DNA from: Betaproteobacteria bacterium | Lineage (GTDB): Bacteria > Pseudomonadota > Gammaproteobacteria > Burkholderiales > Rhodocyclaceae | Length of the DNA: 64,000 bases | NCBI GenBank assembly: GCA_012026885.1 | Contig: VEPL01000030.1 | Coordinates: 1-64,000 of the forward strand | Reading direction: 5' to 3' | Part shown: piece after piece, positions 1-64,000 of the stretch | How positions within the stretch are numbered: the stretch's first letter is position 1 | How the letters are laid out: each line of letters starts with the position of its first letter | Program-made: the position numbers and the translations under genes | Notes under the pieces: generated by a model | Database searches by the model: none | Told to the model about the DNA's origin: nothing | Seen by the model: only the letters and a program-made list of their open reading frames with translations

Positions 1-127
1 CACCAGTGCGTTTGCCTTAATACATTGCGTGGCCGAAACCACTGCATCAAGACACCCACACCTATCGGTTGTCCAAATTGTTAAAGATCTTGCAATCCCA
101 CTACCAACAAAACGTCAGCAGCAGAGA
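1..127 (-). other. 16S rRNA operon leader (rRNA gene itself lies off the left edge)
   Basis: Read on the minus strand, this stretch carries the classic proteobacterial rrn leader with the boxA-like string ATCTTTAACAATTT (about 74-87), followed by the GTGTGGG element (about 56-62) normally found upstream of 16S rRNA. It starts at the expected transcription start of the promoter at 134-162 and runs out of the window before the mature 16S begins. No protein gene is supported here. The identification rests on the conserved leader strings and the adjoining promoter. Confidence 0.8.
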
Positions 128-133
128 GATGAG

Positions 134-162
134 ATTATGAAACAGTCTCGAAAAAGCGTCAA
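134..162 (-). promoter_or_regulatory. rRNA operon promoter (-35/-10)
   Basis: On the minus strand TTGACG (157-162) and CATAAT (134-139) are separated by exactly 17 bases, a near-consensus sigma-70 promoter. Transcription would start near 127 and enter the rrn leader. The tRNA-fMet terminator at 200-229 lies just upstream, so the rrn unit has its own start. Confidence 0.82.
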
Positions 163-199
163 GCACTGCAGCCAATCTCGGTACTTCAGAACTCCCTGC

Positions 200-229
200 A
201 AACAAAAACGCTTGGCATAACCAAGCGTT
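200..229 (-). terminator. Rho-independent terminator of tRNA-fMet
   Basis: AACGCTTGG/CCAAGCGTT form a 9-bp stem (207-215 with 221-229) around a 5-base loop. On the minus strand a T-rich tract follows (TTTTGTT). It lies directly downstream of the tRNA-fMet 3' end at 238. Confidence 0.85.
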
Positions 230-237
230 CAGCTTGC

Positions 238-314
<77 letters not shown>

Positions 315-372
315 TCCGTCAGAGCCCTGCATTATGGCGGGACATCGAGACCCTGTCAACGCCGGAACAGAC

Positions 373-993
373 TTATTTGCGCTCAAGCCACTCCAGCAGC
401 CCGCTCCATTGTTCGATGTCGCGCCGGAACCTCGCCCGCGGCGGATCGAAGATGCTGAGGCCCGAAGCCGCCGCATTGACGTAGTTCTGCGTATTGCGCA
501 GGTAAGCGACGATAGGGATGTCGAAATGCTTCAAATACTCCTCCAGCATCGCCGCTGCCTTCGTGCGCGGATCCACGCGCATCGCGACAATTCCGAGCAC
601 GCCGCGGCGACCTCGCAATTCGCCGCGCAGCACACCGAGAAAATCCTCGGTCGCGGCCATGTCGAAGATCGATGGCGCGAGCGGAACAAGGACCTTATCG
701 ACGGCCCGCAGATAGTCCGAAAGCTTGTAGCCCTGCAAGCCCGCCGGCGCATCCAGAATCGACCAGTCGGCCTCGCGCGGCAGATTGAGGACAATCTGGT
801 TACCCCCAAAGTATCCTGTGACCTGGGCCACTCCGGGATCGCGGAAGGCCATCCAGCGCAAGGCGGACTGTTGCCGGTCGAGATCGCACAAGGTAACGCG
901 CCCCCCCTGGTTCGCAAAATAGCCTGCCAGATTGGTCGCGAGCGTGGTCTTGCCCGCACCACCCTTCGGATTCGCAACAAGTACGACGCCCAT
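373..993 (-). CDS. Orphan ParA/MinD-family ATPase
   Basis: A 206-residue P-loop ATPase. The deviant Walker A motif KGGAGKTT (residues 10-17) with its signature lysine marks the ParA/MinD superfamily, and CDLDRQQ near residue 40 is the switch region after strand 2. These proteins move cargo by ATP-dependent dimerisation on DNA or membrane. There is no N-terminal DNA-binding domain and no parB or other cargo gene next to it, so it is not the chromosomal ParA of a parAB pair. It is transcribed away from the IclR gene, and tRNA-fMet lies downstream in the same orientation. The cargo is unknown; plasmid-type partitioning, polar localisation or metabolic positioning are all possible. Confidence 0.85.
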   Translation of the reverse strand: MGVVLVANPKGGAGKTTLATNLAGYFANQGGRVTLCDLDRQQSALRWMAFRDPGVAQVTGYFGGNQIVLNLPREADWSILDAPAGLQGYKLSDYLRAVDKVLVPLAPSIFDMAATEDFLGVLRGELRGRRGVLGIVAMRVDPRTKAAAMLEEYLKHFDIPIVAYLRNTQNYVNAAASGLSIFDPPRARFRRDIEQWSGLLEWLERK

Positions 994-1092
994 GACTTAT
1001 CCCCCAGATCAAATTTGTGAATATTCGCCGACGAAAGAATCCGTCGCAAGTCTAGAATTCACTAGCCCGCTTTTGAACACCGCAGACCATCC

Positions 1093-1941
1093 ATGACAAC
1101 CCCTCCTGCCGAGCGCCAAGGCATCCAGTCGGTCGAGATCGGCTTCAACCTGCTTCGGATACTCTCGCGCAGCACCAGGCCGATGATGCTGCGCGACATC
1201 GCGGCCGGTGCTGCCATGCCCCCGGCCAAGGCACACCGTTACATGGTCAGTTTTCTCCGTCTGGGGCTCGTCGAACAGGATCGCGCCACCGGCCGATATG
1301 ATCTAGGTGCCCGATCGCTGGAACTCGGCTTGGCCGGCATTGCCCGCATGGACCCGGTCCGGCAGGCCGGACCACTCCTCGAAGACCTCTGCGACAACAT
1401 CGGCGGCACCGTCGCCCTGGCGGTATGGGGAAGCTACGGCCCCACCATCGTGCGCATCGTCGATGCCGGCGGTCCGATCAGCGTCACCCTCCGGCATGGC
1501 GCCGTGCTGTCGCTCTGCAAATCAGCGACCGGACGGGCCTTCGCCGCCTTCTTCCGGTCACCCTTGCTGAAAGAGGCACTCGAACGGGAACTTGGCGAAA
1601 TCGCGCGCAGCGAAGGCGTGGCAACAGGAACCGTACGGCGGCAATTCGAGACAATGCTCCGGGAAATTATCCTGCGCGGAATTGCCCGCACATCGGGGAG
1701 CTTGACGCCCGGGATCAATGGACTGAGCGTCCCTGTCTACGAACACGGCGGCCGCATGGTGGCGGCCATCACTTCGCTGGGCTCCGTAGGGGATTTCGAC
1801 GTCGATTGGGACAGTCCTGCGGCCAAGGCGATGAAGGAAGCCGGAAGCGCCCTTTCCCGGCGGCTCGGATACGGAATGGCTACCGAGCCGCGCAGCGAAC
1901 CGCACTCTGGTGCCCCCGGTCGGAATCGAACCAACACCTGA
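1093..1941 (+). CDS. IclR-family transcriptional regulator
   Basis: A 282-residue protein with an N-terminal winged helix (about residues 10-65, starting GIQSVEIGFNLL) and a C-terminal IclR effector domain. The domain is recognisable from QAGPLLEDLCDNIGGTVAL and the late segment with GINGLSVPVYEHGG. IclR proteins usually control catabolic operons in response to small organic acids or aromatics. No catabolic operon adjoins it; the divergent neighbour is the ParA gene, so its target cannot be read from context. The last dozen codons lie antisense to the 3' part of tRNA-Thr(UGU), producing a non-conserved tail (APGRNRTNT). The native end has probably been replaced or extended by read-through into the tRNA. 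Confidence 0.88.
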   Translation: MTTPPAERQGIQSVEIGFNLLRILSRSTRPMMLRDIAAGAAMPPAKAHRYMVSFLRLGLVEQDRATGRYDLGARSLELGLAGIARMDPVRQAGPLLEDLCDNIGGTVALAVWGSYGPTIVRIVDAGGPISVTLRHGAVLSLCKSATGRAFAAFFRSPLLKEALERELGEIARSEGVATGTVRRQFETMLREIILRGIARTSGSLTPGINGLSVPVYEHGGRMVAAITSLGSVGDFDVDWDSPAAKAMKEAGSALSRRLGYGMATEPRSEPHSGAPGRNRTNT

Positions 1942-1981
1942 TGATTACAAATCAACTGCACGACCTTCATGCTACGGGGGC
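1908..1981 (-). tRNA. tRNA-Thr (UGU), with atypical D-arm
   Basis: A 74-nt cloverleaf on the minus strand. It has a perfect 7-bp acceptor stem (GCCCCCG/CGGGGGC), discriminator A, encoded CCA (1908-1910), anticodon loop TTTGTAA (UGU, threonine) and T-arm GTTGG TTCGATT CCGAC. The D-arm GCAT-GAAGGTC-GTGC is odd: position 14 is G rather than the near-universal A, and one anticodon-stem pair (28-42) is T-T. It overlaps the 3' end of the IclR gene on the other strand. It may be functional but divergent, or an early pseudogene. Confidence 0.75.
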
Positions 1982-2067
1982 AACAGGGCACGAATTATAG
2001 CCTTGCGCGCATCCGGCTGCTCCGCTGACCGCACCAACGACTGATCGCCGCTTCGCCTGGAAACAAA

Positions 2068-2610
2068 ATGTCGAACGTCAATTTCTGCACACGCTGCGGA
2101 TTCGAGGTTACCGTGATGGTGCCGCCCGGCGACAACCTGCCTCGTCATACCTGTTCCCGCTGCGGACACATTCACTACGAGAACCCGCGCTTGGTTGTCG
2201 GGTGCGTGGCGTCATGGGAAGGCCGTCTTTTACTGTGCCGGCGCGCGATCGAGCCGCGCCTGGGCTACTGGACCCTGCCAGGCGGTTTCATGGAGAACGG
2301 AGAATCAGCCGCCGATGCTGCGCGGCGCGAGGCGAAGGAAGAGGCGGGGGCCGATATCATCATTGACGCCCCCTTCGCGATGGTCAGCATCCCGCACATC
2401 AATCAGGTGCACCTCTTTTACCGCGGACACCTTGGGCACGACGGGCTTTCCCCCGGCGAGGAAAGTCTCGAGGCAACGCTGATTTCGCCTGAAGGGTTGC
2501 CATGGAATCAACTTGCCTTCCGCAGTGTCGCGTTCTGCCTGGAACGATACCTGGCCGACGCCGGGCGCAATTGCTTCGGATTCCACGAAACGGCCATTAC
2601 CCCGCCCTAA
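2068..2610 (+). CDS. Nudix hydrolase with N-terminal zinc ribbon
   Basis: A 180-residue protein. Two CxxC pairs (C7/C10 and C29/C32) form a zinc ribbon like that of NADH pyrophosphatases. The Nudix box at about residues 72-94 runs from GGFMENGES to REAKEEAG and holds the metal-binding REXXEE core. Such enzymes hydrolyse nucleoside diphosphates linked to another moiety (NADH, ADP-ribose and similar) with Mg2+ or Mn2+. The substrate cannot be fixed from the sequence. It is a single gene ending convergently with the ccoGH operon. A second ribbon-type Nudix gene of the same general kind lies at 17.3 kb. Confidence 0.9.
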   Translation: MSNVNFCTRCGFEVTVMVPPGDNLPRHTCSRCGHIHYENPRLVVGCVASWEGRLLLCRRAIEPRLGYWTLPGGFMENGESAADAARREAKEEAGADIIIDAPFAMVSIPHINQVHLFYRGHLGHDGLSPGEESLEATLISPEGLPWNQLAFRSVAFCLERYLADAGRNCFGFHETAITPP

Positions 2611-2660
2611 TCGGAAGGCTCCGAAACAAAGGTGGTATTGAGCCATCCGACGTACCGGAA

Positions 2661-2701
2661 TTGAAGAAAATTGCCCCTTGCGGACAAGGTCCGCAAGGGG
2701 C
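2661..2701 (-). terminator. Terminator of ccoG-ccoH-DUF3149 operon
   Basis: A 13-bp perfect stem, GCCCCTTGCGGAC/GTCCGCAAGGGGC (2673-2685 with 2689-2701), with a 3-base loop. On the minus strand it is followed by AATTTTCTT. It lies 36 bases beyond the stop codon of the DUF3149 gene. Confidence 0.88.
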
Positions 2702-2736
2702 GGCCGGAAACGCCCGAAGCCACGGCGCTCAGAAAA

Positions 2737-2877
2737 TCATTTGCCGACCTTGCGCGTCTCTTCGTCGATCTTGCTCGAATACATCTTCGCCATCGCAAAC
2801 CCGATGACGAGCACGCCGACGATGACACCCAAGCTCATCAAGCCGATGTCACTGCCGAAAAGAAGTTCCCACGCCAT
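2737..2877 (-). CDS. DUF3149 small membrane protein of the ccoGH operon
   Basis: A 46-residue protein (starts MAWELLFGSDIGL, ends TRKVGK) with a single hydrophobic segment at about residues 13-30 followed by a charged tail. The N-terminal tryptophan, the GS/TD-GLMSL pattern and the size fit DUF3149, a family of tiny single-span proteins commonly found beside cbb3 genes in betaproteobacteria. It is the last gene of the ccoG-ccoH unit, with 34 bases between the ccoH stop and its ATG and the operon terminator just after. It may be a cbb3 accessory or assembly peptide by position; no function is shown by the sequence. Confidence 0.75.
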   Translation of the reverse strand: MAWELLFGSDIGLMSLGVIVGVLVIGFAMAKMYSSKIDEETRKVGK

Positions 2878-2911
2878 AGCCTACCTCCCGTAGATATGTT
2901 GGTTAAAACGA

Positions 2912-3421
2912 TTAATCAACCTTCGCCACAAGACTCAACGGCTCTCCTGTATCGGACTGCCACTCGCCCTGAAGCCTCCATTTGCCGGCCGGATCCTCGA
3001 TCGAAACCAACCAGCGCCCGGATATGTCGGCGGACAAACGGCCGCCATAAAAACCCTGCCCTTCGGCCTGCAAGCGCACCAACTGATCCTGCCCGGCGCG
3101 CGTCGGATGGGCCAGCCTGAGCGACAGCTCCGCGGGAAACCCTTGAAACTCGCTCGCCTTGATAAGCAAGCGAACGCCCGTTCCGGCACGCATCAAGTCG
3201 GCGTGCAGGCCCATGCTGCCCGCGAGCTGGTCACGTTGCAACCGCTGGTTAACCGCAAGTCCCTGCTTGTAATAGTCATCGGTTACCAGGCCATCGTTGC
3301 TCACGATCGCAAGCCATAGCGTCGCGATGCCGGCGACGACGACGACCGCCGGGCCCGCCATCAGAATCCATGGCCAGCGCTCCTTGTACCAGGGCTTTAC
3401 GTCGTTTTGTATTGCGTTCAT
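2912..3421 (-). CDS. ccoH: FixH/CcoH family cbb3 oxidase assembly protein
   Basis: A 169-residue protein with one N-terminal membrane span (about residues 15-40, from RWPWILMAGPAVVVVAG) and a periplasmic beta-rich domain. The motif VTDDYYKQGLAVN right after the membrane span is characteristic of FixH/CcoH, which helps assemble the cbb3-type oxidase. The ATG at 3421 is chosen because it begins MNAIQND, directly before the FixH start region, and has GGGGA ahead of it. An upstream in-frame start would run into ccoG. It follows ccoG by 13 bases and is clearly co-transcribed. Confidence 0.88.
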   Translation of the reverse strand: MNAIQNDVKPWYKERWPWILMAGPAVVVVAGIATLWLAIVSNDGLVTDDYYKQGLAVNQRLQRDQLAGSMGLHADLMRAGTGVRLLIKASEFQGFPAELSLRLAHPTRAGQDQLVRLQAEGQGFYGGRLSADISGRWLVSIEDPAGKWRLQGEWQSDTGEPLSLVAKVD

Positions 3422-3434
3422 TGTTTTCCCCGGA

Positions 3435-4850
3435 TCACGGAAGCAGGAAGGATGCTTTTTCGCGAACCGCAATCCCGTCGTGATTCTGCGCCCTGACATC
3501 GAAGTGAATGGTATTTGCACCGGATTTGCCGGCTTCAGGTGGAACCCTTACGACGATCGTCACTTCGCGATTCTGGGCGCTACCGACCTCGACAATGGAG
3601 TCGCCAACGATTTCGATATCTTTCAGCCCGTCGACCGCAATCGAGTAACGTTTCGGCTCCTCGGTGGTATTCATGAGTTTCAAGTTGAAGACATTCTCGA
3701 TGCGGCCATCGTCGGCTTCGCGGGCGAGGACCGAGCGGTCGCGGATGATGTCAACCTTGAGCGGAACTCGTGTCGCCAACGACCACGCCGTGGCAATGAC
3801 GATGCCCATCAGAACGACCGTATAGAGCAGGATGCGCGGACGGAAGATATGGCGCATTACTTCGCCCGAGGACAAATGCTTTTCGAGGGCATTTTCGGTC
3901 GTGTAGCGGATCAACCCGCGCGGCAGGCCGACCTTGTCCATGACGGGATCGCATGCATCGATGCAGGCGCCGCAGCCGATGCACTCGTACTGGATACCCT
4001 TGCGGATATCGATTCCGGTCGGACAGACAGCCACGCAGAGACCGCAGTCGACACAGTCCCCCAGGCCGGCCGACTTGGCATCGACTCCCTTTTTCCGGGC
4101 TCCGCGCGGCTCGCCCCGCTCGGGATCATAGGTGATGACCAGAGTGTCCGGATCGTACATGACCCCCTGGAAGCGTGCATAAGGGCACATGTACTTGCAG
4201 ACCTGTTCGCGGAGGTAGCCCGCCTGCATATAGCAGAAACCTCCGTAGAACAGCGTCCAGAACGTTTCCCAACCGGACAGGCCGAATGGCAATGCCGAGA
4301 ACAATTCGTCCAGCGGCGTGAAATAGGCGACGAGAGTGAAACCCGTCCACAGTGAAATGAGTAGCCAGACGGCGTGCTTGACGGACTTGAGCCAGATCTT
4401 GCGCCCGGTGAGCGGCCCCTTGTCGAGCTTCATGCGTGCGGAACGATCGCCCTCGATCCGGTTCTCGACCCACATGAACAGTTCCGTATACACCGTCTGA
4501 GGACAGGCATACCCGCAGAACAAACGCCCCGCCACGGCGGTGAACAGGAACAAGGCGTAGGCGGAAATGATCAGCAGGACCGCCAGATAAAAGACATCCT
4601 GTGGCCAGAGGACGAGGCCGAAAAGATAAAACTTGCGTTCGACGAGGTGGAAGAGGACCGCCTGGCGATCGTTCCATTCAAGCCACGGCGCCCCGTAGAA
4701 GATGATCTGGGTCAGCCAGACGAAGGCCCAGCGCCAGTTGTCCCACCAGCCCTTGACGTCCCTGACGTAGATCTTCTTGTGTTTCTCGTAGAAAGAAACC
4801 GGCGCCGGTACCGGTGCTTGCGATGAAGGTGTGTTGCCGCTTGATTCCAT
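3435..4850 (-). CDS. ccoG: CcoG (FixG/RdxA) membrane ferredoxin, cbb3 copper-delivery reductase
   Basis: A 471-residue polyferredoxin with several membrane helices in the first 220 residues and two [4Fe-4S] cysteine clusters. These are C266, C269, C272, C276 (CVDCGLCVAVCP) and C290, C293, C296, C300 (CIGCGACIDACD). The C-terminal part is an Ig-like periplasmic domain. CcoG is known to reduce Cu(II) during copper delivery to the CuB centre of cbb3 oxidase. It is first in the operon with ccoH and the DUF3149 gene. An ANR/FNR-type box lies about 66 bases upstream (4916-4929), and the ccoNOQP terminator isolates it from the preceding block. Confidence 0.96.
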   Translation of the reverse strand: MESSGNTPSSQAPVPAPVSFYEKHKKIYVRDVKGWWDNWRWAFVWLTQIIFYGAPWLEWNDRQAVLFHLVERKFYLFGLVLWPQDVFYLAVLLIISAYALFLFTAVAGRLFCGYACPQTVYTELFMWVENRIEGDRSARMKLDKGPLTGRKIWLKSVKHAVWLLISLWTGFTLVAYFTPLDELFSALPFGLSGWETFWTLFYGGFCYMQAGYLREQVCKYMCPYARFQGVMYDPDTLVITYDPERGEPRGARKKGVDAKSAGLGDCVDCGLCVAVCPTGIDIRKGIQYECIGCGACIDACDPVMDKVGLPRGLIRYTTENALEKHLSSGEVMRHIFRPRILLYTVVLMGIVIATAWSLATRVPLKVDIIRDRSVLAREADDGRIENVFNLKLMNTTEEPKRYSIAVDGLKDIEIVGDSIVEVGSAQNREVTIVVRVPPEAGKSGANTIHFDVRAQNHDGIAVREKASFLLP

Positions 4851-4915
4851 GGTCGCTCTAAAGGCCTTCGCTCAGGGAGAAAGCGATAGTCTGACAGCCG
4901 CCCGCACGCGAGCCA

Positions 4916-4929
4916 TTGATAAACATCAG
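4916..4929. promoter_or_regulatory. ANR/FNR-type box upstream of ccoG
   Basis: TTGATAAACATCAG matches the FNR/ANR consensus TTGAT-N4-ATCAA at 9 of 10 defined positions. It lies in the 132-bp gap between the ccoP stop and the ccoG start, centred about 72 bases upstream of the ccoG ATG, a spacing suited to an activator near -41.5. Control by an FNR-type regulator is inferred from the match and from known practice for cco genes. Confidence 0.7.
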
Positions 4930-4943
4930 AGGTTGCTGATATT

Positions 4944-4977
4944 CAAAAAATAAACGGGGCGGTTGCCCGCCCCGTTT
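4944..4977 (-). terminator. Terminator of ccoNOQP operon
   Basis: An 11-bp stem, AAACGGGGCGG/CCGCCCCGTTT (4952-4962 with 4967-4977). On the minus strand it is followed by ATTTTTTG. It sits directly after the ccoP stop codon and separates ccoP from ccoG. Confidence 0.92.
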
Positions 4978-4982
4978 GCTAC

Positions 4983-5882
4983 TTACTTTGCGCCCTGGCT
5001 GAGACTCAGGACATAGGCAGACAGTACATGGACCTTGCCGTCGCCGAGGAATTCCTTCCAAGCCGGCATCTTGTTCTGGCGGCCATTGGTGATCGTCTCG
5101 ATGATGGTCGCTTCCGAGGAACCATACAACCAGACCTTGTCGGTCAGGTTGGGAGCACCCATGGCAATGTTGCCCTTGCCCTCGGGACCGTGGCACCCGA
5201 GGCAACCGGCAGCCACAAAGGCCTCCTTGCCCTTGGCGGCACGAACCGAATCACCCGGAAGCCCGGACAGGGAACGGACGAAGTTGGCCAGATCCTTGAT
5301 CGTCTCTGCACCGAGTTGCGGATGCGGCGGCATGACGCCCATGCGGCCAGCGGCGATGGTCGCCACGACCTGCTCGGGCTCGCCGCCCCACTGCCAGTCG
5401 TTGTCGGCAAGGTTGGGGAAACCCTTGGCGCCGCGAGCGTCTGCACCGTGACACTGCATGCAGTAGGTCAGGTAGAGGCGCTTGCCCATCTCCATGGCCT
5501 GCTTGTCGCCGGCAACCGCCTTCAGGTCCATCGCCAGGTATTTGTCGAACAACGGCTTGGCGGCGGCATCGGCCTTCTCGACTTCCGCCTTGTGCTGCCC
5601 GACCGAAGTCCATCCCAGCATGCCCTTGAAGTTGCCGAGCCCGGGATAGAGGGCGAGGTAGACAAACGCGAAGACGACGGTGATGACGAACATCCATGTC
5701 CACCACTTCGGCATCGGGTTGTTGTACTCCTCGAGGTCCCCGTCCCAGACGTGACCCATGGTCTTGCCCGGAGTAAAGGTTGCCTTGCCCTGCACGATGA
5801 GGAGAACCACGCAGGCGAGGATGCTGCCCACGACGATCACGATCACATACAGGTTCCAAAAATCGCTAACAAAGTCGCTCAT
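4983..5882 (-). CDS. ccoP: Cytochrome-c oxidase cbb3-type subunit III (CcoP)
   Basis: A 299-residue diheme c-type cytochrome subunit of the cbb3 oxidase. Two N-terminal membrane segments (about residues 10-30 and 60-80) are followed by two cytochrome c domains with heme motifs CMQCH (141-145) and CLGCH (227-231). It carries electrons from soluble cytochrome c, such as the c4 proteins encoded at 38-39.5 kb, to CcoO and CcoN. Length and two-domain layout are normal for CcoP. It is the last gene of ccoNOQP, starting 14 bases after the ccoQ stop and ending just before a strong terminator. Confidence 0.97.
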   Translation of the reverse strand: MSDFVSDFWNLYVIVIVVGSILACVVLLIVQGKATFTPGKTMGHVWDGDLEEYNNPMPKWWTWMFVITVVFAFVYLALYPGLGNFKGMLGWTSVGQHKAEVEKADAAAKPLFDKYLAMDLKAVAGDKQAMEMGKRLYLTYCMQCHGADARGAKGFPNLADNDWQWGGEPEQVVATIAAGRMGVMPPHPQLGAETIKDLANFVRSLSGLPGDSVRAAKGKEAFVAAGCLGCHGPEGKGNIAMGAPNLTDKVWLYGSSEATIIETITNGRQNKMPAWKEFLGDGKVHVLSAYVLSLSQGAK

Positions 5883-5896
5883 TTGCTTTCCTTTAT

Positions 5897-6070
5897 TCAG
5901 CGGGAGTGCGTCGCGTCAGGCTTCGCACTCTCGTCATGCTCCGCAAACGGAAGATTGGCAGCCTCCTCGAAACCCTTCTGGCTGCGCCTGCCGTAAGCCC
6001 ATCCGACGATGCCGAGGAAGCAGAGCAACCCGGCAACGGTCAGAATGGATCGGAAGTCATTGATATCCAT
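5897..6070 (-). CDS. ccoQ: Cytochrome-c oxidase cbb3-type subunit CcoQ/FixQ
   Basis: A 57-residue protein starting MDINDFRSILTVAG, with one membrane span (about residues 8-25) ending in WAYGRRSQKGFEEAANLPF. This FixQ pattern, a short helix followed by a polar cytoplasmic tail, and its place between ccoO and ccoP identify it. CcoQ stabilises the interaction of CcoP with the CcoNO core. The start lies 3 bases after the ccoO stop, so the two are probably translationally coupled. Confidence 0.93.
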   Translation of the reverse strand: MDINDFRSILTVAGLLCFLGIVGWAYGRRSQKGFEEAANLPFAEHDESAKPDATHSR

Positions 6071-6073
6071 GGC

Positions 6074-6709
6074 TTACTTGGTGTTCTTCAGCGCTGTGCC
6101 GAGACCCTGCAGGTAAGCGATGAGGACGTCCATTTCGGTCTTGTCACCGATCGCTGCGCGCGAGCCCTTGATCTCCTCGTCCGAGTAGGTCGGGATGCCG
6201 CGCATATTGGCGTAGGTTCGCATGACTTCCATCTTCTTCTCGATGTCGGCTCCGACGGTATCCTTGGCCTTGGTCGTCGCCAGCCACGGGAAGGCCGGCA
6301 TGTTCGACTCGGGAACGAGGTCGCGCGGATTGATCAGGTGGGCACGCTGCCATTCGTCGGAATAACGGCCGCCGACACGATGCAGGTCCGGACCGGTACG
6401 CTTGGAGCCCCACTGGAAGGGATGGTCATAGACGAACTCACCGGCGACCGAGTAATGGCCATAACGCTCGGTCTCGGCGCGGAACGGACGAATCATCTGC
6501 GAATGGCAGTTGTAGCAGCCTTCGCGGATATACACGTCACGGCCGGCCAGACGAACCGCGTCATAGGGCTTCACGCCCTCGACCGGGGTCGTGGTGGACT
6601 TCTGGAAAAACAGCGGAACGATCTCCAGCAGGCCGCCCCACACCACTACCAGGAGGGTGAGGACGATCAGCAGCGTGACGCTCTTCTCGATTTGCTCATG
6701 TTTGATCAT
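6074..6709 (-). CDS. ccoO: Cytochrome-c oxidase cbb3-type subunit II (CcoO)
   Basis: A 211-residue membrane-anchored monoheme cytochrome c. It has an N-terminal span at about residues 12-34 and the heme motif CYNCH at residues 65-69, within the CcoO-typical context [17 protein letters not shown]. CcoO passes electrons from CcoP to the heme b/CuB site in CcoN. The length is standard. It is second in the ccoNOQP operon, 15 bases after the ccoN stop. Confidence 0.97.
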
Positions 6710-6724
6710 TGTTCTATCCCCCTA

Positions 6725-8152
6725 TCAGGCGTGATGACCAGCCGGCGCGAGCACCGGAACATCTTCGGTCTTGCCGCCCGCCATGGTCTTGAACATGTTG
6801 TAGGCCATGATGAGCATGCCGCCCAAGAACAGCACGCCACCCAGCCAGCGGATCGCCCAGAACGGGTACGAACCCTTGACCGATTCGACGAAGCTGTAAG
6901 CCAGCGTGCCGTCCGGATTGATCGCGCGCCACATCAGACCCTGCATCACCCCGGCAATCCACATCGAGGCGATGTAAAGCACGGTCCCGATGGTGGCGAT
7001 CCAGAAATGGGTCGTGACCAGCTTGGTGCTGTACATCTCGGTCTTGCCGAACAGGCGCGGCAGCAGGTAGTAGATCGAACCGATCGAAACCATCGCCACC
7101 CAGCCCAGCGCGCCGGAATGGACGTGGCCTACGGTCCAGTCGGTGTAGTGCGACAGGGCGTTGACCGTCTTGATCGACATCATCGGGCCTTCGAACGTCG
7201 ACATGCCGTAGAAGGAGAGCGACGTGATCAGGAACTTCAGAACCGGATCGTCACGCAGTTTGTGCCAGGCACCCGACAGGGTCATGATGCCGTTGATCAT
7301 GCCACCCCAGGACGGCGCAAGCAGGATCAGGGAGAAGATCATGCCGACCGACTGGGTCCAGTCCGGCAGCGCCGTGTAATGCAGGTGGTGCGGACCCGCC
7401 CACATGTAGGTGAAGATCAGGGCCCAGAAGTGGACCACCGACAGGCGGTAGGAATACACCGGGCGGCCAGCCTGCTTCGGCACGAAGTAGTACATCATGC
7501 CGAGGAAGCCGGCGGTCAGGAAGAAACCGACCGCGTTATGCCCGTACCACCACTGGATCATCGCATCCTGCACGCCGGCATAGACCGAGTAGGACTTGGT
7601 CAGCGAAACCGGCATCGCCATGCTGTTGCCGAGGTGCAGCAACGCCACCGCGATGATGAAGGCGCCGAAAAACCAGTTGGCAACGTAGATGTGAGCCACC
7701 TTGCGCACCGCAACGGTGCCGAAGAAGACCACCGCATACGACACCCAGACGAGGGTGATCAGGATGTCGATCGGCCACTCGAGTTCGGCGTACTCCTTGC
7801 CGCTGGTGATGCCGAGCGGCAACGTGATGGCGGCGAGAACGATGATCAGTTGCCAGCCCCAGAACGTGAAGGGGATCAGCGGCCCGCCCCACAGGCGAAC
7901 GTGGCTGGTGCGCTGGACGACCCAGTAGGACGTCGCGAAAAGCGCGCAACCGCCGAAGGCGAAAATGACTGCATTGGTGTGCAACGGGCGGAGGCGCCCG
8001 AAATGCAGCCAGGGCCCGATATTCAACTCAGGCCAGACCAGCTGGGCGGCGATGATGACACCGACCAGCATGCCGACAATGCCCCAGATAACGGTCATTA
8101 CGGCAAACTGCCGCACGACCTTGTCGTTGTATGTGGTTTGCGTTCCAGACAT
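6725..8152 (-). CDS. ccoN: Cytochrome-c oxidase cbb3-type subunit I (CcoN)
   Basis: A 475-residue multi-span catalytic subunit of the high-affinity cbb3 oxidase, which reduces O2 to water and pumps protons under low oxygen. CcoN features include the [15 protein letters not shown] helix, the CuB-side [13 protein letters not shown] segment and the [13 protein letters not shown] loop. The ATG at 8152 ([10 protein letters not shown]) is preferred over an upstream in-frame ATG at 8215 because AGAGGTGG precedes it. It is first in ccoNOQP. The leader carries an ANR/FNR-type box at 8251-8264. Confidence 0.97.
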
Positions 8153-8250
8153 AAACCCACCTCTCGTAAAGAAAAAACCAGATGCCCCCGCATGCATCGC
8201 GCATGAAGAATGCATGACACCACATGGTATTTTAGAACGAGAAACGGAGT

Positions 8251-8264
8251 TTGACCTAGATCAA
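8251..8264. promoter_or_regulatory. ANR/FNR-type box upstream of ccoN
   Basis: TTGACCTAGATCAA matches TTGAT-N4-ATCAA at 9 of 10 positions. It is centred about 105 bases upstream of the ccoN start in the ccoS-ccoN intergenic region (8153-8436). With the site near -41.5, transcription would start around 8216. Oxygen-responsive activation of cbb3 operons by FNR/ANR proteins is well established; the assignment here is by motif and position. Confidence 0.8.
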
Positions 8265-8322
8265 CCTACGAAATGACTAGTTCAAAATATCATTCCGATT
8301 AGTCAATTCAGCGGCGCTAGCA

Positions 8323-8350
8323 CAAAAAAAGGGTGCGTCGCAACGCACCC
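8323..8350 (-). terminator. Terminator of ccoI-ccoS operon
   Basis: GGGTGCGT/ACGCACCC (8331-8338 with 8343-8350) forms an 8-bp stem with a 4-base loop. On the minus strand it is followed by TTTTTTTGTG. It lies 87 bases beyond the ccoS stop and upstream of the ccoN promoter region. Confidence 0.9.
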
Positions 8351-8426
8351 CAACCCCAACAGAGAAACTTCTGAAGGACCTGTCCTCCAATGTGTGCCAG
8401 TTTGCGCCCGACCGCCTCAGGCGGTC

Positions 8427-8440
8427 TTGACCCACGTCAA
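8427..8440. promoter_or_regulatory. Second ANR/FNR-like palindrome at the ccoS stop
   Basis: TTGACCCACGTCAA is a perfect inverted repeat (TTGAC-N4-GTCAA) that matches the FNR consensus less well than the 8251 site (8 of 10). It overlaps the ccoS stop codon and lies on the far side of the ccoS terminator from ccoN. It could be a secondary site or coincidence. Confidence 0.4.
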
Positions 8441-8631
8441 CCTTTGCGTTGATCCGCTTGCTCGCCAGGCCCGGGCGCCGGGCCCTTCGGCAGATCGTCG
8501 TCCATCAGGACCTTGAAGCCAGGGCCCTCGAGGTCATCGAACTGGCCGCTGCGCACCGACCACCAGAATACAGCGGCAATGCCGAAGACCAGGATGACCG
8601 ATACGGGGACCAGCAGCCACACGCTTTCCAT
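8437..8631 (-). CDS. ccoS: cbb3 oxidase maturation protein CcoS
   Basis: A 64-residue protein with one N-terminal membrane span (about residues 5-27) followed by WWSVRSGQFDDLEGPGFKVLMDDD. This FDDLEGP segment is the CcoS signature, and the protein is required for cofactor insertion into cbb3 oxidase. The ATG at 8631 overlaps the ccoI stop (TGATG), implying translational coupling. The TTG one codon upstream is less likely. The operon ends at the terminator at 8323-8350. Confidence 0.93.
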   Translation of the reverse strand: MESVWLLVPVSVILVFGIAAVFWWSVRSGQFDDLEGPGFKVLMDDDLPKGPAPGPGEQADQRKG

Positions 8632-11069
8632 CAATCCGTCTCCATGCGCTGGATGCGCAACGAGTTGAGCACGACCAGCAAAGAACTGGCCGACATGCCG
8701 ACGCCTGCCAGCCAGGGCGTCACGAGGCCGGCAACGGCAAGCGGCAGGGCGACGAAATTATAAGCGAACGACCACCACAGGTTCTGGCGAATGACCCGCA
8801 ACGACAGGGTCGACCGCAGCAGGCCGTGGCGCAGGTGGTCGAGGTTTTCGGACAGGAGTACGAAATCGGCCTGGGTGCGCGCGAGCTGCGCGCCGCCACC
8901 CATGGCGACCGAAACCTGGGCCTGGGCGAGCACCGGCGCGTCATTGACGCCGTCGCCCACCATGGCGACCACTGCCCCTGCTGCCTGCAGGCCGCTGACG
9001 CACTCGTGCTTGCCCTGCGGGGTGACCCCCGCCCGCACGTCGTCGATGCCAAGCGCAGCCGCGACCCGGCGCGCGACAGCGGGCGCATCGCCGGTGAGCA
9101 GCATGACCTGGCGCCCCGCCCCGCGCAGCGAGGCAACAAGTGCTCGCGCCTCCGGGCGAACCTCGTCGCCGATGCGAAACACGGCAACACATCCAGATTC
9201 ATCGGCCAGAACCGCGACCGTGTCGCCGCTTTCCAGCCAATGCTCGCCGGCTTGAGGCAAGCTGCCGCCAGCCGGGGCAAGGGCCCAGGCCGGACGACCG
9301 ATCCGGTAGTGCCGGCCTGCCACCGTTCCGGCCAGGCCCTGGCCGGCCTCGGCCACAACGTCGCTCGCTTCCGGTAGCGAATCCCCGGCCGCCAGGCGCA
9401 GCGCGCCGGCGACCGGATGCTCCGACCCGTGCTCGAGCGCGGCAGCCACCGCCAGGCAAGCGGCACGATCGAGAGCGCCGGCGGGCGACACGTCGATCAG
9501 GACCATGCGACCGGTCGTCAGCGTGCCGGTCTTGTCGAAAACGAAATGGGTGGCCCTTGCCAGGGTCTCGATGGCATGTCCGCGGGTGACGAGCAGGCCG
9601 TCGCGGGCGAGCGCTCCCGCCGCGACGGTCAGGGCGATCGGCGTCGCCAGCGACAGCGCGCAGGGACACGTGACGACCAGCACCGATACGGTGATCCACA
9701 GCGCCCTCGACGGATCGAAGAGGTACCAGCCGACGCCGACGAGCACGGCAACGCCGAGCAGAACCGCGACGAAGCGGCTGGCGACGCGGTCGGCCATCTC
9801 GACGATGCGCGGCTTCTCGGCTGCCGCACGCTCCATCAACTGGATGATTGCGGAGAGGCGCGTGCCCTCCCCGACCTGTTCGACGCGCACGACGAGCGGA
9901 CTCTCGACATTCAGCGAACCGCCGGTCACGGAATCTCCCTGTGCCTTGGCCACAGACCGGCTCTCGCCCGTGAGCAGGGCTTCGTTGGTATAGCTGACAC
10001 CCTCGACGATGCGGCCGTCGGCGGGGATGATGTCGCCGGGGCGGACGAGCACCACGTCACCGGCATGCAGGTCGGCGACGATGCACTGCTCGATGCTGCG
10101 GTCGACCGGAAAAGCGGGCATCTTTTGCGCGAAGGCCGGCAAGAGCTTGGCCAGCGCCTCGGTAACCCCAAGCGCCTTCTGGCGGGCCGCCATCTCGAGG
10201 TAACGGCCGCCAAGCAGGAAGAAGATGAACATGGTCACCGAATCGAAATAAACCTCGCCGGCCTGCCCCAGCGTCCCCCAACAACTGGCGACGAAAGCAG
10301 CGCCTACGCCAAGCGCGACCGGCACGTCCATGCCGACGCGACGCAGCTTGAGGTCGCGCCAGGCATTGCGAAAAAAGGGTGCCGCCGAATAGAAGACGAC
10401 GGGCAGGGTGAGCACGAGGCTGGCCCAGCGCATCAGGGCTTCGATGTCGGGCGTCATGTCGCCGTCGGCGATGTACACCGGGTAGGCATACATCATCACC
10501 TGCATCATCCCGAAGCCAGCCACCCACAAACGCCACATCGCATCGCGCCGCTCGCGACGCGAGATCTCCTCGTTCTTCGCGGCATCGTAAGGGTAGGCGC
10601 GATATCCGATGGCGGCAATGGCCGCGAGGATGTCGGAAAGTCGGATGCGCGACTCGTCCCAGCGCACGCGGGCGCGGCGGGTCGCATAATTGATGTCGAC
10701 GGCCGTGACGCCGGGAAGCCTACCGACGTGCTGTTCATTCAGCCAGATGCAGGCAGCGCAGGTAATGCCCTCGAGTAGCAGCGAAGCCTCCCGCTCGCTG
10801 GGTCCAAGTTCCTTGACGAAGCTCTTCTGGAACTCGGCATGGTCGAACAGCGCCAACTGGTCGAGAACTGCCGGCAGCGCGTCACGCGGTGACTCGGGCA
10901 GGGCATCGCGGCTACGGTAATAGTCCGCGAGGCCGTTGTCGACGATTGCCCGGGCGACGGCCTGACATCCGTTGCAGCACATCGCCCGCGAACTCCCGGC
11001 GATAGTTACGGACAAGTCGACGTCGGCGGGTATCGGCTGGCCGCAGTGGTAGCAGGATGCTTCGGGCAT
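8631..11069 (-). CDS. ccoI: CcoI (FixI) P1B-type copper ATPase for cbb3 assembly
   Basis: An 812-residue heavy-metal P-type ATPase. The N terminus has a CxxC zinc-finger-like start (C6/C9) and CCNGC (31-35), followed by a metal-binding domain with CAAC (104-107). Catalytic landmarks are TGES (367-370), the transmembrane CPC metal site (468-470) and the phosphorylated aspartate in DKTGT (512-516), with a GDGVNDAP hinge near the C terminus. It moves copper toward cbb3 oxidase. It is coupled to ccoS. The ATG lies immediately after the U-tract of a hairpin terminator and has no normal Shine-Dalgarno sequence. Confidence 0.96.
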   Translation of the reverse strand: MPEASCYHCGQPIPADVDLSVTIAGSSRAMCCNGCQAVARAIVDNGLADYYRSRDALPESPRDALPAVLDQLALFDHAEFQKSFVKELGPSEREASLLLEGITCAACIWLNEQHVGRLPGVTAVDINYATRRARVRWDESRIRLSDILAAIAAIGYRAYPYDAAKNEEISRRERRDAMWRLWVAGFGMMQVMMYAYPVYIADGDMTPDIEALMRWASLVLTLPVVFYSAAPFFRNAWRDLKLRRVGMDVPVALGVGAAFVASCWGTLGQAGEVYFDSVTMFIFFLLGGRYLEMAARQKALGVTEALAKLLPAFAQKMPAFPVDRSIEQCIVADLHAGDVVLVRPGDIIPADGRIVEGVSYTNEALLTGESRSVAKAQGDSVTGGSLNVESPLVVRVEQVGEGTRLSAIIQLMERAAAEKPRIVEMADRVASRFVAVLLGVAVLVGVGWYLFDPSRALWITVSVLVVTCPCALSLATPIALTVAAGALARDGLLVTRGHAIETLARATHFVFDKTGTLTTGRMVLIDVSPAGALDRAACLAVAAALEHGSEHPVAGALRLAAGDSLPEASDVVAEAGQGLAGTVAGRHYRIGRPAWALAPAGGSLPQAGEHWLESGDTVAVLADESGCVAVFRIGDEVRPEARALVASLRGAGRQVMLLTGDAPAVARRVAAALGIDDVRAGVTPQGKHECVSGLQAAGAVVAMVGDGVNDAPVLAQAQVSVAMGGGAQLARTQADFVLLSENLDHLRHGLLRSTLSLRVIRQNLWWSFAYNFVALPLAVAGLVTPWLAGVGMSASSLLVVLNSLRIQRMETD

Positions 11070-11098
11070 GAAAAGAAAAAAGGCACCGAAGTGCCTTT
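11070..11098 (-). terminator. Terminator-like hairpin between SDR gene and ccoI
   Basis: AAAGGCAC/GTGCCTTT (11079-11086 with 11091-11098) forms an 8-bp stem closed by a stable TTCG tetraloop on the minus strand, followed by TTTTTTCTTTTC. It terminates the SDR gene. Its U-tract abuts the ccoI start codon, so it may also influence ccoI expression. Confidence 0.85.
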
Positions 11099-11123
11099 GT
11101 CTCGGGACGCCCGCGAGTATATG

Positions 11124-11891
11124 TTATTTGGCGCCCATCCGGATGGCGCCGTCGAGGCGGATGACTTCGCCATTGAGGTAGGCGTTCTCGACGATGTGGC
11201 GAACCAGCGCCGCATATTCGGCGGGTCGTCCCATGCGCGACGGGAAAGGTACCGTCTTGCCGAGCGATTCCTGGACCTCCGCCGGCATGCCGAGCAGCAT
11301 CGGGGTTTCCATGATGCCGGGCGCGATGGTGACGCAACGGATGCCGCTGCGCGCCAGCTCGCGCGCCACCGGCAAGGTCAGCGCGACGATGCCGCCCTTG
11401 GATGCGGCATAGGCAGCCTGCCCCATCTGCCCCTCGTAGGCTGCCACCGAGGCGGTATTGATGATCACGCCGCGCTCACCGCCGGCGTCGGCGTCGACCT
11501 TCATCATTTCGGCGGCAGCCAGGCGGATCATGTTGAAGGTGCCGACCAGGTTGATGTTGATCGTCCGCGCGAATGACTCCAGTTTGTGCGGACCTTCGCG
11601 GCCGACGACCTTCTCGGCCGGCGCCACGCCCGCGCAGTTCACCAGGCCGTGCAGTCCGCCGAAGGCGAAAACCGCCTTGTGCACAGCGTTGATCGCGCTC
11701 GCCTCGTCGGTCACGTCGGTGCCGACGAATGTCGAATTGATGCCGAGTCGCTCGGCAAGGCGCAAACCGGAATCATGATTGACATCGGCGATTACGACGC
11801 GCCCGCCTGCGCCCACCAGCATTTCTGCCGTCGCCGCACCAAGCCCGGAACCGCCGCCGGTCACCAGGAAAACCTTGCCATTGATATCCAT
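11124..11891 (-). CDS. SDR-family 3-hydroxyacyl-CoA dehydrogenase-like oxidoreductase
   Basis: A 255-residue short-chain dehydrogenase. It has the NAD(P)-binding TGGGSGLG (11-18), NCAG near residue 85, and the catalytic serine S148, Y161 and K165 (YxxxK). The acidic residue after strand 2 (IADVNHD) favours NAD+. The IDLAV-free N terminus and the [24 protein letters not shown] region resemble 17-beta-HSD10/3-hydroxy-2-methylbutyryl-CoA dehydrogenases, which act in branched-chain or fatty acyl-CoA oxidation. The ATG at 11891 begins the Rossmann fold directly, so the longer frame to 11924 is not needed. It is a single gene ended by the hairpin at 11070-11098. Confidence 0.85.
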
Positions 11892-11983
11892 GCTCTCCCC
11901 TTCCAGGAACGTCAACAGGCACACGCTGCCAGACGGTAGCGTATGGAACAGTTGATAATAGCGCCGGTTGCCTGAAACGGAAA

Positions 11984-12008
11984 GGGCCCGCGCCTGAGAC
12001 GCGAGCCC
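11984..12008 (-). terminator. Probable terminator of tRNA-Thr(CGU)
   Basis: GGGCTCGCG/CGCGGGCCC on the minus strand can form a 9-bp stem with one G-T pair. Only a short T tract follows (TTTCCG), so it is a weaker terminator candidate. It lies just downstream of the tRNA 3' end at 12018. Confidence 0.5.
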
Positions 12009-12017
12009 TGGAATTTC

Positions 12018-12093
<76 letters not shown>

Positions 12094-12148
12094 AGCACAG
12101 CGTAGAATTATAGCTTTTGCGCCCCAACCTCGGCAACGCTGGCTCCCG

Positions 12149-13696
12149 ATGAATCTGCTCAAGGCTCTCGTCACCGTCTCCGGCATGACTCTGCTGTCGC
12201 GGATCCTCGGTTTCGTGCGCGACTTCGTCATCGCGCGCACCTTCGGTGCCGGCCTGGCGACCGATGCCTTTTTTGTCGCCTTCAAGTTGCCCAACCTGTT
12301 GCGCCGCATGTTCGCCGAGGGAGCGTTCTCGCAGGCCTTCGTGCCCATCCTCGGCGAATACAAGAACCGCAGGGGCGACGAGGACACGCGTCATCTGGTC
12401 GACCACGTCGCAACCATCCTGTCGTTGGCCCTGTTCGCGGTAACCGCCATCGGCGTCGCCGCGGCGCCCCTGCTGGTATGGATCTCAGCGCCGGGTTTCA
12501 GCGCCGATGCCGGAAAATTTGAACTGACCGTCGCGCTGACGCGCATCACCTTCCCCTACATCCTGTTCATGTCGCTGGTCGCGCTGGCCGGCGGCATTCT
12601 CAACACATGGAGCCGCTTCGCGCTGCCGGCCTTTACGCCGGTGCTGCTGAACGTGGCATTCATCGCGATGGCACTGTGGGCCGCCCCCTATTTCGACCCG
12701 CCGGTGCTCGCCCTGGCCTGGGCGGTATTCATCGGCGGGGCGCTTCAGCTGGCGATCCAGGTTCCGGCGCTGCACCGCATCGCCATGTTGCCGCGCCCCT
12801 CGCTCGACTGGCGGGCGGCATGGAACGACCCCGGGGTACGCCGGATCGCGCTGCTCATGGGGCCGGCGCTGATCGGCGTCTCGGTGTCGCAGATCAGCCT
12901 GCTCATCAATACGATTTTCGCTTCCTTCCTGGCGACCGGCAGCGTTTCCTGGCTTTACTATGCCGACCGTCTCATGGAATTCCCTGCGGGCTTGCTCGGC
13001 GCCGCCCTCGGCACGATCCTGCTGCCCTCGCTGTCCAAGTACCACGCCAGTGCGGATCATGAAGGCTACTCCCGCCTGCTCGACTGGGGCTTGCGCCTGA
13101 CACTGCTGCTCGCGGCGCCGGCGGCGCTGGCGCTGGCGTTGCTCGCGGTGCCGCTGATCGCGACCCTGTTCCATCACGGCGCATTTTCCGCCGCCGACGT
13201 GCTGCGCACCCGCGAGGCGCTGGTTGCCTACAGCATCGGCCTCACCGGCCTGATCCTCGTGAAGGTGCTCGCCCCGGGTTTTTATGCCCGCCAGAATGTC
13301 CGCACACCGGTCCGCATCGCGCTGATTTCCCTGGTCGCCACGCAAGTCATGAACCTCGCCTTCATCGGCTGGCTGCAGCATGCCGGTCTTGCCCTGTCGA
13401 TCGGCCTGGCAGCCTGTCTCAATGCCGCGCTGCTCTACCGCGGTCTGCGCCGGCACGGCGTCTATGTCCCGCTACCGGGCTGGGGCATCTTCACCAGCAA
13501 GCTGGCAGTCGCGCTGGTCGTGATGGGGACCGCGTTGTGGTTCGCCGCCGGCAGCGATGCCGACTGGCTGCATTACGCCCTCGGCGAGCGCCTGCTGCGC
13601 GTCGCCCTGCTGACGGCACTTGGCGCAACGGCCTATTTCGCTACACTATGGGCACTCGGCTTTCGCCTGAAGGATTTCCGCCGGCGTGCCGCCTGA
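12149..13696 (+). CDS. murJ: Lipid II flippase MurJ
   Basis: A 515-residue integral membrane protein of the MOP superfamily. MurJ/MviN hallmarks are the N-terminal SGMTLLSRILGFVRDFVIA, the FKLPNLLRRMFAEGAFSQAFVP segment and a long series of hydrophobic helices consistent with 14 spans. It flips lipid II across the inner membrane for peptidoglycan synthesis and is normally essential. The next gene begins only 19 bases after its stop, so the PEBP gene may be co-transcribed. The window does not contain rpsT or ribF, which flank murJ in many betaproteobacteria. Confidence 0.96.
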   Translation: MNLLKALVTVSGMTLLSRILGFVRDFVIARTFGAGLATDAFFVAFKLPNLLRRMFAEGAFSQAFVPILGEYKNRRGDEDTRHLVDHVATILSLALFAVTAIGVAAAPLLVWISAPGFSADAGKFELTVALTRITFPYILFMSLVALAGGILNTWSRFALPAFTPVLLNVAFIAMALWAAPYFDPPVLALAWAVFIGGALQLAIQVPALHRIAMLPRPSLDWRAAWNDPGVRRIALLMGPALIGVSVSQISLLINTIFASFLATGSVSWLYYADRLMEFPAGLLGAALGTILLPSLSKYHASADHEGYSRLLDWGLRLTLLLAAPAALALALLAVPLIATLFHHGAFSAADVLRTREALVAYSIGLTGLILVKVLAPGFYARQNVRTPVRIALISLVATQVMNLAFIGWLQHAGLALSIGLAACLNAALLYRGLRRHGVYVPLPGWGIFTSKLAVALVVMGTALWFAAGSDADWLHYALGERLLRVALLTALGATAYFATLWALGFRLKDFRRRAA

Positions 13697-13715
13697 CAAG
13701 ACAAGGAGACTCCCC

Positions 13716-14345
13716 ATGCAATTGACCAGCAAGAGCTTCGCCGACAATCAGAGGATCCCCGGCGACTACGCTTTCTGCATTCCCGACCCCGCTCACCATG
13801 TCTGCCTGGGCAAGAACCGCAACCCGCACCTCGCGTGGGCGGGAGCGCCCGCCGGCACGCGCTCGTTCGCCGTCATCTGCCACGATCCCGACGTGCCGAG
13901 CAAGGGCGACGACGTCAACCAGGAGGGCCGCGTCGTGCCGGCCTCGCTGCCACGCGTCGACTTCTTCCACTGGGTGCTGGTCGATCTGCCTGCCGCGGTC
14001 AACGCCATCGATGCCGGCGAATTCAGCGACGACGTCACGCCGCGTGGCAAGCCGGGTCCGCAGGCCGCACGCGGAGCCCGCCAGGGCATCAACAACTACA
14101 CCGACTGGTTCGCCGGCGACAACGACATGCGCGGTGATTACCACGGCTACGACGGTCCCTGCCCGCCGTGGAACGACGAGATCCTGCACCACTACGTGTT
14201 TACGGTGTTCGCGCTCGACATCGAAACGCTGCCGGTCAGCGGCCGCTTCGGCGGCCCCGAGGTGCGCGCGGCAATGCAGGGCCACATCCTCGCGCAGGCA
14301 TCCCTGACCGGCACCTATACGCTGAACCCCAAGCTCGGCGCCTGA
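13716..14345 (+). CDS. YbhB/YbcL-family Raf kinase inhibitor-like (PEBP) protein
   Basis: A 209-residue phosphatidylethanolamine-binding-protein fold member. Family landmarks are the early NRNPHLAWAGAP region, the ligand-pocket ICHDPDVPSKGDDVN (DPDxP) and the later GPCPPWNDEILHHYVFTVFALD (GPCPP). Bacterial members are soluble, and their ligand and role are mostly unknown. The ATG at 13716 has AAGGAG nine bases upstream. An upstream in-frame start would overlap murJ. It follows murJ closely and ends at a bidirectional terminator. Confidence 0.9.
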   Translation: MQLTSKSFADNQRIPGDYAFCIPDPAHHVCLGKNRNPHLAWAGAPAGTRSFAVICHDPDVPSKGDDVNQEGRVVPASLPRVDFFHWVLVDLPAAVNAIDAGEFSDDVTPRGKPGPQAARGARQGINNYTDWFAGDNDMRGDYHGYDGPCPPWNDEILHHYVFTVFALDIETLPVSGRFGGPEVRAAMQGHILAQASLTGTYTLNPKLGA

Positions 14346-14360
14346 TCCCCACCCGCAGCA

Positions 14361-14393
14361 AAAAAGGCCATGTCCGGCAGACATGGCCTTTTT
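14361..14393. terminator. Bidirectional terminator between PEBP gene and GltI-like gene
   Basis: AAAAAGGCCATGT/ACATGGCCTTTTT (14361-14373 with 14381-14393) forms a 13-bp stem with a 7-base loop and A/T runs on both sides. It can serve the plus-strand PEBP gene and the convergent minus-strand gene ending at 14409. Confidence 0.93.
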
Positions 14394-14408
14394 GTTTGCC
14401 TGCCGGCA

Positions 14409-15359
14409 TCAGTTGACCGGCTTGTCCGACGGATTGGCCAAGGCCTCGCGGAGCAGTCCGGACATCGGCATATCGAGCGCGGCGCCGGTCGGCGGTATTG
14501 GCAGCAGGAACCACTTGTCGTACAGGCGTGCCATTTCGCCGCTGCGCATCATGCCAACCAGCGTATCGTCGACGAGCTTCTTGAAGCGGATATCATCCTT
14601 GCGTAACGTGATCCCGTAGGGTTCGACGGCGAGGCTGCCGTCGAGCATGACAAACTCTGCCGGCGTAGCGGAACTCGCGCGCTGGCCGGCGAGAATGGCA
14701 TCATCGGCCGCATAGGCATCGGCCTCGCCGCGCATCATCATCGCCATCGACTCCGCGTGGGTTCTCCCGATCAGATAGGACATCGACACGTTGTTCGCCA
14801 GCGCGACCTGCTTGATCAGCCGATCGGCGGTCGCGCCCGCGGTCGTCACGACCCGCTTGTTTGCGAGGCCGGCAATGGTCCTGATGCCGCTATCCTTGCG
14901 CACCATCACCTTGACCTCGGCGATGTAGAAAGCGACGCTGAATCCGACCTGCTTCTGGCGGGCGACATTATTGGTCGTGGCGCCGCATTCGAGATCGGCG
15001 ATGCCGGTCTTGACCATCATGATCCGGTTGTTGGCCGACAGCGATACCGGAACCGCCTTCACCGGGCGCCCGATGCGCTCGCCGACAGCCTTCACCACAC
15101 TCTGGCATATGTCCCACGCATAACCGAAGACGTAGTCTTGCTCGAGCCCCGCCATGACGTAGGAAAATGGTATCGCCGCCTCGCGGTGGCCGACGAAGAT
15201 GGTCCCGCTCTCGGCGATGCGGCTCAGCGTCGGCCCCGGATCGTCGCCGGCCGCCTTGCCTTGCGCGAAGGCGGCGGAGGAAACGGCGAGCGCAGCGGCG
15301 GCAAGTGCGCAGGCGCGGACGAGACGGTGGCGGAGCGTGACAAGAGACGTCATCTTCAT
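14409..15359 (-). CDS. GltI-type amino-acid ABC transporter substrate-binding protein (orphan)
   Basis: A 316-residue periplasmic binding protein with a signal peptide ending near AAFAQG (about residue 33) and a family-3 solute-binding fold. The segments IPFSYV, VFGYAWDICQSVV, SLSANNRIMMVKTGIADLECGATTNN and MMRGEADAYAADDAILAGQ resemble the glutamate/aspartate binding protein GltI. No permease or ATPase gene adjoins it. Its ATG overlaps the stop of the upstream TolC-type gene by four bases (ATGA), so the two form one operon. It may partner with a distant transporter or act as a sensor. The ligand is inferred only. Confidence 0.85.
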   Translation of the reverse strand: MKMTSLVTLRHRLVRACALAAAALAVSSAAFAQGKAAGDDPGPTLSRIAESGTIFVGHREAAIPFSYVMAGLEQDYVFGYAWDICQSVVKAVGERIGRPVKAVPVSLSANNRIMMVKTGIADLECGATTNNVARQKQVGFSVAFYIAEVKVMVRKDSGIRTIAGLANKRVVTTAGATADRLIKQVALANNVSMSYLIGRTHAESMAMMMRGEADAYAADDAILAGQRASSATPAEFVMLDGSLAVEPYGITLRKDDIRFKKLVDDTLVGMMRSGEMARLYDKWFLLPIPPTGAALDMPMSGLLREALANPSDKPVN

Positions 15360-17242
15360 TTCCTGCCCGCCGGAACGGCGGTCTGGCGGCTGATCAGCCA
15401 GGCATTGCCGACCCTGATCAGCTCGAGCGTCTTGCTCGTGCGGCCGGGCCTGAGGTCGTCGTCGTAATCCTGGCTGAAGCGCGCGACGGCACGGTCAACT
15501 CCCTCGAGGCGAACAGTGAGGTCGGTCAGATCGACGGGCAGCTGGCCGGGCGTCGCGAGGAGCTTCTTGCGTTCGGCGAACCAGGTGTCGCGGTCGACGC
15601 CGCCGGGAGGCACAAATCCGGGAGCGTAGAGCGATCGTGCCCCTTCATAGTCCTTGCGCGCAATCAGGGCCGCCCAGCGCCGAACCGCCAGCGTAGCGTC
15701 CGCCTCGGCAGCAGCGGCCGGCGACGATGCCCCGTCCGCTGCGGCGGCCACGCCCTGCGGGCTCATGCTGATCCGGTTGCTCTCGAGCAAAGCAAGTGCG
15801 CGCGCGTTGAGTGCTTCGCGATCGATCTGCGCGACCCTGATCGGTTCGGCACCGCAGAGTTCGCCGGCACCCACCTGCGTCAGGTCATCGGGATCCGGCG
15901 GATCCACATCGGCTCTTTTCAGTTCGAGGAACTCGAGCAAGGTGCCCATCCCGGCATATGTGCGCAGGTAGGCCACCGACAGGTCCATGTCGGCATTAAT
16001 CGCCGAGCGCCGCGCGGAAAGCAGTTCGTTTTCCGTGTCGAGCAGATCCAGCAGGGTACGCTGGCCAACATTGAACTGATCGCGGTAGGCATCGCGCGTC
16101 TTCTCGAGCAGGCCGACCTGGATATTCAGGAAGGACACCTGGTCACGCAGGCGAATCACGTCGTTGTAGGCGATCGCCAGGGTCTGGCGGTTGTCGCGGC
16201 AAGCCTTGTCGCGGAGATCGATCGCCGCATTGCGCCGCTCGGCGAACTGCCGCTCGCGGGCCCGGTCGGAGCCACCATTGAAGAGGTTGTAGGTCATCAC
16301 CACTTCAGCGGCGCTGCTCGAGCGCTCGCCGATGCCCTGGTAGTTGCTGGTATTGTCGGTGCGGCCGCGTAGGTCCAACCGGGGCAGGTAGGCTGCCCGC
16401 CGGACGGCGATGTCGTAATCCGCCGCCGCGATGTTCTCGTTGGCCGCCAGTAGCACAGGATTGGACGTGAGGGCCCGCTCCAGCGCGCCCCTCTGGGTCG
16501 TCGGGAATGCCCGGCTGATCAGCGCCGGGGAGTACGCCACCTGCGGCGGCATGGTATTGACGATGCGCTGGTAGCGCGCGGTGACGTCATGGAGGTTGGC
16601 GATTTCGGTAGTCAGGTTCACTTCGGCGAGCGCCAGACGGCTGGCAGCCTGCTCGAGGTCCACCCGGCGACCGACCCCCGACTGCGTGCGTCGGAGCAAT
16701 TGCTCGAAAGTCGCCTTGTGCTGGACATAGTTGTCCTCGGCAAGATCGACGAGAAAACGGAAGCGCAGCACATCGAGGTAAGCGCGCGCTGATTCAAGGG
16801 CCACCGTGCTCGAGGCATCGAGCAGTTCGTAGTAGCGGACCAGTTGCGCCTTGCCTAGGCGCTTGACCTCGTTGCGCGTGGCGAAGCCGTCAAACAGCAT
16901 CTGATTGATGCTGAACAGCCAGCCGTGGCGGTTGAAATCGGTCTCAGCCGAGGTGCTCAGCCGGTTGGTAAACTGGTCGATCTTCTCGCGCCCGGTCCCG
17001 GCCGTCAGGTCGACACGCGGGAAGAACCCACCGCGAGCGACATCGACCTCCTCGACGGCCGCCCGGAAATTGTGCCAGCGCACGGAGACTTCTGGGTTGG
17101 TCTCGATCGCCTTCTGCGCCACATCGCGAAGCGTGGCAAAGGTGCGCGCCTCACCTGCCGCAGGCGCCGGGTCGGCGCTGGACACACAAGGCTGGATTGA
17201 CATCGCCAGCCAGATGGCCGCGATGAGCGGTCTCACTCTCAT
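15356..17242 (-). CDS. TolC-family outer membrane protein with C-terminal NTF2-like domain
   Basis: A 628-residue protein. It starts with a signal peptide (MRVRPLIAAIWLAM, cleavage near SSADPAPA). Residues about 30-470 form a TolC/OEP repeat region, with GWLFSINQMLFDGFATRNEV, FNVGQRTLLDLLDTENELLSARR and YRRQ-free coiled segments typical of type I secretion channels of the adhesin-export (LapE/AggA) kind. The last ~110 residues (from DATLAVRRWAALIARKDYEGA) form an NTF2/SnoaL-like alpha+beta domain unusual for TolC proteins. The ATG at 17242 is chosen because it begins the signal peptide. It is coupled to the GltI-type gene. No ABC exporter or membrane-fusion gene is adjacent. Confidence 0.85.
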   Translation of the reverse strand: MRVRPLIAAIWLAMSIQPCVSSADPAPAAGEARTFATLRDVAQKAIETNPEVSVRWHNFRAAVEEVDVARGGFFPRVDLTAGTGREKIDQFTNRLSTSAETDFNRHGWLFSINQMLFDGFATRNEVKRLGKAQLVRYYELLDASSTVALESARAYLDVLRFRFLVDLAEDNYVQHKATFEQLLRRTQSGVGRRVDLEQAASRLALAEVNLTTEIANLHDVTARYQRIVNTMPPQVAYSPALISRAFPTTQRGALERALTSNPVLLAANENIAAADYDIAVRRAAYLPRLDLRGRTDNTSNYQGIGERSSSAAEVVMTYNLFNGGSDRARERQFAERRNAAIDLRDKACRDNRQTLAIAYNDVIRLRDQVSFLNIQVGLLEKTRDAYRDQFNVGQRTLLDLLDTENELLSARRSAINADMDLSVAYLRTYAGMGTLLEFLELKRADVDPPDPDDLTQVGAGELCGAEPIRVAQIDREALNARALALLESNRISMSPQGVAAAADGASSPAAAAEADATLAVRRWAALIARKDYEGARSLYAPGFVPPGGVDRDTWFAERKKLLATPGQLPVDLTDLTVRLEGVDRAVARFSQDYDDDLRPGRTSKTLELIRVGNAWLISRQTAVPAGRK

Positions 17243-17327
17243 TCGGGAAGGGAAGCTTGTCTTTCCGGCATTATAGCGGCCGCATAAACCTAGCAACGCG
17301 GAATATTGCACACTGCTGATGCTGGCG

Positions 17328-17813
17328 TCAGCGCCTAGCCAGCCAGTCACGCACCGCCGGTCCGGTGCCGAAATCCCAGGCCTTGAGCCGCTCCGGCTCG
17401 ATCAGCCGGTACTCGGCGAGTTCCTCGTTGAGCGTGACCGATCCCGCTGCGCGCACGTGGTACGCGATGAGCAGCTGGTTCTTCGCCGCAAAGGAATAAA
17501 GACCGATCAGCGTGACCCCGGTCACGGTCAGACCGAGTTCCTCGACCACCTCACGGACCACGGCGTCCTCCGGGGTCTCGTCGCGCTCGAGGTAGCCGGT
17601 GATCAGCCCGAAGGCTCTTTCCGGCCACGCCACGTTGCGCGCCAGCACGATGCGCCCGTCAAGCTCGACCAGCGCCGCGACGACCGGCACCGGGTTGTCC
17701 CAATGCACGAAGCCACAACCCGCATCCGGGCAGGCCAGGCGCACACCGTCACCGGGCGCCGCCGGAACGAGCGCGCTGCCGCAGCGCGGGCAGAAACGGT
17801 AGTCGCCACCCAC
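17328..17813 (-). CDS. Nudix hydrolase with zinc ribbon, next to alaS
   Basis: About 161 residues from the GTG at 17813. The N-terminal zinc ribbon reads CPRCGSAL then CPDAGCGFVHWDNP, and the Nudix box includes GYLERDETPEDAVVREVVEELG. The ribbon-plus-Nudix layout resembles the NudC/Npy group and ADP-ribose-type hydrolases, but the substrate is not defined. The GTG is preferred because AAGGCGG precedes it and the start lies 14 bases after the alaS stop; the longer open frame upstream is buried in alaS. It is probably co-transcribed with alaS as the downstream gene. Confidence 0.78.
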   Translation of the reverse strand: MGGDYRFCPRCGSALVPAAPGDGVRLACPDAGCGFVHWDNPVPVVAALVELDGRIVLARNVAWPERAFGLITGYLERDETPEDAVVREVVEELGLTVTGVTLIGLYSFAAKNQLLIAYHVRAAGSVTLNEELAEYRLIEPERLKAWDFGTGPAVRDWLARR

Positions 17814-17826
17814 GCGGGCCGCCTTG

Positions 17827-20442
<2,616 letters not shown>

Positions 20443-20483
20443 AAACGGGCAGCCTTTGCGGCTATGAATTCGAAGCCAGCGAT

Positions 20484-20515
20484 TTTAAAAGAAAAACCCG
20501 CCACAAGGCGGGTTT
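20484..20515 (-). terminator. Terminator of the small secreted-protein gene
   Basis: AAACCCGCC/GGCGGGTTT (20494-20502 with 20507-20515) forms a 9-bp stem with a 4-base loop. On the minus strand it is followed by TTCTTTTAAAA. It lies 18 bases past the stop at 20534 and upstream of alaS. Confidence 0.9.
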
Positions 20516-20533
20516 CGTCAGGCAGGCGGACCG

Positions 20534-20890
20534 TCAGCCCCGGCGCGGGTAGTGATCATTCCGGCCATTGTGATTGTAATCGTGCTGGCGATCGTGCTTC
20601 TGGTGGCGAATGTGATCGCTCTGCACATCCTGGACATGGTGCAGCCGCTGCCGCTCCTGACGGGTCACGACACCGTCAGCCTTGGCCTGCATTTCGATGT
20701 TCTGCACGCGCGTCTGACCTCGCTCGAGGGTCACCGTCTCCCTCGGGGTCAGACTGCCCGATGCAGCGCCTTGCTGTATGCGCGCCTCCTGGTTGATCTG
20801 GCGCTGATCAACGCGCGGCGCGTTTTCCTGGGCCAGCGCCAGCACCGGCAAACACAACCCGATCAGCGCAACCGCCTTGAAATGCTTCAT
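20534..20890 (-). CDS. Small secreted protein of unknown function, His/Gln-rich C terminus
   Basis: A 118-residue protein with a clear signal peptide (MKHFKAVALIGLCLPVLALA, cleavage before QEN). The mature part is highly polar. Two related segments, RIQQGAASGSLTPRETVTLER and NIEMQAKADGVVTRQERQRL, alternate Gly/Asp turns with helix and vaguely resemble EF-hand-like repeats (SGSLT/ADGVVT). A basic, histidine- and asparagine-rich tail follows (HIRHQKHDRQHDYNHNGRND). A metal or cation-binding role is possible but unproven. The ATG at 20890 is preferred over 20914 because it starts the signal peptide and has GGAGAC upstream. It is monocistronic with its own terminator. Confidence 0.75.
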   Translation of the reverse strand: MKHFKAVALIGLCLPVLALAQENAPRVDQRQINQEARIQQGAASGSLTPRETVTLERGQTRVQNIEMQAKADGVVTRQERQRLHHVQDVQSDHIRHQKHDRQHDYNHNGRNDHYPRRG

Positions 20891-20953
20891 GTCCGTCTCC
20901 TGTAGGCCGGGCAAATTCCCTGGAGCGCATTAGAAAACGTCGGGCAACAAAAA

Positions 20954-21700
20954 TCAGCCGCCCAGTTGCAAGCAATCGTAAGCAGTTGTATCGCCAGAGA
21001 AGAGATCCAGGCGATCCGTGAACACGGCGCTGACACCGCGCGCGAACAGGGCATGCGCCCGCTCCGGTTCATTGACCGTGTAAGCAAGGACGGAAATGCC
21101 ATGTTCCCGCGCCTCGTCGAGCACCGCATCCGTCAGCAGCGTGGCATTGCAATGCAGCGAGGCGGCCTGCAAATCATGCAACACGCTGCGCCAGTCGGCC
21201 GGCGCTTCTTCCCAGAGGACGCCGCGCGGAATATCCGGCGCGACATCGTGTGCCACCCGGAGGGCGGCCAGCGAAAAGGACGAGAAAAGCGGCGGTAGCT
21301 CGTCTCCGCGCCACAACGTGCGCGCCATGCGGGCGACGACCTCGGCCGTAGCGATCTCGTGCCCGGCCGCCGGCTTGATTTCCACGTTGGCGAGCAGCCC
21401 GAGTTCGCGACAGAGGGCCGCAGCCTGGTCAAAGCGCGGCACAGGTTCGCCGCCCCCGGCGTCCAGCGCAAAAATCGCCGCATCGGACGCGTCACAGACG
21501 CGCCCGGTACCGTTGGTCGTCCGCTCCAGCGTCTCGTCGTGGATAAGGACCGGCGTACCGTCGGCCGTCAGCATCACGTCGAACTCGACCGCCCGAAATC
21601 CCATGCGGGCAGCCAGGCGAATCCCGGCCAGCGTATTCTCCGGGGCAAGCGAGCCGCCACCGCGGTGGGCGATCCAGCGCGGCAACGGGAAGGGCTGCAT
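20954..21700 (-). CDS. ugpQ: Glycerophosphodiester phosphodiesterase UgpQ
   Basis: A 248-residue cytoplasmic GDPD-family TIM barrel. The catalytic starts are visible: WIAHRGGGSLAPENTLAG (His-Arg-Gly and the metal-binding Glu), EFDVMLTADGTPVLIHDETLERTTNG and a C-terminal GVSAVFTDRLDLF. It cleaves glycerophosphodiesters to glycerol-3-phosphate and the free alcohol. It starts one base inside the end of the ugpB gene (TGATG), so the two are coupled. No signal peptide is seen, which fits UgpQ rather than periplasmic GlpQ. Confidence 0.93.
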   Translation of the reverse strand: MQPFPLPRWIAHRGGGSLAPENTLAGIRLAARMGFRAVEFDVMLTADGTPVLIHDETLERTTNGTGRVCDASDAAIFALDAGGGEPVPRFDQAAALCRELGLLANVEIKPAAGHEIATAEVVARMARTLWRGDELPPLFSSFSLAALRVAHDVAPDIPRGVLWEEAPADWRSVLHDLQAASLHCNATLLTDAVLDEAREHGISVLAYTVNEPERAHALFARGVSAVFTDRLDLFSGDTTAYDCLQLGG

Positions 21701-23001
21701 CAGAAGGGCTGCGCCTTTTTCATCGCGGGACGGGCGTTGAGGTAAGCATTGCCGCGCGAGACAGCAGCATCGAGTCCGGCCTTGGCAGGTTTCCGGTCAG
21801 TCCAGACTGCCTCGAGTTCCTCGTCCGCGATCACGCGCACGCCGTCGATATCCGAAACATGCGGCACTGGCGGGACCCCCTTGCCCTTGAGCGACGCATA
21901 GGCAATCTTCAGGGTCCGGTCGACTTCGCCGAATACCTTGCTCTGTGCGGCGCTGCGGGCGACCGGAGTGAGCGGAAGGCCACCATAGACCCGCACCATC
22001 TCGACTTGCATCTCGGGCGACAGCAGGAAGGAAACGAACTGCGCGACCTGCTTGTACTCCGCCGGCGGGCGGCCGGCGCCGACCCACAGCGTGGCGCCGT
22101 CGGCCAGCGAGTGCTGGCGGCCACCGTAAACGTCGTCGTGGAAGGGGAGCGGAGCGACGCCGAGGTCGATGCGACGGTTGGATTCGAAATCGACATGCTC
22201 GCGCGAATCGGTCGTGATCATCGCGCATTCGCCGTCGTGGAAGCGCTTGCTCGCCTCGGCCCGCCGACCATACGTCTTAAAATAGTTGGCCTTGACCCAG
22301 GTCGTCATCATGGCGACGTGCTTGACCTGCGGCAGGCCGTTGAAAACCAGGGTTCCCTTGGCGTCGACCGCAGGCAGGCCGGACAGCGCGCTGACGTTGT
22401 CGATATGCACCCACACCGGCCATGAGGTCGTGTAGGGGCAGGCGTAGCCAGCTTCCTGGATCTTGTCGAGCATGCCCTGCATCTCGAACCAGGTCTGGGG
22501 CGGCTTTTCCGGATCCAGCTTCGCCTTGCGGAAAGCGTTCTTGTCGTAGAAGAGGACAGGCGTCGAATAAACCAGTGGCAAGGCCACCAGTCTCCCCTTC
22601 GCATCGAGTACGCCACCGGCGAGATCCGGGGAGAGGTCGGCTGCCTTGACCGGCTTGCCGGCCTTGGCCATCACCTCGTGCAAAGGCACAAAGGATTGAG
22701 CCTGACTGAGCAGGTCGCTCATGTCGTAACGCATCACCAGGTTGAGACCGGCCGGCTTCTCGCCTCGCTCGAGACGGGTCAGCTTGAGGGCGTTGCCGGT
22801 TTCCCGGTTGAAGCGGTCGACCACGGCTTGCAGGCGGGCCTCCCCTGCCGCGCCGAGGTTGTGCGCCAGTTCGAAGTCAACTGGCTGGGACTCGGGCTTG
22901 CCGGCTGGCTTTGCAGCCGGTTTGGCTGGCGTGGCGGCGAGCGCGGGCAAGGCAGCAGCGCAGGCGGCAGCGAGCACCAGCGTACGGAGGCGGAATGACA
23001 T
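21700..23001 (-). CDS. ugpB: sn-Glycerol-3-phosphate ABC transporter substrate-binding protein UgpB
   Basis: A 433-residue periplasmic binding protein with a signal peptide (MSFRLRTLVLAAACAAALPALA) and the MalE-like UgpB fold. Recognisable segments are FELAHNLGAAGEARLQAVVDRFNRETGN, LVYSTPVLFYDKNAFRKA and VRVYGGLPLTPVARS. UgpB captures glycerol-3-phosphate and glycerophosphodiesters. The mature protein begins with an Ala/Lys/Pro-rich linker. The usual ugpA, ugpE and ugpC genes are missing: ugpB is followed only by ugpQ, and upstream lies the divergent rlmM. A functional importer needs the other subunits from elsewhere. Confidence 0.92.
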   Translation of the reverse strand: MSFRLRTLVLAAACAAALPALAATPAKPAAKPAGKPESQPVDFELAHNLGAAGEARLQAVVDRFNRETGNALKLTRLERGEKPAGLNLVMRYDMSDLLSQAQSFVPLHEVMAKAGKPVKAADLSPDLAGGVLDAKGRLVALPLVYSTPVLFYDKNAFRKAKLDPEKPPQTWFEMQGMLDKIQEAGYACPYTTSWPVWVHIDNVSALSGLPAVDAKGTLVFNGLPQVKHVAMMTTWVKANYFKTYGRRAEASKRFHDGECAMITTDSREHVDFESNRRIDLGVAPLPFHDDVYGGRQHSLADGATLWVGAGRPPAEYKQVAQFVSFLLSPEMQVEMVRVYGGLPLTPVARSAAQSKVFGEVDRTLKIAYASLKGKGVPPVPHVSDIDGVRVIADEELEAVWTDRKPAKAGLDAAVSRGNAYLNARPAMKKAQPF

Positions 23002-23108
23002 GAGGACTCCTGGAATGCAAACGGAAAGGGCCGATTATAGCCATTGTCATGGTGCCCGCCGGCATTCCGGCAGCCTGTGCGACAATCGCCTTCCCTAATG
23101 GACACGCA

Positions 23109-24194
23109 ATGATCGATTCTCTCGTCCTCTACTGCCGCGCCGGCTTCGAAAAGGAGTGCGCGGCCGAAATCTGCGCCCGCGCCGGCGCTCTCGGTGCCGA
23201 TGGCTACGCCCGTGCCAAGCCGGACAGTGCCTATGTCAGCTACCACCTGCACGACCCGGTGGCGGCCGGGGCCCTGCTCGCCGACCTGCGCTGGCGCCAG
23301 CTCATCTTCGCCCGCCAGCTCCTGTTCGCGATCCCGCTGGTCGCCGAACTCCCGGTCGGTGACCGCATCACGCCGCTGCTCGCCGCGGTCGACCGCCTGC
23401 ACACATCGATTTCCGGTCCTTACGCCGATGTCTGGCTGGAGACCGCGGACACCAACGAGGCCAAGGAGCTCTCGGCCTTCCTGAAGAAATTCGAAAAGCC
23501 CTTCCGCAGCGCCCTGGAAAAAGCCGGGCGACTGGACACCGGCAAGACCACCCTGCCCCGCCTGCACGTGTTCTTCCTTGGTTCCGGCGCCGCGTTCGTC
23601 GCCGCCTCGCTGCCCGGCAACGCTTCCGACTGGCCGCTCGGCATCCCGCGCCTGCGCATGCCGCGCGCCGCGCCGTCGCGCTCGACCCTGAAGCTGGCGG
23701 AGGCGTTCATGGAATTCGTCGGCAACCGCAACGCCGGTGATCGCCTGCGCGCCGGACAGACCGCGGTCGACCTCGGCGCTGCGCCCGGCGGCTGGAGCTG
23801 GCAGTTCGCCCAGCGCGAGATCCACGTCACCGCCGTCGACAACGGCCCGCTCGACAAGGAGCTGATGGCCGGCGGCATGGTCGAGCACGTCCGCACCGAC
23901 GCCTTCCACTGGCTGCCGAAGCGGCCGGTGGACTGGCTGGTCTGCGACATGGTCGAGAAGCCGGCGCGCGTCGCCGCGCTGGTCGGCGACTGGGCGGCGG
24001 CGAAGCTGTTCAAGGAAGCGATCTTCAACCTCAAGCTGCCGATGAAGAAGCGCTACGAGGAACTGGAGAACTGCCGGGCCATCATCGACGGCAAGCTGGC
24101 AGGCGCCGAGGTCGAGGCCAAGGTGCGCTTCAAGCAGCTTTACCACGACCGCGAGGAAGTGACCGGCCACATCCGGCTGCTCAGGTCGCGTTGA
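23109..24194 (+). CDS. rlmM: 23S rRNA 2'-O-ribose methyltransferase RlmM
   Basis: A 361-residue enzyme that methylates C2498 of 23S rRNA. It has an N-terminal THUMP-like part (YCRAGFEKECAAEI) and a C-terminal Rossmann methyltransferase domain with the SAM-binding TAVDLGAAPGGWSWQF, the acidic TAVDNG and the conserved VDWLVCDMVEKP. Length is close to the E. coli protein. The ATG at 23109 begins MIDSLVLYCRAG as in the family; the open frame upstream is non-coding. It is a single gene, divergent from ugpB. Confidence 0.95.
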   Translation: MIDSLVLYCRAGFEKECAAEICARAGALGADGYARAKPDSAYVSYHLHDPVAAGALLADLRWRQLIFARQLLFAIPLVAELPVGDRITPLLAAVDRLHTSISGPYADVWLETADTNEAKELSAFLKKFEKPFRSALEKAGRLDTGKTTLPRLHVFFLGSGAAFVAASLPGNASDWPLGIPRLRMPRAAPSRSTLKLAEAFMEFVGNRNAGDRLRAGQTAVDLGAAPGGWSWQFAQREIHVTAVDNGPLDKELMAGGMVEHVRTDAFHWLPKRPVDWLVCDMVEKPARVAALVGDWAAAKLFKEAIFNLKLPMKKRYEELENCRAIIDGKLAGAEVEAKVRFKQLYHDREEVTGHIRLLRSR

Positions 24195-24224
24195 CGACAC
24201 GCGGCAGGCGGCCGCGGCAAGGCG

Positions 24225-24230
24225 TATAAT
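24225..24230 (+). promoter_or_regulatory. -10 element (TATAAT) of the rhlE-type gene
   Basis: A perfect TATAAT ends only 8 bases before the helicase ATG at 24239, placing the expected transcription start at or 1-2 bases before the start codon. No convincing -35 hexamer is seen at 17 bases, and no Shine-Dalgarno fits between the two, so a leaderless or very short-leader mRNA is possible. Confidence 0.5.
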
Positions 24231-24238
24231 GCTGCCCC

Positions 24239-25738
<1,500 letters not shown>

Positions 25739-25753
25739 ACCGGGGATCCGGCC

Positions 25754-26503
25754 TCAGCCCGGCTCGTTCAGCTTGATGATCACCAGCGACAGGTTGTCAC
25801 CGCTGCCGCGCGCGCGTTTCCGGGCGAGATCGATGAGCATTTCGGATGCCTCGCGCGCACTGTTGCCGTCGATGATGCTGCCCATCTCGGCATCGTCGAA
25901 ATAAGCCCAGAGACCATCGGAACAGAGCAGGAAGCTGTCGCCCGCCTCGAGATCGGTCGCCTCCCCGAAATCGAATTTCGGCGCCTCCTTGCCACCCAGC
26001 GACGTGATCAGCACATTGCGGTTCGGGTGGGTGAGCGCCTGATCCGGCGTAATCCGGCCGATCGCCACGAGATGCTCGACGTAGGAATGGTCCGTGCTGC
26101 GAAAGACGGGGGTGCCACGGTGGAAGCGATAGATCCGGCTGTCGCCGCAGTAACCCCAGGTCACCCGGCCAGGCTGCAGGAGCAACATGACCGCGGTGCT
26201 GTGGGGGTCCTTTTCATTCATGAAGCGCGACACCTGGATCATCGAATGCGCTTCGAGCATGCTGCTTTCCAGCAGGTGCCGTCCGCTCTCCTCGGCCGGC
26301 GAAAAATGTTCGAGGCTGGTCTTGGCGGTGTGCACCACCTGCTCGGCAGCCAGCGCGCCGCCGGCGTGCCCGCCCATGCCGTCGGCGACGACAGCCAGCG
26401 CCACGCCACGCTGGCGCGAGTGCGGCAGGATCGCCAGGCGGTCCTGCTGCTCCTTGCGATCGCCCTGATGGGTCGCGGCGCAAACTTCGACGGTGAATGG
26501 CAT
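25754..26503 (-). CDS. PP2C-family serine/threonine protein phosphatase
   Basis: A 249-residue single-domain PP2C (Stp1/PphA-like). Metal-binding motifs are in order: RKEQQDRLAI (first Asp), VVADGMGGHAGGALAAE, TWGYCGDSRIYRFHRG, FLLCSDGLWAYFDD and the C-terminal GSGDNLSLVII. It dephosphorylates Ser/Thr phosphoproteins with Mn2+ or Mg2+. The ATG at 26503 (MPFTVEVCAATHQGDR) begins the fold. The longer frame upstream overlaps the glcF end and is rejected. No kinase gene is adjacent. Confidence 0.92.
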   Translation of the reverse strand: MPFTVEVCAATHQGDRKEQQDRLAILPHSRQRGVALAVVADGMGGHAGGALAAEQVVHTAKTSLEHFSPAEESGRHLLESSMLEAHSMIQVSRFMNEKDPHSTAVMLLLQPGRVTWGYCGDSRIYRFHRGTPVFRSTDHSYVEHLVAIGRITPDQALTHPNRNVLITSLGGKEAPKFDFGEATDLEAGDSFLLCSDGLWAYFDDAEMGSIIDGNSAREASEMLIDLARKRARGSGDNLSLVIIKLNEPG

Positions 26504-26568
26504 CCGGAAATTCCTCTCGGCGCGAAGGTTAGCACGAAAGGCAGAGCGGTCGCCCCGCGCCGCACGAC

Positions 26569-27807
26569 TCAGGCAAGCGCCTCGTCGAGAAGTTCTATCC
26601 AGTGCCGCACCGGCAGCGTGCAGCCAGCCTGCAGGTGGGTCAGGCAACCGATGTTCGCCGTCGCGACAACCTGCGGCGAAGCGGCGGTCAGCGCCTCCAA
26701 CTTGTTGTCGCGCAAGCGCAAGGAAAGCTCGGGCTGGAGCAGCGAATAGGTGCCGGCCGAGCCGCAACACAGGTGCCCGTCGGCCACCGGGACCAGATCG
26801 TAACCGGCTGCCGCCAGCAACTCCTCGGCGACACCGCGGATCTTCAGGCCGTGCTGTAACGTGCAGGGCGAGTGGAAAGCGAGCGGACCGCGCCGCTGCT
26901 TGCCCGCCGCAAGCACGGGCAGCAGGCTATCGCGCGCGGCAGCGACCACTTCCAGCGGGTCCCGGCACAGGTTGCTGATTTTTGACGCCTTTTCGGCGTA
27001 CACCGCGTCATCGGCCAGCACATGGCCATAGTCGCGGACCTGGACGCCGCAACCGGACGCCGTGACAACGATAGCCTCGATCCCGCCCTCCACGTGCGGC
27101 CACCAGGCGTCGATATTGCGCCGCATGTCGTCGCGCGCAGCAGCCTGGTCGTTGAGGTGGAAGCGCACGGCCCCGCAACAGCCGGCCTTGGCGTCTTCGA
27201 CCAAGGCGACACCCAGGCGGTCGAGCACGCGCGCCGTCGCCGCATTGATGTTCGGCGCCAGCGCCGGCTGCACGCAACCGGCCAGCGTCAGCATACGCCG
27301 CTGGTGGCCGCCCGGGGCCGGCCACGGCCGCAGTTCCTCCCGCGCATCGGGGGGCAACTTGTCGGCGAGGCCCGACGGCAGCAGCGGACGCAGCATCCGG
27401 CCGGCCTTGACCGCCGTGCCGAACAACCCCGGCCGGGTCAGTGTCTCGCGCAGCAAGCCGCGCATCAGGGCATCGCCGCCCTTGCGCGGCAGGCGTTCCT
27501 CGACGACCTGGCGGCCGATGTCGAGCAGGTGGCTGTATTTCACTCCCGAAGGACAAGTGGTCTCGCAGGAACGGCAGGTCAGGCAGCGATCAAGGTGCAG
27601 GCGCGTCTTTTCGCTGACCGGCTTGCCCTCGAGCACCTGCTTGATCAGGTAGATACGCCCGCGCGGGCCATCAAGCTCGTCGCCGAGCAACTGGTAGGTC
27701 GGACAGGTCGCGGTGCAGAAGCCGCAATGCACGCATTTGCCGATGATCTCGCCGGCAACCTTGCCGGCGGGGGTATCGCGGATGAAGTCGGCCAGCCGGC
27801 TGTCCAT
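26569..27807 (-). CDS. glcF: Glycolate oxidase iron-sulfur subunit GlcF
   Basis: A 412-residue protein with two [4Fe-4S] ferredoxin motifs near the N terminus (CVHCGFCTATCPTY and CLTCRSCETTCPSG) and two CCG-type domains (AGCCGAVRFHLN and HLCCGSAGTYSLLQPE). This is the GlcF layout, which transfers electrons from GlcDE to the quinone pool. The ATG at 27807 gives MDSRLADFIRD as in the family. It follows glcE by 13 bases and is the last gene of the glycerate kinase-glcD-glcE-glcF run. Confidence 0.96.
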   Translation of the reverse strand: MDSRLADFIRDTPAGKVAGEIIGKCVHCGFCTATCPTYQLLGDELDGPRGRIYLIKQVLEGKPVSEKTRLHLDRCLTCRSCETTCPSGVKYSHLLDIGRQVVEERLPRKGGDALMRGLLRETLTRPGLFGTAVKAGRMLRPLLPSGLADKLPPDAREELRPWPAPGGHQRRMLTLAGCVQPALAPNINAATARVLDRLGVALVEDAKAGCCGAVRFHLNDQAAARDDMRRNIDAWWPHVEGGIEAIVVTASGCGVQVRDYGHVLADDAVYAEKASKISNLCRDPLEVVAAARDSLLPVLAAGKQRRGPLAFHSPCTLQHGLKIRGVAEELLAAAGYDLVPVADGHLCCGSAGTYSLLQPELSLRLRDNKLEALTAASPQVVATANIGCLTHLQAGCTLPVRHWIELLDEALA

Positions 27808-27820
27808 GCGCCTTCGCCTT

Positions 27821-28882
27821 TCAGAATTCCGCGTAGAGGCGGCCGGGGTTGAGGATGCCACGCGGGTCGAAGCCCTTCTTCAGGCGACGGTGCAGGGCCA
27901 GCAGCGCCGGCGACAGCGGGGCAAAAGCGCCTTCGCGGCAACGCAGCGACTCGGGCGCACGGTAGAGAACCGCATGGCCGCCGGCGCGCGCCGCCGCGCC
28001 GCGCACGGCATCCTGCACCCCGGTATGCCAGCGCAGGGCACCACCCCATTCGATGGCCGACGGCGGGTCGAACCCGGCGAGCGCGGCTGTCGGCGGTAGC
28101 GCAACCCGCCAGAGAACCTCGCCGGCGAAAGCGGCATGGGTCTGCTCACGCACGGAAATCCAGTGTTTTTCGGCGTCGACCGCAATCTCGCCGCCGAGCC
28201 GGCCGCGTGCCGCCTCGACGGCCGCCCGCGCACCGGACAGGCGCAACCAGAGTCGGCCGGCGTGCCAGAACGACCCCGACACCGGGAGCGGCTGCCCGCC
28301 CCAGGCATTCAGCCGCGCCAGCGCGTCTTCGGCCGTCATCTCGAAAACCAGCGTCGTCTCGGCAACCGGCCTGGGCAAGACCTTGAGGGTTACTTCGGCG
28401 ATCACGCCGAGCGTGCCCATGCTGCCGGCGATCAGGCGCGACACGTCGTAGCCGGCAACGTTCTTCATCACCTGGCCACCGAAGCTGAGGGCCTGGCCGG
28501 CGCCATCGACCAGCCGGACACCGAGAACGAAATCACGTACGGCGCCGGCCTGTTGCCGGCGCGGGCCGGAAAGGCCGGCGGCGACACAGCCGCCGGCGGT
28601 TGCAGCGCCGAAGCGCGGTGGTTCGAAAGCGAGCATCTGTCCCCGTTCCGCAAGAGTCGCCTCGATTTCGCTCAGCGGCGTGCCGCAGCGGGCGGTGACG
28701 AAAAGCTCGGTCGGCTCGTAGGCAACGATGCCGCGATGGCCGGCAACGTCGAGTACATCGCCGGCCAGCATGCCCCCGTAGAAATCCTTGCTGCCGCCAC
28801 CCCGGATGCGCAGCGGGGTCTTCGCATCATGAGCGGAAGCGACAGCGGCGACAATCTCGTCCAGCGTCGTCACGACGGCCAT
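27821..28882 (-). CDS. glcE: Glycolate oxidase FAD-binding subunit GlcE
   Basis: A 353-residue FAD-binding protein of the vanillyl-alcohol-oxidase fold. It shows PLRIRGGGSKDFYG, the FAD-loop LAFEPPRFG..TAGGCVAAGLSGPRRQQAG and the conserved C-terminal ILNPGRLYAEF. GlcE is the smaller flavin subunit acting with GlcD and GlcF to oxidise glycolate to glyoxylate. The ATG at 28882 overlaps the glcD stop by one base (TGATG), so a longer upstream frame inside glcD is rejected. Confidence 0.95.
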   Translation of the reverse strand: MAVVTTLDEIVAAVASAHDAKTPLRIRGGGSKDFYGGMLAGDVLDVAGHRGIVAYEPTELFVTARCGTPLSEIEATLAERGQMLAFEPPRFGAATAGGCVAAGLSGPRRQQAGAVRDFVLGVRLVDGAGQALSFGGQVMKNVAGYDVSRLIAGSMGTLGVIAEVTLKVLPRPVAETTLVFEMTAEDALARLNAWGGQPLPVSGSFWHAGRLWLRLSGARAAVEAARGRLGGEIAVDAEKHWISVREQTHAAFAGEVLWRVALPPTAALAGFDPPSAIEWGGALRWHTGVQDAVRGAAARAGGHAVLYRAPESLRCREGAFAPLSPALLALHRRLKKGFDPRGILNPGRLYAEF

Positions 28883-30372
28883 CAGAAGCGCTCCAGTTCC
28901 GGGAACTTCAGGTCGCCCCGGTGCACATGCATGCGCCCGTACTCCGCGCAACGATGCAGGCTGGGCACCGCCTTGCCCGGGTTGAGCAGGCCGCGCTCGT
29001 CGAAGGCCGCCTTGACGCGGTGGAAGGCCTCGAGCTCGGATGTCGTGTACTGGACGCACATCTGGTTGATCTTCTCGACGCCGACCCCGTGCTCGCCGGT
29101 GATCGAGCCGCCGAGCGCAACCGACAGCTCGAGGATGCCGGCACCGAAGGCCTCGGCCCGCTCCCATTCGCCCGGCTTGGCCATGTCGTACATGATCAGC
29201 GGATGCAGGTTGCCGTCGCCGGCGTGAAAGACGTTGGCGCAGCGCAGGCCATACTTCCGCTCCATCGCGGCGATAGCGGAGAGCATCTCGGCCAGGCGCC
29301 GGCGCGGAATCGTCCCGTCCATGCAATAGTAATCCGGCGTGATGCGCCCGACCGCGGGGAAGGCCGCCTTGCGCCCTGCCCAGAAGCGCAGGCGCTCGGC
29401 CTCCGACTGCGACACGCGGATATCGCGGGCGCCACTGGCGGTGAGCACCTCGGTGACGCGGACGATCTCCTCAGCCACCTCTTCCGGAGTTCCGTCCGAC
29501 TCGCAGAGCAGGATGGCCTCGGCCTCGAGGTCGTAGCCGGCCTTGACGAAAGGCTCGACGGCCGCCGTCGCCGGCTTGTCCATCATTTCCAGGCCGGCCG
29601 GGATGATGCCGGCGGCGATGATCGCGGCAACCGCGTCACCGGCCCGCGCGACATCGTCGAAGGAGGCCATGACCACCTGTGCCAGTTCCGGCTTCGGGAC
29701 CAGCTTCACGGTCACCTCGGTCACCACGCCCAGCATGCCCTCGGAGCCGATCAGCAGCGCCAGGAGATCGTAGCCGGGCGCATCGGGGGCTCCGGAGCCG
29801 ATTTCGAAGACCTCTCCCTCGATGCTGACGACACGGATGCGCAGGACGTTGTGCACGGTCAGCCCATACTTGAGGCAATGGACGCCGCCCGAGTTCTCGG
29901 CGACATTGCCGCCCAGCGTGCAGGCGATCTGCGACGAGGGATCGGGGGCGTAATAAAGCCCGAACGGGGCCGCTGCCTCAGAAACCGCGAGATTGCGCAC
30001 GCCGGGCTGGACGACGGCCGTGCGGCTGGCGCGGTCGACATGCAGGATGCGGTTGAAACGGGCGAGCGAGAGCACGACCCCCTGCGCGTGCGGCATGGCG
30101 CCGCCCGAAAGCCCGGTACCGGCACCGCGGGCGACGACCGGGACGCGGAGCCGGTGGCAGGTGCGCAGGATGTCGACGACCTGGCCCTCGCTCTCGGGCA
30201 GGCAGACGGCCATCGGCAACTCGCGGTAGGCGGTGAGACCGTCACATTCGTAGGGACGAAGGTCTTCTTCGTCGACCAGCAGGCAGCGGGCGGGCAGGAT
30301 TGCCGCGAGTGCGGCTGCCAGCGCGGCACGATCGGTCGCGAAACCGGGGTCGGGAGTCGTCATCGCATTCAT
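28882..30372 (-). CDS. glcD: Glycolate oxidase catalytic subunit GlcD
   Basis: A 496-residue FAD-linked oxidase. FAD-domain motifs VVARGAGTGLSGGAMPHAQGV and CTLGGNVAENSGGVHCLKYG are followed by an FAD-oxidase C domain with NVFHAGDGNLHPLIMYD and SGSITGEHGVGVEKI-type residues (GGSITGEHGVGVEK). GlcD oxidises glycolate (and often D-lactate) to glyoxylate. It overlaps the upstream kinase gene by four bases (ATGA) and the downstream glcE by one, so glycerate kinase-glcD-glcE-glcF is one coupled operon. A second in-frame ATG lies three codons inside. Confidence 0.97.
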   Translation of the reverse strand: MNAMTTPDPGFATDRAALAAALAAILPARCLLVDEEDLRPYECDGLTAYRELPMAVCLPESEGQVVDILRTCHRLRVPVVARGAGTGLSGGAMPHAQGVVLSLARFNRILHVDRASRTAVVQPGVRNLAVSEAAAPFGLYYAPDPSSQIACTLGGNVAENSGGVHCLKYGLTVHNVLRIRVVSIEGEVFEIGSGAPDAPGYDLLALLIGSEGMLGVVTEVTVKLVPKPELAQVVMASFDDVARAGDAVAAIIAAGIIPAGLEMMDKPATAAVEPFVKAGYDLEAEAILLCESDGTPEEVAEEIVRVTEVLTASGARDIRVSQSEAERLRFWAGRKAAFPAVGRITPDYYCMDGTIPRRRLAEMLSAIAAMERKYGLRCANVFHAGDGNLHPLIMYDMAKPGEWERAEAFGAGILELSVALGGSITGEHGVGVEKINQMCVQYTTSELEAFHRVKAAFDERGLLNPGKAVPSLHRCAEYGRMHVHRGDLKFPELERF

Positions 30373-31637
30373 TCTACGAGGATGGCACGAAAATCGTTCA
30401 CATTCGTCAGCGTCGGACCGGTCACCACCAGGTCGCCGAGGCCGGCGAAGAATCCCCAGGCATCGTTGGCCGCCAGCAGGGCGGCGCCGTCGAGGCCGGC
30501 GGCGCGGGCACGCGCCAGGGTATCCGGGCGGAGCAGCGCGCCGGCATTGTCCTCGCTACCGTCGATGCCGTCGGTGTCGGCTGCCAGCGCATGAATGCCC
30601 GGCGCCCCCGCGAGCGCCAAAGCCAATCCAAGCAGGAACTCGGTATTGCGCCCGCCACGCCCCTCGCCGCGCACCGTCACCGTCGTTTCACCGCCCGAGA
30701 GCAGGACGCACGGCGGCCGTGCCGGAAAACCATGTTCGCCGCAGGCGCGCGCGATGCCGGCCAGCACCTTGCCCGCTTCGCGCGCCTCGCCTTCGATGGC
30801 ATCGCCGAGGATCAGCGGCGTGATCCCCCGCTGCTGCGCCTCGGCCGCGGCGGCCAACAGCATCTGGTGCGGACTGGCGATCAGGCGGTACTCACTCGCC
30901 GCCAGACGCGGATCGCCCGGCTTCGGCGTCTCCAGTTCACCCACCACCAGGCGGCGGCGCAGGTCCGGCGTCACTGCCACGCCGTGGAAATCAAGGACAG
31001 CCAAGGCCTGCGATGCGGTCGTCGGGTCGGGAACCGTCGGACCGGAGGCGATGACCGCCGGATCGTCGCCAGGCACGTCCGAGATAGCCAGCGTGAGCAC
31101 CGGCGCCGGCCAGGCGGCGGCCGCCAGCCGGCCGCCCTTGATGGCGGACAAGTGTTTGCGCACGCAATTGATCTCGCCGATGGCTGCGCCTGAGCGCAGT
31201 AGCACCCGGGTGATTTCCCGCTTTTCGGCCAGAGTGACGCCCTCTGCCGGCGCCGCGAGCAGGGCCGAACCACCGCCGGAAATCAGCGCGAGCACGCTAT
31301 CGTCCGCGGCCAACCCGGAAACCATGGCCAGAATGCGCGCTGCGGCCGCCTCGCCCGCTGCATCGGGAACCGGGTGCGCTGCCTCGACGATCTCGATCCG
31401 CTGGCAGGGAACACCATGGCCGTAGCGGGTAACCACGAGGCCGGAAAGCGGGCCACGCCAGTGCGCCTCGACCGCCGCCGCCATGGCCGCCGACGCCTTC
31501 CCGGCACCAACGACGACCAGTCGCCGGCCGTCATCCGGCGGCAGATGTGGGGGAATGCAGATCGCCGGGTCAGCGGCCGCCAGTCCGGCGCCGAACAAGG
31601 CACGTAACAGACCGTCCGTCGGGTTTCCACTCAGCAT
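30369..31637 (-). CDS. ttuD: Glycerate 2-kinase (TtuD/GckA, MOFRL family)
   Basis: A 422-residue protein of the GckA/TtuD (MOFRL) family, formerly annotated as hydroxypyruvate reductase. It shows RLVVVGAGKASAAMAAAVEAHW near the N terminus, LALISGGGSALLAAPAEGVTL and the C-terminal ALAADTDGIDGSEDNAGA. The family phosphorylates D-glycerate to 2-phosphoglycerate. With glcDEF it links glycolate-derived glyoxylate/glycerate to glycolysis. The ATG at 31637 (MLSGNPTDGLL) fits the family start. It is first in the operon and divergent from the bacteriohemerythrin gene, sharing an 85-bp regulatory gap. Confidence 0.92.
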   Translation of the reverse strand: MLSGNPTDGLLRALFGAGLAAADPAICIPPHLPPDDGRRLVVVGAGKASAAMAAAVEAHWRGPLSGLVVTRYGHGVPCQRIEIVEAAHPVPDAAGEAAAARILAMVSGLAADDSVLALISGGGSALLAAPAEGVTLAEKREITRVLLRSGAAIGEINCVRKHLSAIKGGRLAAAAWPAPVLTLAISDVPGDDPAVIASGPTVPDPTTASQALAVLDFHGVAVTPDLRRRLVVGELETPKPGDPRLAASEYRLIASPHQMLLAAAAEAQQRGITPLILGDAIEGEAREAGKVLAGIARACGEHGFPARPPCVLLSGGETTVTVRGEGRGGRNTEFLLGLALALAGAPGIHALAADTDGIDGSEDNAGALLRPDTLARARAAGLDGAALLAANDAWGFFAGLGDLVVTGPTLTNVNDFRAILVE

Positions 31638-31649
31638 AGCAACACCCCA

Positions 31650-31663
31650 TTGACATGGATCAA
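31650..31663. promoter_or_regulatory. ANR/FNR-type box upstream of bacteriohemerythrin gene
   Basis: TTGACATGGATCAA matches TTGAT-N4-ATCAA at 9 of 10 positions. It is centred 66 bases upstream of the hemerythrin ATG and only about 20 bases from the divergent glycerate kinase start. The geometry suits activation of the hemerythrin gene from a class II site (start near 31698). It could at the same time block or overlap the kinase promoter. Confidence 0.7.
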
Positions 31664-31722
31664 CCAAGACAAGCGCATGGCCACTTACCCTTCCGGCATT
31701 CTCTCATCAGGAGTGCATCGCC

Positions 31723-32208
31723 ATGACTACCGCTCAACTGTTTACGTGGTCCGACAGCTTCAACGTTGGCATCCAGGAGGTCGACGAACAGCATCAGGTG
31801 CTCGTCTCCCTTCTCAACCAGCTGCACGAGGCCATCACCGAGCACCGCGGCAAGGCAGCCTCGCGCGAAATCCTCGACCGCCTCGCCGAGTATACGCGTA
31901 CGCACTTCCTGCTCGAGGAAAGCCTGATGCGCCTGACGCACTATCCCGGCTTCGACCTCCACAAGCAACAGCACGAGGACCTGATGAAGCAGGTGCAGGA
32001 TCTCCAGCACAAGCTCAACGACGAAGGGGTCACGATCACCTTCGAGTTGCTCCAGTTCCTCAAGGGCTGGCTGACGACCCACATCAACGAGAGCGACAAG
32101 CGCTTCGGTGCTCATTTCAAGACCGCCGGCCTCGAGAAATACACGACCTGGACCAAGGAAGTGGAAACCACCATGAAGAAGAAAAAATGGTGGTGGAAGT
32201 TCTGGTAA
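31723..32208 (+). CDS. Bacteriohemerythrin
   Basis: A 161-residue four-helix O2-binding protein with a diiron site. All metal ligands are present: H24, the HxxxE pair H61/E65, the HxxxH pair H80/H84, and H120 with D125. Bacteriohemerythrins bind O2 reversibly and are thought to deliver it to oxidases or sense it. The C terminus carries a basic-aromatic tail (KKKKWWWKFW) that could associate with membrane, an unusual ending. An ANR/FNR-type box lies upstream. The stop codon abuts the convergent hyi stop with no gap. Confidence 0.95.
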   Translation: MTTAQLFTWSDSFNVGIQEVDEQHQVLVSLLNQLHEAITEHRGKAASREILDRLAEYTRTHFLLEESLMRLTHYPGFDLHKQQHEDLMKQVQDLQHKLNDEGVTITFELLQFLKGWLTTHINESDKRFGAHFKTAGLEKYTTWTKEVETTMKKKKWWWKFW

Positions 32209-32988
32209 TCAGGCAGCGCGCGGCAGCCACCCCAAACCGGCCCCGGTAGTCCCCCGGGGCCGGTACTCGCAGCCGACCCAGCCGGCATAGCCGGCGCGGT
32301 CGAGCAAGGCGAACAGCGGCGGAAAATCGATTTCGCCGGTCCCGGGCTCGTGCCGCCCGGGGAAATCGGCCACCTGGACGTGGCCGATGGATCCGATCGA
32401 CGCAGCGACCGTTGCCGCCAGGTCACAGCCCATGACCCGCGCGTGATAAAGGTCCAGCTGCAGCTTGACGTTGTCGCGGTCGACGGCTTCCAGCAGGCGG
32501 ATTCCGGTGGCGACATCATCCAGCCAGTAGCCGGGCATGTCGATGCGGCTGTTGATCGGCTCGATGGTCACCTCCGCCCCAATGGTCGCAAAACGGTCCG
32601 CCGCAAAGCGCAGGTTGGCGAGATAGGTTTCTTCCAACACAGCGCCGTCGGTACCCGCAGGACGCAAGCCGGCCATGCAATGGACGCGCCGGCAGTCGAG
32701 GATCACCGCATACTCGAGCGCCCGCTCGACGCTTTCGGCAAACTCCCGCCGGCGGTGCGGCAGACAGGCCAGCCCGCGCTCACCGGCTGCCCAGTCGCCG
32801 GGCGGCAGGTTGAAGAGGACCTGCTCGACCCCGGCATCCGACAACCACCCGGCGACGTCCTGCGCCGGCCAGTCGTAGGGAAAAAGGTACTCGACGCCGG
32901 CGAACCCCGCGGCAGCCGCACGTGCGAAGCGCTCGGGAAACGGCACCTCGGTAAACAGAAAAGTCAGGTTGGCGGCGAACTTCGGCAT
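32209..32988 (-). CDS. hyi: Hydroxypyruvate isomerase (Hyi)
   Basis: A 259-residue TIM-barrel of the xylose-isomerase-like AP-endonuclease-2 family. It starts MPKFAANLTFLFTEVPFPERFARAAAAGF and contains ERALEYAVILDCRRVHCMAG, EPINSRIDMPGYWLDD and LQLDLYHARVMGCDLA, all typical of Hyi/OtnI. It interconverts hydroxypyruvate and tartronate semialdehyde, feeding the glycerate route of glyoxylate use. It ends next to the hemerythrin stop. Neither glyoxylate carboligase nor tartronate semialdehyde reductase is in the window. Confidence 0.92.
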   Translation of the reverse strand: MPKFAANLTFLFTEVPFPERFARAAAAGFAGVEYLFPYDWPAQDVAGWLSDAGVEQVLFNLPPGDWAAGERGLACLPHRRREFAESVERALEYAVILDCRRVHCMAGLRPAGTDGAVLEETYLANLRFAADRFATIGAEVTIEPINSRIDMPGYWLDDVATGIRLLEAVDRDNVKLQLDLYHARVMGCDLAATVAASIGSIGHVQVADFPGRHEPGTGEIDFPPLFALLDRAGYAGWVGCEYRPRGTTGAGLGWLPRAA

Positions 32989-33047
32989 GGCGACAGCGGT
33001 CCTTGCTGAGGACGAAAGTATAATCCGCGCTCTTCCGGAGAAACCGC

Positions 33048-33626
33048 ATGAACGAGCAAGACAGCGAACGCAAGGGCCACCGCCTCTCGAAAATCGTCAC
33101 ACGAACCGGCGACGGCGGCACCACCGGCCTCGGCGACGGCACCCGCACGACCAAGGACAGCCAGCGCATCGACGCGATGGGCGAAGTAGACGAGCTCAAC
33201 TCGTGCATCGGCGTCCTGCTTTGCGAGGAACTTCCCCACGCCGTGCGTGCCGCCCTGCTCGACGTCCAGAACGACCTCTTCGACCTCGGCGGCGAGTTGT
33301 GCCTGCCCGGCATGTTGCTGGTCAAGGATCCCCAGGTCGAGCGGCTCGAGGACATCGCCGACCGGTTCAATGCCGACCTGCCGATGCTCAAGGAATTCAT
33401 CCTGCCCGGCGGCACCCGTCCGGCTGCCCTCGCGCACCTCGCCCGTACCGTCTGCCGCCGTGCCGAGAGGGCTGTCGTGCGCCTCGCCGGTGCCGAGCCG
33501 GTCTCTGACGCCACCCGCCGCTACCTCAACCGGCTGTCCGACCTGCTCTTCATCGTCGGGCGCCTTCTCAACCGTGCCGGCGGGCGCGGCGACGTGCTTT
33601 GGCAAAAGGGCAAGAACGCCGCATGA
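33048..33626 (+). CDS. Cob(I)yrinic acid a,c-diamide / PduO-type ATP:cob(I)alamin adenosyltransferase
   Basis: A 192-residue PduO-type adenosyltransferase. The N-terminal ATP-binding segment is KIVTRTGDGGTTGLGDGTR, and later motifs include DAMGEVDELNSCIG, FILPGGTRPAA, ARTVCRRAERAVV and LNRLSDLLFIVGRLLN. It converts cob(I)alamin to adenosylcobalamin. A TATAAT at 33019-33024 lies ahead and CCGGAG precedes the ATG. It overlaps the DUF1330 gene by four bases (ATGA). No B12-dependent enzyme gene is close by. Confidence 0.95.
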   Translation: MNEQDSERKGHRLSKIVTRTGDGGTTGLGDGTRTTKDSQRIDAMGEVDELNSCIGVLLCEELPHAVRAALLDVQNDLFDLGGELCLPGMLLVKDPQVERLEDIADRFNADLPMLKEFILPGGTRPAALAHLARTVCRRAERAVVRLAGAEPVSDATRRYLNRLSDLLFIVGRLLNRAGGRGDVLWQKGKNAA

Positions 33627-33913
33627 GTGCCTGCGTCATCGGCCATATCAGCGTACGCGATCCCGCATTGTGGGACGAATACCGGGCGCAGGTGCCGGCC
33701 ACCCTTGCCCCGTGGGGTGCCGAGATCCTCTTCCGCGGCCACCTGGACAAGGTCCTCGGCGGCAACCACGGCCAGCGCGACACCGTCGTGATCCGCTTTC
33801 CGGACAGCGCGGCCGTCGACGCCTGGTTCGCCTCCGCCCCGTACCAGGCACTGATCCCCTTGCGCCAGCGTGCGGCCGACGTCGTGCTCCTCTCCTTCCG
33901 CGACCAGGCGTAA
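33623..33913 (+). CDS. DUF1330 family protein
   Basis: A 96-residue ferredoxin-like (dimeric alpha+beta barrel) protein. The pattern PALWDEYRAQVPATLAPWGAEILFRG, followed by VVIRFPDSAAVDAWFASAPYQALIPLR, is typical of DUF1330. The family is widespread and mostly uncharacterised. The ATG at 33623 overlaps the stop of the adenosyltransferase gene, so the two are translated together, although no functional link is known. Confidence 0.88.
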   Translation: MSACVIGHISVRDPALWDEYRAQVPATLAPWGAEILFRGHLDKVLGGNHGQRDTVVIRFPDSAAVDAWFASAPYQALIPLRQRAADVVLLSFRDQA

Positions 33914-33992
33914 CCGGCAATTAGGCGCCGCCCCCTAACCGGCGTGGCGCGCGAACGGTTAAGCTCCGACGATCAACTTCCGGAGCCGAGCC

Positions 33993-34814
33993 ATGAACCT
34001 GCCACAGCTGACCACCATCGCCATCGCCCTGGCTGACGGCATAGCCGACATCCGCCTGAACCGGCCGGACAAGTCGAACGCCATGAACGACGCGATGTGG
34101 CAGGAAATCCGCCAGGCTTTCGACTGGGCCGACGCCACCCCCGAGGTACGCGTCGCCATACTCTCGGGCGAAGGCCGCAACTTCTGTGCCGGCATCGACC
34201 TATCACTTCTGGCCGGAATCCAGCAGCGTATCGCCCACGCGGACGGCGCCCGCAGCCGCGAAGCCCTGCGGCGCCTGATCCTCGACCTTCAGGATTGCCT
34301 TAGCAGCCTCGAGCGCTGCCGCAAACCGGTCATCGCCGCCATCCACGGCGCCTGCGTCGGCGGTGCCGTCGACCTCGTCACCTGCTGCGACATGCGCTAC
34401 GCCAGCGCCGACGCCGTCTTCTCGGTGCGCGAGATCGATGTCGGCATGGTCGCCGACGTCGGCACCCTGCAGCGCCTGCCCCGTCTGGTCGGCGAAGGCA
34501 TCGCCCGCGAACTCGCCTTTACCGGGCGCAATGTCGATGCCGCGGAAGCAACGGCCATCGGCCTCGTCAATCGCGTTTTTGCCTCGTCAGAGGCGTTGAC
34601 CGCAACTGTCCGCGAACTCGCCGCGACCATCGCCGCCAAGTCTCCGCTCGCAATCCGCGGCATCAAGGAAGTGATGAATTACAGCCGCGACCACACCATC
34701 GCCGACGGCCTCGCCCACGTCGCCGGCTGGAACGCCGCGATGCTGCTCTCTGGCGACCTGCAGGAGGCAATGGCAGCCCAGCGTGAGCGGCGGGTAACGA
34801 AGTTCGCCGACTAA
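33993..34814 (+). CDS. Delta(3,5)-Delta(2,4)-dienoyl-CoA isomerase (crotonase family)
   Basis: A 273-residue crotonase-fold enzyme. The oxyanion-hole segments are NFCAGIDL and HGACVGGAVDLVTCCDMRYA. The acidic triad of dienoyl-CoA isomerases is conserved in spacing: D127, E147 and D155 (20 and 8 residues apart, as in rat ECH1 D176/E196/D204), within VFSVREIDVGMVADVGTLQRLP. It would shift double bonds of 3,5-dienoyl-CoA during oxidation of odd-position unsaturated fatty acids. It stands alone between the DUF1330 and DUF2846 genes. Confidence 0.9.
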   Translation: MNLPQLTTIAIALADGIADIRLNRPDKSNAMNDAMWQEIRQAFDWADATPEVRVAILSGEGRNFCAGIDLSLLAGIQQRIAHADGARSREALRRLILDLQDCLSSLERCRKPVIAAIHGACVGGAVDLVTCCDMRYASADAVFSVREIDVGMVADVGTLQRLPRLVGEGIARELAFTGRNVDAAEATAIGLVNRVFASSEALTATVRELAATIAAKSPLAIRGIKEVMNYSRDHTIADGLAHVAGWNAAMLLSGDLQEAMAAQRERRVTKFAD

Positions 34815-35014
34815 TTGAAAATAGACCACCCTGCTTGCTGCTGAATAGGCTAGCGGCCCTTGCTCAAGATCAAGAGTGTTGTTCAACAGCGGCATTAGAC
34901 TGAAAAAGGATCTACGACCCCCTTACCCATTCAAGATATGCGCTTCATGGCACTGCGTATCGCGGATACCTTCGACGGGAGTCTCAAAATTCCTAATAGA
35001 CCGTCTGGAGAATA

Positions 35015-35479
35015 ATGCTCTCGAACAAACATCTAAAGACCATTGCGATGGCATGGGTCATTGCAATTTCTGCACTGGTTACCGGATGTGCATCGGTACC
35101 AATGGCATCGGTCGAACAGGATACTGCCGCCAAGACCTTTACCACACCATCGGCTGACAAATCGGGAATCTATGTCTTTCGCGACAGCCACTTTGGTGCC
35201 GCCCTGAAAAAGCTTGTTTCAATTGATGGGAAAGCTCTTGGACAAACCGCTCCAATGACCTATTTCTACACAGAGGTCACGCCAGGACAACACACGATAG
35301 CAACGGAATCCGAGTTCGGAGACAACATGCTGAACATCGTTGCTGAAGGCGGAAAAAATCACTTCATCCGAAACTACATCAAGATGGGTGTATTTATCGG
35401 CGGAGCAAATCTTGAGGTAGTAAGTGAAGAAGAAGGCAAGAAGGCAGTCAATCAATGCCGGCGGGCCGCGAACTTTTAG
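35015..35479 (+). CDS. DUF2846 lipoprotein
   Basis: A 154-residue predicted lipoprotein with signal peptide and lipobox LVTGC (lipidated C25). The body (SGIYVFRDSHFGAALKKLVSIDGK..YFYTEVTPGQHTIATESEFG) matches DUF2846, a beta-rich family of unknown function. CTGGAG lies upstream of the ATG. The gene and about 200 bases upstream are visibly poorer in G+C than the flanks, which suggests acquisition. The gap 34815-35014 holds no recognisable gene. A bidirectional terminator follows. Confidence 0.85.
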   Translation: MLSNKHLKTIAMAWVIAISALVTGCASVPMASVEQDTAAKTFTTPSADKSGIYVFRDSHFGAALKKLVSIDGKALGQTAPMTYFYTEVTPGQHTIATESEFGDNMLNIVAEGGKNHFIRNYIKMGVFIGGANLEVVSEEEGKKAVNQCRRAANF

Positions 35480-35513
35480 CAGGTGCCAAGCACCGCACTA
35501 ACCGCAAAACAAG

Positions 35514-35544
35514 AAAGGCTCGGCCACCAAAAGGCCGAGCCTTT
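35514..35544. terminator. Bidirectional terminator between DUF2846 gene and aroG
   Basis: AAAGGCTCGGCC/GGCCGAGCCTTT (35514-35525 with 35533-35544) forms a 12-bp stem with a 7-base loop and A/T ends. It serves the convergent genes ending at 35479 and 35564. Confidence 0.9.
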
Positions 35545-35563
35545 GACTATCTACCCCTACGTC

Positions 35564-36655
35564 CTACTCCGCGGCCTCGGCCACTCGCCGCGCCCGGACC
35601 GCGGCGGCCAGCCGGTCGAGCACGGCAACGCTGTCGTCCCAGCCGATGCAGGCGTCGGTGATACTCTGGCCGTAGGTAAGCGGCTTGTCCGGAGAGAGGT
35701 CCTGGCGGCCCTCGACGAGGTGCGACTCGACCATGACGCCGACGATCCGCTCCTCGCCAGCGGCCAGTTGCGCGGCGACGCTGTCGCAGACTTCCATCTG
35801 CAGCTTGAACTGCTTGCGGCTGTTGCCGTGCGAGAAATCGACCATGAGGCGGGCGGCGAGGCCGGCGCCGGCGATTTCGTTGCAGGCAGCTTCGACGCTG
35901 GGCGCGTCGTAGTTCGGCTCCTTGCCGCCGCGCAGGATGACGTGGCAATCCTCGTTGCCCATCGTCGACACGATCGCGGTGTGGCCGGACTTGGTCACCG
36001 ACAGGAAGTGGTGCGGCGAATTGGCCGAGCGGATGGCGTCGACCGCAATGCGCATGTTGCCATCGGTGCCGTTCTTGAAGCCGACCGGGCAGGAGAGTCC
36101 GGAAGCCAGTTCGCGGTGCACCTGCGACTCGGTGGTGCGCGCGCCGATAGCGCCCCAGGCGATCAGGTCGGCTGTGTATTGCGGCGTGATGGTGTCGAGG
36201 AATTCGGTGGCGCAGGGCAGGTCCTGCTCGTTGATCTCGAGGAGGATGCGGCGGGCGAGGCGCAGCCCTTCGTTGATGCGGAAGGTGTTGTCCATGCGCG
36301 GATCGTTGATCAGGCCCTTCCAGCCGACCGTGGTGCGCGGCTTCTCGAAATAGACGCGCATGACCACCAGCAGGTCCTCCGCATGCTTCTCGGCCTCGCG
36401 CGTCAGCTTCCTGGCATATTCCATCGCCGCGTCGTAGTCGTGGATCGAGCAGGGACCGATGACGACCAGCAGGCGGTCGTCGGCGCCGTGCAGGATGCGG
36501 TGGATGGCTTGGCGGGCGTTGTAGGTCGTGGTGGCCGCCCGGGTGGAAACCGGGTACTCGCGAAAGACATGGGCCGGCGGGACTAGCTCCTTGATCTCGC
36601 GGATGCGGACGTCGTCGGTATTGGGTTTGCTTTGCGGCGTCATGGACTGCACCAT
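35564..36655 (-). CDS. aroG: 3-Deoxy-7-phosphoheptulonate synthase (class I DAHP synthase)
   Basis: A 363-residue type I DAHP synthase that condenses PEP and erythrose-4-phosphate as the first step of aromatic amino acid synthesis. Signature segments are DDRLLVVIGPCSIHDYDAAMEYA, VYFEKPRTTVGWKGLINDP, VGFKNGTDGNMRIA and MVDFSHGNSRKQ, with a C-terminal VTDACIGWDD-like region (SITDACIGWDDS). Which amino acid inhibits it cannot be read reliably from this sequence. An alternative ATG lies four codons inside. It is monocistronic, divergent from the radical SAM gene. Confidence 0.95.
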   Translation of the reverse strand: MVQSMTPQSKPNTDDVRIREIKELVPPAHVFREYPVSTRAATTTYNARQAIHRILHGADDRLLVVIGPCSIHDYDAAMEYARKLTREAEKHAEDLLVVMRVYFEKPRTTVGWKGLINDPRMDNTFRINEGLRLARRILLEINEQDLPCATEFLDTITPQYTADLIAWGAIGARTTESQVHRELASGLSCPVGFKNGTDGNMRIAVDAIRSANSPHHFLSVTKSGHTAIVSTMGNEDCHVILRGGKEPNYDAPSVEAACNEIAGAGLAARLMVDFSHGNSRKQFKLQMEVCDSVAAQLAAGEERIVGVMVESHLVEGRQDLSPDKPLTYGQSITDACIGWDDSVAVLDRLAAAVRARRVAEAAE

Positions 36656-36688
36656 TGGAATCTTGCTGAAAACCCGTCATTCTACCGG

Positions 36689-37801
36689 ATGAGCATGTCC
36701 GAATTCGACCTCGTCCCGCCGCAGGAGATCCCGCCACGACCGATCAAGGGCCGCGGGGCGACGGGCAATGTCGGCCACCGCTATGCCACGGACACGCGTG
36801 TCGCGGTCGACGACGGCTGGACGCCGGAATTGCCGCCATTGCCGCAGACACGCCTGCTGGTCGACACGGCGAAATCCGTGATCACCCGCAACGAGTCGCC
36901 CGACCTCGGCTTCGATCGTTCACTGAACCCCTATCGCGGCTGCGAGCACGGCTGCATCTACTGCTACGCGCGGCCGACGCATTCCTGGCTCGGCCTCTCG
37001 CCGGGTTTGGATTTCGAGACGCAGATCTTCGCCAAGGCGGACGCCGCCCGCCTGCTGCGCGAGGAACTTGGCCGCCCGGACTACACCTGCGCGACGCTCG
37101 TGCTGGGCACCGCAACCGATGCCTACCAGCCGTTCGAGCGGCGCGAGCGCATCACCCGCGCCGTGCTCGAAGTATTGCTTGAGGTGCGCCACCCGGTATC
37201 GGTGGTGACCAAATCTTCGCTGGTCGTACGCGACATAGACCTGTGGGCCGAGTTGGCGCGGCACGGCCTCGCCCACGTCGGCATCTCGCTGACCACACTG
37301 GATGGCACCCTGGCGCGACAACTGGAGCCGCGGGCGAGCGCCCCGCACGCACGACTGGGCGCGATGCGGCAGATTGCCGATGCCGGAGTACCGGTTTCGG
37401 TTTTCGCGTCGCCGCTGATCCCCGGCATCAACGATGCCGAACTGGAGCACCTGCTCGCCGCAGCATGCGAACACGGGGCCGGCAGTGCCGGCTACACGCT
37501 GCTGCGGCTGCCGCACGAAGTAGCCGGGCTGTTCCGCGAATGGCTGGAATGGCACGCGCCCGACAAGGCGGGACGGGTCATGTCGGTACTCTATGACCTG
37601 CGCGGCGGACGCACCAACGATACGCGCTTCGGCTCGCGCATGAAGGGGCTCGGGCATTTCGCCGACCTCTTCCGCCAGCGCTTCGAACTCGCCTGCCGCC
37701 GTCTCGGCTTGGCCCCGGAGGCGCCGAAACTCGATAAATCGCAGTTTCGCGCGCCCGGAAAGCCTTCAGCGGCGGATGAGCGCCAGCTCGCCCTGTTCTG
37801 A
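36689..37801 (+). CDS. PA0069-family radical SAM protein
   Basis: A 370-residue radical SAM enzyme with the 4Fe-4S cysteines C85, C89 and C92 in YRGCEHGCIYCYARP, distantly similar to spore photoproduct lyase (SplB-like). The preceding SVITRNESPDLGFDRSLNPYRG and the later VLGTATDAYQPFERR are typical of the PA0069/Rv2578c group. The substrate is unknown. The ATG at 36689 is the first start after the divergent aroG. Its last ~36 bases overlap the end of the PilJ-like pseudogene on the other strand. Confidence 0.88.
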   Translation: MSMSEFDLVPPQEIPPRPIKGRGATGNVGHRYATDTRVAVDDGWTPELPPLPQTRLLVDTAKSVITRNESPDLGFDRSLNPYRGCEHGCIYCYARPTHSWLGLSPGLDFETQIFAKADAARLLREELGRPDYTCATLVLGTATDAYQPFERRERITRAVLEVLLEVRHPVSVVTKSSLVVRDIDLWAELARHGLAHVGISLTTLDGTLARQLEPRASAPHARLGAMRQIADAGVPVSVFASPLIPGINDAELEHLLAAACEHGAGSAGYTLLRLPHEVAGLFREWLEWHAPDKAGRVMSVLYDLRGGRTNDTRFGSRMKGLGHFADLFRQRFELACRRLGLAPEAPKLDKSQFRAPGKPSAADERQLALF

Positions 37802-38188
37802 TGGGCTGAGCTTCTCGAACAGGGAGACGATGACTTCCATTTTCAGCAGGATCCGTTCGCTGCTCGTCGCCACGATAGCCCGCGCCTGCTTGTCGCCAGC
37901 GGATTTCTGCCGTAGCGCGTTGTCGAAGAAAATCCATTGCTGGCCAACCAGTTCGAGGCTGTCGCGAATCTCCGGGTAGCTCGCCGTCGAAACGACGAGA
38001 TCCTGATGGACCGACGAGAATTCCCGACGCGCCTTGTCCAGTTCGGCCGAGCTTCGCGTATCGGCGACACTCCAGGCAAGCGCCTGTTAATGGCCGCTCA
38101 TCCGCTGGGACAGCATGCGCGGGCGACCCCCGCCTTGCTGATGGCCGAATTGAGATCGGCGACCGGGGCCAGCACTTCCCCGCGGTCG
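37766..38188 (-). pseudogene. Broken gene for a PilJ-type (type IV pili methyl-accepting) N-terminal domain protein
   Basis: Joining frames gives a typical PilJ-N domain. It starts EVLAPVADLNSAISKAG, shifts frame at a G5 run (plus strand C5, 38127-38131), continues RPRMLSQRMSGH, hits an in-frame TAA (38087-38089), then reads QALAWSVADTRSS..LVGQQWIFFDNAL..ATSSERILLKMEVIVSLFEKLS to a TGA at 37766-37768. AGRQRMLSQRM is the domain hallmark, so the frameshift and stop are disabling. The N-terminal signal/membrane part is missing: an in-frame TGA lies just upstream of the first conserved residues. It sits directly after the cytochrome c4-like gene. Confidence 0.78.
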
Positions 38189-38201
38189 AATCAACCGACT
38201 G

Positions 38202-38834
38202 TCAGGGCAATTGCGCGAGGTAGTTGCCGACCGCCTTCATGTCGTCGGGTGGCAGCTTGGCCTTGGCCTCGCGCGCGGCGGGGTCGCCGCCCTTTTGTTG
38301 CGCGGCCTGCCCGAGCGCATAGGCGACGTAATCGATGCGCTGGCCGGCCAGGCGCATCATCTTGTCGCTGCCGTGCGCCTTGTCACCGTGGCAGGACTTG
38401 CAATTCTTCTCGTAGACGACCTTGCCACGCAGCATCATGCCCTTGTCGACCGGAAAGGTCCGGGGCGGCAGGCTGGCGTAGAAGAGCACGGTCTGGATCT
38501 GCTCCTCGTCCTTCATCGCCTTGACGACGCCTTGCTTGAAGGGGTCCTTGCCGCCGACCAGGTACTTGCGTGTCTGGTCGAGCAGAAAAGCCGCGTCCTG
38601 GCCATTGAGGTTTGGCACCTGCGCCGTGCGCCCGATGCCATCTTCGCCATGACAGTTGTGGCAGAAGAACGAGACGCTGCGCCCGGCTTCGACCGCGGCC
38701 TTGAGCGCGGCCGGGTTGCCCTGGATCGACTTGAGGCGATCCTGCAGCGCCTTGCTGCGCTCCGCCGACGGAGCCTGGGCGAATGCCGCGCCGCAAGACA
38801 GCGCGACCAGAAGAACAGAGAGCAACAGGCGCAT
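38202..38834 (-). CDS. Diheme cytochrome c4-type protein (copy 1)
   Basis: A 210-residue periplasmic diheme cytochrome with a signal peptide (MRLLLSVLLVALSCGAAFAQ) and heme motifs CHNCH (58-62) and CKSCH (145-149). VPNLNGQDAAFLLDQTRKYLVGGKD and MRLAGQRIDYVAYALG are the paired c4 signatures. Cytochromes c4 carry electrons from the bc1 complex to terminal oxidases, including cbb3. It is one of two related genes in tandem and is more divergent than copy 2. The PilJ-type pseudogene follows it. Confidence 0.92.
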   Translation of the reverse strand: MRLLLSVLLVALSCGAAFAQAPSAERSKALQDRLKSIQGNPAALKAAVEAGRSVSFFCHNCHGEDGIGRTAQVPNLNGQDAAFLLDQTRKYLVGGKDPFKQGVVKAMKDEEQIQTVLFYASLPPRTFPVDKGMMLRGKVVYEKNCKSCHGDKAHGSDKMMRLAGQRIDYVAYALGQAAQQKGGDPAAREAKAKLPPDDMKAVGNYLAQLP

Positions 38835-38936
38835 GACATCTCCCGAAATGTTTAATTCGGATTATGCCGAGATGATTGCCGCTAGTCCATCGCCGGCCAT
38901 GGCATCCATGGCCGCCGATGCACGGGATTGCCAGGC

Positions 38937-39560
38937 TCAGGGCAACTGGGTCAGGTAGCTTGCCAAGGCGAGGATGTCGTCGTTCTTCAACGGCGCGGTG
39001 ACAGTGGACATCGGCTGGCTCTTGCGCACACCCTTCTGATCGCGGAAGTTGGTCAGTGTCGTCTGCAGATAGGTCGCACGCTGGCCGGCCAGGCGGGGAT
39101 AGGCGTCGGTTCCGCGGGCCTGCTCGCCGTGACAGCCCTGACACTGGCGGACGAAGAGATCGCGCCCTCTGGCGGCAAGGGCGGCATCGGCCTGGGATGC
39201 CGGCGATGCCGGGCGGCTGGCGTAGAAGGCGGCGAGTTGCTCTCGCTCTTCCTCCTTGAGGACCTTGATCAGGCCCTGCATGAACGGATCCTTGCGCTCT
39301 CCACTGCCAAACTTGCGAATCTGGTCGAGCAGGTAGGCAGGGTTCTGGCCGGCGAGGTTAGGGACCCCGGGCTGGCTGCTGACCCCTTCTTCGCCGTGGC
39401 AGTTGGCGCAGAAGGCGGCGTTCTTGCGGCCTGCTTCGGCCATGGCACGCTGGCCTGCCGGATCAGCTGCGCTGGTCTTGATACGCTCGGTTGCCCAGAC
39501 CGTTCCCGTCGCGAGCAGGCCGGCAACCAGAGCGCCTACCGCAACCATCGAAGCACGCAT
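38937..39560 (-). CDS. Diheme cytochrome c4-type protein (copy 2)
   Basis: A 207-residue periplasmic diheme cytochrome with a signal peptide (MRASMVAVGALVAGLLATGTVWA) and heme motifs CANCH (51-55) and CQGCH (140-144). The c4 signatures VPNLAGQNPAYLLDQIRKFGSGERKDP and YPRLAGQRATYLQTTLTNF are clear, and the C terminus ends YLTQLP. The ATG at 39560 is preferred to a TTG two codons upstream. It precedes copy 1 in the same direction with a 102-base gap, suggesting a tandem duplication. It is a likely donor to the cbb3 oxidase. Confidence 0.93.
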   Translation of the reverse strand: MRASMVAVGALVAGLLATGTVWATERIKTSAADPAGQRAMAEAGRKNAAFCANCHGEEGVSSQPGVPNLAGQNPAYLLDQIRKFGSGERKDPFMQGLIKVLKEEEREQLAAFYASRPASPASQADAALAARGRDLFVRQCQGCHGEQARGTDAYPRLAGQRATYLQTTLTNFRDQKGVRKSQPMSTVTAPLKNDDILALASYLTQLP

Positions 39561-39590
39561 GATCAACTATCCCGAATGAATACTCGATCA

Positions 39591-41036
39591 TCATATCGTG
39601 CCACCAACCGTAAGTCCATCGATGCGCAAGGTCGGCTGGCCGACGCCTACCGGCACGCTCTGGCCATCCTTGCCGCAGGTGCCGACGCCGGGGTCGAGGC
39701 GGAGGTCATTCCCGATCATCGAGACGCGGGTCAGCGCATCGGGGCCGTTGCCGATCAGCGTCGCCCCCTTGATCGGCCGCGTCACCTTGCCGTCCTCGAT
39801 AAGGTAGGCCTCGCTCATCGAAAAGACGAACTTGCCGCTGGTGATATCGACCTGGCCGCCACCGAAATTGGCGGCATAGATGCCCTTCTTCACCGAAGCG
39901 ATGATCTCCATGGGGTCCTGCGCGCCGGCCAGCATCATGGTGTTGGTCATGCGTGGCAGCGGCAGGTGCGCGAACGACTCACGGCGGCCGTTGCCGGTAA
40001 CCGGGACCCCCATCAGGCGGGCATTCAGGCTGTCCTGCATGTAGCCCTTGAGGATGCCGTCCTCGATCAGCACGTTGCGCTGCGTCGGGTTGCCCTCGTC
40101 GTCGATGTTGAGCGACCCGCGCCGGTCGGGAATGGTGCCGTCGTCGATCACCGTCACACCCCTGGCCGCCACGCGCTGGCCGAGGCGACCGCTGAAGGCG
40201 GAACTGCCCTTGCGGTTGAAATCGCCCTCGAGGCCGTGACCGACCGCCTCGTGCAGCAGGATGCCGGGCCAGCCGGCGCCAAGCACGACGGTCATCTGGC
40301 CGGCCGGGGCTGGCGCGGCATGCAGGTTGGTGACGGCCTGATGCACCGCTTCCTGGGCGTAGCGCCGGAGCACGGCATCGTCGAAAAATCCGAAATCGCT
40401 GCGTCCGCCGCCGCCGGCCGAGCCCTGCTCGCGCTTGCCGCCTTCCTCGACGATGACCGAGATGGAGCAGCGCACGAGCGGGCGGATATCGGCCGCCAGG
40501 CGCCCGTCGGAACCGGCGACGAGGATCACCTCGTATTCGCCGGCGAGCGATGCCATGACCTGGGCCACACGCGGGTCGGCGGCGCGGGCAAAGCCTTCGA
40601 GGCGCTCGAGCAGGCGAACCTTGGCGTCGGCCGGGAGCGAGGCGATCGGGTCGTGCGGCAGGTAGAGCGAGCCGGCTGCGGTCGACGGCGAAAGCACAGG
40701 CATTTTCCCGGCCTGGCCGGCAGCAGCGATGGCACGCACGGCGCCGGCCGCGTCGCCCAGAGCGCGCGCACTGATGTCATCGGAATAGGCAAAAGCGGTC
40801 TTCTCGCCCGAGATCGCCCGGACGCCGACCCCCTGGTCGATGTTGAAGCTGCCCGACTTGACGATGCCCTCGTCGAGGCTCCAGGCTTCCGAGCGCGAAT
40901 ACTGGAAGTAGAGGTCGGCGTAATCGACACGGTGCGACAGGATCTGGCTGAAAGTGCGCGAGAGGTCGGCCTCGCTCAGGGCGAAGGGTTGCAGTAGCAG
41001 GGATTCGGCTTGTGCCAGGGCGCTGTCGGGATTCAT
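39591..41036 (-). CDS. tldD: Metalloprotease TldD
   Basis: A 481-residue TldD/PmbA-family protease subunit. The zinc motif HEAVGHG (HExxxH) lies in [22 protein letters not shown], and further TldD landmarks are [21 protein letters not shown] and [17 protein letters not shown]. TldD acts with TldE (PmbA) in processing modified peptides and in degrading CcdA. The partner gene is not in the window. The ATG at 41036 is chosen; it is 10 bases after the stop of the upstream nitrilase gene, which fits a yhdP-nitrilase-tldD operon. Confidence 0.95.
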
Positions 41037-41046
41037 CGGGTCTCCA

Positions 41047-41856
41047 TCAGAGTTTGCGGTGCGCGAGCGCCGGCAGGCGGGCGCGAACGTCGGCGATACG
41101 GGCGTGGTCGAGTTCGGCGACGACAACCCCGGGGCCTTTTGCCTTGCGGTCCAGGATTTCTCCCCAAGGGTCGATGATCATGCTGTTGCCGTGGGTCAGG
41201 CGCCCGTTTTCGTGCTGCCCGCCTTGTCCGACCGCAAGAACGTAACACTGGTTCTCGATGGCGCGCGCACGCAGCAGGATTTCCCAGTGGGCGCGCCCGG
41301 TCGTTTCGGTGAAGGCGGCCGGGACAATGATCAGGTCGACCGGGACGAGGGCGCGGTAGAGCTCGGGAAAACGCAGGTCGTAGCAGATCGACAAGGCGAC
41401 ACGGGCGAACGGCGTATCGACGGTGATCAACTGATTGCCAGCTTCGATGAAGGCGGACTCGTCGTAGGATTCGTCGCCCTGGGTGAAGCCGAAGAGGTGC
41501 ACCTTGTCGTAGCGCTCGACACACTTGCCGAACGGATCGAAGACTAGTGTGCTGTTGCGCATCTTGTCGGGGACTGTCGCGGTCAACGGCAGGGAACCGG
41601 CAAAAATCCAGATCCCGTGCTCGCGCGCGGTCGCCGCCAGCCACGACTGCACCGGCCCGCGGCCAGGCTCCTCGCGTGCCCGCACCCGGTCGGCGTCGGC
41701 CGCACCGATGATCGGAAAATACTCGGGGAGGACCACCAGTTCGGCACCCTGCCCGACCGCGTCGGCAATCAGGCGAGCAGCAGCCGCGAGGTTATCCTCG
41801 ACACGCGGCCCCGAAACCATCTGGATCGCCGCGATGCGGCAGTTGCGCTTGTTCAT
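41047..41856 (-). CDS. Carbon-nitrogen hydrolase (Nit1/deaminated glutathione amidase-like)
   Basis: A 269-residue nitrilase-superfamily enzyme with the Glu-Lys-Cys triad: the glutamate in [11 protein letters not shown], the lysine in [10 protein letters not shown] and the cysteine in [17 protein letters not shown]. The FPELYR sequence and the position beside tldD and yhdP fit Nit1-type amidases, which hydrolyse deaminated glutathione as a repair step. The substrate is inferred from the family. It overlaps the stop of yhdP by four bases (ATGA). Confidence 0.9.
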
Positions 41857-44800
41857 TTTTTCTCCTGCACGGCCGGATCGACGATCACAGCTTCCTTGTT
41901 GACCACGGGATCGTTCCAGGTCCCGGTGACATGGTAGCGATAGCTGAACAGGCGGTTCAACGGATTCTGCCCGACGGCGCTGGCCAGCAGGGTCGCTGCA
42001 CCGGCGACCGGATTGATCGCCGCGACGCCGATCGCCGCAACGGTACCGAGCTCCGGGCGCACCACGACTCTGAGGTCCTGGGTTTCCGCACTCAGGTCCG
42101 TGCTGCCGGCGATCTCGATCTGTGCCGCCGGGCCGCGGATGGCAAGCGGTTCGGCAGTGCGCATGACTCCCTTGGCGACAACCATCTTGCCCTCGATGGC
42201 ATCGAATGCCAGGCCCTCGCTGAAGATATCGCGGAAATCGAGGGTAAGCCGGCGCGGCAGCGACTGCAGCGATATCAGGCCGAGCAGCTTGCCGACCCCG
42301 GGCTGCAGCTTGTTGAACTGCCCCTTGCGCGCCAGCACCGCAAGGCTGCCGCTCAGGGAAGGATAATCGATCCCGGTCGGCGGGCCGTTCCAGACCAGGT
42401 CGCCGGTCAGCGTTGCCGAGCCGCTGCGAACCGCATCGACATAGCCGAGACGGTCGAGCAGGCGGCCGACATCATCGGCGGCGAGCTCGAAATCGAGCCG
42501 TGTCTGGTGGCTGCCGGTATTCCGCCAGACCCCCTTGCCCTTCAACTCGCCATCGGGATTGCGGATGGTCAGAGCATCGAGGTTCCATGCGCCCTGCGTG
42601 TTGCGGGCGGTGACCTGCAGGTTGCCCAGCGCCTTCTCGCCGATGCGCAGGTCGTCGACCGCCAGCTCCATGGCCGGCAGCGCATTGAGCACCGTCGTAT
42701 CGGCCTTGCCCGCATCGGCCGATGGCAGCAGATAGAGGCGCTTCAGGCGGCCGCGGAGCAATCCGTCGCCGGCCTCCCGCCAGTAGAGGTCACCGGCCGC
42801 CTCGCTCATGTCGAGGGCAACCTGCCAGCCCTGGTCGCGTGGCCGCACCGCCACGTCGACAGTGTGGAAATCGCGACCGAAGAGCCGCAGGCGATCGGCG
42901 CGCACGGTGACCGCATCGAGATCGCTGCCGGCCGTGGCACCGCCGCCATTGCCCGTCCGCGCCAGATAGCGGCGCCAGGCGTCCCCGTCCAGCTGGGCGC
43001 TGCCGATGCGGATCGCCAGGCCGCGTTCGGGCAGGTTGGTATTTGCACTGCCGACCGCGAAGACGCCCCGCTCGAGGGCGCCGTTGCGGCGGACCAGCAG
43101 GCCGCGGCCGATGTCGCCGAGCTGGATGCGGTACTGCTCGCGCGTCGCGTCCGGCTGGCTGCGCTCGATGCGCAGCGGCAGCGGCGCGGCGGCGTTCTTG
43201 TTGAGGGGATCGGGCAGTGGCGAGACCACGCCGACGAGGTCGGACTCGACGACCACATCGGCATTCCGCTTGCGTATGCCAACCTCGGCCTTCCAGTTCG
43301 CCCCGCCGCTCAACTGGTCGAGCAAGGGCCAGCCGAAATGGCGTGCGACCTCGGCGATCTGGGCACTACCCGCCGCGCTGACCGCGACCCGGTCGGGCGC
43401 CGTACGCACCTGCACCTTGAGCGGCCCGCCGAAGGCACGCCCGGCCAGGTCGCGCGCCGCGACGCCGTTCTCTGTCACCTGCAGACGGCCGCTCACGTCG
43501 GTGATGGCCGGCAATCCGTCGACCACGTCGATGCGATTGCCCTGCATCGCGAAATCACCGCGCACCCGCGTCGCGGAGACGCGCCGCAGGGGCATGTCGA
43601 GGGCTAGCGACAGGCGGCCGTTGCCCGCTGCCTTCATGTCCCGGGTGAAGTGATCGATCGTTTCGCCGACCGGGCTGACATCCACGAACCGGAGGAAATC
43701 GGCGGTTGCACCCGCTGCTTCGCCACGGATCAGCAACATCTCCTCCGCCGCCGCGAAATCCGGTATTTCGGCGACGACCTTGCCCAGGCGAACGCCGAAA
43801 ATGCTGCCCTTATCGGCCGCCACCCGCATCCCCGCGCCGAAGTGGAGGTCGGCATCGATGTCGTCGATCAGCGGCCAGCCTTCCGCGTAATCGAGGCGGA
43901 CCCCGGTAGCTCGCGCGGTCACCGAGAACGTGCCCGTCCCCGGCTCGGCGAAGGGGAACTCCCGGAGATCCCCCTTCAGCACCAGACGGGCATCGCTCGC
44001 CTTGCCGGCGACGATGGCCCGCCGAAGCCACGCCGGCACATCGGCGCTGATCACCCGCGGCATGTAGCGCCACACCGCCGTACCGTCGGCGCGGTCGAGC
44101 GTGGCGGCAAGATCGATCGATCCCGGACCGCCGCCCGAAAACCGATAGCTGCCGCTCGCCGTGCCCGCCGCGTGCGGCCCTGCGAACTGCAGGCGCTCGA
44201 GGCGGACGTCGATCGCCCCGTCACCCGCTTTCCAGCCAACCTTCGCCGCCAGACGCTCGAGGTCGATATCCGGCTCGGCGAAGACGGCGGGGAGCGAGAG
44301 CCGGGCCGCCCCGGTCGCCAGGTTGAGGACGCCGCCGCGTTCGTTCGCGTCGACGTTGCCGGTCATGCCGCGGGCGCCCGGAAAATAACCTCCGGGAGCA
44401 ATACCCAGGCCGGCGAAGGCGGCCTTCAACGACCATGCCTCGAGTTCGCCGGCGACCGTACGCCAGGTCAGGCGCGGCTCGCTGACCTGCCCCTGCGGCC
44501 GGTGGCGCTCGAGCAGCTCGCGGCTGCGCGCATCGAGCGGCAAATGCGCGGCGAGGTCGGCGATGACCCCAAGGTCGAGGAAGCTGGCCGAAGCGCTGCC
44601 ACCCACGCGACCATCTGCGCCATTCTCCTTCCATTCGGCGGAAAAATCGGTCGGTGCGACACGGATGCCGCCATGCGTCTGCAACTCGATACTGCGTCCG
44701 GCCACGGCCCAGTCATCGCCCTTGCGGCGCCCCTCGAGACGCCCGCGCAGGCTGGCCAGATCCAGCGCCGGCAGGGCACGCCCGAGGCGCAGGCTGACCT

Positions 44801-45695
44801 CCTCCAGCGCCAGGTCGGCGACGAGCCCCCCCTTTCCATCGGCAAGGTCGCCCCACAGGCGCAGGGCACCCCGGCCGCGCGGCAGGTCGAGGGGATAGTC
44901 CAGCCACGTCCGCCAGCCGGCGAGGTCGGCATAGTCGAGCTGTACGAAGATCCGGCCTGAAACCTCGTCCAGCGCCTCGCCGATGTCGCCGGTGACCTCG
45001 CCACGCACATCGATGCGGGCCGCGAGGTCGGCCGGCGGCGCCGCCGAGAAACCGAAGCGATGCTGGCTGCCATGGTTGTCGAGTCCGAACTGCAGGTCCT
45101 CGAGGACCAGCGGCGGAGCGCCGCGCAGGCGGTCTTCCCAGACGATCATCGCATCGCGGATGCGGATGCGACGCTGGGCGAGCACCCAGTCGGCCAGCGC
45201 CGGATCGCTCTCACCCTCGGCATCCATGCCGGCCACCGTGATCCGCCCGTTCGCCTCCCGGCGGACGTGCAGCACCGGCCGCTCGACGGCGAGCAATGCC
45301 AGCATGGGCCGGCGATGCCACAACGAACGCCACGAAATGACGATTTCAACGCGGCTGAGGCTGAAGGCCGCAACGCCTTGGCGATCGAGCACGGCGACAT
45401 CGTCGAGGACGAGGTCGGGATTCATCCCTTCCCAGCGGGCGGCAACACGGCCGATGCGGACCGGCTGGCCGACCGCCCGGCTGACGGCAGCCTCGATCTG
45501 CGGCTGCCAGTCGGCGACGCGCGGCAGGACGACATGGCGGAGCGCGAGGACGACGGCCGCGGCAGCCAGCCACACCGCAATTGCCGTCCACACCAGGAGG
45601 CGCACGGTGCGATAGAGCGGTAAGGAGCCGGCCCCGGCGAAGAAGCCCCCGCGGCGCCCGGCGTCCGCTGCCGGCGGCATCGCCGGTTCACTCAC
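41853..45695 (-). CDS. yhdP: YhdP family AsmA-like envelope protein
   Basis: A 1280-residue protein with one N-terminal membrane span (about residues 30-55, LVWTAIAVWLAAAAVVLAL) and a very long periplasmic region of beta strands ending in an AsmA-like C-terminal domain (GNLQV..GELKGKGVWRN..LSAETQDLRVVVRPELG). YhdP is one of the AsmA-like bridge proteins thought to move phospholipid from inner to outer membrane. The length matches the family. It heads the yhdP-nitrilase-tldD run and is divergent from glnE. Confidence 0.93.
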   Translation of the reverse strand: MSEPAMPPAADAGRRGGFFAGAGSLPLYRTVRLLVWTAIAVWLAAAAVVLALRHVVLPRVADWQPQIEAAVSRAVGQPVRIGRVAARWEGMNPDLVLDDVAVLDRQGVAAFSLSRVEIVISWRSLWHRRPMLALLAVERPVLHVRREANGRITVAGMDAEGESDPALADWVLAQRRIRIRDAMIVWEDRLRGAPPLVLEDLQFGLDNHGSQHRFGFSAAPPADLAARIDVRGEVTGDIGEALDEVSGRIFVQLDYADLAGWRTWLDYPLDLPRGRGALRLWGDLADGKGGLVADLALEEVSLRLGRALPALDLASLRGRLEGRRKGDDWAVAGRSIELQTHGGIRVAPTDFSAEWKENGADGRVGGSASASFLDLGVIADLAAHLPLDARSRELLERHRPQGQVSEPRLTWRTVAGELEAWSLKAAFAGLGIAPGGYFPGARGMTGNVDANERGGVLNLATGAARLSLPAVFAEPDIDLERLAAKVGWKAGDGAIDVRLERLQFAGPHAAGTASGSYRFSGGGPGSIDLAATLDRADGTAVWRYMPRVISADVPAWLRRAIVAGKASDARLVLKGDLREFPFAEPGTGTFSVTARATGVRLDYAEGWPLIDDIDADLHFGAGMRVAADKGSIFGVRLGKVVAEIPDFAAAEEMLLIRGEAAGATADFLRFVDVSPVGETIDHFTRDMKAAGNGRLSLALDMPLRRVSATRVRGDFAMQGNRIDVVDGLPAITDVSGRLQVTENGVAARDLAGRAFGGPLKVQVRTAPDRVAVSAAGSAQIAEVARHFGWPLLDQLSGGANWKAEVGIRKRNADVVVESDLVGVVSPLPDPLNKNAAAPLPLRIERSQPDATREQYRIQLGDIGRGLLVRRNGALERGVFAVGSANTNLPERGLAIRIGSAQLDGDAWRRYLARTGNGGGATAGSDLDAVTVRADRLRLFGRDFHTVDVAVRPRDQGWQVALDMSEAAGDLYWREAGDGLLRGRLKRLYLLPSADAGKADTTVLNALPAMELAVDDLRIGEKALGNLQVTARNTQGAWNLDALTIRNPDGELKGKGVWRNTGSHQTRLDFELAADDVGRLLDRLGYVDAVRSGSATLTGDLVWNGPPTGIDYPSLSGSLAVLARKGQFNKLQPGVGKLLGLISLQSLPRRLTLDFRDIFSEGLAFDAIEGKMVVAKGVMRTAEPLAIRGPAAQIEIAGSTDLSAETQDLRVVVRPELGTVAAIGVAAINPVAGAATLLASAVGQNPLNRLFSYRYHVTGTWNDPVVNKEAVIVDPAVQEKK

Positions 45696-45794
45696 GGCTG
45701 CACGCGCTTTGCCAGAGGGATGGGTAGGTCACTACAATCGGCTTCTCGTCAAAACGCCATTCTACCTGCTCGGCCCGCCAGCCGACCCGCCGCC

Positions 45795-48506
45795 ATGGAA
45801 ACCCTGTCCGAACCGCGCTGGCAAGAAGCGCTCGCGCTCAGCCGCTACCTGTCCAACCTGCTCGCCGCGCAACCGGCGCTTGTTCCGGTTCTTGCCGCCA
45901 CCTGGCACGAACCGCTGGCCGCCGCGGCACTGCACGAGGCCCTCGACCCGCCGCCAGCCGACGATGAAACGCTCAAGCGCAGCCTGCGCCGGGTGCGCCA
46001 GCGGGCGATGGCGCACATCGCGCTGCGCGATTTGTGCGGCCTCGCCTCGCTGGCGGAAGTGGTCGAAAGCATGACCCTGCTCGCCGACCTGACCACCAAT
46101 TTCGCCCTCGACCATCATCACCGGCAGCTCGCTGCCCAGTTCGGCGAACCGCTCGACCGCGAGGGCCGTCCGACGCGGCTGATGATCGTCGGCATGGGCA
46201 AGCTCGGCGGGCGCGAACTGAATGTTTCATCGGACGTCGATTACATCTTCATCTACCCCGAGGAAGGCGACACCGCCGGCCCGAAATCGATCGAGAATTT
46301 CGACTTTTTCACCCGCCTCGGCAAGCGCGTGATCCAGGCGCTGGGCGACATCACCGCCGACGGCCAGGTCTTCCGGGTCGACATGCGCCTGCGCCCGAAT
46401 GGCGACTCCGGGCCGCTGGTCTGCTCGCTCGATGCGCTCGAGAACTACTTCATCACCCAGGGACGCGAGTGGGAGCGCTACGCCTGGATCAAGGCGCGCG
46501 TCATGAACTCCGGCGCCAACGCCGACGGCCCCGCCATGGCAGGCTGGATCGACGCACTGCAAAAAGTCTCCCGCCCCTTCGTCTTCCGCAAGTACCTCGA
46601 CTTCGGCGCCATCAATGCGATGCGCGACCTGCACGCGCAGATCCGTCGCGAAGTCGCGCGCAAGGACATGGTCGACCACATCAAGCTCGGCCCGGGAGGC
46701 ATCCGGGAAATCGAGTTCATCGCCCAGGTCTTCCAGCTGATCCGCGGCGGCCGCGACACCGCCCTGCAGGTGCGCCCGACGCTCGTAGTCCTGAAACTGC
46801 TGGCCGGGCGCCGGTTGATTCCGGAAGCGACCGAGAGCGAACTCGCCGAAGCTTATACATTCCTGCGTCGCCTCGAGCACCGCCTGCAATACGTCGAGGA
46901 CAAGCAGACCCACATGCTGCCCGCCGATGACGGCGACCGCAGCCGCATTGCGACCAGCCTCGGCTTCGCCGGCTGGGATGCACTGCTGGCGCAACTCGAC
47001 GACCACCGCGAGCGGGTCAGCCGGCATTTCGAGGCGGTTTTCTCCGACCCCGAAGCCGGGGAGCATCCCCTGACCGGCCTCTGGATGGGACAAGTCGACG
47101 AGGACGACGGGATCGAGGCCTTGGGCAACCTGGGTTTCCGCCGCCCGCACGAGGCCCTCGCCCAGCTCGCCGCCATGCGTGCCTCGAGCCGATACCAGCA
47201 GTTGCCCGCCCCCAACCGCGCCCGCCTCGATGCCATCGGTCCGCGCTTCATCGAGGTCTCCGGTAGCACCGCCGACCCCGACATGACTTTCGCGCGCGGC
47301 CTCAATTTCGTCGACGGCGTTGCCCGCCGCGGTTCCTACCTCGCGCTACTCCAGCAATACCCGCTCGCCCTGAAGCGCGTTGCCGACATGGTTTGCGCCT
47401 CCAGCTGGGCCGCGGAGTACCTCGCCCGCCACCCGCTGCTGCTCGACGAGTTGCTCGACCCCCGACTCTACGAAATCGCCACCGACTGGCCCGGCTTCCG
47501 CCAGTCGCTCCGCCACAACCTGGCGACCCATGCCGACGACACCGAGCGGGAAATGGACATCCTGCGCGAAATGCACCACGCCCAGGTGTTCCGTCTGCTG
47601 GCACAGGACCTTGCCGGCCTGCAGACGATCGAGAGCCTTTCCGACCACCTCACCGAGCTGGCCGACACGATCGTCCAGGAAACCTTGCCGCTGGTGTGGA
47701 GCAAGATCCGGAACCGCCATTGCGACGTTCCGAAATTCGCCGTCATCGGCTACGGCAAGCTCGGCGGCAAGGAGCTCGGCTATGCCTCCGACCTCGACCT
47801 CGTCTATCTTTACGACGATGAAGATCCGGATGCACCCGAGAATTACACGCGCCTCGCCCAGCGCCTCAACACATGGCTGTCGAGCCAGACGCCGGCCGGC
47901 ATATTGTTCGAGACCGATCTGCGCCTGCGCCCGAACGGCGATGCCGGTCTCCTCGCAGTCACTGTCGCCTCATTCCGCGACTATCAGCTCAACCACGCCT
48001 GGACCTGGGAACACCAGGCGCTGACGCGCGCGCGCTGGTGTGCCGGCGACGCCGAGGTCGGACGCCGCTTTGAGGAGATTCGCATCGAGATCCTGCGTCA
48101 GCCGCGCGACCTCGCCAAGTTACGCACGGAAGTCATGGAGATGCGCCATAAGATGTACGACGCCCATGCCTCGCGAAGCGACACCGAGTTCGGATTGAAG
48201 CACGACCGTGGCGGCATCATCGATGTCGAGTTCATCGTGCAATACCTGGTACTCGGCCATGCGTGCCGCCATCCCGAACTGACCGGCAACCTCGGCAACA
48301 TCGCGCTCCTGCGTATCGCCGGGGAACTCGGCCTGATCGATCCGAGGCAGGCCAGGGCGGCGGGCGATGCCTATCGTGAATACCGGCGCCTGCAACACGC
48401 GCGACGCCTTTCGGCGACGCCGAAGGCGCCGGTTCCGCGGGACCAGGTAGAACAGCACATCGCCGCGGTCGACGCGCTACGCGTAGCGGTTTTCAGCGGC
48501 GACTGA
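45795..48506 (+). CDS. glnE: Bifunctional glutamine synthetase adenylyltransferase/deadenylase GlnE
   Basis: A 903-residue enzyme that adenylylates and deadenylylates glutamine synthetase under PII control. It has two nucleotidyltransferase halves: GMGKLGGRELNVSSDVDYIF from about residue 133 and GYGKLGGKELGYASDLDLVY from about residue 652, each with the metal-binding SDxD. The halves flank central helical and GlnE-specific regions. The ATG at 45795 (METLSEPRW) is preferred because the longer upstream frame overlaps the yhdP promoter side. It is a single gene. Confidence 0.96.
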   Translation: METLSEPRWQEALALSRYLSNLLAAQPALVPVLAATWHEPLAAAALHEALDPPPADDETLKRSLRRVRQRAMAHIALRDLCGLASLAEVVESMTLLADLTTNFALDHHHRQLAAQFGEPLDREGRPTRLMIVGMGKLGGRELNVSSDVDYIFIYPEEGDTAGPKSIENFDFFTRLGKRVIQALGDITADGQVFRVDMRLRPNGDSGPLVCSLDALENYFITQGREWERYAWIKARVMNSGANADGPAMAGWIDALQKVSRPFVFRKYLDFGAINAMRDLHAQIRREVARKDMVDHIKLGPGGIREIEFIAQVFQLIRGGRDTALQVRPTLVVLKLLAGRRLIPEATESELAEAYTFLRRLEHRLQYVEDKQTHMLPADDGDRSRIATSLGFAGWDALLAQLDDHRERVSRHFEAVFSDPEAGEHPLTGLWMGQVDEDDGIEALGNLGFRRPHEALAQLAAMRASSRYQQLPAPNRARLDAIGPRFIEVSGSTADPDMTFARGLNFVDGVARRGSYLALLQQYPLALKRVADMVCASSWAAEYLARHPLLLDELLDPRLYEIATDWPGFRQSLRHNLATHADDTEREMDILREMHHAQVFRLLAQDLAGLQTIESLSDHLTELADTIVQETLPLVWSKIRNRHCDVPKFAVIGYGKLGGKELGYASDLDLVYLYDDEDPDAPENYTRLAQRLNTWLSSQTPAGILFETDLRLRPNGDAGLLAVTVASFRDYQLNHAWTWEHQALTRARWCAGDAEVGRRFEEIRIEILRQPRDLAKLRTEVMEMRHKMYDAHASRSDTEFGLKHDRGGIIDVEFIVQYLVLGHACRHPELTGNLGNIALLRIAGELGLIDPRQARAAGDAYREYRRLQHARRLSATPKAPVPRDQVEQHIAAVDALRVAVFSGD

Positions 48507-48522
48507 CACCAACTCGCACCGC

Positions 48523-48552
48523 GAACAAACCGGCCTGCAACCTACCAGGCCG
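48523..48552 (-). terminator. Terminator of the small ORF downstream of glnE
   Basis: CGGCCTG/CAGGCCG (48531-48537 with 48546-48552) forms a 7-bp stem whose loop contains the TAG stop of the minus-strand ORF. On the minus strand it is followed by GTTTGTT. Its direction supports the minus-strand ORF at 48542-48745 over the plus-strand one. Confidence 0.6.
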
Positions 48553-48745
48553 CTTGGGCAGAATGCTCGTCGTGCGGCGCGAGGACGCCGTGAATCTCGA
48601 TGTGGTCGTCGATGTGGACTTCTTCGACCTCGGGATGGCGGCGATCCGGCCGGATGCGACGCTCTTCGATACCGACTGGCGGCCCCTGGTCATCGTGGCG
48701 CCGATCGATCCGCGAGCGGCTTTCCGGAAATTTCTTGCTGGCCAT
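48542..48745 (-). CDS. Small hypothetical protein, charged, unknown function
   Basis: A 67-residue acidic/basic protein (starts MASKKFPESRSRIDRRHDD) with no membrane segment or signal. It has two similar RIDRRHDD/RPDRRHPEVEE stretches and a His/Asp/Glu-rich C-terminal half (VEEVHIDDHIEIHGVLAPHDEH). I do not recognise a family. GGGAGAGA precedes the ATG at 48745 and a hairpin terminator follows, both supporting a real gene. The overlapping plus-strand frame 48554-48784 lacks these signals. Confidence 0.55.
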   Translation of the reverse strand: MASKKFPESRSRIDRRHDDQGPPVGIEERRIRPDRRHPEVEEVHIDDHIEIHGVLAPHDEHSAQAAW

Positions 48746-48885
48746 GACTGTCTCTCTCCCGACATTTATGTATTTCTAATGTGAGAATACGCCTAAGGTC
48801 ATAGCCGCGCCAGCCCCCGCCGACATACGGTAGCGAATGTCCGACGACTGTTGCGCGCAAGCCACAGCGGCCGCAGCCGCTCCGG

Positions 48886-49314
48886 CTATTTCTTCAGCGA
48901 GTCGCGGATCTCGCGCAAGAGCAGCACATCCTCGGGCGTCGGCGGCGCTTCCGGCTCGGGCGCCGGCGCAACTGGGGTGCGCAGGCGATTAAGCTGCTTG
49001 ACCATCATGAAGATGATGAAGGCGAGGATGACGAAGTTGACCAGGATGGTCAGGAAGTTGCCATAGGCGAAGACCGCGATGCCGGCCTTCTTCAGGTCGG
49101 CGAACGTGGTCAGGTTGTTCGGGTTGTTGCCAAGGACGACTAAGAGGTTCGAGAAATCGAGGTTGCCGACCACCTTGCCGACCACCGGCATGATCAGGTC
49201 GCCGACGATCGATTCGACGATCTTGCCAAAGGCGCCGCCAATGATGACGCCGACCGCGAGGTCCATCGCGTTGCCCTTGACGGCGAACTCCCGAAATTCC
49301 TGGATCATGCTCAT
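48886..49314 (-). CDS. mscL: Large-conductance mechanosensitive channel MscL
   Basis: A 142-residue channel. It begins [30 protein letters not shown], the MscL N terminus and first helix. The second helix is [27 protein letters not shown], and the C-terminal helix ends [10 protein letters not shown]. It opens under membrane tension to release solutes. A proline/glutamate-rich linker ([16 protein letters not shown]) precedes the C-terminal helix. The ATG at 49314 has GGAG upstream. It is probably transcribed after the aminotransferase gene or from its own promoter. Confidence 0.96.
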
Positions 49315-49382
49315 GCCTGTGTCTCCGTGTGTGCTGTTGGGGGTTATGCGGAATCGATTATTCGTGCCGCATGGCGCCCCCG

Positions 49383-50546
49383 TCAAGCCGGGAACGCGCG
49401 GGCCAGCCGCTCGACGCCGGCTTCGAGCGTCGTCGCCACCTTGGCGAAGCAGAAGCGCACGACACGGTCGTCGCGCCCATCGGCGTAGAACACCGAGACC
49501 GGGATGACCGCGACGCCGACCGCACGCGTCAGCCATTCGGCGAAATCCCGATCCGGCCGGTCGGACAGGTGGCCGTAGCGCGCGAGCTGGAAGTAGGTGC
49601 CGCGACAGGGCAGCAGTTCGAATCCCGTCTGCCCCATCAGGCGGCGGAAGAAATCGCGCTTTTCCTGGTAGAAGGCGGCCAGTCCGAGATGGCGCGAGGC
49701 ATCCTGCATGTACTCGGCCAGCGCCAGCTGCGATGGTGTGTGCACGGTGAACACGTTGAACTGGTGCACCTTGCGGAACTCGGCGATCAGCGCCGCCGGG
49801 CCGACGACGTAGCCGATCTTCCAGCCGGTGATGTGGTAGGTCTTGCCGAAGCTCGAAACGACGATGCTGCGCGCCGCCAGTTCCTGGTGGCCGCACAGGC
49901 TGGCATGGCGCTCGCCGTCGAAGAGGATGTGCTCGTAGACCTCGTCGGAGAGGACGACGATGTCGGTGCCGCGGACGATTTCGGCCAGTTTCTCGAGGTC
50001 GACCGCAGTCAGCAGGCTGCCGCTCGGATTGTGCGGCGAATTGACGATGATCATCCGCGTCTTTGGCGTCACCAGCCGGCGCACCTGTTCCCAGTCCGGC
50101 GCGTAGTCCGGGAATTGCAGCTGCGCATAGACCGCCGTGCCGCCGACCGTCTCGATGGCCGGCACGTAGGAGTCGTAGACCGGCTCGAAGAGGATCACCT
50201 CGTCGCCGGGCCGCACGAAGGCCGCGATGGCGGTAAAGATCGCCTGCGTCGCCCCGGCCGTCACCGTCACCTCGCTCTCGACATCGAAGCGCGTGCCATA
50301 GAGCGCCGCCACCTTGTCGACGATGGCCGCGCGCAGCTCCGGCATCCCGGCCATCGGCGGATACTGGTTACGCCCCGCCAGCATGTGCCGGTGCATCGCG
50401 TCGAATAGCGAGCGGTCGGCCTGGAAATCAGGAAAGCCCTGCGACAGGTTCACCGCCCCGCACTCGGCGGCCAGACGCGACATGACCGTGAAAATGGTCG
50501 TACCCATGTGCGGAAAACGGGAGTCGATGCGGATCGGGGTTTGCAT
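49383..50546 (-). CDS. Methionine-type (YbdL/MtnE-like) PLP aminotransferase
   Basis: A 387-residue class I/II aminotransferase of the kynurenine/methionine aminotransferase branch. It contains [59 protein letters not shown] and the PLP lysine in [15 protein letters not shown]. YbdL-type enzymes transaminate methionine and keto-methylthiobutyrate, the last step of methionine salvage, which fits mtnA 0.7 kb away. The ATG at 50546 begins [19 protein letters not shown]; a longer frame adds only a few residues. It is divergent from the toxin-antitoxin genes. Confidence 0.88.
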
Positions 50547-50628
50547 GGGACTGTTGCGGTCGACGGTCAAGAATGGCCAAAAATCATCGCCGATACGCCA
50601 AGGGCACGCAACCGCTGGATAAAAATCA

Positions 50629-50652
50629 GCGTATTATTACAAGCGTTATAAC
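50629..50652 (+). promoter_or_regulatory. Possible promoter/operator of the toxin-antitoxin pair
   Basis: An AT-rich stretch in a GC-rich setting directly upstream of the antitoxin gene, with the two related strings CGTATTATTAC (50630-50640) and CGTTATAAC (50644-50652). The second contains the perfect 8-base palindrome GTTATAAC. AbrB-type antitoxins normally autoregulate by binding such sites. The assignment is by position only. Confidence 0.35.
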
Positions 50653-50668
50653 ACGTTCGGGGTTCGCC

Positions 50669-50893
50669 ATGTTCGCACTCAAACTGACCCAGATCGGCAA
50701 TTCGGTCGGCGTCGTACTGCCGAAGGAGCTGCTGGCCAAGCTGCATGTTGAGAAGGGTGACACGGTGTATGCAACCGAGTCGCCGGATGGCGTCCGCCTG
50801 ACGCCGTTCGACCCGGCCTTCGAAAAGCAGATGGAAGCCGCCCGCAAGATCATGAAGGCGCGCCGCAACGTGCTGCATGAGCTGGCCAAATGA
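50669..50893 (+). CDS. AbrB/MazE-type antitoxin
   Basis: A 74-residue protein with a SpoVT-AbrB DNA-binding swapped-hairpin fold (LTQIGNSVGVVLPKELLAKLHVEKGDTVY, about residues 6-34). It is followed by a helical C-terminal tail (FEKQMEAARKIMKARRNVLHELAK) that would wrap the toxin. Its stop overlaps the ATG of the toxin gene by four bases. By arrangement it neutralises the Doc-type toxin and represses the operon. Confidence 0.88.
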   Translation: MFALKLTQIGNSVGVVLPKELLAKLHVEKGDTVYATESPDGVRLTPFDPAFEKQMEAARKIMKARRNVLHELAK

Positions 50894-51276
50894 GCGAATG
50901 GGTGTGGATTGAAGAGTCCGTGGTCTGGGCTGTTCACGAAGCCCAGCTTGCCGAGCATGGCGGCTCGGCCGGAGTGCGCGACGCTGGTCTGCTGGCCTCG
51001 GCCCTGGCCCGCCCGCTCAATCTGGCAGCCTACGGCGATCCCGGTGTCGCGGCCCTTGCCGCGGCCTACGGATACGGCATCGCCCGCAATCATCCGTTCA
51101 TCGACGGGAACAAGCGAACCGCCTTCGTCTGCACCGAACTGTTTCTGCTGCTCAATGGCACCAGCCTGACCGCAGACGATGCGCACTGCGTCGCCACCAT
51201 GCTCGCTCTTGCCGCCGGCGAACTCGGCGAGCCCGAATTCGCCGACTGGCTGCGCACGCACGCTCGGCCTGACTGA
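50890..51276 (+). CDS. Doc-type (death-on-curing, Fic fold) toxin
   Basis: A 128-residue Fic-fold toxin with the family motif HPFIDGNKRT (residues 68-77), all key residues intact: catalytic His68, Phe70, Asp72, Gly73, Asn74, Lys75 and Arg76. The paralogous Doc toxin inactivates EF-Tu by phosphorylation. The antitoxin-first order and ATGA overlap are normal for type II toxin-antitoxin pairs. It sits immediately before mtnA with only 3 bases between stop and start, so the toxin operon leads straight into the salvage genes. Confidence 0.9.
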   Translation: MSEWVWIEESVVWAVHEAQLAEHGGSAGVRDAGLLASALARPLNLAAYGDPGVAALAAAYGYGIARNHPFIDGNKRTAFVCTELFLLLNGTSLTADDAHCVATMLALAAGELGEPEFADWLRTHARPD

Positions 51277-51279
51277 ACC

Positions 51280-52360
<1,081 letters not shown>

Positions 52361-52368
<8 letters not shown>

Positions 52369-52990
52369 CCTGCGCGCCGACCTGATCGCCACGGCCCGTG
52401 AATTGCAGCCGGCCGGGCTCAACAAGGGCACTTCCGGCAATGTCAGCGTGCGCGACGGCGACGGCTTCCTGATCACCCCGACCGGCCTCGCCTACGACAC
52501 GCTCGCCCCGGACGACATCCCGCGCATGGCGCTCGACGGCAGTTGGGCGGGAGCGCGCAAACCGTCCTCGGAATGGCGCTTCCACCGCGACCTCTATGCC
52601 GCGCGTCCCGAAATCGGCGCCGTCGTCCATGCGCACTCGCCGTTCGCGGTCAGCCTCGCCTGCCTGCGCCGCGACATCCCGCCCTTCCACTACATGATCG
52701 CCCGCTTCGGCGGCGACACGATCCGCTGTGCCGACTATGCGATTTTCGGCTCGCAGGAACTGTCGACCGCAGCCATGCGCGCCATGGAAGGGCGCCGCGG
52801 CTGCCTGCTCGCCAACCACGGCCTGCTCGTCGCCGGCCGCGATCTCGCCGAGGCCTTCGCGCTCGCCGTCGAGCTCGAGGAACTCTGCGAGCAATACTGG
52901 CGCGCCTGCCAGCTCGGCATGCCGGTGCTGCTGACGGCAGGCGAAATGAGCGCCGTGCTCGAACAGTTCAAGGGCTACGGCCAGCAGTGA
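52361..52990 (+). CDS. FucA-like class II aldolase (candidate Ald2 of the DHAP shunt)
   Basis: A 209-residue class II aldolase starting at GTG 52361 (VPDLRADLI) with GGAGGA upstream. It is much closer to fuculose-phosphate aldolase than to MtnB dehydratase in pattern. It has LNKGTSGNVSVRDGDGFLITPTGLAY, the catalytic-region PSSEWRFHRDLY glutamate, the zinc pair HAH in VVHAHSP, the FHYMIARFGGDTIRC segment, the third zinc His in ANHGLLV, and a FucA-like end AVLEQFKGYG. Coupled to mtnA, it would split 5-methylthioribulose- or 5-deoxyribulose-1-phosphate to DHAP and an aldehyde. MtnB is the alternative. Confidence 0.82.
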
Positions 52991-53949
52991 GCAGGCGCCA
53001 CGCCGATCTCTCGCGCTGGGCGCACGACCACCGCTTCGGCGCCGGCAATGCCGCGGCCGAGCGCGGCACCCGGCTCGTCCTCTGGATCACGCTGGCGACG
53101 ATGGTCCTCGAGATTGTCGCCGGCTGGTGGTTCAACTCGATGGCGGTACTGGCCGACGGCTGGCACATGAGCTCGCACGCGCTGGCCATCGGGCTCTCCG
53201 CCTTCGCCTACCGCGCCGCACGGCACTATGCCGGCGACCCGCGCTTCGCCTTCGGCACCTGGAAGATCGAAGTGCTCGCCGGCTACACCAGCGCGCTCTT
53301 CCTGCTCGGCGTCGCCGCGGCGATGGCCTTCGCCTCGGTCGACCGCCTGCTCGATCCGCGGCCGATCCGCTACGGCGAAGCGCTGGCCGTCGCCGTCCTC
53401 GGCCTCGCGGTCAACGTCGCCTGCGCCTTCATCCTCGGCGGCGCCCACGATCACGGGCATGACCATGGCCACGCGCATGGCCATGGGCACGGCCACGAGG
53501 ACCTCAACCTCAAGGCGGCCTACACCCATGTGCTCGCCGACGCGCTGACCTCGCTGCTCGCCATCGCCGCGCTCGCCGGCGGCTGGCTCCGGGGCTGGGC
53601 CTGGCTCGACCCGGTGATGGGCCTGGTCGGCGCCGCGCTGGTCGCCATCTGGGCGCGCAACCTGCTGTTGCAGACCGGACGCGTCCTGCTCGACCGCGAG
53701 ATGGATCACCCGGTCGTCGCCGAGATCCGCGAGGTGATCGACGCCTTGCCCGGCGGCACGACCCAGGTCACCGACCTGCACGTGTGGCGGGTCGGCACCG
53801 GCGCCTACGCCTGCTCGCTGGCGCTGCTTACCCATGACCGCGCGCTGACCGCCACTGCGGTGCGTAGCGCCCTCGGCATCCACGAGGAAATCGTGCATGT
53901 CACGGTGGAAATCGCCCACTGCGACGAGTGCACCGCACCTGACACCTGA
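52987..53949 (+). CDS. CDF-family divalent metal exporter (DmeF-like)
   Basis: A 320-residue cation diffusion facilitator with six predicted membrane spans. The metal-site residues lie in MAVLADGWHMSSHALAIG (Asp/His of TM2) and THVLADALTSLLAI (His/Asp of TM5). Between TM4 and TM5 is a histidine-rich loop (HDHGHDHGHAHGHGHGHED) like those in DmeF-type Co/Ni/Zn exporters. RYAARHYAGDPRFAFGTWKIEVLAGY-like residues also fit DmeF. The GTG at 52987 overlaps the aldolase stop, so it joins that operon, although metal export has no obvious link to salvage. Confidence 0.88.
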   Translation: MSRRHADLSRWAHDHRFGAGNAAAERGTRLVLWITLATMVLEIVAGWWFNSMAVLADGWHMSSHALAIGLSAFAYRAARHYAGDPRFAFGTWKIEVLAGYTSALFLLGVAAAMAFASVDRLLDPRPIRYGEALAVAVLGLAVNVACAFILGGAHDHGHDHGHAHGHGHGHEDLNLKAAYTHVLADALTSLLAIAALAGGWLRGWAWLDPVMGLVGAALVAIWARNLLLQTGRVLLDREMDHPVVAEIREVIDALPGGTTQVTDLHVWRVGTGAYACSLALLTHDRALTATAVRSALGIHEEIVHVTVEIAHCDECTAPDT

Positions 53950-54013
53950 TCCCGCGCAGGCTGGCAACCGCCGCGCTGTGGCAGAATCCGGTCAGTTTCC
54001 CGTCAGCCTTGCG

Positions 54014-55702
54014 ATGCCCGAACACCAACTCCGCTACGGCCAGTACTTGGGCGCCATCCGCCGCCACCACCGGCAGGTGCCCTATGGCGACATGATCGCC
54101 GCCGAGCGCACCCTGCCGGTACGCCGCGGGCGGCTGCGCGCCATCGACATCCACCGCCTCGTCACGCCGTACGTCTCGGTCCGTTTCCTCGAGCAGTTGC
54201 AGGCGGTCGTGCCACTCGCCCTCATGCTGGTCGCCTTCCAGGCGCTGGCCCTGCGCACAACGCTCGACGAAGCGGAAATGATCGCCCTCGGGATACTCGC
54301 GGTCATGACCGGACTCATGCTCTTCATCGAGGGGGTCGGGCGCGGTCTCATGCCCTTCGCCGAGAACATCGGCTTCACCCTCCCCGGGCGCGCGGGCATG
54401 GCGCTCATCCTGGCCTTCGGCGCCCTGCTCGGCACCCTGGCCACCTTTGCCGAGCCGGCCATCGCCACACTGCAGGTCGCCGGCAATGCCGTCTCGGCGG
54501 AGCGCGCCGGCCTGCTCAAGTCCCTCCTCGGGCCGTGGTCCGGCCTGCTCGTGCTGGCTGTCGCCGCCGGAGTAGGGCTGGCAGTCGCCCTCGGCCTCCT
54601 GCGCTTCATGTTCGACTGGCGGCTGAAATCCCTGGTGCTGGTGATCGTCCCACCTTGCCTCGCACTCTCCGCCTATGCCGCCAGCCGCCCAGACCTGGCG
54701 CCGGTCATCGGCCTCGCCTGGGACTGCGGCGGCATCACCACGGGACCGGTAACCGTACCGCTCGTCCTCGCCATCGGCATCGGGCTGGCCGCATCGACCG
54801 GACGCGGGGAAAACCCGCTGGCCGGTTTCGGCATCGTGACGCTCGCCTCGCTGCTGCCCGTCGCCCTCGTGCTGGCCACTGCCATGGCGGTGGCCGGCGA
54901 GGCTTTGCCGGACATCGCGGCGGCAGCGGACTCGCTCCCGTGGTATCGCCAGACGCCGGCAGCGGAAACCATCGCCGCATTGCGCGCCATCCTGCCGCTG
55001 GTGCTGTTGCTCTTCGTCGTCCAGCGAGTCGTCGTACGCCGGCCGGTCAAGGGCGGCAACGTCGTCGCCTACGGCATCACCGTGGCCGTGCTCGGCATGG
55101 TCCTCTTCAACCTCGGCCTCACCGCCGGGCTTGTCGAACTCGGCAATCAGGCGGGCAACAACGTTCCCTGGGCCTTCTCGCCCCACTACGAGACCGGCGC
55201 CCCGCCGCTCTACCCCCGCCTGCTCGGCCTCACGATGGTCATGATCTTCGCCTTCTGCATCGGCTACGGCGCCACCATCGCCGAACCGGCCCTCAACGCG
55301 ATGGGCGCGACCGTCGAAAACCTGACCGACGGCGCCTTCAAGAAGCGCCTGCTGATCCACGCCGTCGCCCTCGGCGTCGGATCCGGGGCCGTTGCCGGTG
55401 TCGTCCGCATCCTTTTCGACCTGCCGCTGGCCTGGTTGCTGGTCGGTGCGTACACCCTCGCCCTCGGGCTGACGCTCCTGTCGCGCGAAGAATTCGTCAA
55501 CCTTGCCTGGGACAGTGCCGGCGTCACCACCGGCCCGGTCACCGTACCCCTGCTGCTGGCACTCGGCATGGGCCTCGGGGAAGCGGTCGGTGCCGCCGAA
55601 GGCTTCGGCATCCTGGCGATGTGTTCGGCCGGCCCGATCATCAGCATGCTCGCCGCCGGCCTCTGGATCGACCGGCGCACCCGTCGCGGAGACAAACCAT
55701 GA
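54014..55702 (+). CDS. Fused DUF1538 (UmpAB-like) cation/proton antiporter
   Basis: A 562-residue polytopic membrane protein made of two similar halves. Each carries the DUF1538 hallmark: GLAWDCGGITTGPVTVPLVL around D237 and NLAWDSAGVTTGPVTVPLLL around D500, about 263 residues apart. In Halomonas the DUF1538 pair UmpA/UmpB is reported to form a two-component Na+(K+,Li+)/H+ antiporter; here both halves are in one chain. It is first in a run with two PII-like genes and overlaps the first by four bases (ATGA). The start at 54014 (MPEHQLRYG) is the first good ATG. The function is inferred. Confidence 0.85.
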   Translation: MPEHQLRYGQYLGAIRRHHRQVPYGDMIAAERTLPVRRGRLRAIDIHRLVTPYVSVRFLEQLQAVVPLALMLVAFQALALRTTLDEAEMIALGILAVMTGLMLFIEGVGRGLMPFAENIGFTLPGRAGMALILAFGALLGTLATFAEPAIATLQVAGNAVSAERAGLLKSLLGPWSGLLVLAVAAGVGLAVALGLLRFMFDWRLKSLVLVIVPPCLALSAYAASRPDLAPVIGLAWDCGGITTGPVTVPLVLAIGIGLAASTGRGENPLAGFGIVTLASLLPVALVLATAMAVAGEALPDIAAAADSLPWYRQTPAAETIAALRAILPLVLLLFVVQRVVVRRPVKGGNVVAYGITVAVLGMVLFNLGLTAGLVELGNQAGNNVPWAFSPHYETGAPPLYPRLLGLTMVMIFAFCIGYGATIAEPALNAMGATVENLTDGAFKKRLLIHAVALGVGSGAVAGVVRILFDLPLAWLLVGAYTLALGLTLLSREEFVNLAWDSAGVTTGPVTVPLLLALGMGLGEAVGAAEGFGILAMCSAGPIISMLAAGLWIDRRTRRGDKP

Positions 55703-56079
55703 GCCAGAACGAAATGATCATCCTGACCGACGTCGTGCTGATCACCGCCGTCGTCCAGCGCGGGCTCGCCGACATGGTCGTGCAGGTCGCGCAGGATGCC
55801 GGCGCCCAGGGGGCAACGATCTTCCACGCGCACGGCACCGGGGTGCGCCAGAAGCGCCTCGGACTGCTCGGCCTGACCATCAACGCCGAGAAGGAAGTGG
55901 TCTACATCGTCGTTCCCTCCGACCAGGCCGATGCCATCTTCGAGCGCATCTTCGTCGCCGCCAAGATCGACACGCCGGGCATGGGCATCCTGTGGATGAC
56001 GCCGCTCGAGAAGATGGCGACCTACGTGCCCTACGAGGTCGCCGCACGCTTCGGCCTGCACGTCGAGCGGCGCCGGTGA
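55699..56079 (+). CDS. PII-like signalling protein (copy 1), partner of DUF1538 antiporter
   Basis: A 126-residue protein with the PII ferredoxin-like repeat. It has MIILTDVVLITAVVQRGL at the start, a variable T-loop-like region (AGAQGATIFHAHGTGVRQ) and AAKIDTPGMGILWMTPLEKM, which sits where the PII B-loop and fourth strand are expected. It is much diverged from GlnB/GlnK, so nitrogen sensing is not implied. It overlaps the DUF1538 gene by four bases and the next PII-like gene follows 7 bases later, so it probably binds a nucleotide and controls that transporter. Confidence 0.8.
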   Translation: MSQNEMIILTDVVLITAVVQRGLADMVVQVAQDAGAQGATIFHAHGTGVRQKRLGLLGLTINAEKEVVYIVVPSDQADAIFERIFVAAKIDTPGMGILWMTPLEKMATYVPYEVAARFGLHVERRR

Positions 56080-56086
56080 GGCGGCG

Positions 56087-56437
56087 ATGAGCGTCCTCGA
56101 GCACATCGGGCGTGGCCTCGAGAAAAAACTGATCACGGCGCTGCTGCGCGCCGGTGACGGCCAGCGCCTGCTTGCCGCGCTGGCCGAAGCGCCCGGCGTG
56201 CTCTCGGTTTCGCATCACCATGCGCGCGGCGTCGGCAACCGGCGGGTGCGCAAGGGCCAGCTTTTCTTCCGCGAGCACGATGTGCTCATCCTCCTAGCCG
56301 AGGCCGGACACGCCGATGCGCTGTTCGTGCGGATCTACGCCGAAGGCCGTATCGGCGAGCACGGTACCGGGATGGTATTCATGGAAAAGGTCTTGCGCGG
56401 ACACCCGATGATGCCGGTAGACTTGGCAGACTGGTAG
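56087..56437 (+). CDS. PII-like signalling protein (copy 2), partner of DUF1538 antiporter
   Basis: A 116-residue PII-like protein. After [18 protein letters not shown] it has a T-loop-like stretch ([19 protein letters not shown]) and ends with [17 protein letters not shown], which parallels the PII B-loop (R-G-x-G-x-G-K/M-F). Its sequence differs clearly from copy 1, so the two probably have different ligands or bind different halves of the antiporter. It follows copy 1 by 7 bases and precedes the DUF3124 gene by 17. Confidence 0.78.
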
Positions 56438-56454
56438 ACCAAGGGAGGAACCGG

Positions 56455-56967
56455 ATGATGAAGGCCCCTGCAGCCGGGTGCCGCGGCCTCGCCGCGTGCG
56501 CCCTGATTTTCGCCCTCTGCGGCCCGTTGACCGCAAGCGCCCAGGAGACCCGCCCCGCGAGCGCCGGGCAGACGCTCTACCTGCCCATCTACTCGCACAT
56601 GCTCTACGGCAACCTCGGCAAGCGCGGCGTGCCGTCGCATGCCCTGCTCTCGGCGCTGGTCAGCATCCGCAATACCGACCCGCGCCGCCCGTTGCGCGTC
56701 CTCTCGGCGCGCTACTACGATACCGGCGGCAAACTGCTCGGCGAGCGCCTGCCGCAGCCGGTGTCGATTCCCCCCCTGGGCACGCACGAAATCTTCGTCG
56801 ACCAGAACGATGCCTCGGGCGGTTCCGGCGCCAATTTCATCATCCGCTGGGATGCCGAGGCGCCGATCAGTCCGCCGCTGGTCGAATCGCTGCACGCCAA
56901 CATGGATGGCGGCAAGGCCGTGGTCTTCATGACCCAGTCCATCCCGGTCGCCGACCCGGCGCGCTGA
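56455..56967 (+). CDS. DUF3124 exported protein
   Basis: A 170-residue protein with a signal peptide (hydrophobic stretch about residues 12-26, ending TASAQE). The body [64 protein letters not shown] is characteristic of DUF3124, a family of unknown function. It lies between the PII-like pair and the K+ channel gene, whose ATG overlaps its stop (TGATG). Its place in the ion-transport run suggests a periplasmic accessory role, but this is only context. Confidence 0.85.
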
Positions 56968-58004
56968 TGGCCGGCATCGCGGCCCAGACGGGCTACATCT
57001 TCCGCCTGCTCCACTGGGCGCTCGGCGCGCTGGTCGCCGTGCACGTCATCGGCACCATCGGCTACCACATCCTGACCGAAGGCCAGTATTCGTGGTTCGA
57101 CTGCTTCTACATGACCTTCATCACCGTCGCCACGATCGGCTTCGGCGAAATCATCGACATGACCAGCAACCAGCCGGCACGGGTATTCACCGTGATCATC
57201 GGCATCCTCGGGGCCGGCAACCTATCGCTGCTGTTCTCGGTGGTCACCGTCGCCCTTCTCGAAACCGACCTCAACGGAACCTTGCGGAGAAAACGCATGG
57301 AAAAAGCCATCCGGAAACTCAAGGGACATTACATCCTCTGCGGCTTCGGCCGCGTCGGGCGCAACATCGCGCACGAACTGCACACCACCGGGCGCCATTT
57401 CGTCGCCATCGACGAAGACTTGCAGCGGCTCGAGGAATTCCGGGAAAAGCACCCCGGCCTCCTCTACCTGCACGGCGACGCCAGCGATGACGACGTGCTG
57501 CTCGCTGCCGACATCGAGGATGCCCGGGGGGTCTTCGCCATCACCGGCGACGATTCGCGCAACCTGATGATCGTCATCACCGCCAAGCAGCTGAAACCGA
57601 CCGTGCGCGTCGTCGCCCGCTGCCACGAGACGCGCAACATCGAGAAAATGCGCAAGGCCGGCGCCGATGCCATCGTCTCGCCCGATTTCACCGGCGGCAT
57701 GCGCATCGCCTCGGCGATGATCCGTCCGCACGTCGTGTCCTTCCTCGACGAGATGCTGAAATCGGAAAAGGACCTGCGCATCGAGGAAATTCCCATCCCG
57801 GCCGGCTTCATTCCCAAGCCGATCGGTTCGCTCCGGCTACGCAGCGCCCACTATGTCCTGCTCGCCGCGCGCGAGCGCAACGGCAACTGGCAGTTCAATC
57901 CGGACAAGGACTTCCTGCTCAAGCCCGGTTTCACGCTGATCGCGATGGCCAGTCCGGTCGGCCGCCAGGAGATCGAGCAGCACCTGCTCGACATGCTGGC
58001 CTGA
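56967..58004 (+). CDS. Two-span K+ channel with cytoplasmic RCK (TrkA-N/TrkA-C) domains
   Basis: A 345-residue MthK-like channel. TM1 is at about residues 16-36, the selectivity filter TIGFGE at 56-61 and TM2 at about 74-98. The RCK Rossmann domain starts at residue 120 with GFGRVG (126-131), and a TrkA-C domain ends the chain. Filter TIGFGE is a conservative variant of TVGYGD, so K+ selectivity is probable. An internal ATG at codon 111 with GGAG seven bases ahead could give free RCK subunits. It is coupled to the DUF3124 gene by TGATG. Confidence 0.9.
57286..57299 (+). promoter_or_regulatory. Internal ribosome-binding site and start inside the K+ channel gene
   Basis: GGAG (57286-57289) lies seven bases before an in-frame ATG (57297-57299), the codon for Met111 right at the start of the RCK domain ([12 protein letters not shown]). 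In the archaeal MthK channel an internal start at Met107 produces free RCK subunits needed for the gating ring. The same arrangement here would give a soluble 235-residue product. Confidence 0.55.
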
Positions 58005-58102
58005 GCGACCGGTAAGGGTTTTCCACAGCGGGAGCGCGGCCGGGGGCGGTGCTAGAATCGGGCGCCGTATCGAACCCGTCTTCACAGCCACAAGGAATCG
58101 AG

Positions 58103-59386
58103 ATGCTGACCGCCCTTGTCGTCGTCTTTGTCATCGCCTACGCCGCGATCGCGCTCGAGCACCCGCTCAAGATCAACAAATCGGCCTCCGCGCTGGTCGG
58201 TGCCGGCCTCTTGTGGACCATCTACGCGATGTCCACGGCCGACCACCATCTGGTCGGCCACCAGCTCGGCGAGTCGCTGATGAGCACGGCGCAGATCGCC
58301 TTCTTCCTGATGGGCGCGATGACCATCGTCGAAGTGGTCGATGCGCACAACGGCTTCGAGGTCATCACCCGGCGGATACGGACCCAGCAGCTGGCATCGC
58401 TGATGTGGCTGGTCGGCATCATCACGTTCTTCCTCAGCGCGATCCTCGACAATCTTACGACGACCATCGTCATGGTGTCGCTGATGCGCAAGATACTCGC
58501 CAAGCACGACGAACGCCTGTTCTTCGCCGGCATCATCGTCATTGCCGCCAACGCCGGCGGCGCCTGGACGCCGATCGGCGACGTGACGACGACCATGCTG
58601 TGGATCGGCGGCCAGATCACCTCGCTGAACATCATGACGTCGGTTTTCCTGCCCTCGGTGGTCTGCCTGCTGGTGCCGCTTGCCGTCACCGCCTACGTCC
58701 TGCGCGGACGCCCGGTTGTCTCGCCCGAGCACATCGAGATGGATCACGGCCTGAAAACCACCGAAGCGGAACGCAACACGATGTTCTTCCTCGGCCTTGG
58801 CGTGCTCATCGCCGTGCCGGCTTTCAAGACCATCACCCACCTGCCGCCCTTCCTCGGCATCCTGTTCGGGCTCGGCATCGTCTGGCTGGTCGGCGACATC
58901 ATCCATCGCCGCAAGGACGACGAGTACAAGCAGCGCCTGACGCTGGCGCACGCGCTGTCGAAGATCGACATGAGCTCGCTGGTCTTCTTCATCGGCATCC
59001 TGCTCGCCGTCGCCACGCTCGAGCACACCCATATCCTCGCCGACCTCGCCACCCGCCTCGACCACGACATCGGCCGCCTCGACCTGATCGTGCTGATCAT
59101 CGGCATGGTCAGCGCCATCGTCGACAACGTGCCGCTGGTCGCCGCAGCCATGGGCATGTACGACCAGACGACCTACCCGACCGACCACTTCCTCTGGGAA
59201 TTCCTCGCCTACTGCGCCGGTACCGGTGGCTCCATCCTGATCATCGGTTCGGCGGCCGGCGTCGCCGCGATGGGCCTCGAGAAGATCGACTTCTTCTGGT
59301 ACGTGCGAAAGATCAGTGGCCTCGCGCTGATCGGCTACCTGGCCGGTGCTGGCGCCTACGTGATCCAGTACCAGTTGATGCATTGA
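58103..59386 (+). CDS. nhaD: NhaD-family Na+/H+ antiporter
   Basis: A 427-residue polytopic transporter of the ion-transporter superfamily. NhaD landmarks are MGAMTIVEVVDAHNGFEVITRRI, FFLSAILDNLTTTIVMVSLM, NAGGAWTPIGDVTTTMLWIGG and SAIVDNVPLVAAAMGMY. It exports Na+ (or Li+) in exchange for protons. AAGGA lies seven bases before the ATG at 58103. It is separated by 98 bases from the K+ channel gene, with a possible TAGAAT -10 at 58053-58058, so it may have its own promoter. Confidence 0.94.
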   Translation: MLTALVVVFVIAYAAIALEHPLKINKSASALVGAGLLWTIYAMSTADHHLVGHQLGESLMSTAQIAFFLMGAMTIVEVVDAHNGFEVITRRIRTQQLASLMWLVGIITFFLSAILDNLTTTIVMVSLMRKILAKHDERLFFAGIIVIAANAGGAWTPIGDVTTTMLWIGGQITSLNIMTSVFLPSVVCLLVPLAVTAYVLRGRPVVSPEHIEMDHGLKTTEAERNTMFFLGLGVLIAVPAFKTITHLPPFLGILFGLGIVWLVGDIIHRRKDDEYKQRLTLAHALSKIDMSSLVFFIGILLAVATLEHTHILADLATRLDHDIGRLDLIVLIIGMVSAIVDNVPLVAAAMGMYDQTTYPTDHFLWEFLAYCAGTGGSILIIGSAAGVAAMGLEKIDFFWYVRKISGLALIGYLAGAGAYVIQYQLMH

Positions 59387-59436
59387 CGCGGGTAACAAGG
59401 CCCGCCGACGGACGGCACTGCCGAAAAGGAGCACCG

Positions 59437-60792
59437 ATGAATCTGCGCCGCCTGTTGCCCCTCGCGCTCGTCGCCGCCGCCTGGCCGGCGCTTGCAGCCG
59501 GATCGGACGTGATCGGCGAGAACCTGCTGTGGCTGGCGATCATCATCCTCGCCGCCCGCCTGTTCGCGCCGCTCGCACAGCGCGTCGGCTTCCCGGCGGT
59601 GCTCGGCGAACTTCTGCTCGGCGTCGTCCTCGGCAACCTCGGCCTGCTCGGCTTCCATTACTTCGACAGCATCGCCGCCGACCCGATCATCAAGTTCATG
59701 GCCGAGCTCGGGGTCATCATCCTGCTGCTGCAGATCGGCCTCGAGACCCGCCTCGCCGACCTCGCCCGGGTCGGCATCAAGGCCACTGCGGTCGGCGCCA
59801 TCGGCATCGCCATTCCCTTCGCACTCGGCGCCTTCGCGGTCGGCCCGCTGCTGCTGCCGGGCAAGGAATTCAACGCCTACCTGTTCCTCGGCGCGACGCT
59901 GGCCGCGACATCGGTCGGCATCACCGGCCGCGTCTTCCGCGACCTCGGCAAGCTCAAGATGCCCGAGGCGCAGATCGTCCTCGGCGCCGCGGTCATCGAC
60001 GACGTGCTCGGCCTAGTCATCCTTGCGGTCGTCTCCAGCCTGGTCCAGGCCGGCACGGTGAGCGTCGGGCAGGTGGCGATGATCATTATCGAGGCAGTCG
60101 CCTTCCTCGGCGGCTCGATCGCCATCGGCCGCGCCGTCGCGCCCGCCCTGCTGCGCTGGCTGTCGCGCCTCGACAGCAGCCAGACCATGCTCTTCTCGGT
60201 CGTCCTCGTCGCCGGCCTCTTCCTCGCCTGGCTGGCACATGCCATCGGGCTCGCCCCGATCATCGGCGCCTTCGCCGCCGGCCTCCTCTTCGAACCGGTC
60301 TTCCTGAAGCACTTCGAGACGCCCAAGGTCGTTCAGGAAATTCAGCCGCTGCTGCCTGCTGCGGTCGACTCGGAAAGAATGCAGAAAATCAGCGCCGTCC
60401 TCGAGCGCCATACCCATCACCAGCACGAACACATGATCGAGCCGATCGGCTATTTCTTCGTGCCGGTGTTCTTCGTGCTGACCGGCATGCAGGTGGACCT
60501 GTCGACGCTGTCCGACCCGAAGACGGTCGCCATCGCCGTCGGCATCACCGCCGCCGCCGTGGTCGGCAAGATCGCTGCCGGCTTCGCGGCCGGCAAGGGC
60601 ATGAACCCCTGGCTGGTCGGCTGGGGCATGGTGCCGCGCGGCGAGGTCGGCCTGATCTTCGCGATGGTCGGCAAACAGCTAGGCGTGATGAGCGAATCGA
60701 TGTTCTCGGTCATCGTCATCATGGTCATCCTGACCACGCTGATCACGCCGCCCATCCTGACCGTGCTGCTGCGCCGCCAGAAAGACGCCTGA
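59437..60792 (+). CDS. CPA2-family cation/proton antiporter
   Basis: A 451-residue monovalent cation:proton antiporter-2 protein with a cleavable-looking N-terminal segment (MNLRRLLPLALVAAAWPALAAG) and about 12-13 further hydrophobic helices. Key segments are VGFPAVLGELLLGVVLGNLGL, GVIILLLQIGLETRL, LGAAVIDDVLGLVIL (the ion-site Asp pair), LAPIIGAFAAGLLFEPVF and VPRGEVGLIFAMVGKQLG. There is no C-terminal RCK domain, unlike KefB/KefC. AAAAGGAG precedes the ATG. A His-rich loop (HTHHQHEH) lies before the last helices. It follows nhaD by 50 bases. Confidence 0.92.
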   Translation: MNLRRLLPLALVAAAWPALAAGSDVIGENLLWLAIIILAARLFAPLAQRVGFPAVLGELLLGVVLGNLGLLGFHYFDSIAADPIIKFMAELGVIILLLQIGLETRLADLARVGIKATAVGAIGIAIPFALGAFAVGPLLLPGKEFNAYLFLGATLAATSVGITGRVFRDLGKLKMPEAQIVLGAAVIDDVLGLVILAVVSSLVQAGTVSVGQVAMIIIEAVAFLGGSIAIGRAVAPALLRWLSRLDSSQTMLFSVVLVAGLFLAWLAHAIGLAPIIGAFAAGLLFEPVFLKHFETPKVVQEIQPLLPAAVDSERMQKISAVLERHTHHQHEHMIEPIGYFFVPVFFVLTGMQVDLSTLSDPKTVAIAVGITAAAVVGKIAAGFAAGKGMNPWLVGWGMVPRGEVGLIFAMVGKQLGVMSESMFSVIVIMVILTTLITPPILTVLLRRQKDA

Positions 60793-60796
60793 TTCC

Positions 60797-62083
60797 GTGC
60801 TGAACCTCACCGCCGAGCAGAAGCGCCGGCGCTGGCAGGCGCTCGGTGTCGTCGCCTGCTCCTATGTCCTCTCCTTCTTCCAGCGCTTCGCGCCAGCAGG
60901 GATCGCGCAGGACCTGGCCGCCGCCTTCTCGACCTCGGCCGCCTCGCTCGGCGCGCTGGCCGCCACCTACTTCTACGTCTACACGGTCATGCAGATCCCG
61001 ACCGGGATCCTCGCCGATACCCTCGGCCCGCGCCGCATCCTGGTGCTGGGCGGCGTCATCGGCGGTGCCGGCAGCTTCATGTTCGGCCTGGCGCCGAGCC
61101 TGGAACTGGCGTTGGTCGGCCGCACCCTGGTCGGCCTGGGTGTCTCGGTTACCTTCATCGCTATGCTGAAGCTGATCGCCGTGTGGTTCGACGAGGAACG
61201 CTTCGCGACCCTGGTCGGGGTCAGCATGCTGATCGGCAACCTCGGCTCGGTACTCGCCGGCGCGCCGCTTTCGGCCGTGGCCCAGGCCACCGGCTGGCGC
61301 GGCGTATTCATCGGCGTCGGCGTGCTCTCGCTGGTCATCGCAGCCCTGTGCTGGGTACTCGTGCGCGACCGGGCGGAACCCTCGGCGGCAGCTCACCCGG
61401 CCCCGAAATTCGATCGCACGGCCCTGTTCGGCGCGCTGCTCTCGGTCGTCCGCAACCGCTCGACGTGGCCGGCGATCCTGGTCAATACCGGCACCTGCGG
61501 CGCCTTCTTCACCTTCGCCGGATTGTGGACGGTGCCTTACCTGATCCAGGTGCACGGCATGGAGCGTTCGGTCGCCGCATCACACCTTTCGCTATGGTTC
61601 GGCGGCTTCGCCGTCGGCTGCTTCTTCATCGGCACGCTGTCCGACCGGCTCGGCCGGCGCAAGCCGGTGATCATCGGCGCCACCCACATCTATGCGCTGA
61701 TCTGGCTGATCCTGTGGTCGGGCGTCGGCATGCCGCTGACCGTTTCCTATACCCTGTTCGGACTGCTCGGCATCGTCACCGCCGGCTTCACACTGACCTG
61801 GGCCTGCGCCAAGGAAGTCAATCCGCCGATGCTGTCCGGCATGTCCACCAGCGTCACCAACATGGGCAGCTTTGCTGCGGCCGCCGTGCTGCAACCGGTT
61901 GTCGGCTGGGTCATGGACCTCGCCTGGCGCGGCGAGATGGTCGCCGGCGCCCGTGTCTACGACCTCGCCGCCTGGCGCGGCGGCCTTGGCGTCGCCGCCG
62001 TCTGCGCGCTGCTTGGCGCTGCGGCGAGCTGGTGGATCATCGAGACGCGCTGCCGCAACATCTGGAAGCCGCCGGCTCCCTAG
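60797..62083 (+). CDS. MFS transporter
   Basis: A 428-residue major facilitator with 12 hydrophobic helices. It has [29 protein letters not shown] (MFS motif A-like GxLADxxGxRR between TM2 and 3) and [14 protein letters not shown] between TM8 and 9. The substrate is not evident. The NarK-, GudP- and UhpC-like MFS groups are all possible; glycerol-3-phosphate is conceivable because glycerol kinase follows. It starts with GTG 60797, 4 bases after the CPA2 stop, and is therefore in the same transcript. Confidence 0.9.
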
Positions 62084-62085
62084 CT

Positions 62086-63594
<1,509 letters not shown>

Positions 63595-63597
63595 CTC

Positions 63598-64000
63598 CTA
63601 TTTCTCGACGAAGGCGCGCTCGATGACGTAATCGCCCAACTCGCCGGTGTAGTGGCGGGCGACCTTGAAGCCGCGCACGTCAAGCAGTTTCGCGGTGTCG
63701 GCCAGCATCGCCGGGCTACCGCAGATCATTGCGCGGTCGGTGGCGGCGTCGAGCGGCGGCTCGCCGATGTCGGCAAACAGCTTGCCGGAGTCGATCAGGT
63801 CGGTCAGCCGGCCTTCGTTGCGGAAGGATTCGCGGGTCACCGTCGGGTAGTAGATCAGCTTTTCGCGCACCCACTCGCCGAAGAACTCGTGGTCGGACAA
63901 TTCATACTGAATGTAGTCGTGATAAGCCAGCTCGTTCACCTGGCGCACGCCATGGATCAGGATCACCTTCTCGAAGCGCTCGTAGGTTTCCGGGTCGTGA
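63598..64000 (-). CDS. fpr: Ferredoxin--NADP+ reductase, C-terminal part (gene continues beyond the window)
   Basis: The C-terminal ~134 codons of a plant-type ferredoxin/flavodoxin-NADP+ reductase, continuing off the right edge. It reads DPETYERFEKVILIHGVRQVNELAYHD, then YYPTVTRE and the NADP-binding AMICGSPAMLADTAKLLDVRGF, and ends with the aromatic-free VIERAFVEK typical of bacterial Fpr of the VERAFVEK subgroup. Its stop is 3 bases from the convergent glpK stop. The FAD-binding N-terminal half lies outside, so the start is not seen. Confidence 0.9.
   Translation of the reverse strand, partial: HDPETYERFEKVILIHGVRQVNELAYHDYIQYELSDHEFFGEWVREKLIYYPTVTRESFRNEGRLTDLIDSGKLFADIGEPPLDAATDRAMICGSPAMLADTAKLLDVRGFKVARHYTGELGDYVIERAFVEK

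Follow-up and report, generated by a model that had tools for sequence, protein, structure and literature searches.

A fused UmpAB-like DUF1538 protein encoded with two dissimilar PII-like proteins: a possible cation/proton antiporter module under hetero-PII control

The 64,000-nucleotide stretch of contig VEPL01000030.1 analysed here (the window) carries on its forward strand, between positions 54014 and 56437, three tightly packed genes for a DUF1538 transporter and two PII-like proteins, gene2 and gene3. Why should one transporter be accompanied by two different PII-like proteins? The first-pass annotation had considered two answers, one regulator for each half of the transporter or a heteromeric PII. 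The ATG of gene2 at 55699 overlaps the transporter stop codon as ATGA, and a gap of 7 bases separates the end of gene2 (56079) from the start of gene3 (56087). Downstream of these genes, on the same strand (56455-60792), are encoded a DUF3124 protein, a TrkA_N-domain ion channel, an NhaD-type antiporter and a protein which by eye resembles CPA2/KefB-type antiporters; these genes are kept in part among close relatives.

The transporter gene (54014..55702, + strand) encodes a single chain of 562 residues in which Pfam finds PF07556 twice (E 6e-101 for the whole protein), and the position of its start codon is kept in an alignment with relatives. The motif WDxxGxTTGPVTVP occurs once in each half, as WDCGGITTGPVTVP (W236-P249; 54719..54760, +) and as WDSAGVTTGPVTVP (W499-P512; 55508..55549, +), and the aspartates D237 of the first and D500 of the second motif are invariant in all 76 proteins compared. 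The fused chain, the motifs around the two aspartates and the ATGA overlap followed by the 7-base gap had all been described correctly in the first-pass annotation, and its designation of the protein as UmpAB-like is supported by the comparison that follows.

UmpAB of Halomonas zhaodongensis is reported to exchange Na+, Li+ or K+ for H+ (PMC5484666). The window protein shares with it the two homologous DUF1538 halves, and the WD..TTGP..VP positions are kept over the clades examined. In contrast to UmpAB, which is encoded by split genes, it is fused, belongs to a deep clade other than that of the split systems examined and carries an extra N-terminal extension. It also stays far below the cut-offs of the curated NCBIfam equivalogs for UmpA (NF041627; 199.9 bits, cut-off 490) and UmpB (NF041628; 179.6 bits, cut-off 500), the best stretch for the UmpA profile being the first half and that for the UmpB profile the second half. 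An AlphaFold2 model of the transporter (mean pLDDT 76.5, pTM 0.78) found no match among the PDB folds. By analogy with UmpAB we infer that the window protein would catalyse antiport. A search of the window's genome found no DUF1538 locus besides the one in the window.

Gene2 (55699..56079, +; 126 aa) passes the gathering score of the Pfam P-II family PF00543 (43.2 bits, cut-off 25; E 5.1e-11). Gene3 (56087..56437, +; 116 aa) remains below it with 18 bits. Its family profile, however, matches solved PII chains in the PDB (best E 1.6e-7), and its AlphaFold2 model (mean pLDDT 78.7) resembles PII/GlnK structures (best Foldseek E 1.5e-6), all 50 matches listed being of the PII type. Gene3 is thus predicted to have the PII fold, as the first-pass annotation had expected of these neighbours. 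The two proteins are only 28% identical, which bears out the earlier description of a dissimilar pair. They also differ in conservation: in 17 relatives the identity is 64-92% for gene2 (46% in a further relative, L024) and 30-74% for gene3.

Alignment with the GlnB and GlnK proteins of the same genome places the T-loop region of gene2 at 55834..55893 (+; GTGVRQKRLGLLGLTINAEK); it has a hydrophobic tip, RLGLLGL, and lacks Tyr51. That of gene3 (56228..56278, +) lies immediately 3' of a conserved HHAR stretch. Counted on the alignment rows, the region is shorter than in GlnB/GlnK by 4 residues in gene2 and by about 7 in gene3. The following counts leave out L160 as well as the later domains of L157 and L158. 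The position of Tyr51, the uridylylation site of GlnB/GlnK, is gapped in 29/31 gene2-like domains, 22/26 gene3-like domains and 47/47 other domains linked to DUF1538, and no domain has a Tyr there. Lys90 and Arg101, residues of the ATP site, are similarly depleted: the former is present in 0/104 linked PII domains (one gapped), the latter in 1/31 gene2-like, 0/47 other linked and at least 1/26 gene3-like domains. Lys58 is retained in 27/31 gene2-like domains. The linked PII proteins therefore differ from canonical GlnB/GlnK both in the T-loop with Tyr51 and in the pair Lys90 and Arg101, and judged from these residues and the shorter T-loop it is doubtful that they bind ATP and 2-oxoglutarate in the canonical manner. 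Since a search for a diadenylate cyclase in the window's genome found none, c-di-AMP is an unlikely ligand as well.

PII proteins are described as acting on the transporters Amt, Nrt, Urt and SbtA, and the PII-controlled transporters treated in the available text of that review carry nitrogen compounds or bicarbonate (PMC10710835). In the SbtA-SbtB system, as outlined in the accessible portions of PMC8352866 and PMC10710835, a PII-like protein is likewise encoded with a Na+-coupled transporter, into which its T-loop is inserted; the transporter is of another family, though, and there is one PII. Similarly, GlnK plugs AmtB (PMC10710835, in part), but this PII is canonical with Tyr51, Lys90 and Arg101, which the window-linked family lacks. 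PII-NG is a PII-type protein clustered with the proton-driven cation exporter CzcABC (partial text of PMC7726332), which is however an RND efflux system and not a DUF1538 protein. A PII gene beside an antiporter is therefore not new as such. An operon with two dissimilar PII genes, which are both needed for switch-off, is known from NifI1/NifI2 of methanogens (PMC9765008 and PMC8395244, as far as their text was accessible), where the target is nitrogenase and not a transporter. Four pairings of PII with a transporter occur in the window's genome: besides the window set, a GlnK beside an Amt-like gene (L004; Amt assigned by eye), a PII with an ACR_tran (RND) gene (L005) and a PII with an Sbt_1 gene (L006). 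All three are separate from the window locus and differ from it in sequence; there, the partner is DUF1538 and not SbtA or CzcABC. Partner genes and residues thus rule out canonical GlnB/GlnK, SbtB and PII-NG as the identity of the window proteins. The first-pass annotation had known of no PII-gated DUF1538 antiporter, and among the literature matches listed (titles and abstracts, with preprints and most subscription papers outside the search) we found no PII-linked DUF1538 protein either; the only match combining DUF1538 with the letters 'pii' was, by its title, an antiporter paper on another family.

How widely is the arrangement kept? A contig search yielded 23 relative loci, mostly from Azonexus, Dechloromonas and other Betaproteobacteria. 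Five end within the transporter. Both PII genes are present in 17 of the 18 that extend beyond it, and the remaining locus, L024 from a Desulfobacteraceae MAG, has a single PII. Within the window's own family, DUF1538 is found in 18/101 genomes and is absent from the single genome listed as the same genus, so that the module is patchy.

A broader census used 77 out of 93 loci, which together hold 79 DUF1538 systems. Left out were the two-PII loci L009 and L011, which are closely related to L008, L021 and L027-L030, which end inside the transporter, and L090, L092, L094, L100, L101, L104, L164, L165 and L176 as repeats or overlaps. A PII-like gene was counted as adjacent when it lay no more than 500 bp upstream or 1300 bp downstream of DUF1538. 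By this measure one adjoins the transporter in 74/79 systems, a proportion that is not a population frequency, as the loci were hand-picked (some per family, with window-type and PII-only genomes chosen deliberately). The five exceptions are L121, L122, L136, L137 and L097; the contig of L136 ends 1.2 kb past DUF1538, and in L097 a PII gene lies about 0.6 kb upstream, together with a CBS gene. Chance adjacency is excluded by this census, and the neighbourhood, for which the first-pass annotation had suggested a genome survey, is conserved far beyond this genome. A further 16 loci outside the 79 gave a PII match in 14; L207 stops at the contig edge, and the DUF1538 of L209 is partial and has no PII with it. 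Remnants of DUF1538 were also seen, one match (G1123) being in pieces with an internal TAG and another (G1143) partial (L208, L209). L112 and L172 each hold a pair of DUF1538 systems from different clades, only a few kb apart in the same genome.

Of 398 genomes of the phylum, 129 match the profile of the linked PII family (A3) and 126 have DUF1538; 122 genomes contain both, 4 only DUF1538 and 7 only the PII, two of these seven matches being weak (1.4e-10 and 1.6e-10). Fisher's test of this co-occurrence gives p 6e-88, which overstates independence and is not a true probability, the sampled genomes being related and phylogenetically uneven. Linked-type PII copies apart from DUF1538 also exist (L177, L178, L180, L182-L184, L186, L187 and L190), so the linked PII family is not used only with DUF1538. 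Three of them (L177, L178, L180) are in genomes with no DUF1538 match, and a malic-enzyme-like ORF (by eye) lies near the unlinked PII in L182 and L183.

These copies bear on the possibility that the PII-like proteins have no gating role and serve a common response to ion or energy stress, as cytosolic sensors or enzymes transcribed together with the antiporter. Such a role would suit family f59 (L182, L183, L190), in which a linked-type PII stands beside a CBS gene away from DUF1538, and also the DUF3124, TrkA_N channel and NhaD genes downstream in the window. Adjacency and co-occurrence across three DUF1538 clades and two phyla are nevertheless tighter than shared regulation requires, and we consider an absence of gating quite improbable.

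The next point concerns the number of regulators. In a tree of the DUF1538 proteins of 78 systems the window-type clade (29 rows, support 100/100), a group of split umpA/umpB systems (33 rows, 95/81) and a short-fused group (15 rows, 95/90) are resolved, with L160 as a long branch outside the split and short-fused groups. L025, whose transporter is cut, is absent from the tree and was placed in the window class by 76% identity. Exactly two PII genes are present in 26/30 window-type systems and a three-PII protein in 2/30, while one PII is seen in 2/30: L024, where the ORF after the single PII resembles an RlpA-type lipoprotein (by eye), and L159, where the contig ends after one PII. Outside the window clade, 38/49 systems have a single adjacent PII; in the first system of L112, the counted second PII belongs to the neighbouring system. 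The transporter shows two DUF1538 halves, split or fused, in 78/79 systems, the exception being the cut L025. One regulator per half fits badly with two-half systems that mostly have one PII, and we reject it. Instead, the other reading of the first-pass annotation, a heteromeric PII, is favoured by the natural PII chains described below. Of the earlier interpretation as a whole, the fused transporter, the dissimilar PII pair and the conserved neighbourhood stand, and the assignment of one regulator to each half is poorly supported.

Many systems outside the window clade have a second kind of gene, coding for CBS domains (PF00571 in the three proteins scanned). It occurs in 31/49 of them, namely in 14/15 short-fused and 17/34 split systems, and in 0/30 window-type systems. 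The nearest sampled relatives of the characterised UmpA, L192 and L193 (423 and 408 bits, cut-off 490), have the gene order umpA-umpB-PII-CBS. In the window clade the second PII occupies the place that the CBS protein has in many sister systems. CBS domains let many transporters respond to nucleotides, according to the accessible text of PMC10710835. Within the window clade, 25 rows with two PII genes are grouped (97/91), the tri-PII systems L157 and L158 are sister to them (99/88 for the whole), and L024 and L159 fall outside; from this topology the second PII was probably gained inside the clade. In the PII tree the gene3-like proteins form one side of a branch (90/74) and fall on the side that holds the other four PII proteins of the window's genome (91/72), which are themselves grouped (87/82; L006 is a long branch), with gene2-like, split and short-fused PII proteins opposite. 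Gene3 may accordingly not be a copy of gene2.

In Desulfobacterota, the phylum of L024, PII domains beside DUF1538 are found joined: two in one ORF in L160, L196, L197, L201 and L202, and three in L157, L158, L194 and L195. In L200 two PII proteins are encoded by separate ORFs, and in L204-L206 a PII is combined with CBS. The joined domains were also recovered with a profile from which L157, L158 and L160 had been left out. In the tri-PII proteins the middle domain scores 41-57 bits and the outer ones are weak (14-27 bits); Pfam finds one weak PII domain in L157 and none in L158. The DUF1538 proteins next to tri-PII proteins (L157, L158, L194, L195) have an insertion in the second half, their matches spanning 834-843 bp compared with about 630-690 in most others.

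Where one lineage fuses proteins that another keeps apart, these proteins are frequently partners. The di- and tri-PII chains beside DUF1538 suggest that PII domains act together, and by this rule gene2 and gene3 may well assemble with each other. The same chains count against a rather unlikely alternative, a broader form of one regulator per half, in which two separate PII homotrimers act independently on one antiporter, each with its own ligand; the prevalence of a single PII among two-half systems outside the clade argues against it as well. On its side are the two distinct genes with their different conservation, the loci L095, L096, L106 and L107, where a PII lies on either side of a short-fused DUF1538, and the PII tree, which leaves room for gene3 having arisen separately.

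The N-terminal extension of the transporter (RYGQYLGAIRR...PYGD...; 54014..54163, +) is confined to two-PII systems. Its pattern (RYG...SYN), which was composed after the sequences had been seen, is present in 21/23 two-PII transporters with a complete N-terminus, in 0/4 other proteins of the window clade and in 0/47 split and short-fused loci; L129 and L130 have two PII genes yet lack the RYG part. From this distribution we propose the extension as a candidate docking site for the PII assembly. That the extension accompanies the second PII would be left unexplained if gene2 were the gate and gene3 an anti-gate that binds gene2 and frees it from the transporter, itself making no contact with the membrane protein. 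The lower conservation of gene3, its shorter T-loop, its position as second in the order and the fact that L024 and the single-PII systems manage with one PII would agree with an anti-gate, which we nevertheless hold to be improbable.

Our preferred reading, to which we give about an even chance, is that the three genes are a single module, in which a heteromer of gene2 and gene3 gates an UmpAB-like cation/proton antiporter. The fused protein would exchange cations (Na+, K+ or Li+) for protons. Gene2 and gene3 would form a mixed PII assembly, built as a heterotrimer or as a complex of two rings, which would dock on the cytosolic face of the transporter with the aid of the N-terminal extension. 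Transport would be locked or released by gene2 through its T-loop, which is short and hydrophobic, and gene3 would supply a second signal in the position of the CBS-domain protein of many sister systems. Binding of the PII proteins to each other and to the transporter, and the gating itself, are inferred; the gating step is proposed on the model of GlnK-AmtB and SbtB-SbtA, as these are presented in the available parts of PMC10710835 and PMC8352866. Counting against this explanation are the low equivalog scores, the five systems without an adjacent PII, the unlinked PII copies, L024 with its one PII despite belonging to the clade, the PII tree with its doubt about gene3 as a copy of gene2, the uneven genome sample, the transporter model that matched no PDB fold, the weak outer domains of the tri-PII proteins, L129 and L130 without RYG, and the report of UmpAB as a heterodimer (PMC5484666, in part).

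For the family as a whole we put forward a more tentative view, somewhat short of an even chance: DUF1538 antiporters would be a large family under a PII subfamily of their own with a remodelled ligand site, and in the window clade an asymmetric hetero-PII, present as di- or tri-PII chains in some Desulfobacterota, would integrate two signals and replace the PII-plus-CBS arrangement of the sister clades. The words PII and P-II are absent from the main text of the UmpAB paper (PMC5484666), and the activity of UmpAB may hence have been measured in the absence of its regulators. The gene neighbourhoods point to a further regulator of DUF1538 systems, either a CBS protein or another PII, and the natural di- and tri-PII chains offer a handle on hetero-PII assembly. 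A distinct PII subfamily would thus be tied to a family of monovalent cation/proton antiporters present in 126 of the 398 sampled genomes, and the keeping of such sensors beside DUF1538 in many bacteria suggests a so far undescribed on/off switching of ion exchange.
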